A stretch of DNA of 64,000 nt from Nematopogon swammerdamellus (Eukaryota; Arthropoda; Insecta; Lepidoptera; Adelidae). A program made the translations under genes and the position numbers. Location of the stretch: positions 21,731,349 to 21,795,348 of the forward strand of contig OX336339.1 of assembly GCA_946902875.1 (NCBI GenBank), written 5' to 3'. The notes under the pieces are model-generated. The model did no database searches. It had not been told where the DNA came from and saw only the letters and a list, made by a program, of their open reading frames with translations. This document shows, piece by piece, positions 1 to 64,000 of this stretch. The number at the start of each line of letters is the position of its first letter. The first letter of the stretch is position 1.

Positions 1-395
1 ATCGCCGTGCCGCACGATGGTAACCTCGTCAGTAAGGAAGCAGAGATGATGCTGAAGTATCTGGATCTGCAGCACGAGGTTACCAAAATGTGGCCCGTCG
101 ACTCGACGATCGTTGTGCTCATAGTCGTATCAGCGCATGGGCTGATAGCGAAGAGCCTCGATGACCACCTTAAGAGGCTCTCGCTGAGTGGTTGGGTCAA
201 GGGCCAGATCCAGAAGGCAGCCCTGCTCGACACTGCACGCATCGTCCGGAGGTTCCTCTCTTTGGGACCCGACCATCGGTAGCCTGGGCTCGCCCCGCCG
301 CCGCCGGTGGTGGAAGCTCCGTTTGTTTTTATATTAATTTTAGGTTTTAATTTTTTAAAAATGTAAAATTTGTATAAAAAGAAATGTGGAAATAA
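1..395 (+). mobile_element. 3' end of an RLE-type non-LTR retrotransposon (Dong/R4-like), cut by window edge
   Basis: Codons 1-282 encode the last ~93 residues (IAVPHDGNLVSKEAEMMLKY ... RRFLSLGPDHR, stop at 280-282). They are nearly identical to the C terminus of the longer copy ending at 50927, as is the 3' UTR with its GCCGCCGGTGGTGG stretch. After it come TAA-like repeats (AATTAATAATAGTAATTAA). The amino part lies outside the window. Confidence 0.85.
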
Positions 396-1543
396 ATTAA
401 TAATAGTAATTAAAATAAAATTGTTCCTTTTCGCCTTCTGGTCGTTTACCTTTTTCCCTTTGGCTAGTTTGGTATCGAAACATCTTTTACATATTCCATC
501 GAACATTTTATTCTATGTATCAGTTACCTTGTTTATGACTTATAAAGGTAACTGAAATCAATCTTGCATTAACGATATACTTAACATTGTTGTTGACAGT
601 ATTTAAGGATCCAACGATGGACTAGCGAGCGATGTATATGCTTTCGGGTATTCCCGAAAGCCTGGCCATTGTTAATTGGTACGAATGTGACCACGCTCTT
701 ATAAGAGTCCGGTTATCCATAGCTAAAAGTAATAAACTTCATTCCTAAGATTATAAATAATTTTTAATATTTTTTTTTCAACTTATATAGTTATGCTGAA
801 ATGATGTTACATTCATGAAATATATATATGCGGGTATAAATTGCTTAGGTGAATCAAAGCACTCCATAAATAACACTTTCATTTCATTAATTATTGTCGT
901 ATTAACGACCCAAGCGCCGGCGGGTCACACTGTGACCCCGCGAAGAAAAGGGCGCAAGGCGTAGCGGGCCACAGACTTTCGGCATTGAAATACCTACACG
1001 CTCTTTGAATATTGGAATAAGGCTCATTTATTATATTTCTAAATAATGGTAATGGTATGCCTTACTTGATCTGATTCACTTTGGCGCCAGCCTAGAGCAA
1101 AAAATTCACAGATTTCTCAGTTGATTTCGAAATTTCGTGCGCGAATTTGGCGCACCTTGGCTTCAAATAAAATAGTTTTTTTGTGTTTTTAGTCATTTTG
1201 GTGTGTTTTTGTAAACATTCGTAAAAATACAATATTTCTGAAGTGAGTCTGAGAGAAAATTTACTGACTCGATTCTTTTCATCGAAATGTTTGAGTTGGG
1301 GGAATATTTTTTTAATATCGCTTTCACAAACACGCAAGCTCTCTGTGAGTAAATTATGGTTTAGTAAGTGTTAAATTTGTAATTTTATATTATGAAGAAG
1401 AATACTATCCTTACAGTATCTGACTGAAAGAGATTATCTGAAAGAAAATCACTATCGGACAGAAAAATTATAGGTACTGTCATTTAGACATTAGGGTTGC
1501 CATATTCTCACCAAGTAACGATGGCCACACTCCAGCTGGAATA
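396..1543. other. Intergenic, AT-rich
   Basis: A small hairpin at 640-662 (GCTTTCGGG/CCCGAAAGC). The minus frame at 1092-1337 looks like chance. Nothing else seen. Confidence 0.5.
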
Positions 1544-1822
1544 TACACGGTGTTGCCGTTGCCCCGTAATATTTTTAACTGACATAAGGGGGTTATTCTA
1601 TATGTGAAACTAAACAGCTTCTGTGAAGAAAAAAAAATTTTTGAAACAAAAAAAAAATTATTTTTTCCATACAAATTTTAATTACCTATTCTCAAAATGT
1701 ATGGAGTAAAAAATTTTTTTTTTCTTCAAATAAAAAAGTCGTAACTAGAACAAAAGTTGTTCTATTTCACGTACAGAATCACCCCCTTTCGGGTTTAACG
1801 GTTGGGGTTGCAACACCGTGTA
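1544..1822. mobile_element. MITE, TACACGGTGTTGC termini
   Basis: Terminal inverted repeats TACACGGTGTTGC / GCAACACCGTGTA, 279 bp, TA at both edges. The interior holds long A/T runs. A second copy in the opposite orientation is at 40940-41212. Confidence 0.75.
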
Positions 1823-2072
1823 TATTTTCGGGCATAAGAAATATAAAACCGAATACTGAAATTGTTTCGAAATTTGTTTTTCGATAAAAGTCGTAAGATC
1901 CAGCTACGAGCATCAATATATAAAATGAGAAATCTATATTTTGCACATCACTAATGGGTACTATTAACGTCACCCATCTTATTAGGCATTGTAATTAGTA
2001 AGCACCTAACTATAATACTAAAATAAAATTAGTAAAGTCGACCCTACATAATCTCGAACTAATTTCAATTAT

Positions 2073-2498
2073 ACAGGATGTCCCCGGACTGGTGTAGTTC
2101 CGGGGGCTATTCTACGCCTTGTAACAAAAGCACTGGTGAAAGAATTTTTTAAATATGTGCTTTCATTAAAATTTTAGGATTTCCTAACAAACTACAATGT
2201 GTGGTTGCCTGGAGCGGCGGGCGGTATGCGGGCGGAGCAGCCGGCGCGGGCGGTACGCGGGCGGGGCGGGCTGTCTGTTTGCGTTCACTCCCGCCACGTC
2301 CGTCCATATTCCCGCTGTCCGCTACACGCGCCCCGCGCTCGCCCGATTAGAGCATTACAACATTACATTACATTAAAACCTATATGTATATCTCCACAAC
2401 GGGCGCACGTAGAACCCTACTTCTGTTACTAATTATGTTTGTTACAAAGCGTAGAATAGCCTCCTTACAGGAACTACACCAGTCCGGGGACATCCTGT
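2073..2498. mobile_element. TIR element with GC-rich core
   Basis: Long inverted ends ACAGGATGTCCCCGGACTGG ... CCAGTCCGGGGACATCCTGT, extended by GTAGAATAGCC and TTGTTACAA blocks with small gaps. The core (about 2200-2340) is CG-rich (GCGGCGGGCGGTATGCGGGC), unlike the flanks. Confidence 0.75.
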
Positions 2499-3303
2499 TA
2501 CCACACTAGACACAGACACGTACACAGACTCATACTTCATAAGTTCTTAGATTATTCCGTAAGTTTAGCAATGTTTTTAACTCACAAAAAATGGGGCTAG
2601 AGTCGGTTGTCTCAGAAATCTCAGAAATTCAGCTTACATTCAGAATTTTACTTCATCGTTGAATGTCTATATCACCTTTATAGTGAAATAAATATAGAAT
2701 GGCAACACTATTGAGCGAAAACTCGTAACGTCTACGAACGTTCTCGTATTTCTTTCTCGTTTCGATTCATTTCATGACAACAAGGGTTTGTTTTGTAGCC
2801 CAGAAAATTGGTAAATTCTAACTTTCTCTTTCCTCTTGACTGGAAATAAAAAATACTTTCAAATATCTATTGCATAAATTGGTTACAAAATTTATTATTA
2901 TATACATTTTGCTCTTTAAAATAGCTAGTAAAATAAATGTTTTTAAAACTCCTCAAAAGTAAATTTTCTTGTTACTTTCTAATAAGAAAATCATTGATTT
3001 GCCACGAAACGAACCAAGATGGCAGATGGCTTCTCACAGTAGTGGTGTGTGTATTTGTGCAGTAGTGTGTGTGCGTGTGATTGCTGTTCAATTACCTACC
3101 AGAATAACTACCTACACACAGACTTCAAAACAGATGGCGGAGCTGGTAGAGCAGCAGCTACGCGGCTGGGAGGCTCGCTGCTCCGTCATTGTTGAAACAT
3201 CCTGAGAAACCCATTTGTGAAGTTTAAAACTTCCCAAATAAATGTGGTTTATTTAATTACGTTTATGCATTCTGAACTTTATGTCAGGATGGGTAAATAA
3301 ACA
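2499..3303. other. Intergenic upstream of PAQR3-like gene
   Basis: No family recognised. The + frame 2969-3205 (MLLSNKKIIDLPRNEP...) contains GTGT/TACACACA runs and has no supporting signal. Confidence 0.4.
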
Positions 3304-3311
3304 TATAAAAG
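3304..3311 (+). promoter_or_regulatory. TATA-like element upstream of PAQR3 exon 1
   Basis: TATAAAAG lies 113 bp before the start codon at 3424, which would put transcription start near 3335 and leave a short 5' UTR. No clear arthropod initiator (TCAGT) is visible at that distance. Sequence match only. Confidence 0.3.
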
Positions 3312-3423
3312 TGGCTGTGTTGTTCGTTGTGGCGCGAGTTTTGAAGTGTCTAACCGCGTACGAAGTGGGACCCGTGATGTTAAGAAATTATTAATTTTGC
3401 TTGTCAATAATTCCGTTTGTACC

Positions 3424-3507
3424 ATGTCGTTAACGATGACGCAAAAGCTCAGCTCGTGTGAACCGGACGACCGTTTCATGACCGTGGAGAGTCGACCGGC
3501 GAGGACG
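3424..3507 (+). CDS. PAQR3: PAQR3-like, exon 1 (start codon, N-terminal cytosolic segment)
   Basis: The ATG at 3424 has ACC before it and opens a 28-codon frame, MSLTMTQKLSSCEPDDRF followed by MTVESRPART, ending at a strong donor ACG|GTGAGT (3508). Phase 0 at the end fits exon 2. There is no similarity to a named motif; the PAQR3 N terminus is poorly conserved, so assignment rests on position, phase, splice signal and the TATA-like element upstream. A different or additional first exon (for example near the CpG-rich stretch 6.7-7.05 kb) cannot be excluded. Confidence 0.6.
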
Positions 3508-4229
3508 GTGAGTATTGATGACTAAATTTCTTAGGGACGAGCTTATTACCATGCACATTTATTAATTATTAACATTCAAATGTATTTGTTGGACACACTT
3601 AGAAACATACACCTCCATTGTATGTGTGTAAGGGTGTATGCATCTGCCTGTGGAATCGTCATCCGTCTCCTAAACGGATTGAACGATTTGGATGCGGTTT
3701 CTTTATTAGAAGCGGATTTAATCGGGATGGTTCTTAGCTATGTTTGTAATTAAGTAATTACGTATTGATTAATAAAATAAATTATTCTCTTAAAAAGTGG
3801 ACCGATTTGCATGCGGTTTAAAAAAATCTTGAAATAAAAGTTATAAATTAGGTATTTTACATCCTTCCGTGATTGTTCCATCCTCCATTGAGTATTACAA
3901 TTTTTTTTTATTTGACACAGAAAATAAATAGTGTCTCAAATCTTTAATTCAATGTTATTTAATCGTTAGTCAATCTTTCTATTCAAATGTGGCTGGTAAC
4001 ACTTAGGATGTACTTAACAATATGCACCTCACCACACCACATTCAAAAATAGGTACCTACTTGCGTACCTACTTGTGAAAATATACGCGCGACTCTGAGA
4101 GAATGAAACGTCAATGCAGGTTTTAAGCGCATTGCGCTTTAAAGCCGAACAACCCATGATGGTAGAAGACTGAAAGAAGATTTTGCCTTCAGTAAACCGA
4201 AATAATTTTAGTACAATGCCATATGAACT

Positions 4230-4618
4230 GAATCATTAAAGTAATGAAAGCGCCCTGGTAAACTTGGCATACATACATATAAAATATAATACACACTGTA
4301 TCCCGACAATCAGGGTAAGCAGAGTAATCGATGTTGTGCTGGAAGAACTCTGAAAAATTGCAACACAACATCGACCACCACGTTTATCAAAGTATTCGGA
4401 CACGATAACAGTTACTATCAAGCAGCAAGTAAGGCACAGAGAACCACCTACTGCACGACTCGGTGGAAGGACCGTGCTAAGGTGAGAGGTGGCAAGCCTG
4501 TCGCCCTTTGGCACGGCATCTCGTCCTTATCCCTTAGTCGCCTTTTACGACATGCACTGGGAGAGACGCAGTGGGGCTATTCTTTTTAAGTACCGGCCTC
4601 ACACAGTACAGACATTTA
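4230..4618 (+). repeat. Repeat family D joined to module A (reverse)
   Basis: ACACTGTATCCCGACAATCA, CAACACAACATCGACCACCA + CGTTT, GGTGGAAGGACCGTGC, then TAGTCGCCTTTTACGACATG and GGCCTCACACAGTAC. Same order at 63585-63882; parts at 47760-47900 (+), 5370-5600 (-), 32020-32225 (-). Confidence 0.7.
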
Positions 4619-5136
4619 AAGCTATTTTTAACGACTTCAAAAAAAGGAGGAGGTTCTCAATTCGACTGTATTTTTTTGTTTTTTTTTTATTTATATAAGT
4701 AGGTACTTACTATCACCTACCAATATACCTTTTTTTACTGTCTTTGTGGGGGGTGGTACTTTCAAATAAAAATTCAAAATTTCTTTATTATATATAACAC
4801 ACAAGAATTTGAAAAAATACATAAAGAATTTAAATGAAAATTCATAAAATAGTGTGCAAGTTTAGTCACTTGCGTCTGACTGAACTAAGCTGCGCGGTTG
4901 TCATATAGACGGTTTTGTTTTGCATAATTTTGTGTAACTAAACTACCCACTGAAAATATAGTTTTAATAATCTTATAATGCACAGTCACTAACAACCAGT
5001 TCCCAGCAAGGCACATCATTGACATCGCGTGCACTATCACTTATTATCACACTATCACACTTAAAAATAATAGCTCCACTGCATCTCTCGCCGTGCATGT
5101 CGTAAAAGGCGACTAAGAGATAAGGATGATTGTAGA

Positions 5137-5362
5137 TTCTGTAAATCCTTTATTTACAGGGTTGCCAACATGTGGAATGCACTCCCACCTGCCTCTAATG
5201 TACAGTCTGGGGTCCTTCAAACATAATGTGAAGGTGCACCTAGCCGGCTGACATGGTATTCGCAGCCCCCGTAAATATCTGAATGCCCGTAGGCGCCGTC
5301 GGAATACAGCTCTGCGTTAGTCTGGCGCGCGCCATATGTCGTGCTTCCCATAAAAAAAGGAC
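5137..5362 (+). mobile_element. LINE 3' tail fragment
   Basis: Contains GTGGAATGCACTCCCACCTG (coding N-W-N-A-L-P-P type text), GGTCCTTCAAACATAATGTG and CACCTAGCCGGC, ending in ATAAAAAAA. Clearly homologous to 9505-9732. Confidence 0.6.
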
Positions 5363-5369
5363 GAGGTAC

Positions 5370-5600
5370 CGTGTTAAAGGGCGACAGGCTAGCCACTTGT
5401 CATCTTGACACGGCCCTTTCACCAATTCATGCAGCAGGTGCCTTCGTGGCTTACTTGCCGCTTGATAGTAGGTATTAGTTATCTTGTCCTATTGCTAAAC
5501 GTGGTGGTCGGTGTTGTGCTGTAATTTACACGAGTACTGACTGCACAACACCGATTACTTTGCTTAACCTGATTGTCGGGATACAGCGTACCTTATGTGG
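5370..5600 (-). repeat. Repeat family D, reverse copy
   Basis: GCAGCAGGTGCCTTCGTGGC, CGTGGTGGTCGGTGTTGTGC, GATTGTCGGGATACAGCGTA. Adjoins the LINE tail at 5137-5362. Confidence 0.65.
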
Positions 5601-5957
5601 TATGTATGTATGTACGTATTTGTCGGTGTTGATTTTTGAAGAGTTGAGGAAAACCCAAGAAAAAAATAAATAATTGATTTGAACCTTTAACCCTCTCGAC
5701 TTGCTCTGTCGCACAATCGTCTGTCTCTGTTGATTCTTGTTTGCGCGTTTCAGCATAATCGTTACCTATTGTCTTCATGTCAGCGAGCTGCTAATTACTG
5801 CGAACAAAATGCACAATACATCAGTTCTCCGTTTTCAGGCGGACGTATGCAGCAATTTTCAGCAGCAAAACAGTACACAATAGAGAATGTTTATTGCACA
5901 CAGTTCATTCACGGTAGTCACCTTTGAAGGCGAACATAACTGACATATTTTTTTAAA

Positions 5958-6195
5958 ATGTAATCCGGTATGGGTGGCTGTGTCAGAGGGGTCAGACCAC
6001 ATGCTCCGACAAACCAATATCACCTCCGAGAAAGTAGGTGCCATATCGGAGACTTTCCTTTGGAATACTGGCTAACACTGGACTAGAGGAGAACACAGCC
6101 GAGGCTGCCATGCGGCCATCTTACATCCCTAGTAAGGGGCAAGGGAATAAATATACCTTGTTGACCTTTCGGCGATGGGAAAAAATGTAAACCCC
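5958..6195 (-). mobile_element. SINE family 2 body, truncated
   Basis: Reverse of the family 2 body: TAATCCGGTATGGGTGGCTG, CACATGCTCCGACAAACCAA, GACTAGAGGAGAACACAGCC, CATGCGGCCATCTTACATCC. Confidence 0.7.
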
Positions 6196-6659
6196 TAGGT
6201 AGCATTGTGATAAGAAAAATCCGGTTGAAATTTTGATAATACCTACATTATTTGGAACTAAACTAATTAAACATTCTTATCTGTGTACTTCTACGCGATT
6301 GGCCTCGTTCGTTAATTCTTTATTCTTTTATCTATCACTAAGCTTATCATTCAGAAATATTATTAGAATTGTACAAATACCCTATATTATATATTTTCTT
6401 TAGAATAGTTATACATGCAGGTAGAGGTAATGTTTACGAGTTCAAGAGTAGTTGTAAGTACCCAAGTACCTACTAGGCAGCGGCGACTCCTCTCAGTTGG
6501 CGAGGTTGGCGCCGCCAAACCAAATAAAATGAATGACACCATTAATACAGAAGTATCAGGCTAAAATAACTGTGAAAAAATTTCGGAGTTATATTATTTA
6601 TGTCATATAATCCACGATTAATAAGATAAAACGTCAATCCCGTACCCGTTACATAATTT

Positions 6660-7045
6660 GAAATTTCGCGCGCGTCAAACGCGGGCGACGACGAATGACG
6701 ACACAATCAAGGCATTAATTGGCCAGTTGGCTACATTTTGAAGCGCCATCGTATTCCATACAAGGCGGAAGCGATCGATGTCCCCCCCCCCCGTCCCGCG
6801 CGGACCCGCTGATCAGCCTTTCGAGTTGGCGCAGCGGGGAGTGCATTTAGTGACGCGGGCGGTAGCGAGTAGAGCGAGCTAGCGAGCGAGCTAGGTGTGT
6901 GTCTTGCGTGTGCGGGTGTGTGCGCACTGCGTCCACACGACGAGTATTCTTGTGCTGTGTGACGTGCGATGCGATGCGACTAGCGAGCTAGGCTAGGTGT
7001 GTTATGTGCGCGTGTGTGTGCGCATTGGCTCGCGAGTTGATAGCT
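6660..7045 (+). promoter_or_regulatory. CpG-rich island-like stretch in intron 1
   Basis: Rich in GCG/CGC words (GCGCGCGTCAAACGCGGGCG; GGCGGTAGCGAGTAGAGCGA; repeated GCGAGCTAG), followed by GTGTGTG runs. Sharp contrast to AT-rich flanks. Could be a promoter or 5' exon of the small frame at 7134 or an alternative PAQR3 start; no definite initiator or TATA seen. Confidence 0.3.
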
Positions 7046-7133
7046 GCATATATTCCGTTATGTAGGTATGGACTTTGTATGGATGAATCCTGTGCAGTGT
7101 TGTTAAATTTAAAGTGATTTATTGGTAATTATA

Positions 7134-7319
7134 ATGGCAAACTCCTACCGAGCTATCTACGGAGCACTCAAGGACAAGAGAGACTCAGTAATTTGGCACT
7201 CTTACATATCTGTGGAAAAGGAGTTGCTAACAAAATTGAGGAAGAAAGAAGATTTTCACGATCGAGTCATCGAACATTTCTTGTCTGTGGAACGAAGAGT
7301 GGACTTCATGTACAAATAA
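7134..7319 (+). CDS. Putative small protein, 61 residues (unrecognised)
   Basis: ATGGCAAACTCC starts a frame MANSYRAIYGALKDKRDSVI, WHSYISVEKELLTKLRKKED, FHDRVIEHFLSVERRVDFMY + K, stop 7317-7319. The composition is charged and helix-prone, unlike the A/T-driven chance frames nearby, and a CpG-rich stretch (6670-7040) lies just upstream. No family recognised, no introns evident. It lies inside intron 1 of the PAQR3-like gene. Could be a chance frame or a captured fragment. Confidence 0.3.
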   Translation: MANSYRAIYGALKDKRDSVIWHSYISVEKELLTKLRKKEDFHDRVIEHFLSVERRVDFMYK

Positions 7320-8528
7320 AATGTAACAATTCAAGCTTGTATGCCTGTCTCGTCGTCGTCGTGCCAGAGGAGACGTCGCTGTTGTCGGCTGCAACTCGAC
7401 AGCTTTGACACAACCAGTAGGTACCTATCTACAGACAAATAAATCGTAAGTGAGCAAAATAAATCATTTAAACTAAATATTATAAACTATCTATATCGTA
7501 ATCGTCTTTCAGTTTTTGAACTCATTGTGGTAGAAATAAATTAACGCGTAGGTACCTAAGTTATGAAATGAAATGAAATCATGAAAAAAAAAATCCTTAG
7601 CCAGAGCCAACCCAATATTCAGGACCAGGAGTCGCCGCTGCTACTAGGAAACGTGTTTATGTAACTAGTGAACTCGAAAACAGCTGAATCGATTAACATG
7701 TAGTTTACACTAATGGAATCTGGCATATAATGAAGAAAAGTTCAAGTAAGTTAAGTATTGTAAGTAGGTAGGTACCTGCTTAGTAAAACTTAATTATGAA
7801 TTTATCCGTTAATTTTTCTACCAGTTATTATGCGCTACCACCACAACCTAACTGTGGTTTCCGACTGGGCCAGTGAACCAACATAAATTATGTGTTTGTG
7901 TGTGTGTATGACGTCCGCGAAATAAAACCTTACCAAACAAGTCTTCCACAACGCGTAGCCAGCTGTGACCTTTATCTTTACCATCCACCACTGTTGTTCA
8001 ACGGTATGTGATGTGAGAGCGTTCAAGTAATAAATAAATACGTAAGAATAATCGCCTTGAACAAATTAATAAGCAATTAATCTTTATTAATTTGTCCAGT
8101 CGAATTAAATAATTGAAGCAAAAATTTATAAGCATTAATGTGATATGACTGATAGAATGTTTATCCTAATTTTACCTTTTATCGTGTGTTTTTATGTCCT
8201 TCAATAAAGTATAGTGCGTACATTTACACTGCCGCACTCTGCCCCCGCCTCCCATCCCGCCCTCGCCGAAGCGCGTGGAGCGAGCTCTATCGAAGACCTA
8301 CCCCATATTGCCTACCCCAGCCTATCTATAATTATATATTACTGGCACGATGTAAAATTCCAATTAAAATTTTGAATAAAATTAAAAGAAAAGTAGTAGG
8401 CCACTAACGAGGCGCCCTGAGTATAAATAAATACATGTAAATCCTAAAATCCCATAAATACCAAAATCCATAAAGTACATTTCTTCAGGACTACAGTAAC
8501 AGCTTCTAAGTAACTTAATAATCTAGCA

Positions 8529-9299
8529 TTAACACGTTCACTGTCCAATGTATCACATATGATACATACGACAAATTTTGTCCTTATTCCCACAAGCTCA
8601 TGTATCAAATGTGATACATATGGTCACCTGGACTTTATGCTGAAATGTTTCTACTGAGCGTGTAGTAAACGTTTACGAAATTGTATTGGGCGTATAGAGC
8701 ATGTCCTAAATATTACAATGAGTTCAAACAACCGAGTGATATAAGATTTTTTTATTATAATTTTTTTTTTTACAAAAATGGTTCCTTCCTTACTATACCA
8801 AACATAAGACAGCGTTTCTACTGTTACAAATTACTAAAGAAAAAATAAACTAACTACTAAACTGGAAACAGGGTTGCTAGTGTGAAAAAAAAGGCAAGAA
8901 TCAAACCTTGTTCACATATGATACATGAGCGTGTGGTTAAGTTTTTTTTATTATGATTTTTTTTTACAAAAATGGTTCCTTCCTTCTATACCAAACATAA
9001 CACAGCGTTTCTACTGTTACAATTATAACTAACTACTAAACTAGAAACAGGGTTGCTAGTGTGAAAAAAATGCTACATGAACCAATGTAGCACATATGAT
9101 AGGTGTGTGGTTAAGTTTTTATTGTTGTACGCCCATGTATCATTAATGCGCAAAAATATAATCATACAAAATGATGTTTTTTTATTTCACTCAAACTTAT
9201 AAATAACATACTTATCTTACTTAATTTAATTCTACAAAAAAATTTTTAGGCGTAGGGCATTAAAATTATACCTTTGTATGGGGACAGTGAACGTGTTAA
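8529..9299. mobile_element. TTAA-flanked element (piggyBac-like non-autonomous)
   Basis: TTAA + CACGTTCACTGTCC at the left, GGACAGTGAACGTG + TTAA at the right, 771 bp. The exact TTAA flank is the hallmark target of piggyBac-type transposases. Inside, a block of roughly 160 bp (ACAAAAATGGTTCCTTCCTT ... CAGGGTTGCTAGTGTGAAAA) is repeated, and ACATATGATAC palindromes recur. No transposase remains. Confidence 0.7.
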
Positions 9300-9504
9300 A
9301 AAGCTTTTTAAACAGACCCAAAGAAAACTACTATACTATTAAAAAAAATTCAATCCCTTTCTTTAAATAACCAGATTTATAAGTATATATATAACCGTAG
9401 ATTGAATAAGTGCACCCTCATTCACCGATACGTTAACATATAATATAATTGTACCTACCTATAATTTTTTTTTTAATTTGAGAATTAAGGTCAAATCGAT
9501 GTGA

Positions 9505-9732
9505 AAATCCTTTATTTACAGTGTTGCCAGCCTGTGGAATGCACTGCCACCTGCATAATTTCCTCCAATGTTCAGTCAGAAACACAATGTGAAGGTGCAC
9601 CTAGCCGGCCGACATGGTATTCGCAGCCCCCATAAATATCCGAATGCCCGTGCGTGGGCACCGTCGGACTACACCTCTGCGTTAGTCTGGCACGTGCCAT
9701 GGCATATGTCGTGCTTCCCATAAAAAAAAACT
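9505..9732 (+). mobile_element. LINE 3' tail fragment
   Basis: Same sequence as 5137-5362 (CTTTATTTACAG, GTGGAATGCACTGCCACCTG, CATGGTATTCGCAGCCCC, CATATGTCGTGCTTCCC) with a poly(A) end. Confidence 0.6.
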
Positions 9733-12122
9733 CTAACCACAATGGAAAAACGAGGAGAGATTAATGCTCGCGTCACTTACTGGTATCAATGATACTTCTA
9801 ATACAGAAAAATTCTGCAGAAAGAAACATTCAGCAGTGCGATGTTCCACTCCACACTCCACTGCCATTCAGTATCTCAAGAGACGAATGTGAAGTTGCCG
9901 CAATATTATTTCCCAACAGCGTACGTCTACGTCGCGTCGTCGTCGTCGTCGTATCGGATCATGCGAGTGTAGAAAGTACTTACGTAAACCTCTTCTCGGC
10001 TCGTTCAGCTCTGACTCTGCAGATACTTCGTATAGAGAGCGAGATGGCATCTTATCTCATTGCGGCGGAGGAACGAGAAGGCGTATATTTGGTCAATTGC
10101 TGGTTGTAACTGCTGCGGCAGTGAGAGTTAGGTATGCGAGCGTTACTGTGTCAAGCAAGCTAGCTGCAGGTTTTTAGACTGCTCTCAGGCTTCTTTCCTG
10201 CTGCGACGCGTTTGACATAATTTTTTTTAGGTAAATGTTGACTTGGGTAACTGTAGAGTCTTCGCCCTGGAAGCCATAATGAATGTGTGCACCTACTCTA
10301 TTGTTTTGCACTCAGATATTGCTGATTTGCAGCGTGAAATTTTTCATTATGCCAAACTGAACTTTACCCTTCTAGACATAAGGAAACAAATTATCCTGTC
10401 TAAAAATGAACCATGTGATCTTAAATATATTTTATTGGTATTTTAACAATTTTACTGGTACCTACGTAACAATGAGTTAATATTCTTAGTGCTTTTAGTA
10501 TAGGTGGATTTGAATGGCGAAGACTATAATACAAGGAATTTAAAAGGTTTAATGAGCCCTCTGAAGCCACATAGGCATGGATATAGGTACTATGTACATA
10601 GGTATCAGAAACAAGATCGCTTTCGCTTCATCGTGATTTTGACATACATACCTTGTCGGAGGAGGCAGGGTAGGCTTCTTGGGCGGGAGGGTTGGGCGGC
10701 AGCACAGTCTCCTGCATTTCCCCCCTATCCTCTTCAACTAGGGTGTAGGCGCTGTAGCTCGAGCAACCCTTACACAAGACAATTATTATAGTACTCAAAA
10801 TGAAATGATATGTCATGTCATGGTGATATAGTTCTTGAAAACTGGTACTTAAAGTTAATTATCAACTGCAGAATGATAAATGCAAAAGATTAGTTACTTA
10901 TCTGCCGATTGATCACCCAACTATTAAATAACCATCAGTAATTTGTCTATAGAGTTTGGGCGCGAGAAAATATAGACCGCATACACAAGAAACTTTAACC
11001 GCAATTCAACTATCTATATGTAATGGAAATTGTACCTATCTACGTATACATGAAGGTATATCAATCAAGAGATACATAATTATGTATTGAGAGAGAAAAA
11101 GAGAGAGCACACTTACTTTCATAAATTATTTACCACCGCACCGCGAGAGCACGTACCTACTTACAATATTATTATTAGAAGTTTCTTGAATACCTATATG
11201 TTTAAATCTACTGAATGCACGAGTATATGCATATGCATATCTTAACTTTGTAAGTTTCCTGTCCAGAACAATATGTAAAAAAATATCCTTATGCCGCTGC
11301 GCTGTTCATTTTCATTCACTCGTCTGAGAAAGGAGTTGCGCAGGGTGGTCTGTGTGCCGAACTTCACACAGCACTACGTTTCTTTGGATCGGTCTAACTA
11401 TATCACAGAACAAAGATCTGCTGCTTGCAAAACAAAAAACTTCAAACTTCAAAATAGAAAGTTCACAACTGTCGTCTAAACAAAAAGAATATAACCACTG
11501 CGTCGTCTAAATACGTGTAATATTTATATCCTCTTTGTGTAATATTGGAGAAATCGCTTCGCTAAATAATCACCTAAGTGTACACCATAAGTACTCTAAG
11601 GATAGCCCGCCGTGCAGGGGGTTGCTTGGCGAAGCGAAGGGCGAAACTTGAAAACCATCTAACTAACTAAGGGCATAGATACTGCACTCTCCATCTTCCG
11701 TCGCGGAGGTCAACAGCCACTCTGATAGTTTCGTGGCCTTCATGGAGAGTATAGGCGTACTGGGATAGCTGGAGAACGCGGGGCTTTGTACGAGAGTCCT
11801 AGACGAAGAAGGACTAGTTTGTAGGCTAAGAGCGGCCCCTACAAAGAAACAGCAACAACCCTAGTTCCAAATGAAGTTCCTTGGGTAACATCAGTGCATA
11901 TCAAAGCTATGCAAAATTCGTTCAGCGACATACATAGAGCATAAATGCTCTAAGAGCGATACGGAGTATGAAGCGCGTAACTCGTTATGCGTGCAAGACG
12001 GGAACGGCTACGGAACCCTCTGTGTGTGAACAACGTCTTTTTTATTATCTATTTATTACCCTTTTTCGGGTACCTACTTATATCAATAATACTCGTAATT
12101 AAATAATAAATAATAATAAATA
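9733..12122. other. Intron 1 sequence without recognised element
   Basis: Holds a (GTC)n run at 9930-9953 and several short chance frames (9789-10109, 10243-10446, 10504-10791) without splice or family support. A stretch at 11680-11990 (TTTCGTGGCCTTCATGGAGA) looks like old repeat. Confidence 0.4.
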
Positions 12123-12610
12123 TGTAAGGGATGGTCATGGAGTAGGTTACTTTGTTTTATGAGATACTACGTTTGTAGACTCAGGCCCACTTGCACCAAC
12201 ACGAGTTTAAAGTTAAGTAGCGAGTTATGGATTTAAACGCGGTTCCCACAGTCAACGGGTGCTAGCTTAACGAGTTAAACTGGTTTATATATTAAATTTG
12301 TGTTGGTGCAAGTGGGCCTCAATGTATGATACTAAAACTAAATTGACGATTTTTAGAAACCTTTTCTGTATGTATGTATGTATATTCCTCCATAACTCTT
12401 AAAGCGATCATCCGAATTCGATGAAACTTAGTACAAGCACATTTAAATATACGGGACACAGGATAGGCTACGCTTTGTTCCGGTTACGCTAAGATGTGGC
12501 TCTCATACAAACCGAATTGTACCGCGCGCCGAAATAAAGGTGCGGTAGCGGGCTTACGTACTTTCGTCTTTTTAAATACGAATTTCACGCGAGCGAAGCC
12601 GCGGGCAATA
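12123..12610 (+). repeat. Helitron-like repeat (family A), with nested MITE
   Basis: Starts TGTAAGGGATGGTCATGGAG, contains CGATCATCCGAATTCGATGA and CCGCGCGCCGAAATAAAGGT, and ends in the CACGCGAGCGAAGCCGCGGG hairpin-like terminus common to lepidopteran Helitrons (usually ...GCTAGT). Helitron assignment is inferred. Confidence 0.5.
12184..12318. mobile_element. PIF/Harbinger-like MITE, copy 1, nested in a Helitron-like repeat
   Basis: GGCCCACTTGCACCAACAC ... GTGTTGGTGCAAGTGGGCC, 135 bp, flanked by TCA on both sides. The interrupted repeat reads GTAGACTC|ATGTATGATAC across the site, so the insertion is later than the host repeat. Confidence 0.8.
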
Positions 12611-12643
12611 GATAGAATATATTATAAGTCATTGCCTGTCCTA

Positions 12644-12788
12644 GGCCCACTTGCACCAACACAAATTTAATATATAAACCAGTTTAACTCGCTAAACCAG
12701 TTTAAGCTAGCACCCTTTGACTGTGGGAACCGCGTTTAAATCCATAACTCGCTACTTAACTTTAAACTCGTGTTGGTGCAAGTGGGCC
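12644..12788. mobile_element. PIF/Harbinger-like MITE, copy 2
   Basis: Same TIRs, opposite orientation to copy 1, 145 bp, flanked by CTA on both sides. Confidence 0.8.
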
Positions 12789-13372
12789 CTAGTCCGCTAG
12801 CCTACGATTTGCAGTCGACCGAATACCAACTGACGCGGTCTAGTAAATAATTTTCTTCTCGTTGCAACATTTTGGAGAAATCTTACATTATTGTAGGCGT
12901 TATTAGGTAGTACGGAGTGGCACGATGTCTTCCGTAATTATTACGTACGCTTACTTACTACCTCTGCGACCTACATGACGGCGTCTGTCATTTTCTAGTA
13001 CTCGAAACTGGGTCACAGCTAGAAAATGAATCATTCAGGGGTAACGAACAACGTGCCGAAAAGAAAACACTCAATGTGTGTGTACCGATGTGTACGAGTC
13101 TGGACTGGACTCTGGATTCTCAGTTGGTTTTAGATTCAGATTCAGATTCAGATATTTATTTCGCCATAAAGAACACACAACAATAACAATATTACATTGA
13201 GACATATGCATATTCAGTATGGTTCGTCATCATTTTTTATGATGTCCCGTTCAGTAGTGCAATCTATAAGGAAGAACCGGGTAAGAAACCTTACAGAGCT
13301 TTTTTTAAATATAACTTACATACTAAGTTTTCTTTATGTTTTAATTTTGGACTTTATAGAAATACTAGCTTT

Positions 13373-13680
13373 TGCCTGCGGCTTCGCTCGCCTGAAATTC
13401 GTATATAAAAAGAAGAAAGTAAGTAAGCCTTTATTTCGGCGCGCGGAACAATTCGGTTTGTATGAGAGCCACATCTTAGCGTAACCGGAACAAAATTCTA
13501 TTTAGTCTATCCTGTGTCCGTCCCGTATAGTTAAATGTGCTTGTACTAAGTTTCGTCGAATTCGGATGATCGGTTTAAGAGTTATGGAGGAACATACATA
13601 CATACATACATACAGAAAAGATTTCTAAAAATCGTCAATTTAGTTTTAGTACCATACATAGGGTCCACAAACGCAATCTA
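13373..13680 (-). repeat. Helitron-like repeat (family A)
   Basis: Reverse copy: begins ACTAGCTTTTGCCTGCGGCT, then the GCGCGCGGAACAATTCGGTT and TTCGGATGATCGGTTTAAGA blocks. Confidence 0.5.
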
Positions 13681-14479
13681 TACATATAATAAAATCGTAG
13701 AGGTAAGAAAGTCTGTACATTGATTGTATTCGGAAAAAAATTAACCAGGGTGGCTTAAAATGAGATACTGAACATGTTAGACCATTTTTTAAAATTTTTG
13801 TTTGTTTGTTTGTTTGTCTGTACGCACATCACGCAAAAACCACTGAACGGAATTAGACAAAACTTTGTATAGTGGCAGTTTATATGCCGGGTTAACATAA
13901 TACGTAAAAAAAAATAACAAAAATAAAAAAAAAATTACAATTATAAACATTATTGCGCGTTTAAAATCACGTAGTCCAAAGTACATAATTATATCTTGAG
14001 AATTGGCAGCAAAGACAATTTGAATAAAATATTCATTCGAAATTTAAATATAAGTAGATACAACGAAAATGACAGTTCTTCTTTTTTATAACTTGAACAC
14101 AATAGTCTATACATATCTATTCTTTCTATACATATCATAAAATCGTAAATGCAAAAATGTCTATTTGTACGCGCATCTCGCAAAAACCACTGAACGGAAT
14201 TTGACGAAACTTTTTATAGTGACAGTGTATATCCCGGATGAACATAATAATTAAAAAATATAATAAAAATCACGTAATCCAAAGTAAAGGTAAAAAACAA
14301 TTTTAAATGTCATGTTGACAACGGAGAACTGTCATCTCGACGTGAGCTGGCCGGTGACAAATTGTTTGATAAATAAAAATAATAATTGAAAGTCGAAGTT
14401 ATGTCGCTGTCATTGGTGCAAAAAAAATTTATATATCTGTTGCCCGCGGCTTCGCTCGCATGAAATTCGTATTTAAAAA

Positions 14480-15030
14480 AAAGAAAGTAAGTAGCTAAAG
14501 GCGGGCCCGAAGGCGGATCTGCGCTCACGTAAACGATATTCTTTCTCGATGAAAGTATAACTAAGGGCGAGGCGGAAGGCGGAGCTGAGTTCAGGAAGAA
14601 GAAAAACATTCTTGAAGAAAGTAAGTAACTAAGGGCGAGGCCGAAGGCCGAGCTCTATTCTGGAAGACCATAAACCTTCTCGAAGAAAGTAAGTAACTAT
14701 GGGCGAGGCCGCAGGCCGAGCTGCGTTCAGGAAGAAGCTAAACCATCTTGAAGAAAGTAAGTAACTAAGGCGAGGCCGAAGGCCGAGCTACGTTCGGATA
14801 ATTGAAAAACCATCTCGAAGAAAGTAAGGAACTAAGGGCGAGGCCGAAGGCCGAGCTGCGTTCAGGAAGAAGCTAAACCATCTTGAAGAAAGTAAGCAAC
14901 TAAGGCGAGGCCGAAGGTCGAGCTACGTTCTGACAAATGATAAACCATCTCGAAGAAAGCAAGTAACTAAGGGCGAGGCCGAAGGCCGAGCTGCATTCAG
15001 GAAGAAGCTAAACCATCTCGAATAAAGTTA
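14480..15030 (+). repeat. 68-bp tandem array, about eight copies
   Basis: Repeat anchor AAGTAACTAAGGGCGAGGCC at or near 14485, 14553, 14623, 14691, 14759, 14826, 14894 and 14961 (spacing 67-68). It starts from the CTTCGCTCGC...GAAATTCGTATTT end of a Helitron-like repeat, whose sub-terminal AAAGTAAGTAA seems to have seeded it. Confidence 0.8.
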
Positions 15031-15079
15031 ATTAATATTAAGATTGAGTTAATTTAATTTAAATTTTATTATAAAGTCC

Positions 15080-15545
15080 ACGCTTCTAACGGCAAATATA
15101 CCGTGCATCCTAGAACCTCGCGGTTATTCCCGGCTGGATGGCAAGAGGCCCGATGCTATCACCTTAGTGCCATGGACTAAGGGTAGTTCTTTGATGTGGG
15201 ACGCCACTTTTGTTCTCACATTGGCTCCAAGTCACGTTAGGACATCTTCAAGAGCGGCTGGCGCGGCCGAGGCTGGGGCGGAGAGCCTCAAACGCAGCAA
15301 ATATAGAAATATAATTCAAGATTTCGAATTTGTTGCGTTTGCGGTTGAAACCCTCGGTCCGTGGAGCAGTGAAGCCAAAAGAGGCTTGGGCCTCTGCTGG
15401 TTGACGCAACTGGTGTCCCGCCATCAAGGGCTTATGTACTTCATTCAAAGGGTAAGCCATGCCATCCAGCGGGGTAATGCCGCAAGTGCTCTAAGAACAT
15501 TTGAAAATGCCCGTTTTGATAGTTATTTTAATGTTTGTTAGGTAG
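15080..15545 (+). pseudogene. Retroelement-associated C-terminal domain fragment (RPD...WDAT type)
   Basis: The frame reads RPDAITLVPWTKGSSLMWDA, TFVLTLAPSHVRTSSRAAGA, later FVAFAVETLGPWSSEAKRGL and SHAIQRGNAASAL, stop at 15539-15541. From memory this matches a domain common beside reverse transcriptases in invertebrate genomes (RPDG.TLVPW...WD.T...TLA; ...VETLG.W; ...QRGNA), possibly nuclease-like. It starts upstream of the first ATG (15167), so it is 5' truncated. It sits between two inverted 68-bp tandem arrays. Confidence 0.5.
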
Positions 15546-15629
15546 GTTTAATTCTTTAGTTATTAATATTACTTTTTTATTTTTATGAAATAAATAGATT
15601 GAGTAAACGATATTATATTCTATCGAAGA

Positions 15630-15870
15630 AAGGAAGTCTTTAAGGGTGAGGCCCGAAGGCGGAAGAGGGTTTTTGGTTTACCTGAACGCAGCTCGGCCTT
15701 CGGCCTCGCACTTAGTTCCTTCCTTTCTTCCAGAAGGTTTATCGTCTTCCTGAACGCAGCTCGGCCTTCGGCCTCGCCCTTACTTACTTCCTTTATTTGA
15801 GAAAGGTTTATCGTTTACCTGAAAGCAGCTCGGCCTTCGGCCTCGCCCTTAGTTACTTACATTCTTCTTT
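15630..15870 (-). repeat. 68-bp tandem array, inverted, about three copies
   Basis: CTGAACGCAGCTCGGCCTTC at 15682, 15750 and 15819: the reverse complement of the unit at 14480-15030. With that array it brackets the retroelement fragment at 15080-15545, making a large inverted structure. Confidence 0.75.
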
Positions 15871-15987
15871 GGAATACGAATTTCACGCGAGCGGAGCCGC
15901 GGGCTCAGCTAGTATCTCATAAAACAAAGCAACTTACTCCATGACCATCCCTTACATATTTATTATTAGCATTGATCCATCATTCTG

Positions 15988-16260
15988 TCACTCTACTGAT
16001 GGAAACACGGTTTTCTTTTTATTGAAAGCGCGACATATGGCGCCGAGCCACCCATAAGGTGTCTAACGACGCACATGGACATTCGAACGTATGCGTGGGT
16101 TGCGAATGCCATGCCGCCCTGACAGGTGCCCATTAACTCCCCTCTTGAAGGACCCGAGACTGTACTTGGGGGGAAATATATGAGCAGGGAGAGCGTTTCA
16201 GAGTTTACCGGTTCTGTAGAGGAACGATCTGCAGGAAATCTACCAACTATTTTCACTCTC
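15988..16260 (-). mobile_element. Non-LTR retrotransposon 3' end, inverted copy
   Basis: Reverse complement of the same tail seen at 16500-16735 (ACCGGTAAACTCTG / GGCATGGCATTCGCA / CATATGTCGCGC). The two copies meet head to head near 16230-16260 and form a broad inverted repeat. Confidence 0.65.
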
Positions 16261-16735
16261 ACTCTCAATCCAGCGTCGAGCCGTGCGACTAGTGGGTGAC
16301 CCCGAAGAGTCCTGCGATCTAGAACCACTGCAACACCGTAGGGATGTCGGCTCCCTAAGTGTGTTCTATTGCTTATTCCATGGAGAGTGCTCGGAGGAGC
16401 TGTTTAATGCGATCCCGCCGCCGTCCCCTTTCCACCTTCGCACCACGCGCACTGGGTAGGGATTGCATCCCTGCACACTGGACTTACCGCGGATGCGTAC
16501 CAACCGATTCTGCAGATCTTTCCTCTACAGAACCGGTAAACTCTGGAACGCTCTCCCTGCCCATATATTTCCCCCCAAGTACAGTATCGGGTCCTTCAAG
16601 AGGGGCGTGAATGGGCCTCTGTCAGGCCGGCATGGCATTCGCAACCCCCGCATACGACCGAATGTCCATGGGCGTATTTAGACACCTTATGGGTGAGTCG
16701 GCACCATATGTCGCGCTGTCAATAAAAAAAAAACA
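16232..16735 (+). mobile_element. Non-LTR retrotransposon 3' end, + strand copy
   Basis: Broken frames encode RAVRLVGDPEESCDLEPLQH, RRDVGSLSVFYCLFHGECSE and ELFNAIPPPSPF, then FLYRTGKLWNALPAHIFPPK and YSIGSFKRGVNG, the C terminus of a common lepidopteran LINE (RT tail with LWN-LP-FP-FK). The tail ends in poly(A) at about 16722. A minus-strand copy lies head-on at 15988-16260. Confidence 0.7.
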
Positions 16736-17245
16736 ATCCATATGCGTCGAATTGATAACGTTCTTCTTTTTAAAAGTCGTTAAATTGATTTTATTTGTCT
16801 TCAATGAATGAAACGAGCCATGTTACTGGCGACAAATTCTGTCTAGCTGCCTGCGCATTAGCGACAGACAATGAGGTTGTCCGTTCCGCGAACCCACATT
16901 ACCATATCAAAGAAATGCACACACGAGCTAGCCAGAATACTTTGTAACTATTTGTTAGAGACTCCATCCAAGTTTGTTAAAATTACTGGGTTTTGGCTTA
17001 TCAATGGTTAGTACCTATCATAGAGAAATAATATCGGGGGGTAGTACCTACTTAGTAGTAAAAAAAGCATAGAACAGATTGATAAACATAAAACATAGAA
17101 AATAAGACGCACAAACCCTATAAATAACTTACGAAGAGAAACAATTACAATGACAGATGTAAATTGAACCAAGCCAAAACTAAAGTACGGAATACTTAGT
17201 TATAATAAAGACAAGTTATAACATGTTTGTACATTTTGTCTTCAG

Positions 17246-17472
17246 AAACACATCGACTGCCACGAGAAGGAATACTCACCCAGCAGCAAACTGCTCGAGA
17301 ACAAACTCGGCGATAAATTGGAGGAGAACAATAATCTTAGTAAGAAAGATATCGAGTACTTGAACTACAGACAACTGCTCAAGTTCGAGGACGCGCCGGA
17401 GTACATCAAACACAATCCCTACATCCGAGATGGCTATAGGAAATATCTGCCCACCAATCTTTGCTGGGAAAG
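17246..17472 (+). CDS. PAQR3: PAQR3-like, exon 2 (cytosolic domain up to the pre-TM1 motif)
   Basis: Acceptor TTGTCTTCAG|AAA at 17245/17246 and donor GAAAG|GTGAGA at 17472/17473. 227 bp: phase 0 in, phase 2 out. It encodes a charged segment (KHIDCHEKEYSPSSKLLENK, then KLEENNNLSKKDIEYLNYR) followed by the conserved PAQR entry LLKFEDAPEYIKHNPYIRDG and YRKYLPTNLCWE, the counterpart of the human PAQR3 NPYITDGYRAYLPSRLC region. The last AG joins the first T of exon 3 to make a serine codon. Confidence 0.92.
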
Positions 17473-18013
17473 GTGAGAATGTTATTTTATTATTTAGAAT
17501 TTTTTTTGTTCCAACATGACTTGGTTGGTTTACTCAACTGGATTTTTTTGTACAACTCCTTAATTACAAATAATTAATATTTTAATCAAAATTTATACAC
17601 ATAGCTAAGTGTAACAAAGTGGTGCCGTAACCACGATTAAATCTTAAATCTAAAAACAATGTATTTTTTAAATTTATTATCTCATTATGTCAGTCCTTTG
17701 CGCCTGTTCCTGATAGAAAAAGGTACTATGCCAATGTTGTTCTTTGATCAAAATTGTATTTAATCATTGGAACGATAGACAAATAATACCTTGCCCATTT
17801 GTATTCTGTATACAGGTTGGTTTTGTTACCGAACCGGTTATTTCAGGGGATTAATCTAAAAATGTTTGGAAACTCTTTTTATTTATTTTTTTTATTTTGC
17901 CACCGTTCTTTTTTGGAGGCTACTTAGTTTTCGATACAGATTAACCCCCTGAAATTTCCGTCGTTGTAACAAAATCACCCAGTATTAACCGACGGCCCGT
18001 GTTTCGCGTTCAG

Positions 18014-18170
18014 TATATTCTGGTGGACGAACGAGACTCTCAACATATGGACTCACCTGTTCGGCTTCTTCCTGGTCGCTGGGCTCACTATCAACGATCT
18101 GTTCCTCATCAACATACACGCCACGTTCACGGACAAGATTGTCGTTGCGCTGCTGCTCTTCTGTTTTCAG
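18014..18170 (+). CDS. PAQR3: PAQR3-like, exon 3 (TM1 and most of TM2)
   Basis: Acceptor CGCGTTCAG|T (18013/18014), donor TTTCAG|GTAGAT (18170/18171). 157 bp, phase 2 in and phase 0 out. It encodes (S)IFWWTNETLNIWTHLFGF, FLVAGLTINDLFLINIHA and TFTDKIVVALLLFCFQ: the family signature N-E-x-x-N-h-W-T/S-H entering TM1, then the start of TM2. The frame joins directly to ICMALSALYH in exon 4. Confidence 0.93.
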
Positions 18171-18639
18171 GTAGATTATTATTCTCTTTTTTTTTATTCA
18201 CTGAATATCTGCGCCGCGCCAAGTCGAGCAAACACGGCCGTACCATCCTTTTCTCGAAGAAACTCAGGGTACTTTCGACATCTCTGTATCTTTGTTGTGG
18301 ATACAGGTAAAAGCCTGAAGTTTCAGTCACCAAGAGTAGGTACCGGACAGCTAAAATATTGTAACAGTAATATGAACGTGTATTAGGTACGTTTGTTACT
18401 TAACTGAAAAGAAACCTTCACGAAGCGATTTGTTTGTGCTGTGTGATTGCCAAGTCAAGATATTTTTTTATATAGAAATGAAGATGGTAAATATGGATAC
18501 AGTAACCAAATATTGATTATTATTAATTAGAAAATATAAATTATTGGCAACATTGCTGAATTGGGGTTTTAATGACATGAAAAGACCAAAGAGACGTAAT
18601 ACAAACCCTTTGGAAAAGACTTGGCTCTGTCACACACGC

Positions 18640-18664
18640 TGCGCTCCTTTAAGGAGCGCAGCGA
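18640..18664. repeat. Perfect short palindrome between direct repeats
   Basis: GCTGCGCTCC-TTTAA-GGAGCGCAGC, 10-bp stem, flanked on both sides by GACGTAATACAAAC + CTTTGG (18593 and 18662). Function unknown. Confidence 0.75.
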
Positions 18665-18889
18665 CGTAATACAAACTCTTTGGTTCAAAGATAGTTCAGT
18701 GAAAAACCATTTATTCTGTAAGCGTTTGAATTTATTTAGATGATTCTTAGTCTTATTGACTCTAAGCCCAATGAAGCATTTTTCGTATTAGATGCATTTG
18801 TAAAAAATGGCGAGGGAAATAGCAAAGGCGTTTTTGAACTATTTTACCACTTTTCAACCACATTTTTTTTATATTGATTTATTTATTGA

Positions 18890-19600
18890 TTGATTGATTT
18901 ATTTATTTATTTGATGAACGAACAGCCTAAGCTGATGTGTTCATGTCTAAGTTCACTGGTGTTTTGTTATTTTGATGTTGGTTTAGTTTTGTGTTTTTTT
19001 AGGTGTTTGTCGAGCCTGTTTTTAAAGGAATTGGTGGTGGGTGCTTGTACGACATCTTCGGGCAGTTTGTTCCACATTTCCACTGCTCTATTTGACAGGA
19101 AGTTTCGTCTCGGATTTGTTGAGCTGGCAGTGACATTCAGCTTCAAGCTATGGCCTCGGAGATGACTATTTGTATGTTTAGTAAAGAGGTTCTCCAGTTC
19201 TGGACAATCATAATGCCGATTGAGAATCTTGTATGTTTCTATGAGGTCACCCCTTTCTCTACGTTGCTCCAATGTTGTCAGGTTGAGGATTTTTAGTCTT
19301 TCCTCGTATGGTTTCCTCTTCAGTGGTTTTGGTATCTTGGTCGCTCTTCCTTGAACTCTTTCTAGGAGAGTAATATCTTGACGAAATAAGGATTCCATAT
19401 TTGAAATACATATTCCAAGAGTGGTCTAATGTGAGATTTGTAAATTTTGATTAATGTCTCTACAGTCAGGTTTTGAAATGATTTTCGTACAACATAGAGT
19501 ATGGCGTTTGCTCGTTTGACTATGGTCTCCATATGATTTGCCAATTTTAGATCTTCTGAGATAGTTATTCCAAGATCTTTCTGAGCCTGTGTAGAAACTA
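18890..19600 (-). mobile_element. CR1-like non-LTR retrotransposon 3' end, broken
   Basis: The minus strand encodes LANHMETIVKRANAILYVVR ... IYKSHIRPLLEYVFQIWNPY, then after a frameshift near 19400 DITLLERVQGRATKIPK ... LETYKILN-type text, then NRAVEMWNKLPEDVVQAPTT. This is the usual C-terminal part of a CR1/Kiri-type reverse transcriptase. An upstream trace (DLGITISEDLK) runs to about 19600, where it is truncated. One frameshift makes it dead. Confidence 0.8.
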
Positions 19601-20439
19601 TTACGTCTATTATTAGTTATTACTATTACTACTATTATTTAAGGGAATTTATAAGATTATATTAAAAATAATGTATTCACATTATACCTTGAATCTTTAC
19701 CTAACTATAGGCATATAAATTATAGTTAAATCACTTGAAATATGGGTATGGTTAGGGAAATACGAAGTGCTTTTGCCTAGTACCCCCCCTTCGTCCTCTC
19801 ATTGGTTGTAGAAATCGACATGCGATCGGTGGGTGCGCGCGAAGCACTGTGAGCATTGTTCGATAAGTCGATTTGTAGCACTTTTGGCGACACCGTATTC
19901 CCTCCCATACAGAGCACTCCATCTAGCCATGAATTTCTTATCTGTGGCACATAGTCTTATGGCGGCCGAGTCGGTATGTTCGGCCGTGGCCAGTAAGATG
20001 AAGCCGCGCGCGTCGCGAAAGTGATGCTGAGATGAATGACCTGAATCTCTTTGTTCAACCTCCGATCCGATGTGAGGTACGAGAGAAAGCATGGACGCCA
20101 CTGTGGCCATTTTGTGTGCATCTTATCGCCAATATTTAATTACATTTATTGAAAAAGTAATGTTACATTATAGAGAATAGGTGCATTAAAATCTCTATCT
20201 CTACTTCGGAGGGACTCTAGTACTCTACTACTACTCTAAGGGAACGTCTGTCTGTATGTATGTATGTTTAAGGTAAACTCCGGAACCGCTGAACAGATTT
20301 TGATGCGGTTTACACCAATGAAAGGAGGAGGTTCTTGAGGCTCACTATAGGCTATATACCATCACGCTGAATAGCCTTAGGGCTAAGCAGTATAAAAGAA
20401 AGTATAGTATGAACGGAATTTAGTGTCGAATGGCAGTGT

Positions 20440-20545
20440 CGGATGGAGAGGGGAGAAAAGGACGGAGGGGAGGGGGGGGGGGGGGGGAGGCGAGGAGGCG
20501 ATGGAGGGAAGGATGAGGTGGGAGGGAGAGAGAGAGGGAAAATAT
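20440..20545 (+). repeat. Purine-rich tract with G-run
   Basis: About 18 consecutive G near 20471-20488, inside (GGA)-rich DNA. It could form a G-quadruplex; run length may be unreliable in assembly. Part of a repeat related to 45010-45305 (GAACAGATTTTGATGCGGTT; CTAAATAGCCTTAGGGCT). Confidence 0.6.
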
Positions 20546-20925
20546 AAGAGAAGAAAATATACTATGACACCAATACGATTTGTCTGTATGTGTTTCTCTC
20601 TCTTTCACGCGTTATCTAGGTCATTGTTATTAACTTTTACATAGGCATTTCTGACTTTCCGACTTCGCGAATAGACGCATAATATCATGCGAGCATGCCT
20701 TGGGAGCATGCTAGCGAAGCCGCGGGAAACAGTTATACCTACAACTACAACAACTTAGTAAAGATAACCAACTATTATAATCAAATCAAATCAGAGCTTT
20801 ATCGCTCCATATAAAAACTGTAAAAAAAGGTGGACTAATTGTCTAAGGCAATTTCATTCAGTCAACCTTTGCTACTGGATCAATTTGAAAAGAGTATTAG
20901 CAAATATTAGAGATTAAAACAAGAT

Positions 20926-21570
20926 TTGAAGCTTAAACAATTAAACAGAGTCAATGTGATAAGGGATCTAGGAGTTTTAGTTGATGAGAAACTTCTCTTT
21001 GATGCACACGTTACTACTGCAGCAAAGAAAGCAAGTAAAGCTCTGGGTTTCATTTTACGAATATCGAAAGAATTCAAAAATCCTTTGGCACTAAAAACAC
21101 TGTACTGCGCATATGTGCGCAGTCACCTAGAATATGGTTCTCAAGTGTGGAACCCAAGATATGAAATACACAAGCTTCGACTAGAGCGCATACAAAAGAG
21201 ATTTTTGAGACATATTAACTACCGTACAGGCGTGTCATTCCCAGGGATGGATAGCGCGTGCAAGTATCATCAACTACTTCCCCTGACATACAGACGCGAA
21301 ATGTTGGATGTTACTTTCCTGCTTAAATTGGCTAATGGATCAATCGACTGCCCCGAAGTCTTAGGATTCCTCGACTTGCAAGTACCATCATACACAACCA
21401 GGAGTCGCACCATCATCCATCTACCCAGGGTCCAAACTTCCTATAGACAGAACTCATTCTTCTGGCGAGCTGGATACCTACTCAATTCAATTTGTGATGA
21501 TGTTGATCTGTTTTGCACTAGTCCCTTTTCATTCAAATCAAAATACATAAAAACCTTTATGGAATGTTAA
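20926..21570 (+). pseudogene. Reverse transcriptase C-terminal fragment
   Basis: Intact reading frame but only the RT C terminus. The first methionine is simply the first ATG in the truncated copy. No start context or upstream palm motif (F/YADD) is present. Confidence 0.75.
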
Positions 21571-21950
21571 TTAATTCCATAAGTAATATTTTGTCCATTA
21601 TACTTAAAAAAATACATTTTCTATTTCTCACACACAAATATATAATATTTTTTCCCTAATAACTTCTATGTTAAGTTATATTCACTCATTCGTACGGAGG
21701 TACACTATGCTTGAATTTGTCCTGTTTAGTTTTTACAATTGTATAGTTAAGTAAGTATTATAGTTCTTAATTTGTATGTCAATTTGAAGTAAGGATAGGT
21801 ATAGTGTAATTTTAATTTTACATCTGTGTCCATCTTGTGTAAATTCGTAATGGTGTCATTAGTACCCATTTTTTATGTCTATGTAACATTGTAAATGCAC
21901 TGTGAATTTACCTAAATAAATAAATAAATAAAAAAATAAATAAATAAATT
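20926..21950 (+). mobile_element. Jockey/CR1-type non-LTR retrotransposon 3' end
   Basis: A 214-residue frame (to the stop at 21568-21570) begins IRDLGVLVDEKLLFDAHVTT and continues LYCAYVRSHLEYGSQVWNPR and IQKRFLRHINYRTGVSFPG, the standard C-terminal region after the RT palm. A 3' UTR of about 380 bp ends in (AAAT)n at 21910-21950, a typical LINE tail. The 5' part is missing. Confidence 0.85.
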
Positions 21951-22710
21951 ATGAGTACAATACAATATTCATTAAGTATTACACGTATAGGCAAAGAGAT
22001 TACCTTATGTATTCTGCAATGATTCTGCATAATAATGAAAAGGTGTTTCAGTCCGTCGTGTTTTAAAATGGCGACTGACCGCCAGCCAGTCACATAAGTA
22101 GGTAAACAAAACACAGTTAGTAATGCATGTATGCAAAGAAATATTAAAACTAATGGACAATGCACAGTGCAGTGCAGTGCAATGAGTTGGCGACGCGACG
22201 GAAGGTGGAGGAATTTGGAGAAAGTGACATCGACAAGAGCAGAGAAACAGTTTATGATGGAGCCCACCGAACTAGACGCGATGATGATGATGGGCCAACT
22301 ACCTATATGTCAAATATTTTAGTTTTATTTCGGTCGAAATAAGAAATTTTGGTGGCATGCTGCCTTTCTGAGCGTGGTTTCGCGAGGAGAAGTGTTTTTG
22401 GCTCTGTCGACTATACAATTGCTCCCTCGACACAGCAACCCATGTTGTTTGCACATAATTTTTGAAAATTTAAGATTATTAAAATTTAAGAAGATTAAAA
22501 TTTAATGTTCTCCCTTACTTGTCCCTGGCTTCGTGATCAATATAAACATAGGAATTAAAATTATCATTAGAAGATATGCATTCTGAAGCGTAAATATCTG
22601 TCAGATAGTCAGATAATACATTTATTATGAAACCATCATGTGTGGCTTTGCCGAGGGACCAAAGGTTTGGTTCAATCGACAGAGCCAATTTCACACACAC
22701 AATATTTTTG

Positions 22711-23140
22711 TACCGTGTGGGGTCGGTACTTAAAAAGAATAGCCCCACTGCATCTCTCCCCGTCGCATGTCGTAAAAGTCGACTAAGGGATCGTCAGCCT
22801 CGGCAGCTCAGTGGTGCGGTCAGTTATTGGATGGGTGACCGCCCGACCGTTGGAGGCTGACCGTGGTTCGGATTCCACGTTAAACTGTAGGTCCCTTCCC
22901 TTCTTACCTTACTGGGTGGTAGGGTTTATCCCGGCCGGGTTGGTACCACCGCACTGAGCGAAACGTCGGTCGAAACGGCTATGTAAATAGTTCGTGTTTT
23001 CCGTCCAGTTCAGTGTAGCCGGCGCGAAATGAAGGGAAGCACTGACATAGCACCTAGTTCACCCGGTGTTATGGGCTGACATCACGGATGTTGTAGGTGA
23101 TGTAGACAACCGTGTCAGTTTCCATAAAAAAAAAAAAAAC
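22711..23140 (+). mobile_element. SINE with 5S-rRNA-like head (family 1), preceded by module A
   Basis: Module A (TACCGTGTGGGGTCGGTACT ... AAAAGTCGACTAAGGGAT), then head with GTAGCTCAG-type A box, TTGGATGGGTGACCGC and GGTTCGGATTCC B box, then body (GGTGGTAGGGTTTATCCC, ACGTCGGTCGAAACGGCTAT, CACCCGGTGTTATGGGCTGA) and poly(A). Here the head has lost the TTAAGCAAC part. Confidence 0.8.
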
Positions 23141-23330
23141 CTCTCCTCGCAAAACCACGCTTAGTGAGACAGAAGCCATGTCAGCAAATTTGCGGACTGT
23201 TGCTGGACGGTTGAAGAATACATTCACAGGAAGACAGTTCCACATTCTAGCGGTGCGACAAAGGAACAATTTTGATAAACGATGTGATCTCAAAAGCCCA
23301 ATATAAAAAACAAAACGGTGCCCAGCCTCT
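23100..23330 (-). mobile_element. LINE C-terminal fragment
   Basis: Minus strand reads HRLSKLFLCRTARMWNCLPV and NVFFNRPATVRKFADMA, a reverse-transcriptase tail, and then meets the poly(A) of the SINE at 23138. Related flank sequence (GAGCGTGGTTTCGCGAGG, CCCTCG...CACCCATG) recurs at 22360, 30750 and 47230. Confidence 0.55.
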
Positions 23331-25504
23331 ATGCGACGAGTGTATCGAGCATACAGACCCTGCGAGTTTCGGAGACGGATGGCTCGGCGCTGTATCGACC
23401 TGCCTGCTTAATGCCAAGCATAATATTATACGAGAATATTAGATTATCACTAGATTGTTTCTCTATCTCGCGTGCCATCTGAATGTGAAATCACATTTCT
23501 GCATAATTGGGGAAGACGAGTCACGAAAAGCGTATCTTGAAATTTATGAATCTCATAAAATATTGAAATAATTTACAAAAATAATCAAGAAAGGATATAA
23601 GACAAAGACGAATATAAAATATGGCAAGACAAACATACACTAAAGGAAGACGAATGATTAATTTGGGAAAATGAATGTGTAGCCATAAAGATGACTAAGG
23701 ACAATAAGCTAAGATGAAGAGGCAAAAAGGGGAAGATGAATATATATCTACAAGCTGTGCCCGCGGCTCCGCCCGCTCTCATATTTCACTTCACTGCTAA
23801 CCTCATAAGCCATTTAGCGTGATAGTAAGTAGCCTATAGTTGATGGGAAGAATCAAGCTATCCGTAGAATTTTTTTTTATTAAAATCGGTTCAGTGGTTC
23901 TCGAGTTATAAGCGGACAGACAGACAGACAGAAAGCAGACGTTGGATTTTATTATAGGTAAGGAAGGATATTAAAAAAAGACAAAGTTACGACAAGAGAA
24001 GAGTAAGGAACAACAATCGATAAGGGAAGAAAATGGTTTCATTCTATAGAGGAAGAACATGGTTAAATGCCCGTAAGGTGCCAGAATACACTTTGGAACC
24101 GGTATCGATTTGCATAAATAGCTTTCGATTTATACTGGGTCCGAATAACTTAAACATACTGGCCTGACTATTGATGGACGGTCGCTCTAGGTATGGCCAG
24201 AAAGTGGATCAGAAAAATATGAACTATACATAAATGATTCTTAAAAATGGGGCATATAAAAGGAAGGATCAATCTAAACCAAAACATATTGAAGTCGGAT
24301 TGAGAGGGGCAAATATTGTAAGTGATTTATTTTTATTACGATGTATTCCGATAAACAGACAAATATGGTTATTAAATACGAGTATCATAGAATATGCTTT
24401 TAATGTATTTATAATATATCTGGTTTCATAGATTTTTTTACATTAAAATAGATCACATACCAGCACGTGACACTGTATGTTTAAACATGGACAACCCTGA
24501 TCCTTGTTACATTTATTAATTTGCAATCCATAGTTGCTAAACATAAGAGTCTAACCACATTAGTTTGTTCTGGTTTATCAATAACTAAATTTGAACCTAC
24601 GTAGCTTTGAGTTAATCCAATATTTAAATTTTTTTTACGTTTTACGGGTATTTATTGTACTTCTTTGTAGAGAAAGTGAATATTGTAATGTAAGTTAAAT
24701 GCATTGCATTGCTGTATTGTCCAGCTTGAAGTTCAAGTGTTTCAAGAGCCTTGATTAGGTAGAAAAGGTCACCTTTCTCCAGCTTTTATTACACGGTTGA
24801 AAGCACTTTAGAGAAACGTTGTAGATACACTTGAAGTGAATGGGAAGAGTTTCTTACTCAACAGTTTTGACAATGTATATTGCGCAACGATAGAGTTTGG
24901 TGAATATTGACGTTACAGAAGGTATGCACATAAATACAAATAATTAAAATTGGTTACATTGAATTAGTTTGACCGATCTATTAATTGCATATGTATTAAT
25001 TAACTATTTAATTAATATGCTTGTCAAGGCCTGGGTGCATACTTTATTAGTCAAGATCGATTGATAAATAAACAGATTTGTGAAAAAAATCGTCGTCAAT
25101 ACCAAATGAGGTGGTAAACGTGTTTTTTTTTTTTGGGTCAAGTATAAACTTTGCAGCTGTGGTAATATAGCAATGCAAATCAAAATATGCATGCACTTGC
25201 ACACAAACCTTGAAATTAATTATTTATATGCTAATGATCTGCTTACTCTGCATACTCTCTTTGCATATTTGCTTTCTTGGATGGCAAATATATTTTAAGT
25301 TGATAAGCATTGATGCAAATGCAAAAGTAAAGATAAATATTATTCTCTGGCCAGGATTTGAACTCTGGTTCTCTGGCACGAGCCACCAACTTTGCACAAT
25401 GACACGTAGCGCTGGTGGTACGTGTCAGAGACAGTTTAAAATCCTGACCGGGTACGATTTTTCTTTTTATGTTGACCTTTGCATTTATAATAAAAAAATA
25501 TGTA
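23331..25504. other. Intron 3 sequence
   Basis: Contains a Helitron-like end (23755-23965: AAGCTGTGCCCGCGGCTCCG ... TTTTATTATAGGTAAGGAAG, minus orientation) and a minus-strand tRNA-like B box (GAGTTCAAATCCTGG) at 25350-25370. Otherwise AT-rich with no gene seen. Confidence 0.4.
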
Positions 25505-25700
25505 GTAGTCTGAGACAAAGGGGCCAGAGCATATGCTCCGACCAGCCAATATCACCTCCAAGAAGCTACCATAGCCGAGACTTCCCTTTGGATTGCTGGA
25601 TATAGGTACGAACGAAAGAAGAACACATCCAAGGCTACGTATATGATATGCGACCATCTTACGTCCAGTACTGTGGTATAAACCCAGTGGTGCAGTGCAG
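25505..25700 (-). mobile_element. SINE family 2 body, degenerate
   Basis: GGGGCCAGAGCATATGCTCC, GACCAGCCAATATCACCTCC, GAAGAACACATCC, GACCATCTTACGTCCAGTAC. Followed by a short palindrome (25679-25722, AAACCCAGTGGTGCAGTGCA / TGCACCACTGGGTTT). Confidence 0.6.
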
Positions 25701-25977
25701 CCCACACTGCACCACTGGGTTTATACATAGGTAGGTATGTGTTTATACATAATATGTTGGGACCACCGGCAAAGGAAGGGGCATACAGTTGTAAACCAGT
25801 TCCGAACAGTGGAGCTTATAATAAATAAAATTTCTAATCATTTTAAACGACATACCTATGTACGTGCTGAAGAGAACTATGACCGTAATCGCCATGATTT
25901 GTTTTGTGTTTTATTTATGTTCAATTATGTTTTTAATTGTTATCGTTCGAAAATAATTTAAAACGTTATTTCCGCAG

Positions 25978-26130
25978 ATCTGCATGGCGCTATCGGCATT
26001 GTACCACACGTTCTCGTGCCGCTCCGAGGACGACTACAACCACTTCCTCATGTACGATCTGTTCGGCATCGCGCTCTCGCTTCTCGCCATATACACCTCG
26101 GGGGTCTACTACGCCTTCTGGTGTCACAGC
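25978..26130 (+). CDS. PAQR3: PAQR3-like, exon 4 (end of TM2, histidine motif, TM3)
   Basis: Acceptor ATTTCCGCAG|ATC and donor CACAGC|GTGAGT. 153 bp, phase 0-0. It encodes ICMALSALYHTFSCRSEDDY and NHFLMYDLFGIALSLLAIY, then TSGVYYAFWCHS. The S-A-L-Y-H histidine is one of three zinc ligands in PAQR structures. YDLFGI and SGVYYAF match the TM3 region of PAQR3. Confidence 0.93.
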
Positions 26131-26280
26131 GTGAGTGTAATATTCTTAACCTGTTCAACATGCCCTGCGAAGTATCTTGTCGGTTCATCTTCGTGAGTGT
26201 AAGTGAACCGGATAAATCAAATTGTGATAAGGTTCGAGTGCAGTCTAACTGCCATATGAATGATCAATGAACAATAGTAT

Positions 26281-26475
26281 TTAGGAGTTCTTTATTGAAC
26301 ACCAATTTATACAAATTAGGCACAATAGGTGAGCTTAATGCCGTCAGTCATTCTATTCTAACTAACCTTTGGAATGTGGGAAAAGTATCAGGCGAACAAG
26401 AATAGTTTGTGGCAATGTATTAAGCAGTAGCTAAAGCAATATGATTAACTACAAACTAATACTAATACTTAATAA
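26281..26475. repeat. Interspersed repeat (family C)
   Basis: TTTATTGAACACCAATTTAT, GAGCTTAATGCCG, CATTCTATTCTAACTAACCT, AGTTTGTGGCAATGT. Second copy at 51593-51800. Confidence 0.65.
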
Positions 26476-27127
26476 ATATTTTAATAACTATACAGAAATA
26501 CCTTGTTTAAAACGTTTAAAATGTGAACGTGAGACAGGTTTCTGCGGTTTAGGAATGTTTTTGAACTCTACGCGCTTTGTGGTAAAGGTTAGTTTGTAAA
26601 GAATTGCGTATGGCATTATGCTCGCCTTTTGTGTTCCATGTTTTATGTTGTGCAATAAATAAAGTAGTTATATTTTGATTGGATTTGATTAGATCTATTG
26701 TGCCCACTGACTAGACAGTGGTCGGTGAATGTGCCATTTCAGTTTCCAATAGTAACAAAGTTTATCCAAGCCAAGAGGACATTGCTGCAACCTCTATTCA
26801 ATCAATACTAATAAATAATTTTTGTTTTCTTCATTAGAGAAAATGCAAAGTCGAAATAGGTTCAATATTGAATCGTGCAAGTTGACTGAACGCAGGAATA
26901 TGCGACATACCTACTAGAAAAATGCAAGCAACGCACAGAGGGGTATTTGTCTATTTTAACTGGCCAAAATTAGTTTTGTGTGATTATGGATTCAAAATAA
27001 TGAGTTTCATGTATTTAAAGTCTAAACTAATGAAATTACATATTAAGTAGTGTAAAAATCTTTATTACGTAAAAAAAAAATCAACAATTTATTTGCGATC
27101 CCATAATATCGTACATCTCTGCGAATT

Positions 27128-27500
27128 TTGATAGACATGACATGCATTTGTTACGGAACCCTACATTCATTTTGAAATAAATGTTAAATTTAGTAGAACG
27201 GACAGACATGCATTTGTTACGGAACCCTACATTCATTTTGCAGAACTTAGTAGAATGGACAGACATAAACGTGTTACGGAACCCTTCTTTTATTATAAAA
27301 TAACCGTCGGAGGACCTTGGTTGAAAATTGTAAAATTTAGTAGAACGGACAGACATGCATTTGTTACGGAACCCTACATTCATTTTGAAATAAATGTTAA
27401 ATTTAGTAGAACGGACAGACATGTATTTGTTACGGAACCCTACATTAATTTTGCAGAACTTAGTAGAATGGACAGACATAAACGTGTTACGGAACCCTAC
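27128..27500. repeat. Composite tandem repeat (GTTACGGAACCCTAC words)
   Basis: Six occurrences of GTTACGGAACCC, alternating with TTAGTAGAACGGACAGACAT and ATTTTGAAATAAATGTTAAA. Larger blocks (about 67 and 135 bp) repeat in the same order. The open minus frame across it (27081-27479) is a by-product of the repeat. Confidence 0.75.
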
Positions 27501-27529
27501 TTAACAGTTGCACTCCGGGAGTGCCGGTA

Positions 27530-27720
27530 GATCCCGTGCCACTCGTAACTTGACCCTTAATGCAATGACTTAAGGTTACATTTCGCTTTTCGAGATCTAA
27601 CAATGACGCGATGACGCGAACAGAATTGATCCCGTGCCACTGTAACTTAACCCTTAATGCAATGAATTAAGGTTACATTTCGCTTTTCGAGATCTGACGA
27701 GGACGCGATGACGCCAGTTT
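27530..27720. repeat. Two-copy tandem repeat, about 97 bp
   Basis: GATCCCGTGCCACT, AACCCTTAATGCAATGA, TTAAGGTTACATTTCGCTTT and TCGAGATCT occur twice in order with few differences. Confidence 0.75.
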
Positions 27721-28404
27721 AAAATTTTTTACCCAAGCGCCGCTAAAGAAGTTTTCACTTCAAAAATATAAATGAAACATTAAGTTTATCTGTGAATTAT
27801 CACGAGTGCGACTTTAAAGTTTTAAATTATATAATTATATTACTTCCGCAAAAATCGCACTCCGGTTATTAGGTATTTAACAAGGGTAATAGTACTACTT
27901 TTTATTGATATATGAATAGACACCCAGAAGTACCCAGAAGTATAACAAAAACCTTAGAATTCCTTTTAAATAAATGAAAATTTAACACAATAAACCTTCT
28001 GTAATCATTGTACTGCCAAATTGTTTTAATGTATTGCAATTTAATTAAAAATAACTAATACACATTCGTAAATACCTGCTTTGCAACTGTCCATCTTTAT
28101 GTTTTTTTTTCCACACTCAACAAACTAAGATAGGCCCATTAAACTCTTAACACTCTGATAGCAAAACGATAAACATTACGTGCGCAGGCACCGACATCAA
28201 TATTGCACACTAAGTGGCGGGCGGGATAAGAGGTGCAGGGTGGCGGTAAGTGTCAAATGTCGTTGTTTGGTTTGTGGAGAATAGGTTATGTGATACAATG
28301 CTGAATAGGAACAGTTTGATGAAATTGAATATTGGCCAGTTAAAATAGACAAATACCCGTATGTGCAACGGTTCGAAAATTTGAAGAAATATTTCGGCGG
28401 CCCG

Positions 28405-28470
28405 GTAGCGAATTGGTAACGCGCTGGCAGCTCAAGCCGGAGTTCCAGGTTCGATTCCTGGTCGGGACGT
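28405..28470 (+). other. tRNA-like segment (not a functional tRNA)
   Basis: T arm CCAGG-TTCGATT-CCTGG, D-stem GCG/CGC and an anticodon stem CTGGC/GCCGG can form, but the anticodon loop AGCTCAA lacks U33 and the acceptor stem has a mismatch. It sits in the right arm of the 26828-28525 structure and is best seen as a tRNA-derived SINE head or tRNA pseudogene. Confidence 0.5.
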
Positions 28471-28605
28471 ATTTTTTCTCTTCATTTTCGACTTTGCATT
28501 TTATCTAATGAAGAAATATAAAAAGCGAGTACATGCTTAGTACTAACATATAAAAATGAAAAAAATAAAAACATAATACTAATAAACTAATAAATAAGTC
28601 TGTAA

Positions 28606-29424
28606 AGCCTAGTTCACATTAGTAGAGTTAGCGGTAGAGTGGACTACCTACTATTTTTCCCTACTAACCCTACTCTACAGTTTTCGGTAGAGTAGCCGTC
28701 CACACGCAAAAGTAGGGTGGTAGAGTAGAGCAGGCAGTGTAAGATAAAAACACTACAATGAGCATCCCCTCCCGTCGTTCTGCAGTTAGAAACTCTTTAA
28801 TAAATCTTTCTGGTGTTTTGCTGGGGGAAGTTACTTTAGCTCTCGAAGAAGAACAGAACAAAAGGAAACAAATATGGACTTGTAACTCGAGGTTGTATCA
28901 AAAGAAGAAAAACGCATGGAGCGTCTGCACTCCTTTTGAGAGAACTCGCTGAATAAACAATACATTATAATAATATATTAGGTAAGGTAGGTAGATTCCC
29001 GAAAAAAATTGCCGGCGCGCACGCAGGTGCGCGAGGGCGAGCTGTGTTGTCGGCTGGGCACGGCGAGCTACTATTTAGTCAAAACGTGTCCACACGCGGG
29101 CGAGTGGCCGGTAGAGTAGAGTATGCGGGTGGTGGGGGAAAAAAGTAGTAGAGCTACTCTACAACCGTGCTATCCATATCCACTCTACTCTACCAAATTC
29201 TAGTACTCTACTCTACCGATTGCGTCTACATTGGTAGAGTGAGGGGGCTATTTGGATTTATTTTTTTTATTTTTATGTAATCCGATATGGGTGGCTGAGT
29301 CGGAGGGGCCAAAGCACATGCTCTAACCAGCCAATATCACCTCCGAGTGACTCTCGAGTAGTGACGTCGAGGGCGTACTCGCCCTACTAACTCTACCGCT
29401 AACTCTACTAATGTGAACTGGGCT
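28606..29424. mobile_element. Harbinger-derived non-autonomous element with transposase relic
   Basis: 35-bp inverted ends (AGCCTAGTTCACATTAGTAG / CTACTAATGTGAACTGGGCT plus GAGTTAGCGGTAGAG), flanked by TAA on both sides. Inside, 28758-28951 encodes LEEEQNKRKQIWTCNSRLYQ and, one frame over, GASALLLRELAE, resembling the N-terminal part of PIF/Harbinger transposases (W-x-x-x-W/L...GAS-x-LLREL). A SINE fragment is nested at 29275-29345. GTAGAG/CTCTAC words are repeated throughout. Confidence 0.7.
28758..28952 (+). pseudogene. Relic of a Harbinger-type transposase N terminus
   Basis: A 64-codon frame starting MSIPSRRSAVRNSLINLSGV; the conserved GASALLLRELAE lies in a neighbouring frame (28918-28955), so the copy is frameshifted and lacks the DDE domain. 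Assignment is by pattern memory and by the TAA-flanked TIRs around it. Confidence 0.45.
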
Positions 29425-29933
29425 TAAGGGATGGTCATGGAGTAAGTTACTTTGTTTTATGAGATACTCCGTTTGTAGACTCTATGTATGTATGTATGCT
29501 ACTAAAACTAAATTGACGATTTTTAGAAATATTTTAGCTGTATGTATGAATATTCCTCCATAACTCTTAAACCGATCATCCGAATTCGATGAAACTTAGT
29601 ACAAGCACATTTAACTATACGTGATGGTATACAGACTAGACATTCAGGGAATTGGACCAAATGTTGTCGAGACATTAAGGGAATTGGACGAAGTAGACAG
29701 GATGGTCATTCGGGGAAATAGACCATAAGGGCCGAACCGGTATAGGCTAAATAATATTCAGTTTGGTTACGCTAAGATGTGGCTCTCATACAAACGCAAT
29801 TGTTCCGCGCGCCGAAATAATGGTAACGCAGGAACGCAGCTCGGCCCTCTTTCTTACTTACTTACCTACATATTTACTTTTTTCTTTTAAAATACGAATT
29901 TCACGCGTGCGAAGCCGCGAGAAAAACTAGTAC
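29425..29933 (+). repeat. Helitron-like repeat (family A), partly rearranged
   Basis: AAGGGATGGTCATGGAGTAA at the left and CACGCGTGCGAAGCCGCGAG, AACTAGT at the right. An unrelated segment (about 29625-29745, GGGAATTGGACCAAATGTTG) interrupts it. Confidence 0.5.
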
Positions 29934-30002
29934 TTCATATTATATTACTTACGGAACCAGTCAATTTTGAACTTTTGTGAACAATTTAACAGCCCTTACG
30001 AG

Positions 30003-30290
30003 CTTGCATAAAGAAACCACAGTCAGTCAGCGTGTAAGCGTCCACTGCTGGACATACGCCTCTCCAATTTTCATCCAGTCCTCCCGGCCTTCAGCGATAC
30101 GGAACCACTGCTTTCCGCCGACATACTTGATGTCATCGTCCCACCTGGCGGGTGGTCTTCCCACACTCCGTTTTTCGTGTCCACGGCCGCCAGTGTAGGA
30201 CACGGTTACTCCAACGGTCATCGTCTCTTCGGCTAACGTGCCCAGCCCACTGCCACTTGAGCTTAGCCACCCGGTGTCCAATATTGACGA
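30003..30290 (-). mobile_element. RTE-type LINE C-terminal fragment
   Basis: Minus strand encodes AKLKWQWAGHVSRR-type text, WSNRVLHWRPW, then in another frame RSVGRPPARWDDDIKYVGGK and REDWMKIGEAYVQQWTLTR. A frameshift splits it. The same module is intact at 61584-61858. Confidence 0.7.
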
Positions 30291-30884
30291 CTAAAGAAAC
30301 CACATCAATACTTATTTATTACTCAATACCTAGACCCTTCTGTTGCCATTGTCACACAGCTTAGAGGTCGCATAAGTCATTTCAATAGCAATTATAGTCA
30401 GCAGGCCAAGGCAGCACTATAAAAATAGCAGATATATAATCTTCTTTCGTGCCTACCTACTCCTCTACGACTTGCTGCGTTACCCACATAACCGTTAAAC
30501 GCACGCGTAGTCTATCTGCTTAGTATGTGGAGCGCGAAGAAATTGCAGACACCAGCCAGCGCGGTCATCACCGGTCAATATCGATCACATGTCACAAAGC
30601 ATTGCGGAATTGCCACTGACCTTCCATAATGCAAAGTGATCCTGTAATTGTGCCACGTAGTTAATTTATTATTATTAAGTCTTCAAGCGTCGTATTAACG
30701 GGCTAGACAGCCTAGCAACAGTCCGCAAATCTGCTGGCATGGCACCTAACTGAGCGTGGTTTCGTCGACTGCACCATTGGTCCCTCGGCAAAGCCACCCA
30801 TGCTGGTTTACATAAAAAAATATTTAATAACTCTTGTGTCTAACGCAATAAGATCCTAAACGTCTTGTGAGATTTTTGTCGTGT

Positions 30885-31315
30885 TTTTAGAGTTCCGTAC
30901 CTATCCGTCGTACGGGGCCCTATTACTAAGCCTACGCCGTCTGTCTGTCTGTCCGTCTGTCCGTCTGTCCGTCTGTCCGTCTGTTCGAGGGGTGTCCTGT
31001 CTGTATCTCTTGAACCGTAATAGGTAGCCCGTTGAAATTTAGACAGAATATGTGTTATTTATTATGACCGATATGTATGGCGATATGATGGCGAATATTC
31101 ACGGGGCTCCCCATACAAGGAACTAAAAAGTGTATGCGCGCTATCTACAAAAAGAGTATGAAGCATTTTAACTAACAATAAATTTTAGCTAATGTGAAGC
31201 ATTTCATAAAACACGCCATAGATGGCGTGGGTGGCGCTGACCATGGCATGGCGATACGGAACCCTCGGTGCGCGAGTTCGACTCGCACTTCGCCGGTTTT
31301 TTAAGTGCCTATGTA
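30885..31315 (+). repeat. Interspersed repeat ending CGCACTT(C/G)GCCGGTTTTTT
   Basis: AGGGTTCCGTAC-type start, CTATTACTAAGCCTACGCCG, a (GTCCGTCT)n microsatellite, CTTGAACCGTAATAGGTAGC, GTGCGCGAGTTCGACTCGCA. Copies at 48430-48885 (+), 53040-53220 (-), 53545-53825 (-). Confidence 0.65.
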
Positions 31316-31672
31316 AAAACAACATTTACACAGGTGTGACGCAGGGGCAAACTCGCGCACTTGGAATATAAAAATTCGCAATAAAGCCGTTAATTAGTAC
31401 TATGCTCACAGTTAGCAACGAGATGACGCGAGACGTGTTAAAATAATATAGGTAATGATAATGAGAGTTGACTGACACCGTGTTTACACATATGAATTAC
31501 TGTCTGTGCCAACTAATTGTCTTCCTGCGTACATATTTTGTTTATTTATTTATTTAATATACTTTTATTTATTTAATATAATTTAATATTATTTAATATA
31601 CTTTTTTTTTATATAAATTATATAACTAATGGCGGACTTAATTGTATTGTACGAATGGTACTGGACGTATTG

Positions 31673-31988
31673 TACCGTGTGGGGCCGGTACTTTAAAAGA
31701 ATAGCCCCACTGCATCTCTCCCCGTGTATGTCTTAAAAGGCGACTAAGGGATATGACTCTCTTCTTATATTACTAGGTGGTAGGGTTTAACCCGCCCGGG
31801 TTGGTACCACCGCGCTGAATGAAAGGTCGGTCGAAACGGCTATGTAAATAGTTTGTGTTTTCCGTCCAGTTCAGTGTAGCAGGCACGACCGAAGGGAAGC
31901 ACTGACGTGGCACCAAGTTCACCCGGTGTTATGGGCTGACATCACGGATGTTGTAGGTGATGTAGCCAACCGTGTCAGTTTAAATAAA
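31673..31988 (+). mobile_element. SINE family 1 body with module A, no 5S-like head
   Basis: TACCGTGTGGGGCCGGTACT, then directly TACTAGGTGGTAGGGTTTAA and the usual body to poly(A). Confidence 0.8.
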
Positions 31989-32019
31989 AAAAAAAACAAA
32001 AAACCAAAAAAAAACCTTG

Positions 32020-32225
32020 GCACGGTACTTCCACCGAGTCATGCAGCAGGTGGGTCTTCGTGCCTTACTTGCCGCTTGATCGATTGAATCTTGTCCGAAT
32101 ATTTTGCGAAACGTGGTGGTCGGTATTGTGCTGTAATTTACCAGAGTTCTTGCAGCACAACACCGATTACTCTGCTTACCTCGATTCTCGGGATTCAGCG
32201 TGTGTGCTATGTATGTATGTAAAGT
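32020..32225 (-). repeat. Repeat family D, reverse copy
   Basis: TTGGCACGGTACTTCCACCG, CGTGGTGGTCGGTATTGTGC, CACAACACCGATTACTCTGC. Directly after the poly(A) of the SINE at 31673-31988. Confidence 0.65.
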
Positions 32226-33045
32226 TATTAATAAATCATTACAAAATCCGGCTCGAAGGACCAAATTTATTAATTTTTATAATATCTTTAGGAATGTTTA
32301 TAATTTAGGAATTATATCCTAACAGATCTGGAGCTGTATTTCTAACAGCTTGCTATTCAAGTACTTATAATGATTAGGTATACTATAATTCTTAAGAAAA
32401 GCCTGTCAAGGGCGAGCGAGATTTGTGCACTACAATTTTCGCATCAACCAAATATCGTACATCGTCATTCACGACATTTCACGACATTGTCCAAAATAAT
32501 GCTAAGAAGCAAGACCATTTCCGCACGTTGGTGCTACAGTTTTTGATCTATTCTACGTCTAGCTGGCCGTACGTAGGTAGCTATTTTGACGTGAATACGT
32601 CTTTAAATTTGCTTCCATAGTGTGAGCTAATCCAGAAAACTGATGATAACAAAATCGGGGGATACGGCTTGGTGTTGTAGCTTCATATCTATCATCTACA
32701 TCCAAAATTTAATTACACCACTCGATAGGTAAAGGATCAAAGAATACGTACACGTATTCACGTAAAACACACGGCCGTGTCGACGACACAGCCACACCCA
32801 GATTTTTGTTGCACGCATAGCGTGTGCGCCATCAAATGAAACCAAAATCTAAATAAGTATTTATAGCACTTGAACATTTTTTTTTGCAAAAGGTACAGCT
32901 AAACACCGTTGGCGTTCTCCCCTAACCAACCTTTGGGTTATTATGAAAAGGTGTGGATTGCCCGCAATACTCTCGGTTTTCCTCACAGAGATATAATATA
33001 CGGGGATACGTCTATGGTTTTGCTAATTTTTTTATTTTTTTTTTT
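32226..33045. other. Intron 4 sequence without recognised element
   Basis: AT-rich, no splice-flanked frame seen; only short chance frames. Confidence 0.4.
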
Positions 33046-33362
33046 TATGGAAACTGACACGGGTGGCTACATCACCTACAACATCCGTGATGTCAGCCCA
33101 TAACACCGGATGAACTTGGTGCCACGTCAGCGCTTCCCTTCGGTCGTGCCGGCTACACTGAACTGGACGGAAAACACGAACTATTTACATAGCCGTTTCG
33201 ACCGACCTTTCATTCAGTGCGGTGGTACCAACCCGGGCGGGTTAAACCCTACCACCTAGCAATATAAGAAGGGAGTCATATCCCTTAGTCGCCTTTTACG
33301 ACATACACGGGAAGAGATGCAGTGGGGCTATTCTTTTAAAGTACCGGCCCCACACGGTACAA
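33046..33362 (-). mobile_element. SINE family 1 body with module A
   Basis: Reverse copy: TTTTTATGGAAACTGACAC at the left and GTACCGGCCCCACACGGTAC at the right. It ends 31 bp before the exon 5 acceptor of the PAQR3-like gene. Confidence 0.8.
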
Positions 33363-33393
33363 AATTGCTAATATTGCTGGTGCAATGTTGCAG

Positions 33394-33582
33394 GAGCTAC
33401 GCGTGTTCTACATGTGCAGCGTGACGTTGATCTTCATCATCGCGATGGTGATGCAGGCGCCCTCGCTCTGCGTCCCGTACGCAGTCAAGACCCTCGTGTT
33501 CATCGGCTGGGCCGCGTACGGCGTACTGCCGACGCTGCACTGGACCTATACGATGGGCGGCTTTGACAACCCCATGGTGCAG
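33394..33582 (+). CDS. PAQR3: PAQR3-like, exon 5 (TM4 and TM5)
   Basis: Acceptor AATGTTGCAG|GAG and donor GTGCAG|GTGGGT. 189 bp, phase 0-0. It encodes ELRVFYMCSVTLIFIIAMVM, QAPSLCVPYAVKTLVFIGWA and AYGVLPTLHWTYTMGGFDNP, ending MVQ. YGVLPTLHW matches the YGVIPTLHW stretch of PAQR3. A SINE lies just upstream (33046-33362) and another in the following intron (33797-34169). Confidence 0.93.
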
Positions 33583-33796
33583 GTGGGTCATCCTCTTCTT
33601 CTTCTTAGGGACCGTTTACATACCAAGCAACAGCCAAGTTCGCGGCATTGTGAAAAAATCCACGCGGTCGGTCTCTGTGTAACCCTGTGGAATCCCCCCC
33701 CCCCCCCCCTGCCTTTTATGTCCACGTGGTATTTGAACGGTCCCTTACGAGTGCCCAATTATGGCGAATAGTCAGCAGGTGCTTTTATAAGTTTGG

Positions 33797-34169
33797 CAGC
33801 CTCGGTAGCTCAGTAGTGCGGTCTGTCGGCTGTTGTTAAGCAACCCTAAGCGCGGTCAGTAATTGGATGGGTGACCGCTCGACCGTTAGAGACTGACGTG
33901 GTTCGAATTCCACGTAAAACTGTAGGTTCATTCCCTTCTTACCTTACTAGGTGGTAGGGTTTATCCTGCCCGGGTTGGTACCGCCGCACTGAATGAAACG
34001 TCGGTCGAAACGGCTATGTAAGTAGTTCGTGTTTTCCGTCCAGTTCAGTGCAGCCGACATGAAATGAAGAGAAGCACTGACATTGGCTCCTAGTTCACCC
34101 GGTGTTATGGGCTGACATCACGAATGTTGTAGGTGATGTTGCCAACCGTGTCAGTTTCTATAAAAAAAA
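33797..34169 (+). mobile_element. SINE family 1 with complete 5S-like head
   Basis: GCAGCCTCGGTAGCTCAGTA, GTTAAGCAACCCTAAGCGCG, GTCAGTAATTGGATGGGTGA + CCGC, GTGGTTCGAATTCCACGT, then body and poly(A). Lies in intron 5 of the PAQR3-like gene. Confidence 0.85.
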
Positions 34170-34499
34170 AACTAACCACCCCAGTTCTCTCGTGTTACCT
34201 GTTCCAAACGTTAAAGCAGGTGTAGGTATGCAAGTAAATGTTTCCGTCAGAAAAACTCATTGATATTATAATATACCTGCAGTGCAGCAGTGCAATACGT
34301 ATTTCATTATGTGTCCGAAATATTCAAGTTTCCTTTTGCAGTACCTAGAGTATCAGTAGCCCATGGGTAAGGAGACATCAGCTAAGAATGAAAGAGCTGG
34401 CTTTAGAGTTCGCAGCAAATACAGATATAGGTAAAATAGTCCCAATGTGGACTTGATTACAGTACTGAATCTATTACTCCTCTGAACTTAAATAACTTA

Positions 34500-34634
34500 G
34501 GCCCACTTGCACCAACACAAGTTCAATATATAAACTAGTTCAACTCGTTAAACTAGCACCCGTTGTATGTGTGAACCGCGTTTAAATCCATAACTCGCTA
34601 TTTAACTCTGAACTCGTGTTGGTGCAAGACGCGC
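34500..34634. mobile_element. PIF/Harbinger-like MITE, copy 3, just upstream of the exon array
   Basis: Starts GGCCCACTTGCACCAACAC; the right end GTGTTGGTGCAAG is intact but the last bases are mutated. It is flanked by TTA on both sides (34497-34499 and 34635-34637). It ends 105 bp before TM6 exon copy 1. Confidence 0.75.
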
Positions 34635-34739
34635 TTATACCAGCTAGCTAACCTCTTGTACAAAAGGGCTGGATCCAAAGCCGGGAATGCATCAACGATA
34701 TTTCTAAACAGTGAAGTGTAAAATTAAATTTTATTGCAG

Positions 34740-34808
34740 CTGCTGTTCCCGCGAGTGATCGGCATGTACTGCATCAGCGGAACCGCCTTCTTCGTCTACT
34801 TCTTCAAG
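34740..34808 (+). CDS. PAQR3: PAQR3-like, TM6 exon copy 1
   Basis: First copy of the array. Its acceptor lies in unique intron sequence (AATTTTATTGCAG). The frame follows ...NPMVQ of exon 5 and precedes IPERWF of exon 7, matching human ...IVQ-DFAPRVIVMY...ISK-VPERYF. 69 bp, phase 0-0, LLFPRVIGMYCISGTAFFVY then FFK, the majority sequence of the array. It is the most canonical copy and is well placed to be the ancestral exon. Confidence 0.85.
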
Positions 34809-36234
34809 GTCGGTAACATGTCAGCAGACCCTCTTCTTCGCCATTGCATTGTAGCTGCTGTTCCCGCGAGTGATTGGCATGTACTGCATCAGCGGAACCG
34901 CCTTCTTGGTCTACTTCTTCAAGGTCGGTAACATGTCAGCAGACCCTCTTCTTCGCCATTGCATTGTAGCTGCTGTTCTCGCGAGTGATCGGCATGTACT
35001 GCATCAGCGGAACCGCCTTCTTCGTCTACTTCTTCAAGGTCGGTAACATGTCAGCAGACCCTCTTCTTCGCCATTGCATTGTAGCTGCTGTTCCCGCGAG
35101 TGATTGGCATGTACTGCATCAGCGGAACCGCCTTCTTCGTCTACTTCTTCAAGGTCGGTAACATGTCAGCAGACCCTCTTGTTCGCCATTGCATTGTTGC
35201 TGCTGTTCCCGCGAGTGATCGGCATGTACTGCATCAGCGGAACCGCCTTCTTCGTCTACTTCTTCAAGGTCGGTAACATGTCAGCAGACCCTCTTCTTCG
35301 CCATTGCATTGTAGCTGCTGTTCCCGCGAGTGATTGGCATGTACTGCATCAGCGGCACCGACTTCTTCGTCTACTTCTTCAAGGTCGGTAACATGTCAGC
35401 AGACCCTCTTCTTCGCCATTGCATTGTAGCTGCTGTTCCCGCGAGTGATCGGCATGTACTGCATCAGCGGAACCGCCTTCTTCGTCTACTTCTTCAAGGT
35501 CGGTAACATGTCAGCAGACCCTCTTCTTCGCCATTGCATTGTAGCTGCTGTTCCCGCGAGTGATTGGCATGTACTGCATCAGCGGAACCGCCTTCTTGGT
35601 CTACTTCTTCAAGGTCGGTAACATGTCAGCAGACCCTCTTCTTCGCCATTGCATTGTAGCTGCTGTTCCCGCGAGTGATCGGCATGTACTGCATCAGCGG
35701 AACCGCCTTCTTCGTCTACTTCTTCAAGGTCGGTAACATGTCAGCAGACCCTCTTCTTCGCCATTGCATTGTAGCTGCTGTTCCCGCGAGTGATCGGCAT
35801 GTACTGCATCAGCGGAACCGCCTTCTTCGTCTACTTCTTCAAGGTCGGTAACATGTCAGCAGACCCTCTTCTTCGCCATTGCATTGTAGCTGCTGTTCCC
35901 GCGAGTGATTGGCATGTACTGCATCAGCGGCACCGACTTCTTCGTCTACTTCTTCAAGGTCGGTAAGATGTCAGCCGACCCTCTTGTTCGCCATTGCATT
36001 GCAGCTGCTGTTCCCGCGAGTGATCGGCAGGTACTGCATCAGCGGAACCGCCTTCTTCGTCTACTTCTTCAAGGTCGGTAACATGTCAGCAGACCCTCTT
36101 GTTCGCCATTGCGTTGCAGCTGCTGTTCCCACGAGTGATCGGCATGTACTGCATCAGCGGAACCACCTTCTTCGTCTACTTCTTCAAGGTCGGTAACATG
36201 TCACCAGATCCTCTTGTTCACTATTTAATTGCAG

Positions 36235-36294
36235 CTGCTGTTCCCTCGAGTGATTGACATGTACTGCATCAGCAACACCGTCTCTTTCTTCAAG
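36235..36294 (+). CDS. PAQR3: TM6 exon copy 14, 60-bp variant
   Basis: 20 codons, LLFPRVIDMYCISNTVSFFK, three codons shorter than the other copies but still in frame. Its upstream intron also differs (CACTATTTAATTGCAG). Copy 24 (37376-37435) has the same deletion and the same intron variant, so the two share an origin. A 20-residue TM6 would be short for a membrane span. Confidence 0.6.
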
Positions 36295-37375
36295 GTCGGT
36301 AACATGTCAGCAGACCCTCTTGTTCGCCATTGCGTTGCAGCTGCTGTTCCCGCGAGTGATCGGCAGGTACTGCATCAGCGGAACCGCCTTCTTCGTCTAC
36401 TTCTTCAAGGTCGGTAACATGTCAGCAGACCCTCTTCTTCGCCATTGCATTGCAGCTGCTGTTCCCGCGAGTGATCGGCAGGTACTGCATCAGCGGAACC
36501 GCCTGCTTCGTCTACTTCTTCAAGCTCGGTAATATGTCAGCAGACCCTCTTGTTCGCCATTGCGTTGCAGCTGCTGTTCCCGCGAGTGATCGGCAGTTAC
36601 TGCATCAGCGGAACCGCCTTCTTTGTCTATTTCTTCAAGGTTGGTAACATGTCAGCAGACCCTCTTGTTCGCCATTGCATTGCAGCTGCTGTTTCCTCGA
36701 GTGATCGGCATGTACTGCATCAGCGGCACCGCCTTCTTCGTCTACTTCTTCAAGGTCGGTAACATGTCAGCAGACCCTCTTGTTCGCCATTGCATTGCAG
36801 CTGCTGTTCCCGCGAGTGATCGGCAGGTACTGCATCAGCGGAACCGCCTGCTTCGTCTACTTCTTCAAGGTCGGTAACATGTCAGCAGACCCTCTTGTTC
36901 GCCATTGCATTGCAGCTGCTGTTTCCTCGAGTGATCGGCATGTACTGCATCAGCGGCACCGCCTTCTTCGTCTACTTCTTCAAGGTCGGTAACATGTCAG
37001 CAGACCCTCTTGTTCGCCATTGCATTGCAGCTGCTGTTTCCTCGAGTGATCGGCATGTACTGCATCAGCGGCACCGCCTTCTTCGTCTACTTCTTCAAGG
37101 TCGGTAACATGTCAGCAGACCCTCTTGTTCGCCATTGCGTTGCAGCTGCTGTTCCCGCGAGTGATCGGCAGTTACTGCATCAGCGGAACCGCCTTCTTTG
37201 TCTACTTCTTCAAGGTTGGTAACATGTCAGCAGACCCTCTTGGTCGCCATTGCATTGCAGCTGCTGTTTCCTCGAATGATCGGCATGTACTGCATCAGCG
37301 GCACCGCCTTCTTCGTCTACTTCTTCAAGGTCGGTAACATGTGAGCAGATCCTCTTGTTCACTATTTAATTGCAG

Positions 37376-37435
37376 CTGCTGTTCCCTCGAGTGATTGACA
37401 TGTACTGCATCAGCAACACCGTCTCTTTCTTCAAG
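37376..37435 (+). CDS. PAQR3: TM6 exon copy 24, 60-bp variant
   Basis: Same 20-codon form as copy 14, ten units upstream. Copies 25-31 after it carry the ISDTAFF or IRDTAFF version (copies 25-30) or ISGTAFF (copy 31), so copy 24 marks a boundary between sub-blocks of the array. Confidence 0.6.
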
Positions 37436-38171
37436 GTCGGTAACATGTCAGCAGACCCTCTTGTTCGCCATTGCATTGCAGCTGCTGTTCCCGCGAGTGA
37501 TTGACATGTACTGCATCAGCGACACGGCCTTCTTCGTCTACTTCTTCAAGGTCGGTAACATGTCAGCAGACCCTCTTGTTCGCCATTGCATTGCAGCTGC
37601 TGTTCCCGCGAGTGATTGACATGTACTGCATCAGCGACACGGCCTTCTTCGTCTACTTCTTCAAGGTCGGTAACATGTCAGCAGACCCTCTTGTTCGCCA
37701 TTGCATTGCAGCTGCTGTTCCCGCGAGTGATCGGCATGTACTGCATCAGCGACACGGCCTTCTTCGTCTACTTCTTCAAGGTCGGTAACATGTCAGCAGA
37801 CCCTCTTGTTCGCCATTGCATTGCAGCTGCTGTTCCCGCGAGTGATCGGCATGTACTGCATCAGCGACACGGCCTTCTTCGTCTACTTCTTCAAGGTCGG
37901 TAACATGTCACCAGACCCTCTTGTTCGCCATTGCATTGCAGCTGCTGTTCCCGCGAGTGATCGGCATGTACTGCATCAGCGACACGGCCTTCTTCGTCTA
38001 CTTCTTCAAGGTCGGTAACATGTCAGCAGACCCTCTTGTTCGCCATTGCATTGCAGCTGCTGTTCCCGCGAGTGATCGGCATGTACTGCATCAGAGACAC
38101 AGCCTTCTTCGTCTACTTCTTCAAGGTCGGTAACATGTCAGCAGACCCTCTTGTTCGCCATTGCATTGCAG

Positions 38172-38240
38172 CTGCTGTTCCCACGAGTGATCGGCATGTA
38201 CTGCATCAGCGGCACCGCCTTCTTCGTCTACTTCGTCAAG
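38172..38240 (+). CDS. PAQR3: PAQR3-like, TM6 exon copy 31 (last copy)
   Basis: Last copy; 69 bp, phase 0-0, ISGTAFFVYFVK ending (the only FVK). Its donor AAG|GTCGGT leads into unique intron 6. The array homology stops about 16 bp into that intron, just after the AACATGTCAG stretch. It is the copy closest to exon 7 and so a plausible default partner. Confidence 0.8.
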
Positions 38241-38425
38241 GTCGGTAACATGTCAGTCGATTCTATCTTGTTCGCTTCAACAACACGTAGATAGTTTAGG
38301 ACAGATATGTATTCTTACTTATTTCTCTGTACTAGGCTGAAGGTTCTGACGGTGGAGATAGTTAGGTATAACTCTTTCGTTCACACCATTGGATAAAAAT
38401 CAAATCAAAATCGAAAAACATTCAA

Positions 38426-38873
38426 AGCGGCGGGTGGCCGAGTGGTTTGGGCATCGGCTTCTCATGCGAGAGGTCCGAGGTTCGAATCCGGTCGGCGTGT
38501 ACCAATGAGTTTTTTCTGACGAAAAAATTTACGTGCATACCTACACCTGCTGCTTCACCGTTCGGAACCGGTGTAAAACTGTAGGTCCTCCCTTGCCCCT
38601 TACTCATGCACGTAAATTTTTTCGTCAGAAAAAACTCATTGGTACACGCCGACCGGTTGCGAAGGTATAGGCTCAAATTGTAGCCGACTGTGTTGGTAAC
38701 ACCGTACTGGATGTAAGATGGCCGCATAGCATCCTCGGTTGTGTTCTCCTCTAGTCCAGTATAGCCAGCAAACCAGGGAAGTCTCCGGCATGGCACCTAC
38801 CTTCTCGGAGGTGATATTGTCTGGTCGGAGCATGTGCTTTGGCCCCTCCGACTCAGCCACCCATATCGGATAA
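38426..38873 (+). mobile_element. SINE family 2 (tRNA-like head) with a 51-bp inverted duplication
   Basis: Head GGGTGGCCGAGTGGTTTGGG ... GGTTCGAATCCGG (A and B boxes of a tRNA-Ser/Leu type). Positions 38488-38538 and 38606-38656 are perfect inverted repeats (CCGGTCGGCGTGTACCAATG ...). The body then runs GTAGCCGACTG, TGGATGTAAGATGGCCGCAT, GTTCTCCTCTAGTCCAGTAT, CTTTGGCCCCTCCGACTCAG to ATATCGGATAAAATAATA. Lies in intron 6 of the PAQR3-like gene, 67 bp before exon 7. Confidence 0.8.
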
Positions 38874-38940
38874 AATAATAATAAAAAAAAATATTGCACA
38901 GAATAATGTTTTAATGGTATTTATTGATTGCTGCACGCAG

Positions 38941-39105
38941 ATCCCGGAGCGTTGGTTCGCAGGCAGAGTGGACTACGTGGGGCACTCCCACCAGTGGTGG
39001 CACGTGTTCGTGATGGCCGCGTTCTACTACTGGCACAACTCGGGCATGCTCTACGTGCAGTATCGCATGAACCACGGCTGCGCTAACACTATGCGCATCT
39101 TTTAG
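38941..39105 (+). CDS. PAQR3: PAQR3-like, last exon (TM7, HxxxH, stop)
   Basis: Acceptor GCTGCACGCAG|ATC; phase 0 in. 54 codons plus TAG at 39103-39105. It encodes IPERWFAGRVDYVGHSHQWW, then HVFVMAAFYYWHNSGMLYVQ and YRMNHGCANTMRIF. H-x3-H in HSHQWWH supplies the two TM7-side zinc ligands. The MxxQYR tail resembles the VMQYRH end of human PAQR3. A SINE (38426-38873) ends about 70 bp before the acceptor. Confidence 0.94.
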   Translation: MPERWFAGRVDYVGHSHQWWHVFVMAAFYYWHNSGMLYVQYRMNHGCANTMRIF

Positions 39106-39208
39106 CGTTCACTTAACATTAGGGATGCGTAGATCTTCACTTTCAATGCTTTTTTTTATTATTTATTTTTTATTTTTTTCGGTAAACTTGCAGTGCAGAT
39201 ACTTATTA

Positions 39209-39214
39209 AATAAA
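39209..39214 (+). terminator. Candidate poly(A) signal of PAQR3-like gene
   Basis: AATAAA about 104 bp after the TAG stop, giving a short 3' UTR that ends before the SINE at 39344. Other A/T-rich hexamers nearby make the exact site uncertain. Confidence 0.35.
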
Positions 39215-39343
39215 CATACAATTATAACTACAGGACACCAATTACAAGTTTACACATTTAGGTTCAAATTTAGAGAGAAAAAAAAAGCGAAAATTTTACA
39301 CAGATAATGAAAACAACAGATATTCAAGTGGGCATTTCAGTGG

Positions 39344-39738
39344 GTCAGCCTCGATAGCTCAGTGGTGCAGACAGTCAACTGTCGCTTTTGAATATTAAGC
39401 AACGCTGGGTGCGGTCAGTTCTTGGACGGGTGACCGCTGACCGTTGGAGGCTGACCGAGGTTCGGATTCCTCGTAAAACTGTAGGTCCCTTCCCTCCTAA
39501 TCTTACTTGGTGGTAGGGTTTAACCCGCCCGGGTTGGTACCACCGCACTGAATGAAACGTCGGTCAAAACGGCTATGTAAATAGTTTGTGTTTTCCGGCC
39601 AGTTAAGTGTAGCCGGCACGATCAAAGGGGGAAGCACGAACATGGCACCTAATTCACCCGGTGTTATGGGCTGACATCACGGACGTTGTAGGTGATGCAG
39701 CCAACCGTGTCAGTTTCCATAAAAAAAAAATAAAAAAA
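39344..39738 (+). mobile_element. SINE family 1 with complete 5S-like head
   Basis: GTCAGCCTCGATAGCTCAGT, TTAAGCAACGCTGGGTGCGG, TTCTTGGACGGGTGACCGC, GAGGTTCGGATTCCTCGT, body, poly(A). A decayed second body follows at 39920-40110. Confidence 0.85.
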
Positions 39739-40366
39739 AAACATTTCTTACACAAATTAATACTTAAAAAACTAATATAAATCTAAAACGTTAAATTGAA
39801 TCGAAGGCACGTCTAAATTTATTCTTATGTACACTAGGGCTGAAGAACTGGCCCGGTAACTTTGCCCTGGAGTTAATCTTTCTATATTCCTTACCTTACT
39901 AGTACATTGATAGATATTGTAACACTACTAGGTGGTAGTGTTTAACCCGTCCGGGTTGATACCACCGCACTGAACGTCGGTCGAAACGGCTGTGAAAATA
40001 GTTCATGTGCGTCGTCCATTTTAGTGTAACCGGCGAGAGCAAAGGGGCGCACCGACACGGCACCTAGTTCACTAAGGTGCTATGGGATGATGCAGTCAAT
40101 CCTGTCAAATAACCCCTAGGCTCGAACAAATATGGGCTTTTAAATTAGGTACCTACCATGGTTGTTAAACAATGTAGGTAGGATATGTTTTTATTTTATT
40201 TTATTAGAGAGGTCGATATTTTGACGTGAATTCGATGAACGTTTTACGCATCGTAACAAGGGCGGGGCATTCCAGAAAGTTGGCGACATAAAGTATACAC
40301 TACCACGCCCTAAAGACCCATCCGGCGACTACACAAAACCGTCCACACGACCTCCCCAACCGCCGA

Positions 40367-40408
40367 TGACGTCACCACTATCTCCCCAAGTGTGCTCTCG
40401 CGTTCAGT
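40367..40408 (+). promoter_or_regulatory. CRE palindrome and initiator-like word
   Basis: TGACGTCA at 40367-40374 in a locally GC-richer stretch (40255-40440), with TCAGT (arthropod Inr-like) at 40404-40408. Could be the promoter of the unidentified gene to the right; motif evidence only. Confidence 0.2.
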
Positions 40409-40939
40409 ACAACTTGCGATAGCGTCAAAAGTACTCGTCCGATTTTGATTTATTTAATAAATTATATAAAGACATGTGAAAACATTATAATTTATGTAAA
40501 ACTATTTAATAGGTAGACTGGAAAAAATCTCTGTTAAGGGATAAGTCCCCTTTTACACGCAATGTGAACTATTGTACTTGTTTCTGTTAATAGTTTTTGG
40601 AGCAATAAGGGATTCAGATCTATCTATAAGTGCATAGTTTAAAACACGATATCTACGTAAATATAAATTGTTTTCTCAAAAAATTAGGTACTTACTTATT
40701 TTTAATCGCTCAATGTAGAGAATAGACAAATAGCAGGAAGTGACAAAAAATGCTCAACATTATTATCTAGATAATATTTAAGGTTGTATGATGTTTGAAC
40801 TAATACGTAGATGTACTTCCTCGCAATTTTTGAAAGAAATACCTATACGACATTTTCAACGAAACTGTTCATATCTAAATGCTGGAATCCTACGTAGCAG
40901 TGAGAATCACATAGAAAAAAAATTACTCTCATGACAATA

Positions 40940-41212
40940 TACACGGTGTTGCAACCCCAACCGTAAAACCCGAAAGGGGGTGATTCTGTACGTGAATTAG
41001 AACAACTTTTGTTCCACGACTTTTTAATTTGAAGAAAAAAAAATTTTTTTCTCCATACATTTGAGAATAGGCATTTAAAATTTGTTTGGAAAAAATAATA
41101 TGTAATTTTTTTTTTTTTTTTTTTTTCGCCGCAGAAGTTGTTTAGTTTCACATGTAGAATAACCCCCTTATGTCAGTTAAAAATATTACGGGGGCAACTG
41201 CAACACCGTGTA
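40940..41212. mobile_element. MITE, TACACGGTGTTGC termini, second copy
   Basis: 273 bp. Same termini and same sub-terminal blocks (CCGTAAAACCCGAAAGGGGG; CCCCCTTATGTCAGTTAAA) as 1544-1822 but inverted. Confidence 0.75.
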
Positions 41213-41364
41213 GAACTAAAAAAAACTAATTTTAGATACTTAAAGTTTCTTCTATCTAAGGGGAAAATAGAAGAATGGTTATATAGGTGTAACACCTAGC
41301 TAGCTAGGTAATGTAATTTTGGTTTAAATAACCATCAGGTGCTTGTGGACTTGTTACATTCTAA

Positions 41365-41509
41365 GGCCCACTTGCACCAACACGAGTTTAGAGTTAAGTA
41401 GCGAGTTATGGATTTAAACGCGGTTTAAACGCGGTTCCCACATACAACGGGTGCTAGCTTAACGAGTTAAATTGGTTTATAGTTAAATTCGTGTTGGTGC
41501 AAGTGGGCC
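41365..41509. mobile_element. PIF/Harbinger-like MITE, copy 4
   Basis: Same TIRs, flanked by TAA on both sides. A short internal duplication of TTTAAACGCGG makes it slightly longer than copy 1. Confidence 0.8.
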
Positions 41510-41512
41510 TAA

Positions 41513-43143
41513 GTTAAGTAGCAACTACTTATTTTACTTTTAAATTATATTGTTATTATTAAACTTGTGTATTTATTCGTGTAATATACCTACCTCTGAG
41601 GCACGTGTGCATGTTTACCTTGCGTGGGCGCTAATATTTCTACTTCAATCAATCTCATATTCCACTTGATTCATGAACTCGTGTATCCGCTTCGACTAAG
41701 CAATTACATAATAAAGTGATTATAGGGGATACAAGTTTAGTCCTTCCTTCATTGTATTTTGGAATATTTTATCGACACCAATTTACACTACCTCCAAGAA
41801 ATACAATTCTAGCTCTGTGGATAAATTTTTTTTTTGTTCTTTTTATCCTTTTTAAATATTTAATAGGATACATAAGTGTGAGCATTGGGAACATTTTTCA
41901 TACAAAAAAAAACTTTATTTCGAGCGACAGGAAAGCCATCTAGCGTTAAATAGCAAAAACACGTATTAAAATAATATGTAGTTTTGGCACAGGAATGTGA
42001 TTTCACATGCTGGCGTGTCACCACACCACACACATCACACACACACACTAGACTGACAGATTACTTTTTGTTTGGTTTGTTTGTCCGGTTTGTTTGGCTG
42101 GTTTGAATGCTTTGGTATCCACGCATCAAACAAAACCCTCTATCTCTGCAGTCTTGTTAGTAACACCACCGGAATGTGATTCTGATTTATGTGCATCCCG
42201 TTCTACTTATCGGGCCAGAAAGAGACACAACTACAAAATCTCGAAAACTATTCGCAAACTAAAACATACTTCCGTTAATTTTAGTTTTACTATTGCTTCA
42301 CAGATGGCGCTGTCAGATAAAATTTCAAATATCATCGTGGCTCTTTGCCAAGAGATGTCAGTAATCTTCAGCGCCCTCTTTTATGTAAATGTAAAACGAA
42401 TGCAGTGTTTAGTACTCATAATTTGAAATAGATGGCAAGCCTGCCGCCGAAAGGAACTAGAAAACTGAAAGAGGTTCCGAAAGTTGTGATGTGACTGAAT
42501 CGCTAGTAAATAATTACAATATATAGGTACTCTTTGCTGAATCGTTGCAATGGACATTTACAATTAATGGACGACGATCGCGCCAATACTTAATCAAATG
42601 GTCCGATAGTGCTAATAAACGTTCATATGAATGGAAATGCTTTTATCCCGATCAATCAGACCAGAAATTCAACATTTTTACAATAATGAGACTATAATTT
42701 CTATCGTTGGGTATTTATTAGTTTGGAGTTAGGAATGTTTTATCATCACATGCATTTCATTATATTCCATTAGATCCAGCAACTCTTTGAAATGGTTTTA
42801 GGATATTATTATATATCATCACTCTGTCTACTTGGGGTACTGAGCAGTGGCTCTAATTGTGAGAGTACGATACAAATGTGTCTTACTTTGTCCAGCAACT
42901 CTTTGAAATGGTTTTAGGATATTATTATATATCATCACTCTGTCTACTTGGGGTACTGAGCAGTGGCTCTAATTGTGAGAGTACGATACAAATGTGACTT
43001 ACTTTGTCCTTTCCAAATTTCATGCCCGCGGTACCGCGGGCAAAAGTTAGTTACTTATATAAGTACCTTTCATACATAGGGAAGATATAAAATATTTAGG
43101 TAGGTATGTATGTATTATTTTCAGTAATAAATAACTATTGCAG
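41513..43143. other. Intergenic, no gene seen apart from the duplication at 42775-43008
   Basis: (CA)n near 42025-42050. The + frame 42094-42426 (110 codons, MAGLNALVSTHQTKPSISAV...) shows no family match and no splice support. Confidence 0.35.
42775..43008. repeat. 116-bp tandem duplication
   Basis: TCCAGCAACTCTTTGAAATG starts at 42775 and again at 42891; the two units are almost identical to the TTACTTTGTCC ends (one T/A difference seen). Confidence 0.85.
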
Positions 43144-43212
43144 AGTTACATTACGCGCCGTGTGAGTGACATGGACGGACAGCCGGCCAAGTCACATGAA
43201 CTAGATAGAAAG
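43144..43212 (+). CDS. Candidate exon of an unidentified + strand gene
   Basis: Acceptor TAACTATTGCAG|AGT, then SYITRRVSDMDGQPAKSHEL + DRK, donor AAG|GTTATC (weak) at 43213. A stronger donor consensus, CGT|GTGAGT, lies inside at 43162, so the exon may be only about 18 bp. The frame continues open past the weak donor to 43320. No homologue recognised. Support comes from splice signals, composition and the further candidate at 43374-43613. Confidence 0.4.
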
Positions 43213-43373
43213 GTTATCAAAATCATAGCAATATTTTACCCCCGGAATCTTTGTATTTTATCTTCGATAGGGTTTATTTGTAAATACCTCTCAGTCCCGA
43301 ACAATGCTATCCGAATCTAATAGCATTCTAAAAAAAAACTTTCCCATAAGTCCAAAATAACAATTTACCGAAG

Positions 43374-43613
43374 CAAAATTACATTTTTCGATACGGAGCG
43401 AGGTCCGTAGGTGTTAGCTTCGGTCGTCGGCGTAATAAAATTAAGAAGAAATCTCGTGCGGGCGGTCACAGTAAGTCGATGTCTTCGGAGGACATAAAAC
43501 AAATCCTCACGAAGCCTGCGCCGACCGCCCGCGCCAGTCCGGCCGCCGCCGCCGCCGCCCGCACACGCCCGCCCGTGGAGTCGCCCTCCGTCTCCACGCT
43601 TGAAGACTATTGA
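43374..43613 (+). CDS. Candidate exon(s): basic segment with optional C-terminal tail
   Basis: The open frame reads QNYIFRYGARSVGVSFGRRR, NKIKKKSRAGGHSKSMSSED, IKQILTKPAPTARASPAAAA, AARTRPPVESPSVSTLEDY, stop TGA 43611-43613. A strong donor, CACA|GTAAGT, lies inside at 43470/43471, so the first part (to GGH) may splice onward while read-through gives the Ala/Pro-rich C terminus. The likely acceptor is ATTTACCGAAG|CAA (43373/43374), which is modest. GC-rich and codon-like against AT-rich flanks. No homologue recognised. Confidence 0.45.
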   Translation, partial: QNYIFRYGARSVGVSFGRRRNKIKKKSRAGGHSKSMSSEDIKQILTKPAPTARASPAAAAAARTRPPVESPSVSTLEDY

Positions 43614-44089
43614 ATACCTACTGAGAGTATCAGCTGTAAATCGAGCCCAAGTGGGAAGGATTTAACATGTGTATTGGAGTTTGTTGAACGTTCTCTATCG
43701 CTCAGGGACTCTGAGCCCTGAGGAATCGAGAGGAAAGGTACCATGGGGCTGATATTGACGAATTGCTTTGTTAAGAGCCCTAAAAAAAATTCAATAAAAA
43801 AAAAACCGGTTCCACATATTTGCCAAATAATGCAAACGTTTTAATTTCGTCTTCCTTTTATTGCTTAGTTGAAGCGAGATTGTGAGATGTGCGGAACAGA
43901 ATCAGCTTCGGAATTAGGCAGGTTACCTAATGTATAAAAATATGTTTGAAAAAAAAAATGTTTTTCTGATTATGAAGTCTTCCTCAGATCACGTCTATCT
44001 ATGGTATTGCAAAGCTAAGTCTGCCTAATGGGGTAGCTAGTAAGTAGACTATTGTATATTTTTTTCTAAACCGCAGAAATGTACAAGCA

Positions 44090-44615
44090 GTGGGTGGCCG
44101 AGTGGTCTGGACGTCTCGGCTTCTCTTGCGAGAGATTCGAGGTTCGAATCCGGTCGGCGTGTAGCAATGGGTTTTCTTTTTTCTTTTGTTTTTATGAAAA
44201 CTGACACGGTTGGCTACATCACCTACCTACTGCATTCGTGATGTCAACCCATAACACCTTGGTGAATTAGGTGCCATTTCAGTGCTTGCCTTAGATCGTG
44301 TCAGCTACACTGTACTGTACTTTACGGAAAAAATTACGTACACATACACCTGCTGCTTCACCGTTCGGAATCGGTGTAAAATTGTAGATCCCTTTCCTTG
44401 CCCCCTTACTAGGTGGTAGGTTTAAATTGTAGCCGACTGGGTTTGTACTACGTACGTATTGGATGTAAGATGGTCGTATAGCAGCGTCGGATATGTTCTC
44501 CTCTAGTCCAGTATTAGCAACCCAAAGGGAAGTCTTCAGAATCGAGGTGATTTTGGCTGATCGGAGCATGTGCTCTGGCCCCTCTGATCTAGCCACCCAC
44601 ACCGGATTATATAAA
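44090..44615 (+). mobile_element. SINE family 2 with a family 1 fragment nested inside
   Basis: Head AGTGGGTGGCCGAGTGGTCT ... GAGGTTCGAATCCGGTCGGC, then at about 44190-44335 a reversed family 1 tail (GAAAACTGACACGGTTGGCT), then the family 2 body (CACCTGCTGCTTCACCGTTC ... TGTGCTCTGGCCCCTCTGAT). Confidence 0.75.
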
Positions 44616-45578
44616 AAAAGGTCCGCCTCTTGCCCCTTTTGCTACTTTTTGTATTGTGCAATAAATAATATTTTCAATGAATTTAATTTCAAACATTTAA
44701 TTGCCGCATCTGTTACTTAGGTGTATAAAAAGCTTGACAGATTCCTCCCCACAGTACAGCCTTAAGGGCTAATTTAGGGGGCAGAAATCAAATCATGGTA
44801 CGGAAAAAAGAACTAAACGTTTAATATATAATATATTGCATGTATTTTCTCAAACACAAAATAAAAAACTCACACAAAAACAAAAACTCTATCCACTTAG
44901 CAAGAGAAACTGGCACAACAATTCTTCCTATTTTTCACGTACTTAATCACCATGCTGTTGATTTTTTTTGTATTGAGGCGTACTTTAGGAATAAATACAC
45001 ATCTTATTCTCCGTTCTCTATTCTCTATCTCTATCTCTACTTCTTATATAAAGGCAACGTCTGTCTGTCTGCATGTATGTATGTTTGAAGTAAACTTCGG
45101 AACCACTGAACAGATTTTGATGCGGTTTGCACTAATAAAGAGTAGTTCTTGAGGCTCACTACATGCTATATATCGTCACGCTAAATAGCCTTAGGGCTGA
45201 GCAGTATCAAAGAAAGTATAGTATGGACGGGAGAGAGAGAGGTAGAATATAAGAGAAATTTACTATTAAACCGAGTCTACAGCTAGCGATGCCGTGGGCA
45301 AAAGCTTTTGATAATTTAATAAGCAATTATTGCAAGTCTTCACCGAGCGAGTATCGCAGCCCACTGCACGCCGCTCGCCGTGCGGCAGCCGGCTCGCATC
45401 ACGTACACGTTGCTCACATATTCTGAATAACACACTTCAATATCTGAGATCCGGGACGCCATTTGTAACGAACTCCTTTCTACTACCACAAGGTACACTA
45501 AAGAACCCTTCTATGTACTTCTGCGTGAGGCGCCGCCGTTGATTTAGTATAATTTTAAAAGTGCATTCAATCAATAAT

Positions 45579-45906
45579 ACGATGTGGAGCCGGTACTTCA
45601 AAAGAATAGCCCCACTGCCTCTCTCCCCGTGTATGTCGTAAAAGGCGACTAAGGGATATGACTCTTCTTATATTACTGTGTGGTAGGGTTTAACCCGCCC
45701 GCGTTGGTACTACCGCACTGAATGAAAGGTCGGTCGAAACGGCTATGTAAATAGTTTGTGTTTTCCGTCCAGTTCAGTGTAGCCGGCACGATCGAAGGGA
45801 AGCACTGAAGTGGCACCAAGTTCACCCGGTGTTTTGGGCTGACATCACGGATGCTGTAGGTGATGTAGCCAATCGTGTCAGTTTCCATAAAAAAAAAAAA
45901 AAAAAA
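45579..45906 (+). mobile_element. SINE family 1 body with module A
   Basis: Same order as 31673-31988 with a long poly(A) end next to the hairpin TIR element at 45941. Confidence 0.8.
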
Positions 45907-45940
45907 TTATGGATGAAATTTAAAAATAAATACATACTCG

Positions 45941-46154
45941 TACAGTAAGCGACAGTAAATAATGCACATCGGTCTTTAGAAAGAGACAATCCGGTTGTAG
46001 AGCGTCGTCTCTGTCGCACTAACTCGCACGCCTCTGTGCGACAGAGACGACGCTCTACAACCGGAGATTGTCGTACGGATGCGTACAGTACGCGGCGGTA
46101 AATTATTTCTCTATCTAACAGCTCGACACGCATTATTTGCTGATGGGAACTGTA
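45941..46154. mobile_element. Single-unit relative of the hairpin-repeat TIR element
   Basis: TACAGTAAGCGACAGTAAAT at the left; CGACACGCATTATTTGC and ACTGTA at the right. One hairpin core: GTAGAGCGTCGTCTCTGTCG pairs with CGACAGAGACGACGCTCTAC (45997-46062). Shows the unamplified layout. Confidence 0.65.
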
Positions 46155-46559
46155 TATTATGAGGTGAAATGTGGGTGTATCTATTACAGAGATTTCTTCC
46201 AGTCAATCTTTGGACGTTTGAGAGTAGTAGGTATGTTGTTAAATATTAGTGGAATTCTTCATCATCATCAAGCAGGAAATACAAATATTTACATTTATTA
46301 TGGGTTTTTAACACAATTCGTTACGAATCATGCGCCTTAGATGGAAAATCTAGAGTCATGATTGCCTTGCATTTTCTGTACCTACTTATGAAATGTGTAT
46401 AATTTTGTGTACAAATATTTGTATTCCACTGTTTGCTGAATTAATAAAGTTTTTGGCAAGGCAGACTTACTAGGTATATTTTTGCATCCATCTCGTTTTT
46501 TAAATTACACTTTGAAATGTTAATTTTGTACGCTTTGAGGTGAGGAAACGGCGGCAGAG

Positions 46560-46800
46560 GTGTGTCAGGGTCGTGGCATGTCGGGATCCGTTTTCCATGC
46601 CTACCCCACTGCTCACTCTGTCGAGTTAGAAACTGAACATTCTTTTGTTGGTGACATTGGGCTTGAAGGACCCATCATTTCTCAAAATCGTTCCTCTTTC
46701 ACACCGTTAGGGAGGGTATGGAATTGTCTACCGGCGAGTATGTTTCCCGATATGTACTTTCAACCTGAAAGTATTCAAAAGTTAACGTTAACGAGACGGA
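46560..46800 (+). mobile_element. LINE C-terminal fragment
   Basis: The frame includes VELETEHSFVGD then RSSFTPLGRVWNCLPASMFP, the R-x-W-N-x-L-P-x-x-x-F-P pattern of LINE C termini. Upstream and downstream text is degenerate. A related inverted stretch lies at 47100-47300. Confidence 0.45.
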
Positions 46801-47394
46801 AGTTAACTTTCTCCAAACAAAATCGTCTTTCGGCATTTATGTTTTCTAGCCCCCTAAACCTTATCCGATTTTTAGAATTTTTTTTTCTTGTCTTTTGAAC
46901 AGTTCAATCTACGTTCCTGTAAATGTTTTGTTTAGATAAATATACCTACAATACCGGAGCTAAAAATATGTATTTCGACAGAAAAAAACTGAATTTTTTA
47001 ATTTTTAATGTCATGAAGTTCATTAAGCTTTATTGAGTCATCAAATTAGATATTCAAAAAATAAAAAGACAGGAACGTAGATTCGACTGTCCTTATTACA
47101 ACAAAATATTGTAAAAATCGGATACGGTTTAGGGGGTAAAAATATAAATGCCGAAAGGCGATTTTGTATGGAGAAAGTTAACTTCCGTCTCGTTGGCTGG
47201 ATAGCGAGTCCGCAAAGCTGGTATGGTGTCTCGCTGAATGTGATTTCGCGAGGTGCATTTGGCTGTTTCGAATACCTCTGGCTGGACCCTCGGCACATCC
47301 ACACATACTAGTTTTAAAAAAACTTTATCTATGTATGATATTAATTTATTTCATGAAGACTAGTTGGTTTAGTGACTAAACCAACAGAAGGGTA

Positions 47395-47493
47395 GCAGAA
47401 GGGTTTAACCCTACAACCTAGAAAGGCAAGGGAAAGGACTAAACTTTAGTCCTTTCCCTTGCCTTTCTAGGTTGTAGGGTTAAACCCTTCTGC
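47395..47493. repeat. Perfect 99-bp palindrome
   Basis: Arms of 49 bp (47395-47443 and 47445-47493) around a single C at 47444, with no mismatch. The right arm continues into a diverged SINE family 1 body (47445-47695: TAGGTTGTAGGGTTAAACCC ... GTCAGGTAACATAAA). A second small palindrome TTGGTTTAGTGACTAAACCAA lies just upstream (47364-47384). Confidence 0.9.
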
Positions 47494-47982
47494 ATTGTTA
47501 CCACCCTGTTACCATCTGAATGAAGGTTAGTAGAAATAGCTATGCAAAATAGGTAAAGATATCCAACTAGTTCATTGTACCCGCTACGTTAATGGGATGT
47601 ACTGACATGGCATTTATTTGCGACAGGAACACATGTTAGGGGATCGTCATCCCGAGTTAGTAGGCGAAGTAGCTAACCATGTCAGGTAACATAAAACATG
47701 ATAATAAAGAAGTTAGTACAAATACTGAATTTGATCGATTTCACCACTTTACTGAACATACATACATACATTACACACTACACGCTGTATCCCGACAATC
47801 GGGGTAAGCAGAGTAACCGTAGATGTGCTGCAGGTACTCTTATAAATTACAGCACAACACCGACCACCACGTTTAGCAAAGTATTCGGATATACCACACC
47901 TCCGGTTAAGTATAGCCTAATATTACTTTTCCCATACAGTTGACAGCAGTTAACAAGTCAGGTACATTTTAGCCGAAGATAG

Positions 47983-48140
47983 GTGAAATATGTTTCGATG
48001 TTATCTAAACTACTGGCAGAGCTAACCCGGCTGCAGGTTTCCGCCTCCGCCGCCTCGGCCGCCTCGGCCGCCTCGGCCGCCGCGCCGCCGCAGAAGCCTC
48101 AACGCAGTAGCCTCACTAATGGGCCGACACACTCCTTCTT
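47983..48140 (+). CDS. Candidate exon: short helix plus Ala/Ser/Pro-rich segment
   Basis: Acceptor CGAAGATAG|GTG and strong donor TTCTT|GTAAGT (48140/48141). Frame VKYVSMLSKLLAELTRLQVS, ASAASAASAASAAAPPQKPQ, RSSLTNGPTHSF. LSKLLAELTRL looks like a short amphipathic helix. Phase 0 in (fits the 43212 donor), phase 2 out; without splicing it stops two codons later (TTG TAA). An alternative acceptor GGCAG|AGC at 48019/48020 would fit phase 1. Unrecognised. Confidence 0.4.
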
Positions 48141-48429
48141 GTAAGTAAAAATTATGATTATCGCGTGCAGCGCTCTCTCCCGCCTGATCCTTTGATCCCT
48201 AACTAGCGGCGGGAGTGCCGGCCAGATCCACCGGCGCGCCGCCGCCGGCGCCTCGGCCGCACGGCACCGACTTTCCTTTTTCTTCCAACTATAACTCTTT
48301 TTTATTGCCCTCCTTGAGGCCTCGCGGCGCCGGCGAGCCTTACAGCCGACGGCTTCCGGTCGCTTAAGAGTTTCGTCGGATGAAATAATAACTTTGGCAT
48401 TTTCACGTGGACGCGACCTTTGATTTTTA

Positions 48430-48885
48430 GGGTTCCGTTCCGTGGTCAGCGACGCTGGCCGGGACTACTTATAAAATCGATCAGGTGTCTGTCCGTCCAC
48501 ACATCCGTCTGTCTGTCACAGCTCATTGCCCACAAACCAGTGTGGTGATTTTTTTTCCATTGGGTCTTTTTTTATGTTTCCGTATCCCGTACGGAAGCCT
48601 ATTACTAAGCCTACGCCGTATGCCTGTCTGTATGTCTGTCCGTCCGTCCGTCCGTCTGTCTGTCCGAGGGCTGTATCTCTTGAACCGTAATAGGTAGACG
48701 GTTGAAATTTTCACAGAATATGTATTATTATGGCGAATATAACAACAAGAAATAAAAAATAGAAAAAGTAAAAAATTAAGGGGGGCTCCTATACAAGAAA
48801 CATGTTTTCTTCAATGTTTTTTTTGTGGCGCGGAAACCTCAGTGCGCGAGTTCGCCTCGCACTTGGCCGGTTTTTTTTCTATTAC
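48430..48885 (+). repeat. Interspersed repeat, second copy of the CGCACTTGGCCGG family
   Basis: GGGTTCCGTTCCGTGGTC, CTATTACTAAGCCTACGCCG, (GTCC)n, TCTCTTGAACCGTAATAGGT, GTGCGCGAGTTCGCCTCGCA. Confidence 0.65.
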
Positions 48886-48962
48886 TTTATAACATTAAAT
48901 TATTATTCATTACTTTGTAAGTACGGGATGCTACGGAAACCTCTGCGTGAGAACATAATTAT

Positions 48963-49420
48963 ATATACAGGGTATAAAAACGGCGAGTACATTAAATTTA
49001 GGAAATGATTATTGGGATCAAGAGTAACAAAAAAGTCAAATAACTTTTTTCTGAATTCCCTTTAAATAAAAAGTTACAGTTTTCATACAAACTAATTGAT
49101 TATTTTAGTGTAAAAATATCTAATGACAACAGAGCGGCGCGGAGGGGGGAAGAGCGGGCGAGACGTGAGCGCCTCGGACAGAGGTGTTGGCGGGAGGGGC
49201 GGAGGTCAGCTTTGTGAGTGGAGGACTGGAGGTAGGCAGGCGGAGGGTGCGGTGCGGCAACAACGCGTTAAATTACACTAGACGAAAACATATATTTCAA
49301 AAATTTATATCTCGAAAACTAGACACTTTAGAGAAAAACTTTATTTGCTTTTTTTCTAGGAAAAACATGAGGATTGTGCTGGTGAAATTAATGTACTCGC
49401 CGTTTTAACACCCTGTATAT
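48963..49420. mobile_element. TIR element with GC-rich core, ATATACAGGG termini
   Basis: Ends ATATACAGGGTATAAAAACG and CGTTTTAACACCCTGTATAT with CGAGTACATTAA inside both arms. The middle (49130-49260) is G-rich. Layout parallels 2073-2498, perhaps the same broad family. Confidence 0.65.
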
Positions 49421-49565
49421 GTATATATATTGTTATCTTGAGTCTGAAATGAGGAAATAGGAATTAAATATAAAAATAATAAAGTTTAATTTCAATGTAA
49501 ATTATAACCTTCGTTCTTTGTTGATTGTTAGTTGTTGGAGTTTTTTTGCCCTTAATAGTAATAAT

Positions 49566-50927
49566 AATATCGTGAACTCCGGCGGCATACAGTTGTCGGA
49601 GTCCATGAATGTTCGAGCTCTCTCCGAAGACGAAACCTATAAATATCTGGGAATATCGGAGGCTCTCAACATACGGGATACGGACATGAAACAATCAGTT
49701 AAGGAAAAGTTTTTTCACCGTCTTACAAAAGTGCTAAATAGCCTTTTGTCAGGCGGCAATAAAATTCGTGCCTATAACGGTTGGGTCATGCCTGTGCTCG
49801 TATATACCTTCGGTATTCTCAGATGGACTCAGACCGAATTGGACTCGCTGGACAGAAAGGTCAGGACGCTGATGACGAAATCCCGTATGCACCACCCACG
49901 ATCATCGGTCATGAGGTTGTATATCCCGCGGAAGTGTGGGGGTCGAGGTATGTTAAATGCCAAGAACCTGCACAACCGCGAGGTATGCAATCTCCGTCAG
50001 TACTTTTTGGAAAAGACTGATGTTTGTGAGATGCACCGCGATGTCGTCACCAGCGATAAAGGTCTTACCCCGCTGAGCATGGGAAAAGAGAACTGGCGGA
50101 AGCCGGTTGTACTGAGCACTGAGGACCGCATGGAAGTATGGAAAGGCAAGGAGCTGCACGGTAGGTACTTCCGGTCTCTCACGGGACCGGATGTAGACCA
50201 ACTTGCTTCCGTGCACTGGCTACGCTTCGGGGACCTCTTCGGGGAAACCGAGGGTTTTGTCTTTGCAATACAAGATGAGGTTGTCAAGACGAACAACTAT
50301 AGGAAACACATAATGAAGGACGGCACCATTGACATCTGCCGCGCCTGCCACCAACCTGGCGAGTCCCTCAGACATGTAATTTCCGGTTGTTCGCAGCTTG
50401 CCAACACCGAGTATCTGCATAGACACAACCTAGTAGCCAGGATTATCCACCAGCAACTTGCCTTAAAGTTCAACCTTGTGGGTACCGAGGTGCCTTACTA
50501 TAAGTACAATCCACCGCCAGTTCTCGAGAACGGTCATGTCACACTCTACTGGGACCGGTCCATTATTACAGATAGGACTATTCTTGCGAATAGACCTGAT
50601 ATTGTGATAGTGGACCGGGAGGCGAGGCGTGCAACGCTCGTCGATATCGCCGTGCCGCACGATGGTAACCTCGTCAGTAAGGAAGCAGAGAAGATGCTGA
50701 AGTATCTGGATCTGCAGCACGAGGTTACCAAAATGTGGCCCGTCGACTCGACGATCGTTGTGCCCATAGTCGTATCAGCGCATGGGCTGATAGCGAAGAG
50801 CCTCGATGACCACCTTAAGAGGCTCTCGCTGAGTGGTTGGGTCAAGGGCCAGATCCAGAAGGCAGCCCTGCTCGACACTGCACGCATCGTCCGGAGGTTC
50901 CTCTCTTTGGGACCCGACCATCGGTAG
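49566..50927 (+). CDS. Retrotransposon polyprotein fragment: RT thumb, CCHC knuckle, restriction-like endonuclease
   Basis: Element-derived frame starting at NSGGIQLSESMNVRALSEDE. The upstream 16 codons back to the first ATG (49518) are flank-derived and not part of the element. There is no promoter or plausible start, so it is best read as an uninterrupted 5'-truncated copy. CCHC spacing is C-x2-C-x8-H-x4-C around residues 275-290 of the frame. The RLE has RPD...D catalytic-type residues. Confidence 0.8.
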   Translation, partial: NIVNSGGIQLSESMNVRALSEDETYKYLGISEALNIRDTDMKQSVKEKFFHRLTKVLNSLLSGGNKIRAYNGWVMPVLVYTFGILRWTQTELDSLDRKVRTLMTKSRMHHPRSSVMRLYIPRKCGGRGMLNAKNLHNREVCNLRQYFLEKTDVCEMHRDVVTSDKGLTPLSMGKENWRKPVVLSTEDRMEVWKGKELHGRYFRSLTGPDVDQLASVHWLRFGDLFGETEGFVFAIQDEVVKTNNYRKHIMKDGTIDICRACHQPGESLRHVISGCSQLANTEYLHRHNLVARIIHQQLALKFNLVGTEVPYYKYNPPPVLENGHVTLYWDRSIITDRTILANRPDIVIVDREARRATLVDIAVPHDGNLVSKEAEKMLKYLDLQHEVTKMWPVDSTIVVPIVVSAHGLIAKSLDDHLKRLSLSGWVKGQIQKAALLDTARIVRRFLSLGPDHR

Positions 50928-51042
50928 CCTGGGCTCGCCCCGCCGCCGGTGGTGGAAACTCCGTTTGTTTTTATATTAATTTTAGGTTTTAATTAAAAAA
51001 AAAAAATGTAAAATTTGTATAAAAAGAAATGTGGAAATAAAT
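49566..51042 (+). mobile_element. 5'-truncated RLE-type non-LTR retrotransposon (Dong/R4-like)
   Basis: An open frame to the stop at 50925-50927 encodes about 450 residues: the end of the reverse transcriptase/thumb (ETYKYLGISEALN, VMPVLVYTFGILRWTQTELD), a CCHC knuckle CRACHQPGESLRHVISGC, and a restriction-like endonuclease core RPDIVIVDREARRATLVDIA with PHD after it. This C-terminal CCHC-plus-RLE order is that of the R2/R4/Dong branch. The 5' junction is directly after TAATAGTAATAATAAT, and AATAATAAT follows the 3' end, fitting the TAA-repeat target known for Dong. No stop or frameshift: a recent insertion, 5' truncated and not autonomous. Confidence 0.85.
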
Positions 51043-51592
51043 GGATAAAATAATAATATAACCTACTATATAGTTTAACAATATGTACCTATACCTACTA
51101 TTTGGCCGAAAATAAAACACAGTCGATAGGAAGAAAAAAAAACTTTTATCACCTAGCGCACTCGCGAGAGCAACTCCGAAGCGATAAAATTATGTACAAT
51201 TTTAAATAAGAAGCAGTCGGTATCTTGTGGCCTCAAGGATTAAGTAATTACGAAATGACGCTGTAGATTATTTTTCAATTAAAACTTCGACAAGACAAGA
51301 GTCCCTTCACCCGTCTCAGTCCCCCTCTACTGTACCCTCAGCCGCCCGTCGCTGCCGCGGGATCTATTTCATAATGAAACCTCGAAGAAGAAGTCAGGTA
51401 CAATACTTACATACAAAGCTGTCTTGAATTAAAAACAGCATTCGTCTTTAATTTTTGAATTGCACAAGCAAATGATTCCCTAACTAATATTGTCATATAT
51501 TTCATACAATTTCGCCCGGCTCCACAAAGTTCACCATAAGACGGCGACGACGGCTCGTAAAACGTGTTTGTGTTGATAAAGATATGTATATA

Positions 51593-51800
51593 TTCTTTAT
51601 TGAACACCAATTTATAAAAATTTGGTACAACAGGCGAGCTTAATGCCGCGAGGCATTCTATTCTAACTAACCTTTGGGATGTGGGAGAAGTACATGCAGG
51701 CGAACAAGAACAGTTTGTGGCAATGTGTTAGAAGACTGTAAAGAAATATGTATGATAAACTACATACGAATACTACATAAATACTTTAATAAGCATATAT
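51593..51800. repeat. Interspersed repeat (family C), second copy
   Basis: Same blocks as 26281-26475 in the same orientation. Flank differs. No coding content seen. Confidence 0.65.
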
Positions 51801-51954
51801 ATGGACCTATATAATAAACTTTCATATTATGTACATCGATCGGTGGTACCGTTGTGCAACACAATCAACTAAGATCAGATAATGTGCGACAGAGATACTA
51901 AACATTAATAATTTCGCGTTTGTACTCATATCATTATCCTAACTTACGTGGACA

Positions 51955-52395
51955 TGCTGATACCTCTTCTGTTCTTTTAAAATCCCTGTCCGAGGACTTC
52001 TATCCTTTTAAATTATTTCTTCCACAACTTCTATTATTTTAAATTACATGTCACGTATTATTTTAAATATCTTTTAAATGGTCTCTCATTAAACATATTC
52101 TTTTAAATTATCTGCCTGGACTGTTGTCTTTTATATTCCAAGTCTTCTGGAATAATATAAGTTCCAGGAATTCTATTATCTTAAGATCCCTGTCCCAGGA
52201 CTTCAATTTTTTAAATTATTTTTCCCAGTACTTATATTTTTTTAAATTTTCTGTTCCAGAACTTTATTATTTTATATAACATGTCACAGGACTTCTATTT
52301 TTTAATTTCCTATCCCAGGACTTCTATTCTCTTAAGTTCCCTGTCCCAGGACTTCTATATTTTAAATTCTCTGTCCCAGGAAATAAAAGTCCACG
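51955..52395. repeat. Minisatellite, about 30-bp unit
   Basis: Repeats of CCCAGGACTTCTATTTTTTA and AATT(A/C)(C/T)CTGT, degenerate at the left and cleaner towards 52395. Confidence 0.7.
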
Positions 52396-52699
52396 GAAAG
52401 CCATTACTCCTGGTAGAGTCAATGGTTGCATCTTCGGAGTCAAGACTAGGCGGTTGCCATGACGACGCGTGCGGGCGGGGCAAGAGGCAAAGAGGAGCGG
52501 GGCAAGGGGCGGGCTGGCTTGGCAGAGAGGGGGAGGCGGGCGCCATCTTGCGGAGAGGCGAGAAAAACAACTTCCGGTCCGACCGCAAGACACACGAGCC
52601 GAGCGGACATGCGGAAACGAAAACCTCAAGAGTTGTTTATGTAATCACGCGAACAATAATTAATTAAAATGTTCGGAAATCGTGTGACGCGCCTGTGTA

Positions 52700-52860
52700 C
52701 TTTTTTTTTTTTTTATTGTAAGCTCGACATATTATGGCGCCGAGGCACCCATGAGGTGTCTAACGGCGCCCATGGACATTCTGTCGTATGCGGGGGTTGC
52801 GAATGCCATGCCGGCCTGACAGGTGCCCATTCACGCCCCTCTTGAAGAACCCGAGACATA
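52700..52860 (-). mobile_element. Fragment of the same LINE tail
   Basis: Matches 15988-16150 (GGCGCCGAGGCACCCATGAG; TGCGAATGCCATGCC). Starts after a poly(T) run, as expected for a minus-strand LINE 3' end. Confidence 0.6.
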
Positions 52861-53039
52861 ATATTATATTTTTTCTAGTAATTTTTTAAATTACCATATT
52901 ACTATTTTTTTTTATTTTCTGCATTCTCCAATTTGCTACTGTATCTAGTTAACTACATATGTACTTAATAAAACTGAAGTGAACAAGAAAGTAAAAAAAG
53001 TGAATTACAACTTAAACTGAACCATAATTTTTTAATTGT

Positions 53040-53830
53040 TGTTTTATTATTTGTTAGGATATCCGCCATAATAACACATATTCTGTGAAAATTTCAACCC
53101 GCTAGCTATTGCGGTTCAAAAGATACAGCCCTCGGAACAGACGGACAGACAGACAAACAGACGGCGTATAGGCTTAGTAATAGACCTACGCCTGTACGGC
53201 ACGGAACCCTAAAAACTGTAAATGAAGTAGTAAACTGTAAATAATAAATTAAAAATAAAATAAGGAGAGTAAATTGAACGACACATCGAGAGGAAAGGTA
53301 CCATGGGGCTGATATTGACGAATTGCTTTGTTAAAGACCCTAAAAATAAATTAAATAATAAAAAAAAGATCAAAACAAAATATGGTTTTGGAATACCGTA
53401 CCAAAAATTAAACAAGAAACCCTTATGGTGAAATTGTGATGTCCGTTTGTCTGTCGGGTTTACTTTGTAGCAGAATTCTAAACAACGTTCTTCAGCATCT
53501 AGGAATTAAATTTTTTTTCTTCTGGTACGTACAGATATAAAGTAGACAAAAACCGGCCAAGTCCGAGTCGGACTGTCGCACTTAGGTTTCCGCACCACAA
53601 AAAATAAACAAAAACACGTTTCTTGTATGGGAACCCACCTTAATTTTTGACCTTTTCTGTATTTTATTACTTGTTATTATATCCACCAAAATAACACATG
53701 TCCTGTGAAAATTTCAACCGGGTACCTATTATGGTTCCAAAGATACAGCATAGCATAGACAGACGGCGTAGGCTTAGTAATAGGCTTCCGTGCGGGATAC
53801 GGAAACCTAAAAACGCTCATAAGTCACTGC
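53040..53830 (-). repeat. Two inverted copies of the CGCACTTGGCCGG family
   Basis: 53040-53220 and 53545-53825 both carry the reverse of GAAATTTTCACAGAATATGT and GGCTTAGTAATAG(A/G)C; the second starts ACCGGCCAAGTCCGAGTCGG. Confidence 0.6.
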
Positions 53831-54029
53831 TTTTGCGCGTTAGGGCTAGGACACACCGCGGCCATGACAAATGCCGGGTCGTAACTCAGAAAGTTTGCGC
53901 GGCCGAGATATCTAGACTAGACGGGCGCGCCGCGGCGGGAGAGAGAGAAACTTATTAAAATTAAGTTGCCTTTGATTAATGAACATTTGCACTTCCGCTT
54001 TGCTGTCAATTAGTAGTCATAAGGATTAT

Positions 54030-54465
54030 TCAAGTAAGCGCAATGTCTTTCTCTTCTCTACATCTATGTCTACTCGTCTTCTCTTCTTCTCTATGTTCTC
54101 TATATATATGTCTTTTCCTCTTCTCTTCTTCTCTACGTTCTCTACATCTATGTTTTCTCCTCTTCTCTTCTTCTCTATATCTTCTCATCTTCTCTACATC
54201 TATGTCTTCTCCTCTTCTGTTCTTCTCTATATCTTCTCTATGTTCTCTACATCTATGCATTTTCCTCTTCTCTTCTTCTCTATATCTTCTCTATATTCTC
54301 TACGTCTATGTCTTCTCCTCTTCTCTTCTTCTCTATATCCTCTTTATTTTCTCTACATCTATGTCTTCTCCTCTTCTCTTCTTCTCTATATCTTCTCTAC
54401 ATCTATGTCTTCTCCTCTTCTCGTCTTCTCTATATCTTCTCTATCTTCTCTACATAATATAAAAT
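54030..54465. repeat. Pyrimidine-rich minisatellite (TCTTCTC / CTACATCTATG)
   Basis: Irregular repetition of CTACATCTATGTCTTCTCCT and CTTCTCTTCTTCTCTATATC. The long open frames across it on both strands come from the lack of stops in this composition. Confidence 0.8.
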
Positions 54466-55049
54466 CCAATATATGCCGTCTATGTGCATGCATGTAGCTA
54501 TGTAATACGACATACTTCCGCAAGGATACAGGCTATATATCATCAAGTCATTATTCATATGACCTCTGCAGTGGAACCTAAAGCGAACACATTCGGAGAT
54601 AATTCGATTATTTCCTATGACACGATTTTACCGCAAGCGGAGCTGCGAGCACATCTAGTTGTTGATAACTTTGGAAAAACATGTTTCTTGCATGGGGACC
54701 CCCTTAATTTTTCACTTTTTCATTAGTTCCATCAAGTAGTTTTTCATTAATTTATTTGTTGTTATATCCGCTACAGTAACACATATTCTGTGACAATTTC
54801 AACCGGATAACTATTACAGTTCCAAAGAAATAGCCATCGGTCGAAAAATATATATTTTTTCTACAATACTAATGTATGGAACTGAAATGTTTTTTTGTCT
54901 TTCGAGAGCTGAAATCATTTAGATTATTATGGTATTGCTGTTTGAGTTCCATAATACAATACAAGCTAAGGAATCACGTGGTAAAATTGTGCAGTCGATC
55001 TGTCCTCACATCATTTGTGTAGATTCAACATAATGCATTCACATGGAAG

Positions 55050-55446
55050 TTTTTTTTTTTTTTTTTTTTATGGAAACTGACACGGTTGGCTACATCACCT
55101 ACAACGTCCGTGATGTCAGCCCATAACACCGGGTGAACTAGGTGCCATGTCAGTGGTTCCCCCTTTGATCGTGCCGGCTACACTGAACTGGTCGAAAAAC
55201 ACAAACCATTTACATAGCCGTTTAGACCGACGTTCCATTCAGTGCGGTGGTACCAACCCGGGCGGGTTAAACCCTACCACCAAGTAAGATTAGGAGGGAA
55301 GGGACCTACAGTTTTACGAGGAATCCGAACCTCGGTCAGCCTCCAACGGTCAGCGGTCACCCATCCAAGTACTGACCGCTCCCAGCGTTGCTTAACATTC
55401 AATAGCGACAGTTGACTGTCTGCACCACTGAGCTATCGAGGCTGAC
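55050..55446 (-). mobile_element. SINE family 1 with complete 5S-like head
   Basis: Poly(T) at the left, body in reverse, then GCGGTCACCCATCCAAGTAC and GTTGCTTAAC (reverse of the 5S-like TACTTGGATGGGTGACCGC and GTTAAGCAAC), and GAGCTATCGAGGCTGAC. The best-preserved 5S-like segment in the window. Confidence 0.85.
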
Positions 55447-55608
55447 AAACGAAAGAGTACGAAAGAGTAGAATTATCATGCAAAAGCGAAATAACCTGAG
55501 GTTTCTTTAGTTTCATATACTATCTGAAACCTATCAAATAACATGAAAAACATGCAGTTTATAGGTGTTTATTCCATCAAAGGGATATAGTAGGTGATGT
55601 ATGTAATG

Positions 55609-55952
55609 TCAGCCTCGGTAGCCCAATGGTGCGGTCGGTCGACTGTTGTTAAGCAACCCTGAGCGCCTTTCCGACCGTGGCTCGGATTCCACGTAAAACT
55701 GTAGGTCCCTTCCCTTCTTACCTTACTAGGTGGTAGGGTTTATCCCGCCCGGGTTGGTGCCACCGCACTGAATGTAACGTCGGTCGAAACGGCTATGTAA
55801 ACAGTTCGTGTTTTCCGTCGAGTTCAGTGTTGCCGACATGAAATTAAAAGAAGCACTGACATGGCACCTAGTTCACCCGGTGTTATGGGCTGACATCACG
55901 GATGTTGTAGGTGATGTAGCCAAACGTGTCACTTTTCATAAAAAAAAATCAG
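55609..55952 (+). mobile_element. SINE family 1, head internally deleted
   Basis: GTCAGCCTCGGTAGCCCAAT, GTTAAGCAACCCTGAGCGC, then a jump to CCGTGGCTCGGATTCCACGT; TTGGATGGGTGACCGC is missing. Body and poly(A) present. Confidence 0.8.
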
Positions 55953-56777
55953 GTTCCTTAAAAAAGTTATCCTTTTAAATTAAATAAAACCGGCTTCCAT
56001 AGTTTGTCAATATTCCTACAATTACTCAGCTGAAGCAGCTTCTGGCCAATATCGTTGACAGCAGCTTCTCGAAGGCTCCTCAAAAGTTGTTCATTTTTTG
56101 GTGGAGTCAACTGGCGCGGCGACAAACGGAGCGCCATTCATTAGCTTTCCCGGTGGCTTCCGATCGGGATTTCCGTGAATAGACGTTCGCAGCGACACCA
56201 ACGGAAAATACTATTGACTAACTCTACTATTCGCCCGAGTTGTTGCTGCAGGTGTAGTTGTTAGCGTGACCGTTCGCCGTCGCTAGAAATGTGACGCTAA
56301 GACCTTCAGGCAGGCCTCACGCACTCTATGTACTTGCGCGCGCTAACTACCTACCGCCCGACGGGCCGCCGGCGGTCTATTTCAGTGAAAATTCGTCAGC
56401 CGCGCGAAGTATACATAGATGCTCGCCCACGCAACTGCGCGCAGCTGCAAGGCAATAACCACTTTACACTCGATCGTTAAGGTACATTTTCGTACGGAGC
56501 GATTGGCGTCGTGAAGCAGTAGGCTATTAAAGCCCGAAGGTAGGAACATTTTCTATGGAGTGATTTATCTGTTACGAAGTAACTATTAAGTAATCTGTTC
56601 TTCAGGTGTTACTAGTATTCACTTTTCGTTATCTATCGACAATACCGTGTCCGGTATCGACGAAAAATGAGTTAAGAAATAAGAAATGAGAAATTAAAAA
56701 TGAGAAATGAGAAATTAGAACTGAGCAATGAGAAATGGGAAATAAGAAATAACGCATCAATCAATACTAATAATATC
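55953..56777. other. Intergenic with GC-rich patches
   Basis: 56120-56420 is CG-richer (TCGCCGTCGCTAGAAATGTG) and ends in GAAATGAGAAAT repeats (56680-56750). No convincing exon. Confidence 0.35.
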
Positions 56778-57131
56778 TGTAAGGGATGGTCATGGAGTAA
56801 TTTACTTTGTTTTATGAGATACTGCGTTTGTAGACTCTATGTATGATACTAAATCTAAATAGAGGATTTTTAGAAATCTTTTCTCTATGTATATATGTAT
56901 GTTCCTCCATAACTCTTAAACCGATCATCCGAATTCCATGAAACTTAGTACAAGCACATTTTACTATACGAGACACATGATAGGCTAAAATACATTTGCG
57001 GTTACGATAAGTTGTGGCTCTCATAGAAACCGAATTGTTTCGCGCGCCGAAATAAAATGGTAGCTGGCTTAATTACTTTCTTCTTTTTAAATACGAATTT
57101 CACGCGAGCGAAGCCGCGGGCAAAAGCTATA
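56778..57131 (+). repeat. Helitron-like repeat (family A), full length
   Basis: TGTAAGGGATGGTCATGGAG to CACGCGAGCGAAGCCGCGGG + CAAAAGCTAT; all family blocks in order. Confidence 0.55.
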
Positions 57132-58650
57132 AGAAATAATAAATATGTATTTTTCCCTTCAGCATTACATTAGTAAAAAAAATACACATTGCAACAATAA
57201 AGAAGAGAGAAAAAAAGGACACAGCCTATCCTGAATATATTGAATATTTCACTAGATACACAAATGCACAATTTAATTAGTGATTCCCGCTCACGCTTTT
57301 GGTTTTCTTATTCACTCCTGTTGCTGTGGTTGAACAATTTTCGCTTTATGATTGGATTATAAACAGACGTTTAGGTGGCCTGTGGAAATCTACGTGCAAT
57401 TTTATTAGGCACGGCAAATTCAACTTTTAATGCATAATATGACAGCATGTTTAGTGACTGTAATATTACGTTTTACAGCAACGTGAGCTTTTATACCGGA
57501 ATAAAATCTGCCGTACAGTATTATGTTCCGCTTGAAACTTCAGAAGCTGGCGCGTCGCGGCGTGGAGTCGGTTCGCACGTAGGTATCTCTCTCCTATAAT
57601 AATAATGCCTATTAAGTTCGTATTTAACTTACACGAAATCTGTACGCGGCCTGACGTATTACGTAGAATTATAAAGGTAAGTACACACAGCCCCGTCCTC
57701 TTCTTATGATTTATTCATGAGAGTGAGTACGCAGTCGCCCGCCCGGCCCGCCGCCCCCGCGCCCCTCCGCACCGCCCCCCGCCCCCGCCGGCCCCGCAAC
57801 ATGCAAATACTTATAATACACGCCGCCGTACATTAACTAACAATACGTGTCCTTTGTTTCGGGGCGCGGCAGACGAGGGTAAAATTTGGAAATCGCGTGT
57901 GAAAATTTTATTCAGGAGCAGCGAGAATATTCAGTAGGAACTCATTTAGGCGAGACGAGGGCCTAAGACATTGCGCCAAAGGCGACTTTGTAGCATTAAT
58001 TTGTGAAGCTTTATTTAAGTCGGTATATAAAAGTATTGAAGAATATGCAATGTTTTGCTTTCCATGGAAGAAAATTATTTTAGTATTTTTATCTATATAA
58101 CTATGTATATCACCCACTATATATTATATACATTAACTGATATATTTCGTAATTTTTAATGCAATTAGTAGTATAAATATTTCATGTAAGTAAGTATAGA
58201 ATAGAAATTATCTAATAAAAAATATTATATATTGTAATCATGTATGTATGTTTATTCATACCAATTTACTTAGTTACTATTCTCTCACATTATCTGTGCG
58301 CCTACTTATACACATTTACCACATCCCAAAGGTTTGCTCTAACATAATGCAGATCTGCATTCAGCCGACCTTTTTGTACCTTATTTTATCGAAAAATGGT
58401 GTACAATAAATAATAAATACAAATACAAATACAAATAATTTATTGCACACAAAAACACTAACAAACATACAGAAGACAGAAGATAACATACAGAAGAGCA
58501 ATAGAAATTCACAATACATCACACAGAAACAAGAGAAAAGTAACGTGCAAAGGCGGACTTATCACTTTAAGTTATTTTTTTCATTCAACCTTTAAAGTAC
58601 TTAATCAAAAATCAACGTAAAACTAAACTTACGGTTTAGATTCAGCCTCT
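57132..58650. other. Intergenic; GC-rich block at 57720-57800
   Basis: 57720-57800 is almost pure C/G (CCCGCCCGGCCCGCCGCCCC), in a surrounding AT-rich stretch. A possible small exon KLARRGVESVR at 57553-57588 (after AACTTCAG) is not well supported. Confidence 0.3.
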
Positions 58651-58979
58651 TCTCCACGTTCGATCGGTTGAGTATAGCCCCAGTAATTCTTGAGCTGGTA
58701 TGACACCTTCTAGGAGGTGATATTGTTGATATGCAATGAAGGGAAACACTGACATGGCAGCTAGTTCAACCGGTGTTATGGGCTGACATCACGAATGTTG
58801 TAGGTGATGTAACTGTGTCAATTTCCATAATAAAAATTGAACCAGGACAGCCGTCCTGGTCCCTTTGACTCAGCCATCCATACCGGATTGCATAAAAGCA
58901 ATCTAAGTATATTGATTAAAATTGCATATACTTCTATCTAAATACATAATCCTTTACCGCTTAACCCACAAATATTCTA

Positions 58980-59190
58980 ACATTTCAACCCACCGCGCCC
59001 CCGCCGCCTCCGCGCCGCCCCTCCGGCAACCGAGTGAACCGACAACAATCCCCCGGAGCCTCCGAGCCGTCGAAGCCTCAAAGAAAGTCGCCAACTCGTC
59101 TCCGGCACAATACAGTGCGAAACGAATTCCGGGTATAGATAATTTCGGAGAGGAAGAAATAAGGCAAAAGGAAAAAATAAATTGAATAGT
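58980..59190 (+). other. GC/proline-codon-rich stretch, possible exon
   Basis: One frame reads TAPPPPPRRPSGNRVNRQQS, PGASEPSKPQRKSPTRLRHN, TVRNEFRV then TAG; another is open to 59185 (RAPAASAPPLRQPSEP ... GIDNFGEEEIRQKEKIN). EPSKPQRKSPT is reminiscent of PPQKPQRSSLT at 48 kb. No clean acceptor directly upstream. Coding status undecided. Confidence 0.25.
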
Positions 59191-59951
59191 CGAATACACG
59201 CATCCCGAGCATTACCATAAAGGCAACAGGGATCAGCGCGGATTCCTCTAGGAACTTTTTTATTTTCCTTCCACCTCTAAATCTCGTAAGGAAAGCTTCG
59301 CGAATCTGCAAATGTTGATTTGATGATGTCGCGGTGCGGTGGCGGGGCGGCGCGCGGCGCGTAGGGCGTCTACGCGGCACACTCGCGCCACTTTAGAAGT
59401 GCGCGGCGGTGGCGCCTACTCAAATACCTAGCTGTTTTACCTACTTTGTTTGCGTCAGTAAAATATAATCAAACCTCTGACTTATAATATTATTTAGTTA
59501 AACACCTGGGCAAAATGATTTCTTTATTGATAATGTGAACAATATCAAACACAAGAGCACATTTCGAGAAGAAAGACTGAACACTGCCTCCATTCTAGCT
59601 TATTGGAACTTGCAATATTCCCCGCGGCACCTCTGTTCCGTAGAGCGTTCTCTCGTTGACAAATACGACACACGGAGTCTCGTTCAAAACTTTATTGAGT
59701 CGTCTCTTCTTCGGACCTGACTTTTATTGTGTAATTTCATCTGCGAGGTCGTTTGTAGACGCGAGGGCGGGGCGGGCCGTGTCGACGAATACTTATTTAT
59801 GGCGCGAATCCTTTACATACTTCCACTGAATGTGATGGCGCATGTTCGGAACATATCTGATGGTTATTTTATTAGTAGAGTCTCTGATAAGTTCATAATG
59901 TCGTATGTGGTTGTTTAGTAAGTAGGTACAGTACGCGGCGGTATTTTTTTT
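59191..59951. other. Intergenic with GC-rich stretch
   Basis: 59325-59415 is CG-rich (GCGGGGCGGCGCGCGGCGCG). The frame at 59535-59720 is unsupported. ACAGTACGCGGCGGT at 59930 is a scrap of the hairpin-element TIR. Confidence 0.35.
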
Positions 59952-60068
59952 TTCTTTTTATGGAAACTGACACGGTTGGCTACATCACCTACCACATCCG
60001 TGATGTCAGCCCACAACACCGGGTGAACTAGGTGCCACGTCAGTGCTTCCCTTCGGTCGTGCCGGCTG
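59952..60068 (-). mobile_element. SINE family 1, 3' fragment
   Basis: TTTATGGAAACTGACACGGT to TTCGGTCGTGCCGGCT, cut where the Helitron-like repeat begins. Confidence 0.7.
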
Positions 60069-60358
60069 CTGAACCTATGTTAGCTACGTTTGTAGACTCT
60101 ATGTATGATACTAAAGTTAAATTGACGATTATTAAAAATATTTTCTGTATGTATGTATGGTCCCTCCATAACTCTTAAACCGATTTTCCGAATTCGATGA
60201 AACTTTGTGCAACCACATTTAACTATGTGGGATAGGAAGGCTAAATAAAATTCAGTTGCGGTTACGCTAAGGTGTGGCTCTCATACAAACCGAAATGTTC
60301 CGCGCGCCGAAATAAAGGTACAGTAGCGGGCTTACTTACTTTCTTCTTTTTAAATACT
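60068..60358 (+). repeat. Helitron-like repeat (family A), interrupted by a SINE
   Basis: Family blocks from GTTTGTAGACTCTATGTATG to TTCTTCTTTTTAAATAC; the expected end (GAATTTCACGCGAGCGAAGC ... AAAAGCTAGT) resumes at 60842-60880, after the SINE at 60361-60842. The SINE therefore inserted into this copy. Confidence 0.6.
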
Positions 60359-60360
60359 AA

Positions 60361-60842
60361 TTGTACCGTGTGGGGTCGGTACTTAAAAAGAATAGCCCCA
60401 CTGCATCTCTCCCCGTCGCATGTCGTAAAAGTCGACTAAGGGATAAGAAAATTCGTCAGCCTCGGTAGCTCAGTGGCGCGGTTGGTTAGTCAAGTGTTAT
60501 TAAGCAACGCTGAGCGTGGTCAGTGATTGGATGGGTGACGGCTCGACCGTTGGAGGCTGACCGTGGTTCGGATTCCACGTTAAACTGTAGGTCCCTTCCC
60601 TTCTTACCTTACTAGGTGGTAGGGTTTATTCCGGCCGGGTTGATACCACCGCACTGAACGAAACGTCGGTCGAAACGGCTATGTAAATAGTTCGTGTTTT
60701 CCGTCCAGTTTAGTGTAGCCGACATGAAATGAAGGGAAGCACTGACATGGCACCTAGTTCACCCTGTGTTATGGGCTGACATCACGGATGTTGTAGGTGA
60801 TGTAGCCAACCGTGTCAGGTTCCATAAAAAAAAAAAAAAAAG
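60361..60842 (+). mobile_element. SINE family 1 with module A and 5S-like head
   Basis: TTGTACCGTGTGGGGTCGGT, then GTCAGCCTCGGTAGCTCAGT, TTAAGCAACGCTGAGCGTGG, TGATTGGATGGGTGACGGC, GTGGTTCGGATTCCACGT, body, poly(A). Shows module A, head and body in one piece, inserted in a Helitron-like repeat. Confidence 0.85.
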
Positions 60843-60890
60843 AATTTCACGCGAGCGAAGCCGCGGGCAAAAGCTAGTGAACAATAATCG

Positions 60891-61578
60891 TACAGTACGC
60901 GACGGTAAATAATGCGCGTCGGGCTTTGGAGAGAGACAGTCCGGTTGTAGAGCTTTGTCCCTGTCGCACAGAGACCGCTCTGTAACCGGACAGTCTATCA
61001 CTTTGGAGAGAGACAGTCCGGTTGTAGAGCTTCGTCCCTGTCGCACAGAGACCGCTCTGTAACCGGACAGTCTATCACTTTGGAGAGAGACAGTCCGGTT
61101 GTAGAGCGTCGTCCCTGTCGCACAGAGACCGCTCTGTAACCGGACAGTCTATCACTTTGGAGAGAGACAGTCCGGTTGTAGAGCTTCGTCCCTGTCGCAC
61201 AGAGACCGCTCTGTAACCGGACAGTCTATCACTTTGGAGAGAGACAGTCCGGTTGTAGAGCTTCGTCCCTGTCGCACAGAGACCGCTCTGTAACCGGACA
61301 GTCTATCACTTTGGAGAGAGACAGTCCGGTTGTAGAGCTTCGTCCCTGTCGCACAGAGACCGCTCTGTAACCGGACAGTCTATCACTTTGGAGAGAGACA
61401 GTCCGGTTGTAGAGCTTCGTCCCTGTCGCACAGAGACCGCTCTGTAACCGGACAGTCTATCACTTTGGAGAGAGACAGTCCGGTTGTAGAGCGTCGTCCC
61501 TGTCGCACAGAGACCGCTCTGTAACCGGACAGTCTATCACCAAAGCCCGACGCGCATTATTTACCGCCGCGTACTGTA
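60891..61578. mobile_element. TIR element filled with eight 77-bp hairpin repeats
   Basis: Ends TACAGTACGCGACGGTAAAT ... and ATTTACCGCCGCGTACTGTA are inverted, extended inward by AATGCGCGTCGGGCTTTGG / CCAAAGCCCGACGCGCATT. Between them the unit starting CTTTGGAGAGAGACAGTCC repeats at 60924, 61001, 61078, 61155, 61232, 61309, 61386 and 61463. Each unit is itself a hairpin: GACAGTCCGGTTGTAGAGC pairs with GCTCTGTAACCGGACAGTC. Units differ by single bases only (GCTTTGTCC / GCTTCGTCC / GCGTCGTCC). Confidence 0.85.
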
Positions 61579-61583
61579 CCCCT

Positions 61584-61858
61584 CAGTAGCCGATATTGGA
61601 CACCGGGTGGCTAAGCTCAAGTGGCAGTGGGCTGGGCACGTTAGCCGAAGAGACGATGACCGTTGGAGTAACCGTGTACTACACTGGCGGCCGTGGACAG
61701 GAAAACGGAGTGTGGGAAGACCACCCGCAAGGTGGGACGACGACATCAAGTACGTCGGCGGAAAGCAGTGGTTCCGTATCGCTGAAGGCCGGGAGGACTG
61801 GAGGAAAATTGGAGAGACGTATATCCAGCAGTGGACGCTTACACGCTGACTGACTGAT
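61584..61858 (+). mobile_element. RTE-type LINE C-terminal fragment (frame intact)
   Basis: A frame to the stop at 61847-61849 encodes AKLKWQWAGHVSRRDDDRWS, NRVLHWRPWTGKRSVGRPPA and RWDDDIKYVGGKQWFRIAEG, ending YIQQWTLTR, followed by TGACTGACTGA. This KWQWAGH...R(x)GRPP.RW.DD pattern is the usual RTE-clade C terminus. It abuts the right TIR of the element at 60891-61578. Confidence 0.75.
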
Positions 61859-62097
61859 TATTGTACGCCTCTTATTTTAGTGACGACATTCACTCTCTAT
61901 TTATTTTACGTCTATCCCTGAATATTGACTGAAAGACACGTACATATTATTATATTTATTTGTACCCCATGTACGCTACACGTGAATTAAACTCAAACGC
62001 AAGGCTTTTATTTGAAAACAAGGTGTACAAATTAAATAAAACAGTAAACATAAAAGAAAACGTTTAAGCAGCGATAAAATATTGTTTCACAACCTAT

Positions 62098-62356
62098 TAT
62101 AGTATCTGTGCTCCAGTCCAGTCTGAGAATAGCGGTCATTCACCTCATCCTCTCAGCACGCACACATGCGCAAAGAGGCGTGTGTATCATAACATAGTAC
62201 GAACGGTCAGGCGGCCGCCCGGCTACCACAATAAGCTAGCGACAGTAATTTCGCTCGATACGCAGAACATAGGGAAGTATCGCTTCCGCAAATACGAGTA
62301 CATTGGTAGGAAGGGCTGAATGACCGCTATTCTCAGACTGGAGCACAGATACTATA
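62098..62356. mobile_element. MITE with about 40-bp inverted ends, TA-flanked
   Basis: TATAGTATCTGTGCTCCAGT ... and its inverse ACTGGAGCACAGATACTATA, continuing through TCTGAGAATAGCGGTCATTCA on both arms. A 5-bp duplication (CCAGTCCAGT) sits in the left arm. TA at both edges is compatible with a Tc1/mariner-type origin (inference). Confidence 0.7.
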
Positions 62357-62484
62357 GTCTAGAACACACGAAGTTGCTATGCTTTGAAAACGTATGACAT
62401 CTTGATGGAAAATATTAAATTTGTAAGTTGTGCTCTTTCACTTCACAATTTCAATCCTAAGTCACCAATGTTCGTACTAACTCG

Positions 62485-62572
62485 TAGGTCTCTGTGCGAC
62501 AGGGACGACGCTCTACAACCGGACTGTCTCTCTCCAAAGCCCGACGCGCATTATTTACCGTCGCGTACTGTA
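62485..62572. mobile_element. Half copy of the hairpin-repeat TIR element
   Basis: CTCTGTGCGACAGGGACGAC, CTCTACAACCGGACTGTCTC, then the right terminus GACGCGCATTATTTACCGTC and GCGTACTGTA. The left half is missing. Confidence 0.6.
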
Positions 62573-62583
62573 AGATTATTATT

Positions 62584-62960
62584 CACTAGCTTTTGCCCAC
62601 GGCTTCGCTCGCGTGAAATTCGTATTTAAAAAGTAAGTAAGCCCGCTACCGTACCTTTATTTCGGCGCGCGGAACATTTCGGTTTGTATGAGAGCCACAC
62701 CTTAGCGTAACCGCAACTTAATTTTATTTAGCCTTCCTATTCCACATAGTTAAATGTGCTTGTACAAAGTTTCATCGAATTCGGATGATCGGTTTAAGAG
62801 TTATGGAGGGACATACATACATACATACATGCAGAAGATATTTTTAAAAATCGTCAATTTAACTTTAGTATCATACATAGAGTTTACAAACGCAATACAA
62901 AGTAACTTAGTCCATGATCGCCACTTCTAGATTTATTATTAGTATTGATAAAAACTCGAA
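62584..62960 (-). repeat. Helitron-like repeat (family A)
   Basis: ACTAGCTTTTGCCCACGGCT at the left; TTCGGATGATCGGTTTAAGA inside; ends near TTAGTCCATGATCGCCAC. (CATA)n in the middle. Confidence 0.5.
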
Positions 62961-63584
62961 TTTAATTCAAGAAAGCAACTTTGAAAACCCGTCGGTAGAA
63001 CATTAAGAAAATTAGTTTTATATTTTACTCCGCGAGCTACTAAAACTCTGTAACAATAAATGGCATTGCTCTAATTTGGTCGTTTGTCTCCGGCGAGTGC
63101 GACGTAAGGGAAGATTGAATTTCCCTCACTATAGTGACTCTATTCTCTAAAGTAAGTAGCTACGCGTAATCGGAGGCCTTCGAAGGCGGGAAGTAGGTAG
63201 AGTGAGCGGTTTCGTCTCACGAAGGCGCCTGCGGTAGCTGACTTTTCATAGACAAAGTAGGTTCGGAACCAAAGAGTCTCAAAATGTGATGCCAGCATCG
63301 AACATCGAACAAGAAATTTAAATGCGCGAATTTAAAATATACATAATTTTAAACCAACACTAATTTGGTTTTAAATAATTGTATAGAATTTTCTATATAC
63401 CAACAAAAGGTCAGTGACAAGGAATTTACGAATGAAGCAGCGTACGCACCAAAGAATATTTCGTTGATATTGCAAAGCCGAAGTGAAAGTAGTGTTGTTA
63501 TCACGCTGCTGGTCTTTGTGTGGTTTCTAGTTGAATTTCATCTTCGTATGGTTTTCTTTTTATTTATTTACATTAAGTACATTA
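62961..63584. other. Intergenic, no feature seen
   Basis: 63100-63250 is slightly GC-richer. The frame 63365-63601 (78 codons, C-terminal hydrophobic LLVFVWFLVEFHLRMVFFLF) has no splice or family support. Confidence 0.35.
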
Positions 63585-63882
63585 CATATCACACACGCTG
63601 AATCCCGACAATCGGGGTGAGCAGAGTAATCGGTTTTGTGCTGCACTGACTCTGGTAAATTACAGCACAACACCGACCACCACGTTTCGCAAAGTATTCG
63701 AACAAGATTCAGTCGATCTAGCAGCAAGTAAGGCACGAAGACCCACCTGCTGCATGACTCGGTGGAAGTACCGTGCCAAGGTTATCACGGCATCTTGTCC
63801 TTATCCCTTAGTCGCCTTTTACGACATGCATGGGAGGAGATGCAGTGGGGCTATTCTTTTTAAGTACCGGCCCCACACGGTC
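63585..63882 (+). repeat. Repeat family D joined to module A (reverse)
   Basis: TGAATCCCGACAATCGGGGT, ACAGCACAACACCGACCACC, GCATGACTCGGTGGAAGTAC, TAGTCGCCTTTTACGACATG and TAAGTACCGGCCCCACACGG. Ends 66 bp before the candidate exon at 63949. Confidence 0.7.
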
Positions 63883-63948
63883 AATTTATTTATTGTTTCT
63901 TTATTATTATAATTTTTTCATGTATTATTTCATTGGTCGTATTTTCAG

Positions 63949-64000
63949 CGGAAGTTTTCTAACAGCAAAGGTTCCGTCGCCGAAAATGTTATCAAATTTT
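63949..64000 (+). CDS. Candidate exon start, cut by the window edge
   Basis: Strong acceptor TGGTCGTATTTTCAG|CGG at 63948/63949. Open in two frames: RKFSNSKGSVAENVIKF (phase 0) or, after the phase-2 donor at 48140, FGSFLTAKVPSPKMLSNF. Extends beyond the window. Likely the same unidentified gene as the candidates at 43-48 kb. Confidence 0.4.

Follow-up and report, generated by a model that had tools for sequence, protein, structure and literature searches.

The window, by which we mean the whole 64,000-nucleotide stretch of Nematopogon swammerdamellus DNA analysed here, contains a seven-exon lepidopteran PAQR3 gene on the + strand, the coding part of which spans 3424-39105. Coding exon 1 (3424..3507) begins with the start ATG, ends in phase 0 and is followed by a GT donor; it was recognised from the sequence and by tblastn with the N-termini of relatives (E 0.002). 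Exon 2 (17246..17472), which has AG/GT borders and is open in the spliced model, was found together with its neighbouring exons on contig C7 by a protein search of the species' own genome. The same search and the spliced model gave exon 3 (18014..18170), which encodes TM1 and the start of TM2 as assigned from an orthologue model, exon 4 (25978..26130; the rest of TM2, and TM3), exon 5 (33394..33582; TM4-TM5, with its donor GT at 33583) and exon 7 (38941..39105; TM7 and the C-terminus, stop included). Exon 6 is not single: 31 copies of it lie in tandem between exons 5 and 7. When the first copy was used as exon 6, the spliced model was open over 347 aa with AG/GT borders, and any 69-bp copy fits between exons 5 and 7 with the frame kept.

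The piece composed of exon 5, copy 1 and exon 7 matches HlyIII (PF03006) with E 5e-21 and 75.8 bits against a cut-off of 26.2. The nearest relatives come from insects and bear the name "progestin and adipoQ receptor family member 3", those of Lepidoptera showing 74-78% identity; 234 relatives were found, and the 120 of them that were listed were used for comparison. In a tree of 21 rows, for which 20 of the 120 relatives were taken, the protein falls within Lepidoptera (sister group support 99/96, caddisfly outside), next to the other sampled Lepidoptera (Galleria, butterflies and P0004) and outside their group. The tree does not include the Phthorimaea operculella protein (P0001), which was set aside on account of its repeated exon. 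A protein search of the 699-Mb genome (39 contigs) detected no second PAQR3, the distant PAQR-like matches elsewhere in it being on C23 (32% identity) and C12 (35%). The array is therefore the only source of TM6 for PAQR3 in this genome, and for the gene to function at least one of the copies has to be usable.

The assignment of the array exon to TM6 was made on an AlphaFold2 model of the Vanessa cardui PAQR3 orthologue (68 sequences, mean pLDDT 82.3). The sixth transmembrane helix of the model comprises residues 262-287, and the equivalent of the array exon comprises residues 266-288, so that, as judged from this model, the exon is the one encoding TM6. The seven-helix AdipoR-like fold is thus a feature seen in the orthologue model rather than in the window protein itself: the model superposes on AdipoR1 (6ks0) with a TM-score of 0.73 by query and 0.87 by target (E 7.5e-16). 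By sequence, the 3' part of PAQR3 matches the AdipoR structures with E 3e-12 for AdipoR2. AdipoR1/2 (PAQR1/2) thus share their fold with the orthologue model, and we know of no exon array in either of them.

TRF detected a single array, spanning 34733-38256, with a period of 115, 30.8 copies, 94% matches and a score of 6075; the copy table and alignment resolve it into the 31 exon copies at 34740..38240 on the + strand. The unit of 115 bp is composed of a 69-bp exon and a 46-bp spacer, repeated head to tail; the exon is 69 bp long in 29 of the 31 copies and 60 bp in copies 14 and 24, while all 30 spacers between array exons are 46 bp. Such an array exceeds chance. Every copy is open in phase 0-0, with no stop and no frameshift. 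A sequence-only reading of this DNA had described 31 open phase 0-0 copies of a PAQR3 TM6 exon, two of them 60 bp long, placed between a TM4-TM5 exon ending at 33582 and a TM7 exon starting at 38941. The TRF output and copy table bear out the count, lengths, phase and openness, the exon numbering (5, array, 7) was right, and the PAQR3 and TM6 identities agree with the domain match, the tree and the orthologue model. The residue variants it listed, M/R/S at position 9, G/D at 8 and 14, A/D/T at 16, F/C and F/L, are likewise all present. Its statement that the copies have splice signals holds for 29 of the 31, in which both splice dinucleotides are kept, and fails for copy 5 (35200..35268), where the acceptor AG is replaced by TG, and for copy 16 (36456..36524), where the donor GT is replaced by CT.

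The 31 copies fall into 17 different exon sequences encoding 14 different peptides, and the commonest peptide, LLFPRVIGMYCISGTAFFVYFFK, is encoded by nine copies; taken as whole units, the first 30 include 22 distinct ones, and the mean divergence between copies is about 5.4% per site. Copy 1 (34740..34808) is the sole copy preceded by the native upstream intron and has the commonest exon sequence, which in the alignment is identical in copies 1, 5, 7, 9 and 10. Copies 14 (36235..36294) and 24 (37376..37435) have the same 60-bp exon, which carries D8 and, through an in-frame loss of 9 bp, is without the part holding the invariant F17 and Y20. G14D occurs in every one of copies 25-30 (37482..38125), and the last copy, 31 (38172..38240), carries F22V, after which the native downstream intron begins. 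Further substitutions are P4S in copy 3, V6M in copy 23 and S13R in copy 30. The acceptor reads TAG in copies 2-4 and 6-11, and CAG in copies 1 and 12-31.

Origin of the repeat unit

Besides the exon, the repeat unit takes in intron sequence from both sides, about 33 bp from downstream and about 12 bp from upstream. The spacer begins like the native downstream intron (its first 33 bp aligned) and closes like the last part of the native upstream intron; the latter match is clearest in front of copies 14 and 24, where it covers 12 bp with a single mismatch. This make-up fits an ordinary tandem duplication of the exon together with flanking pieces of intron. Units differ from their immediate neighbours at 4.3 positions on average and from units 11-15 places away at 7.1-7.6, a pattern that we read as local expansion and homogenisation. 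Together, the regular unit, the composition of the spacer and the likeness of neighbours speak for the more sober of the two readings offered earlier, that of a young minisatellite which captured a functional exon.

One other locus with unit sequence was found, at C7:8010122-8010193, 13.8 Mb from the array and 92% identical to the unit over 72 bp; because the search scored the best candidates only, this count is a lower bound. The fragment (L009 4923-4994) is closest to the array units that end in the G14D group, the best at 95.8%. Since it holds spacer sequence, it would represent moved genomic DNA rather than copied mRNA. It carries an already diverged version of the unit and, with the divergence of about 5.4% per site within the array, makes the word "young" only partly apt. 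The wider locus (L009 4717-4994, on C7 near 8.010 Mb) holds this moved fragment, made up of the spacer end and roughly 56 bp of exon sequence that carries G14D, beside a long foldback sequence. The spacer part of the fragment is interrupted by an insertion that starts with CAGAGGCGG, ends with CCGCCACTG and is flanked by the 8-bp repeat CATTGCAG; from this resemblance, we presume it to be a hAT-type element.

Constraint and variation among the copies

For the substitution counts we used the 29 copies of 69 bp, leaving out copies 14 and 24 (60 bp), and the 30 spacers, leaving out the native intron after copy 31; minor states were taken as derived when base changes were inferred. The exons contain 21 inferred changes, 12 nonsynonymous and nine synonymous. 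When 21 changes were placed at random, no stop arose in 43-57% of the simulations (transition biases 1-4). The openness of all copies is thus no more than chance gives.

The nonsynonymous count was slightly low (P 0.03-0.12, depending on the transition bias), and piN/piS was 0.23 when weighted by copies and 0.28 when calculated pairwise (simulated P 0.004-0.017). Diversity was highest at synonymous sites (0.136), intermediate in spacers (0.055) and lowest at nonsynonymous sites (0.032). The nonsynonymous and spacer change counts did not differ significantly (P 0.13), and the comparison of nonsynonymous with synonymous plus spacer changes was borderline (P 0.046); the numbers of copies carrying nonsynonymous and spacer changes showed no difference (P 0.94). 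Although the events are few, the low piN/piS suggests some constraint across the copies, more than is predicted by a model in which a single copy is used, and such constraint would mean that use may not be limited to a single copy. As for the splice sites, two of the 17 spacer changes fell on the four splice-dinucleotide positions, where 1.5 were expected; these dinucleotides have changed about as often as the other spacer bases.

We compared the variant residues with TM6 of the 120 listed relatives, in which A16, F17 and Y20 are invariant and M9, P4, V6 and G14 are present in 117, 117, 113 and 108 proteins, respectively. Ten of the array's 12 amino-acid changes lead to residues absent from all 120; the other two lead to the residue of P4S, present in one relative, and that of F18L, present in 60. 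Eight of the 12 are at positions conserved in at least 90% of the relatives, against 41% expected of random changes (P 0.07 for eight or more), and 14 of the 31 copies have Asp or Arg within the helix (positions 6-22). To us, the pattern of variants looks like relaxed constraint rather than a tuned set of helices.

Splicing of the array and its interpretation

We consider it probable that the array is an exon-spanning minisatellite in which the good copies can stand in for one another and one of them enters each functional mRNA, a reading that we base on the sequence features described above. It extends a known kind, the whole-exon coding VNTR, here with 31 copies in a moth PAQR3. According to this explanation, a segment containing the full 69-bp TM6 exon and flanking pieces of intron would have been duplicated head to tail, after which unequal exchange or slippage, accompanied by local homogenisation, would have raised the number of copies to 31. 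Because each unit has its own acceptor and donor and its exon consists of whole codons, any single intact copy should yield a normal seven-helix PAQR3. The functional mRNA would join one copy, in all likelihood a copy free of mutations, and the remaining copies would be tolerated as redundant exons; the conservation in relatives suggests that most variant copies have suffered damage and are not receptor variants favoured by selection. A simple scan for branch motifs and pyrimidines did not point to copy 1 as the favoured one, its acceptor being not obviously better: it has no yTnAy and 8/17 pyrimidines, compared with 11-12 in the unit copies checked. Retention of a spacer would shift the frame and then lead to a stop.

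With a complete micro-exon present 31 times in a single-copy conserved gene, the array amounts to a natural experiment on how splice sites are chosen when the competitors are nearly identical, and it can show how a gene stays working while an essential exon multiplies. It may also illustrate how a mutually exclusive exon array starts out, ahead of any divergence or RNA structure.

A refinement of the same explanation supposes that the majority of copies are used: many would be spliced, one per mRNA and roughly at random, most of them yielding an identical receptor, while selection weakly purges bad copies. A piN/piS of about 0.25, the maintenance of both splice dinucleotides in 29 of 31 copies and of the frame in all of them would be accounted for by such redundant use. 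On the other hand, 14 of 31 copies have charged residues inside the helix, and the splice dinucleotides are conserved no better than other spacer bases, a test made weak by the few events. We regard this refinement as unlikely, though it deserves consideration.

The other reading offered earlier was a Dscam-like bank, in which regulated, mutually exclusive splicing of the 31 copies would produce receptors differing meaningfully in TM6. The presence of 14 distinct peptides, and of homologous exons of the same phase (0-0) between constant exons, is in line with it. The Dscam1 exon 4, 6, 9 and 17 clusters and other mutually exclusive clusters are, as here, tandem homologous exons of the same phase; their copies are diverged and old, and the choice among them is tied to competing RNA structures (PMC6071210, PMC9013439). 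In such arrays, several selectors often vie for a single docking site, and they can originate by tandem duplication (PMC6071210). In the moth, by contrast, the copies are about 95% alike and separated by 46-bp spacers, the variants look damaged, and we found no competing structure: selector/docking pairing of the consensus spacer with the two flanking introns was equalled or exceeded by 21/40 and 18/40 shuffles, and a duplex of the exon with the downstream intron by 29/40. The duplex of the exon with the upstream intron, which 2/40 shuffles equalled or exceeded, is a weak signal, and the local RNA fold of two units had an ordinary energy (z 0.18 against shuffles). A competing selector/docking structure is, however, not universal among mutually exclusive arrays.

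The length of the spacer bears on the same question. Short spacing is one of the ways in which mutually exclusive exons are known to be kept from splicing to their neighbours (PMC7969005), and the 46-bp spacer may act in this way. Yet 46 bp does not itself forbid joining: Bombyx introns backed by full-length cDNA go down to 34 bp in Table 3 of PMC3755909, and the spacer is therefore no strict bar to the joining of neighbours. Considered by itself, the proposal that the array is in use, with each mRNA receiving a single TM6 exon out of as many as 31 and the spacers hindering neighbour joins, appears very doubtful. If it were true, each cell would mix PAQR3 with up to 14 TM6 helices, some of them with Asp or Arg, and a minisatellite would have made a bank of transmembrane helices. 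The regulated, Dscam-like form seems to us highly improbable: the changes affect near-invariant TM6 positions and put Asp or Arg into the helix, no docking pairing exceeds shuffles, the splice-site changes look neutral, adjacent copies are often identical, and a second TM6 occurs in none of the 120 listed relatives. The piN/piS of about 0.25 points the other way.

It is similarly improbable that the array is real and its count of 31 is an assembly error. Near-identical neighbours can be miscounted, but the 22 distinct units among the first 30 stand in ordered local groups, the genome is in 39 contigs with the array inside one of 26.7 Mb, and a separate fragment of the unit is present 13.8 Mb away. 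Also highly improbable is the inclusion of several non-adjacent copies per mRNA to give proteins with extra helices: the frame would be kept with any number of copies (69 and 60 bp) and introns between non-adjacent copies would measure at least 152 bp, but an even copy number would flip the C-terminal helix in the membrane, no multi-TM6 protein occurs among the 120 listed relatives of 234, and a query of all 31 copies joined had no match among the 7998 scored candidates sharing most words with it.

The minisatellite explanation has its closest counterpart in the kringle IV-2 VNTR of human LPA, a whole-exon coding VNTR with a 5.6 kb unit present in 1-40 units (PMC11462820). Like that repeat, the moth array has a tandem unit of exon and intron in many near-identical copies within a coding gene, with the frame kept. 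In LPA, the kringle IV-2 copies are all retained in the mRNA and make the secreted repeat protein longer. The moth unit differs in being 115 bp long with one 69-bp exon, and inclusion of more than one would add membrane helices. In open-access PMC, where absence says little, we found no paper with both PAQR3 and Lepidoptera and nothing relevant on exon-containing minisatellites or VNTRs, and PAQR was absent among the matches listed there for exon arrays.

Among the 120 listed relatives, internal repeats of at least 10 residues were found only in the Phthorimaea operculella PAQR3 NE865_07620 (P0001), where a piece of the TM5 exon is present three times (residues 230-330) and TM6 is single. Another exon of PAQR3 may thus be tandemly repeated in that species, as read from a gene model of uncertain reliability, and this suggests that this region of PAQR3 may be prone to such repeats in Lepidoptera.

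Surroundings of the array

The Rfam and tRNA scans of the 64-kb window detected nothing beyond a tRNA-Glu (CTC)-like sequence at 28398-28470, within a PAQR3 intron (ARAGORN; Rfam RF00005, 43 bits), which could represent either a genuine tRNA gene or a SINE head; neither a match nor a relative came out of the phage and viral-contig searches. Dispersed elements abound in this region. One repeat of this sort, about 150 bp long, occurs around the array at 31839-31994, 33038-33193, 34013-34173 and 39572-39730, and also twice in L009, and long open frames at 20911-21570 and 49461-50927 resemble, by eye, the remains of retroelement reverse transcriptases. Two further tandem repeats were seen downstream of the gene. 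At 60924-61540, TRF found eight copies of a 77-bp repeat that are 99% alike, and this repeat looks much younger than the PAQR3 array. At 42775-43009, about 3.5 kb past the end of PAQR3, a 116-bp unit is present twice with 99% likeness; it is similar to the array unit in length and differs from it in sequence.
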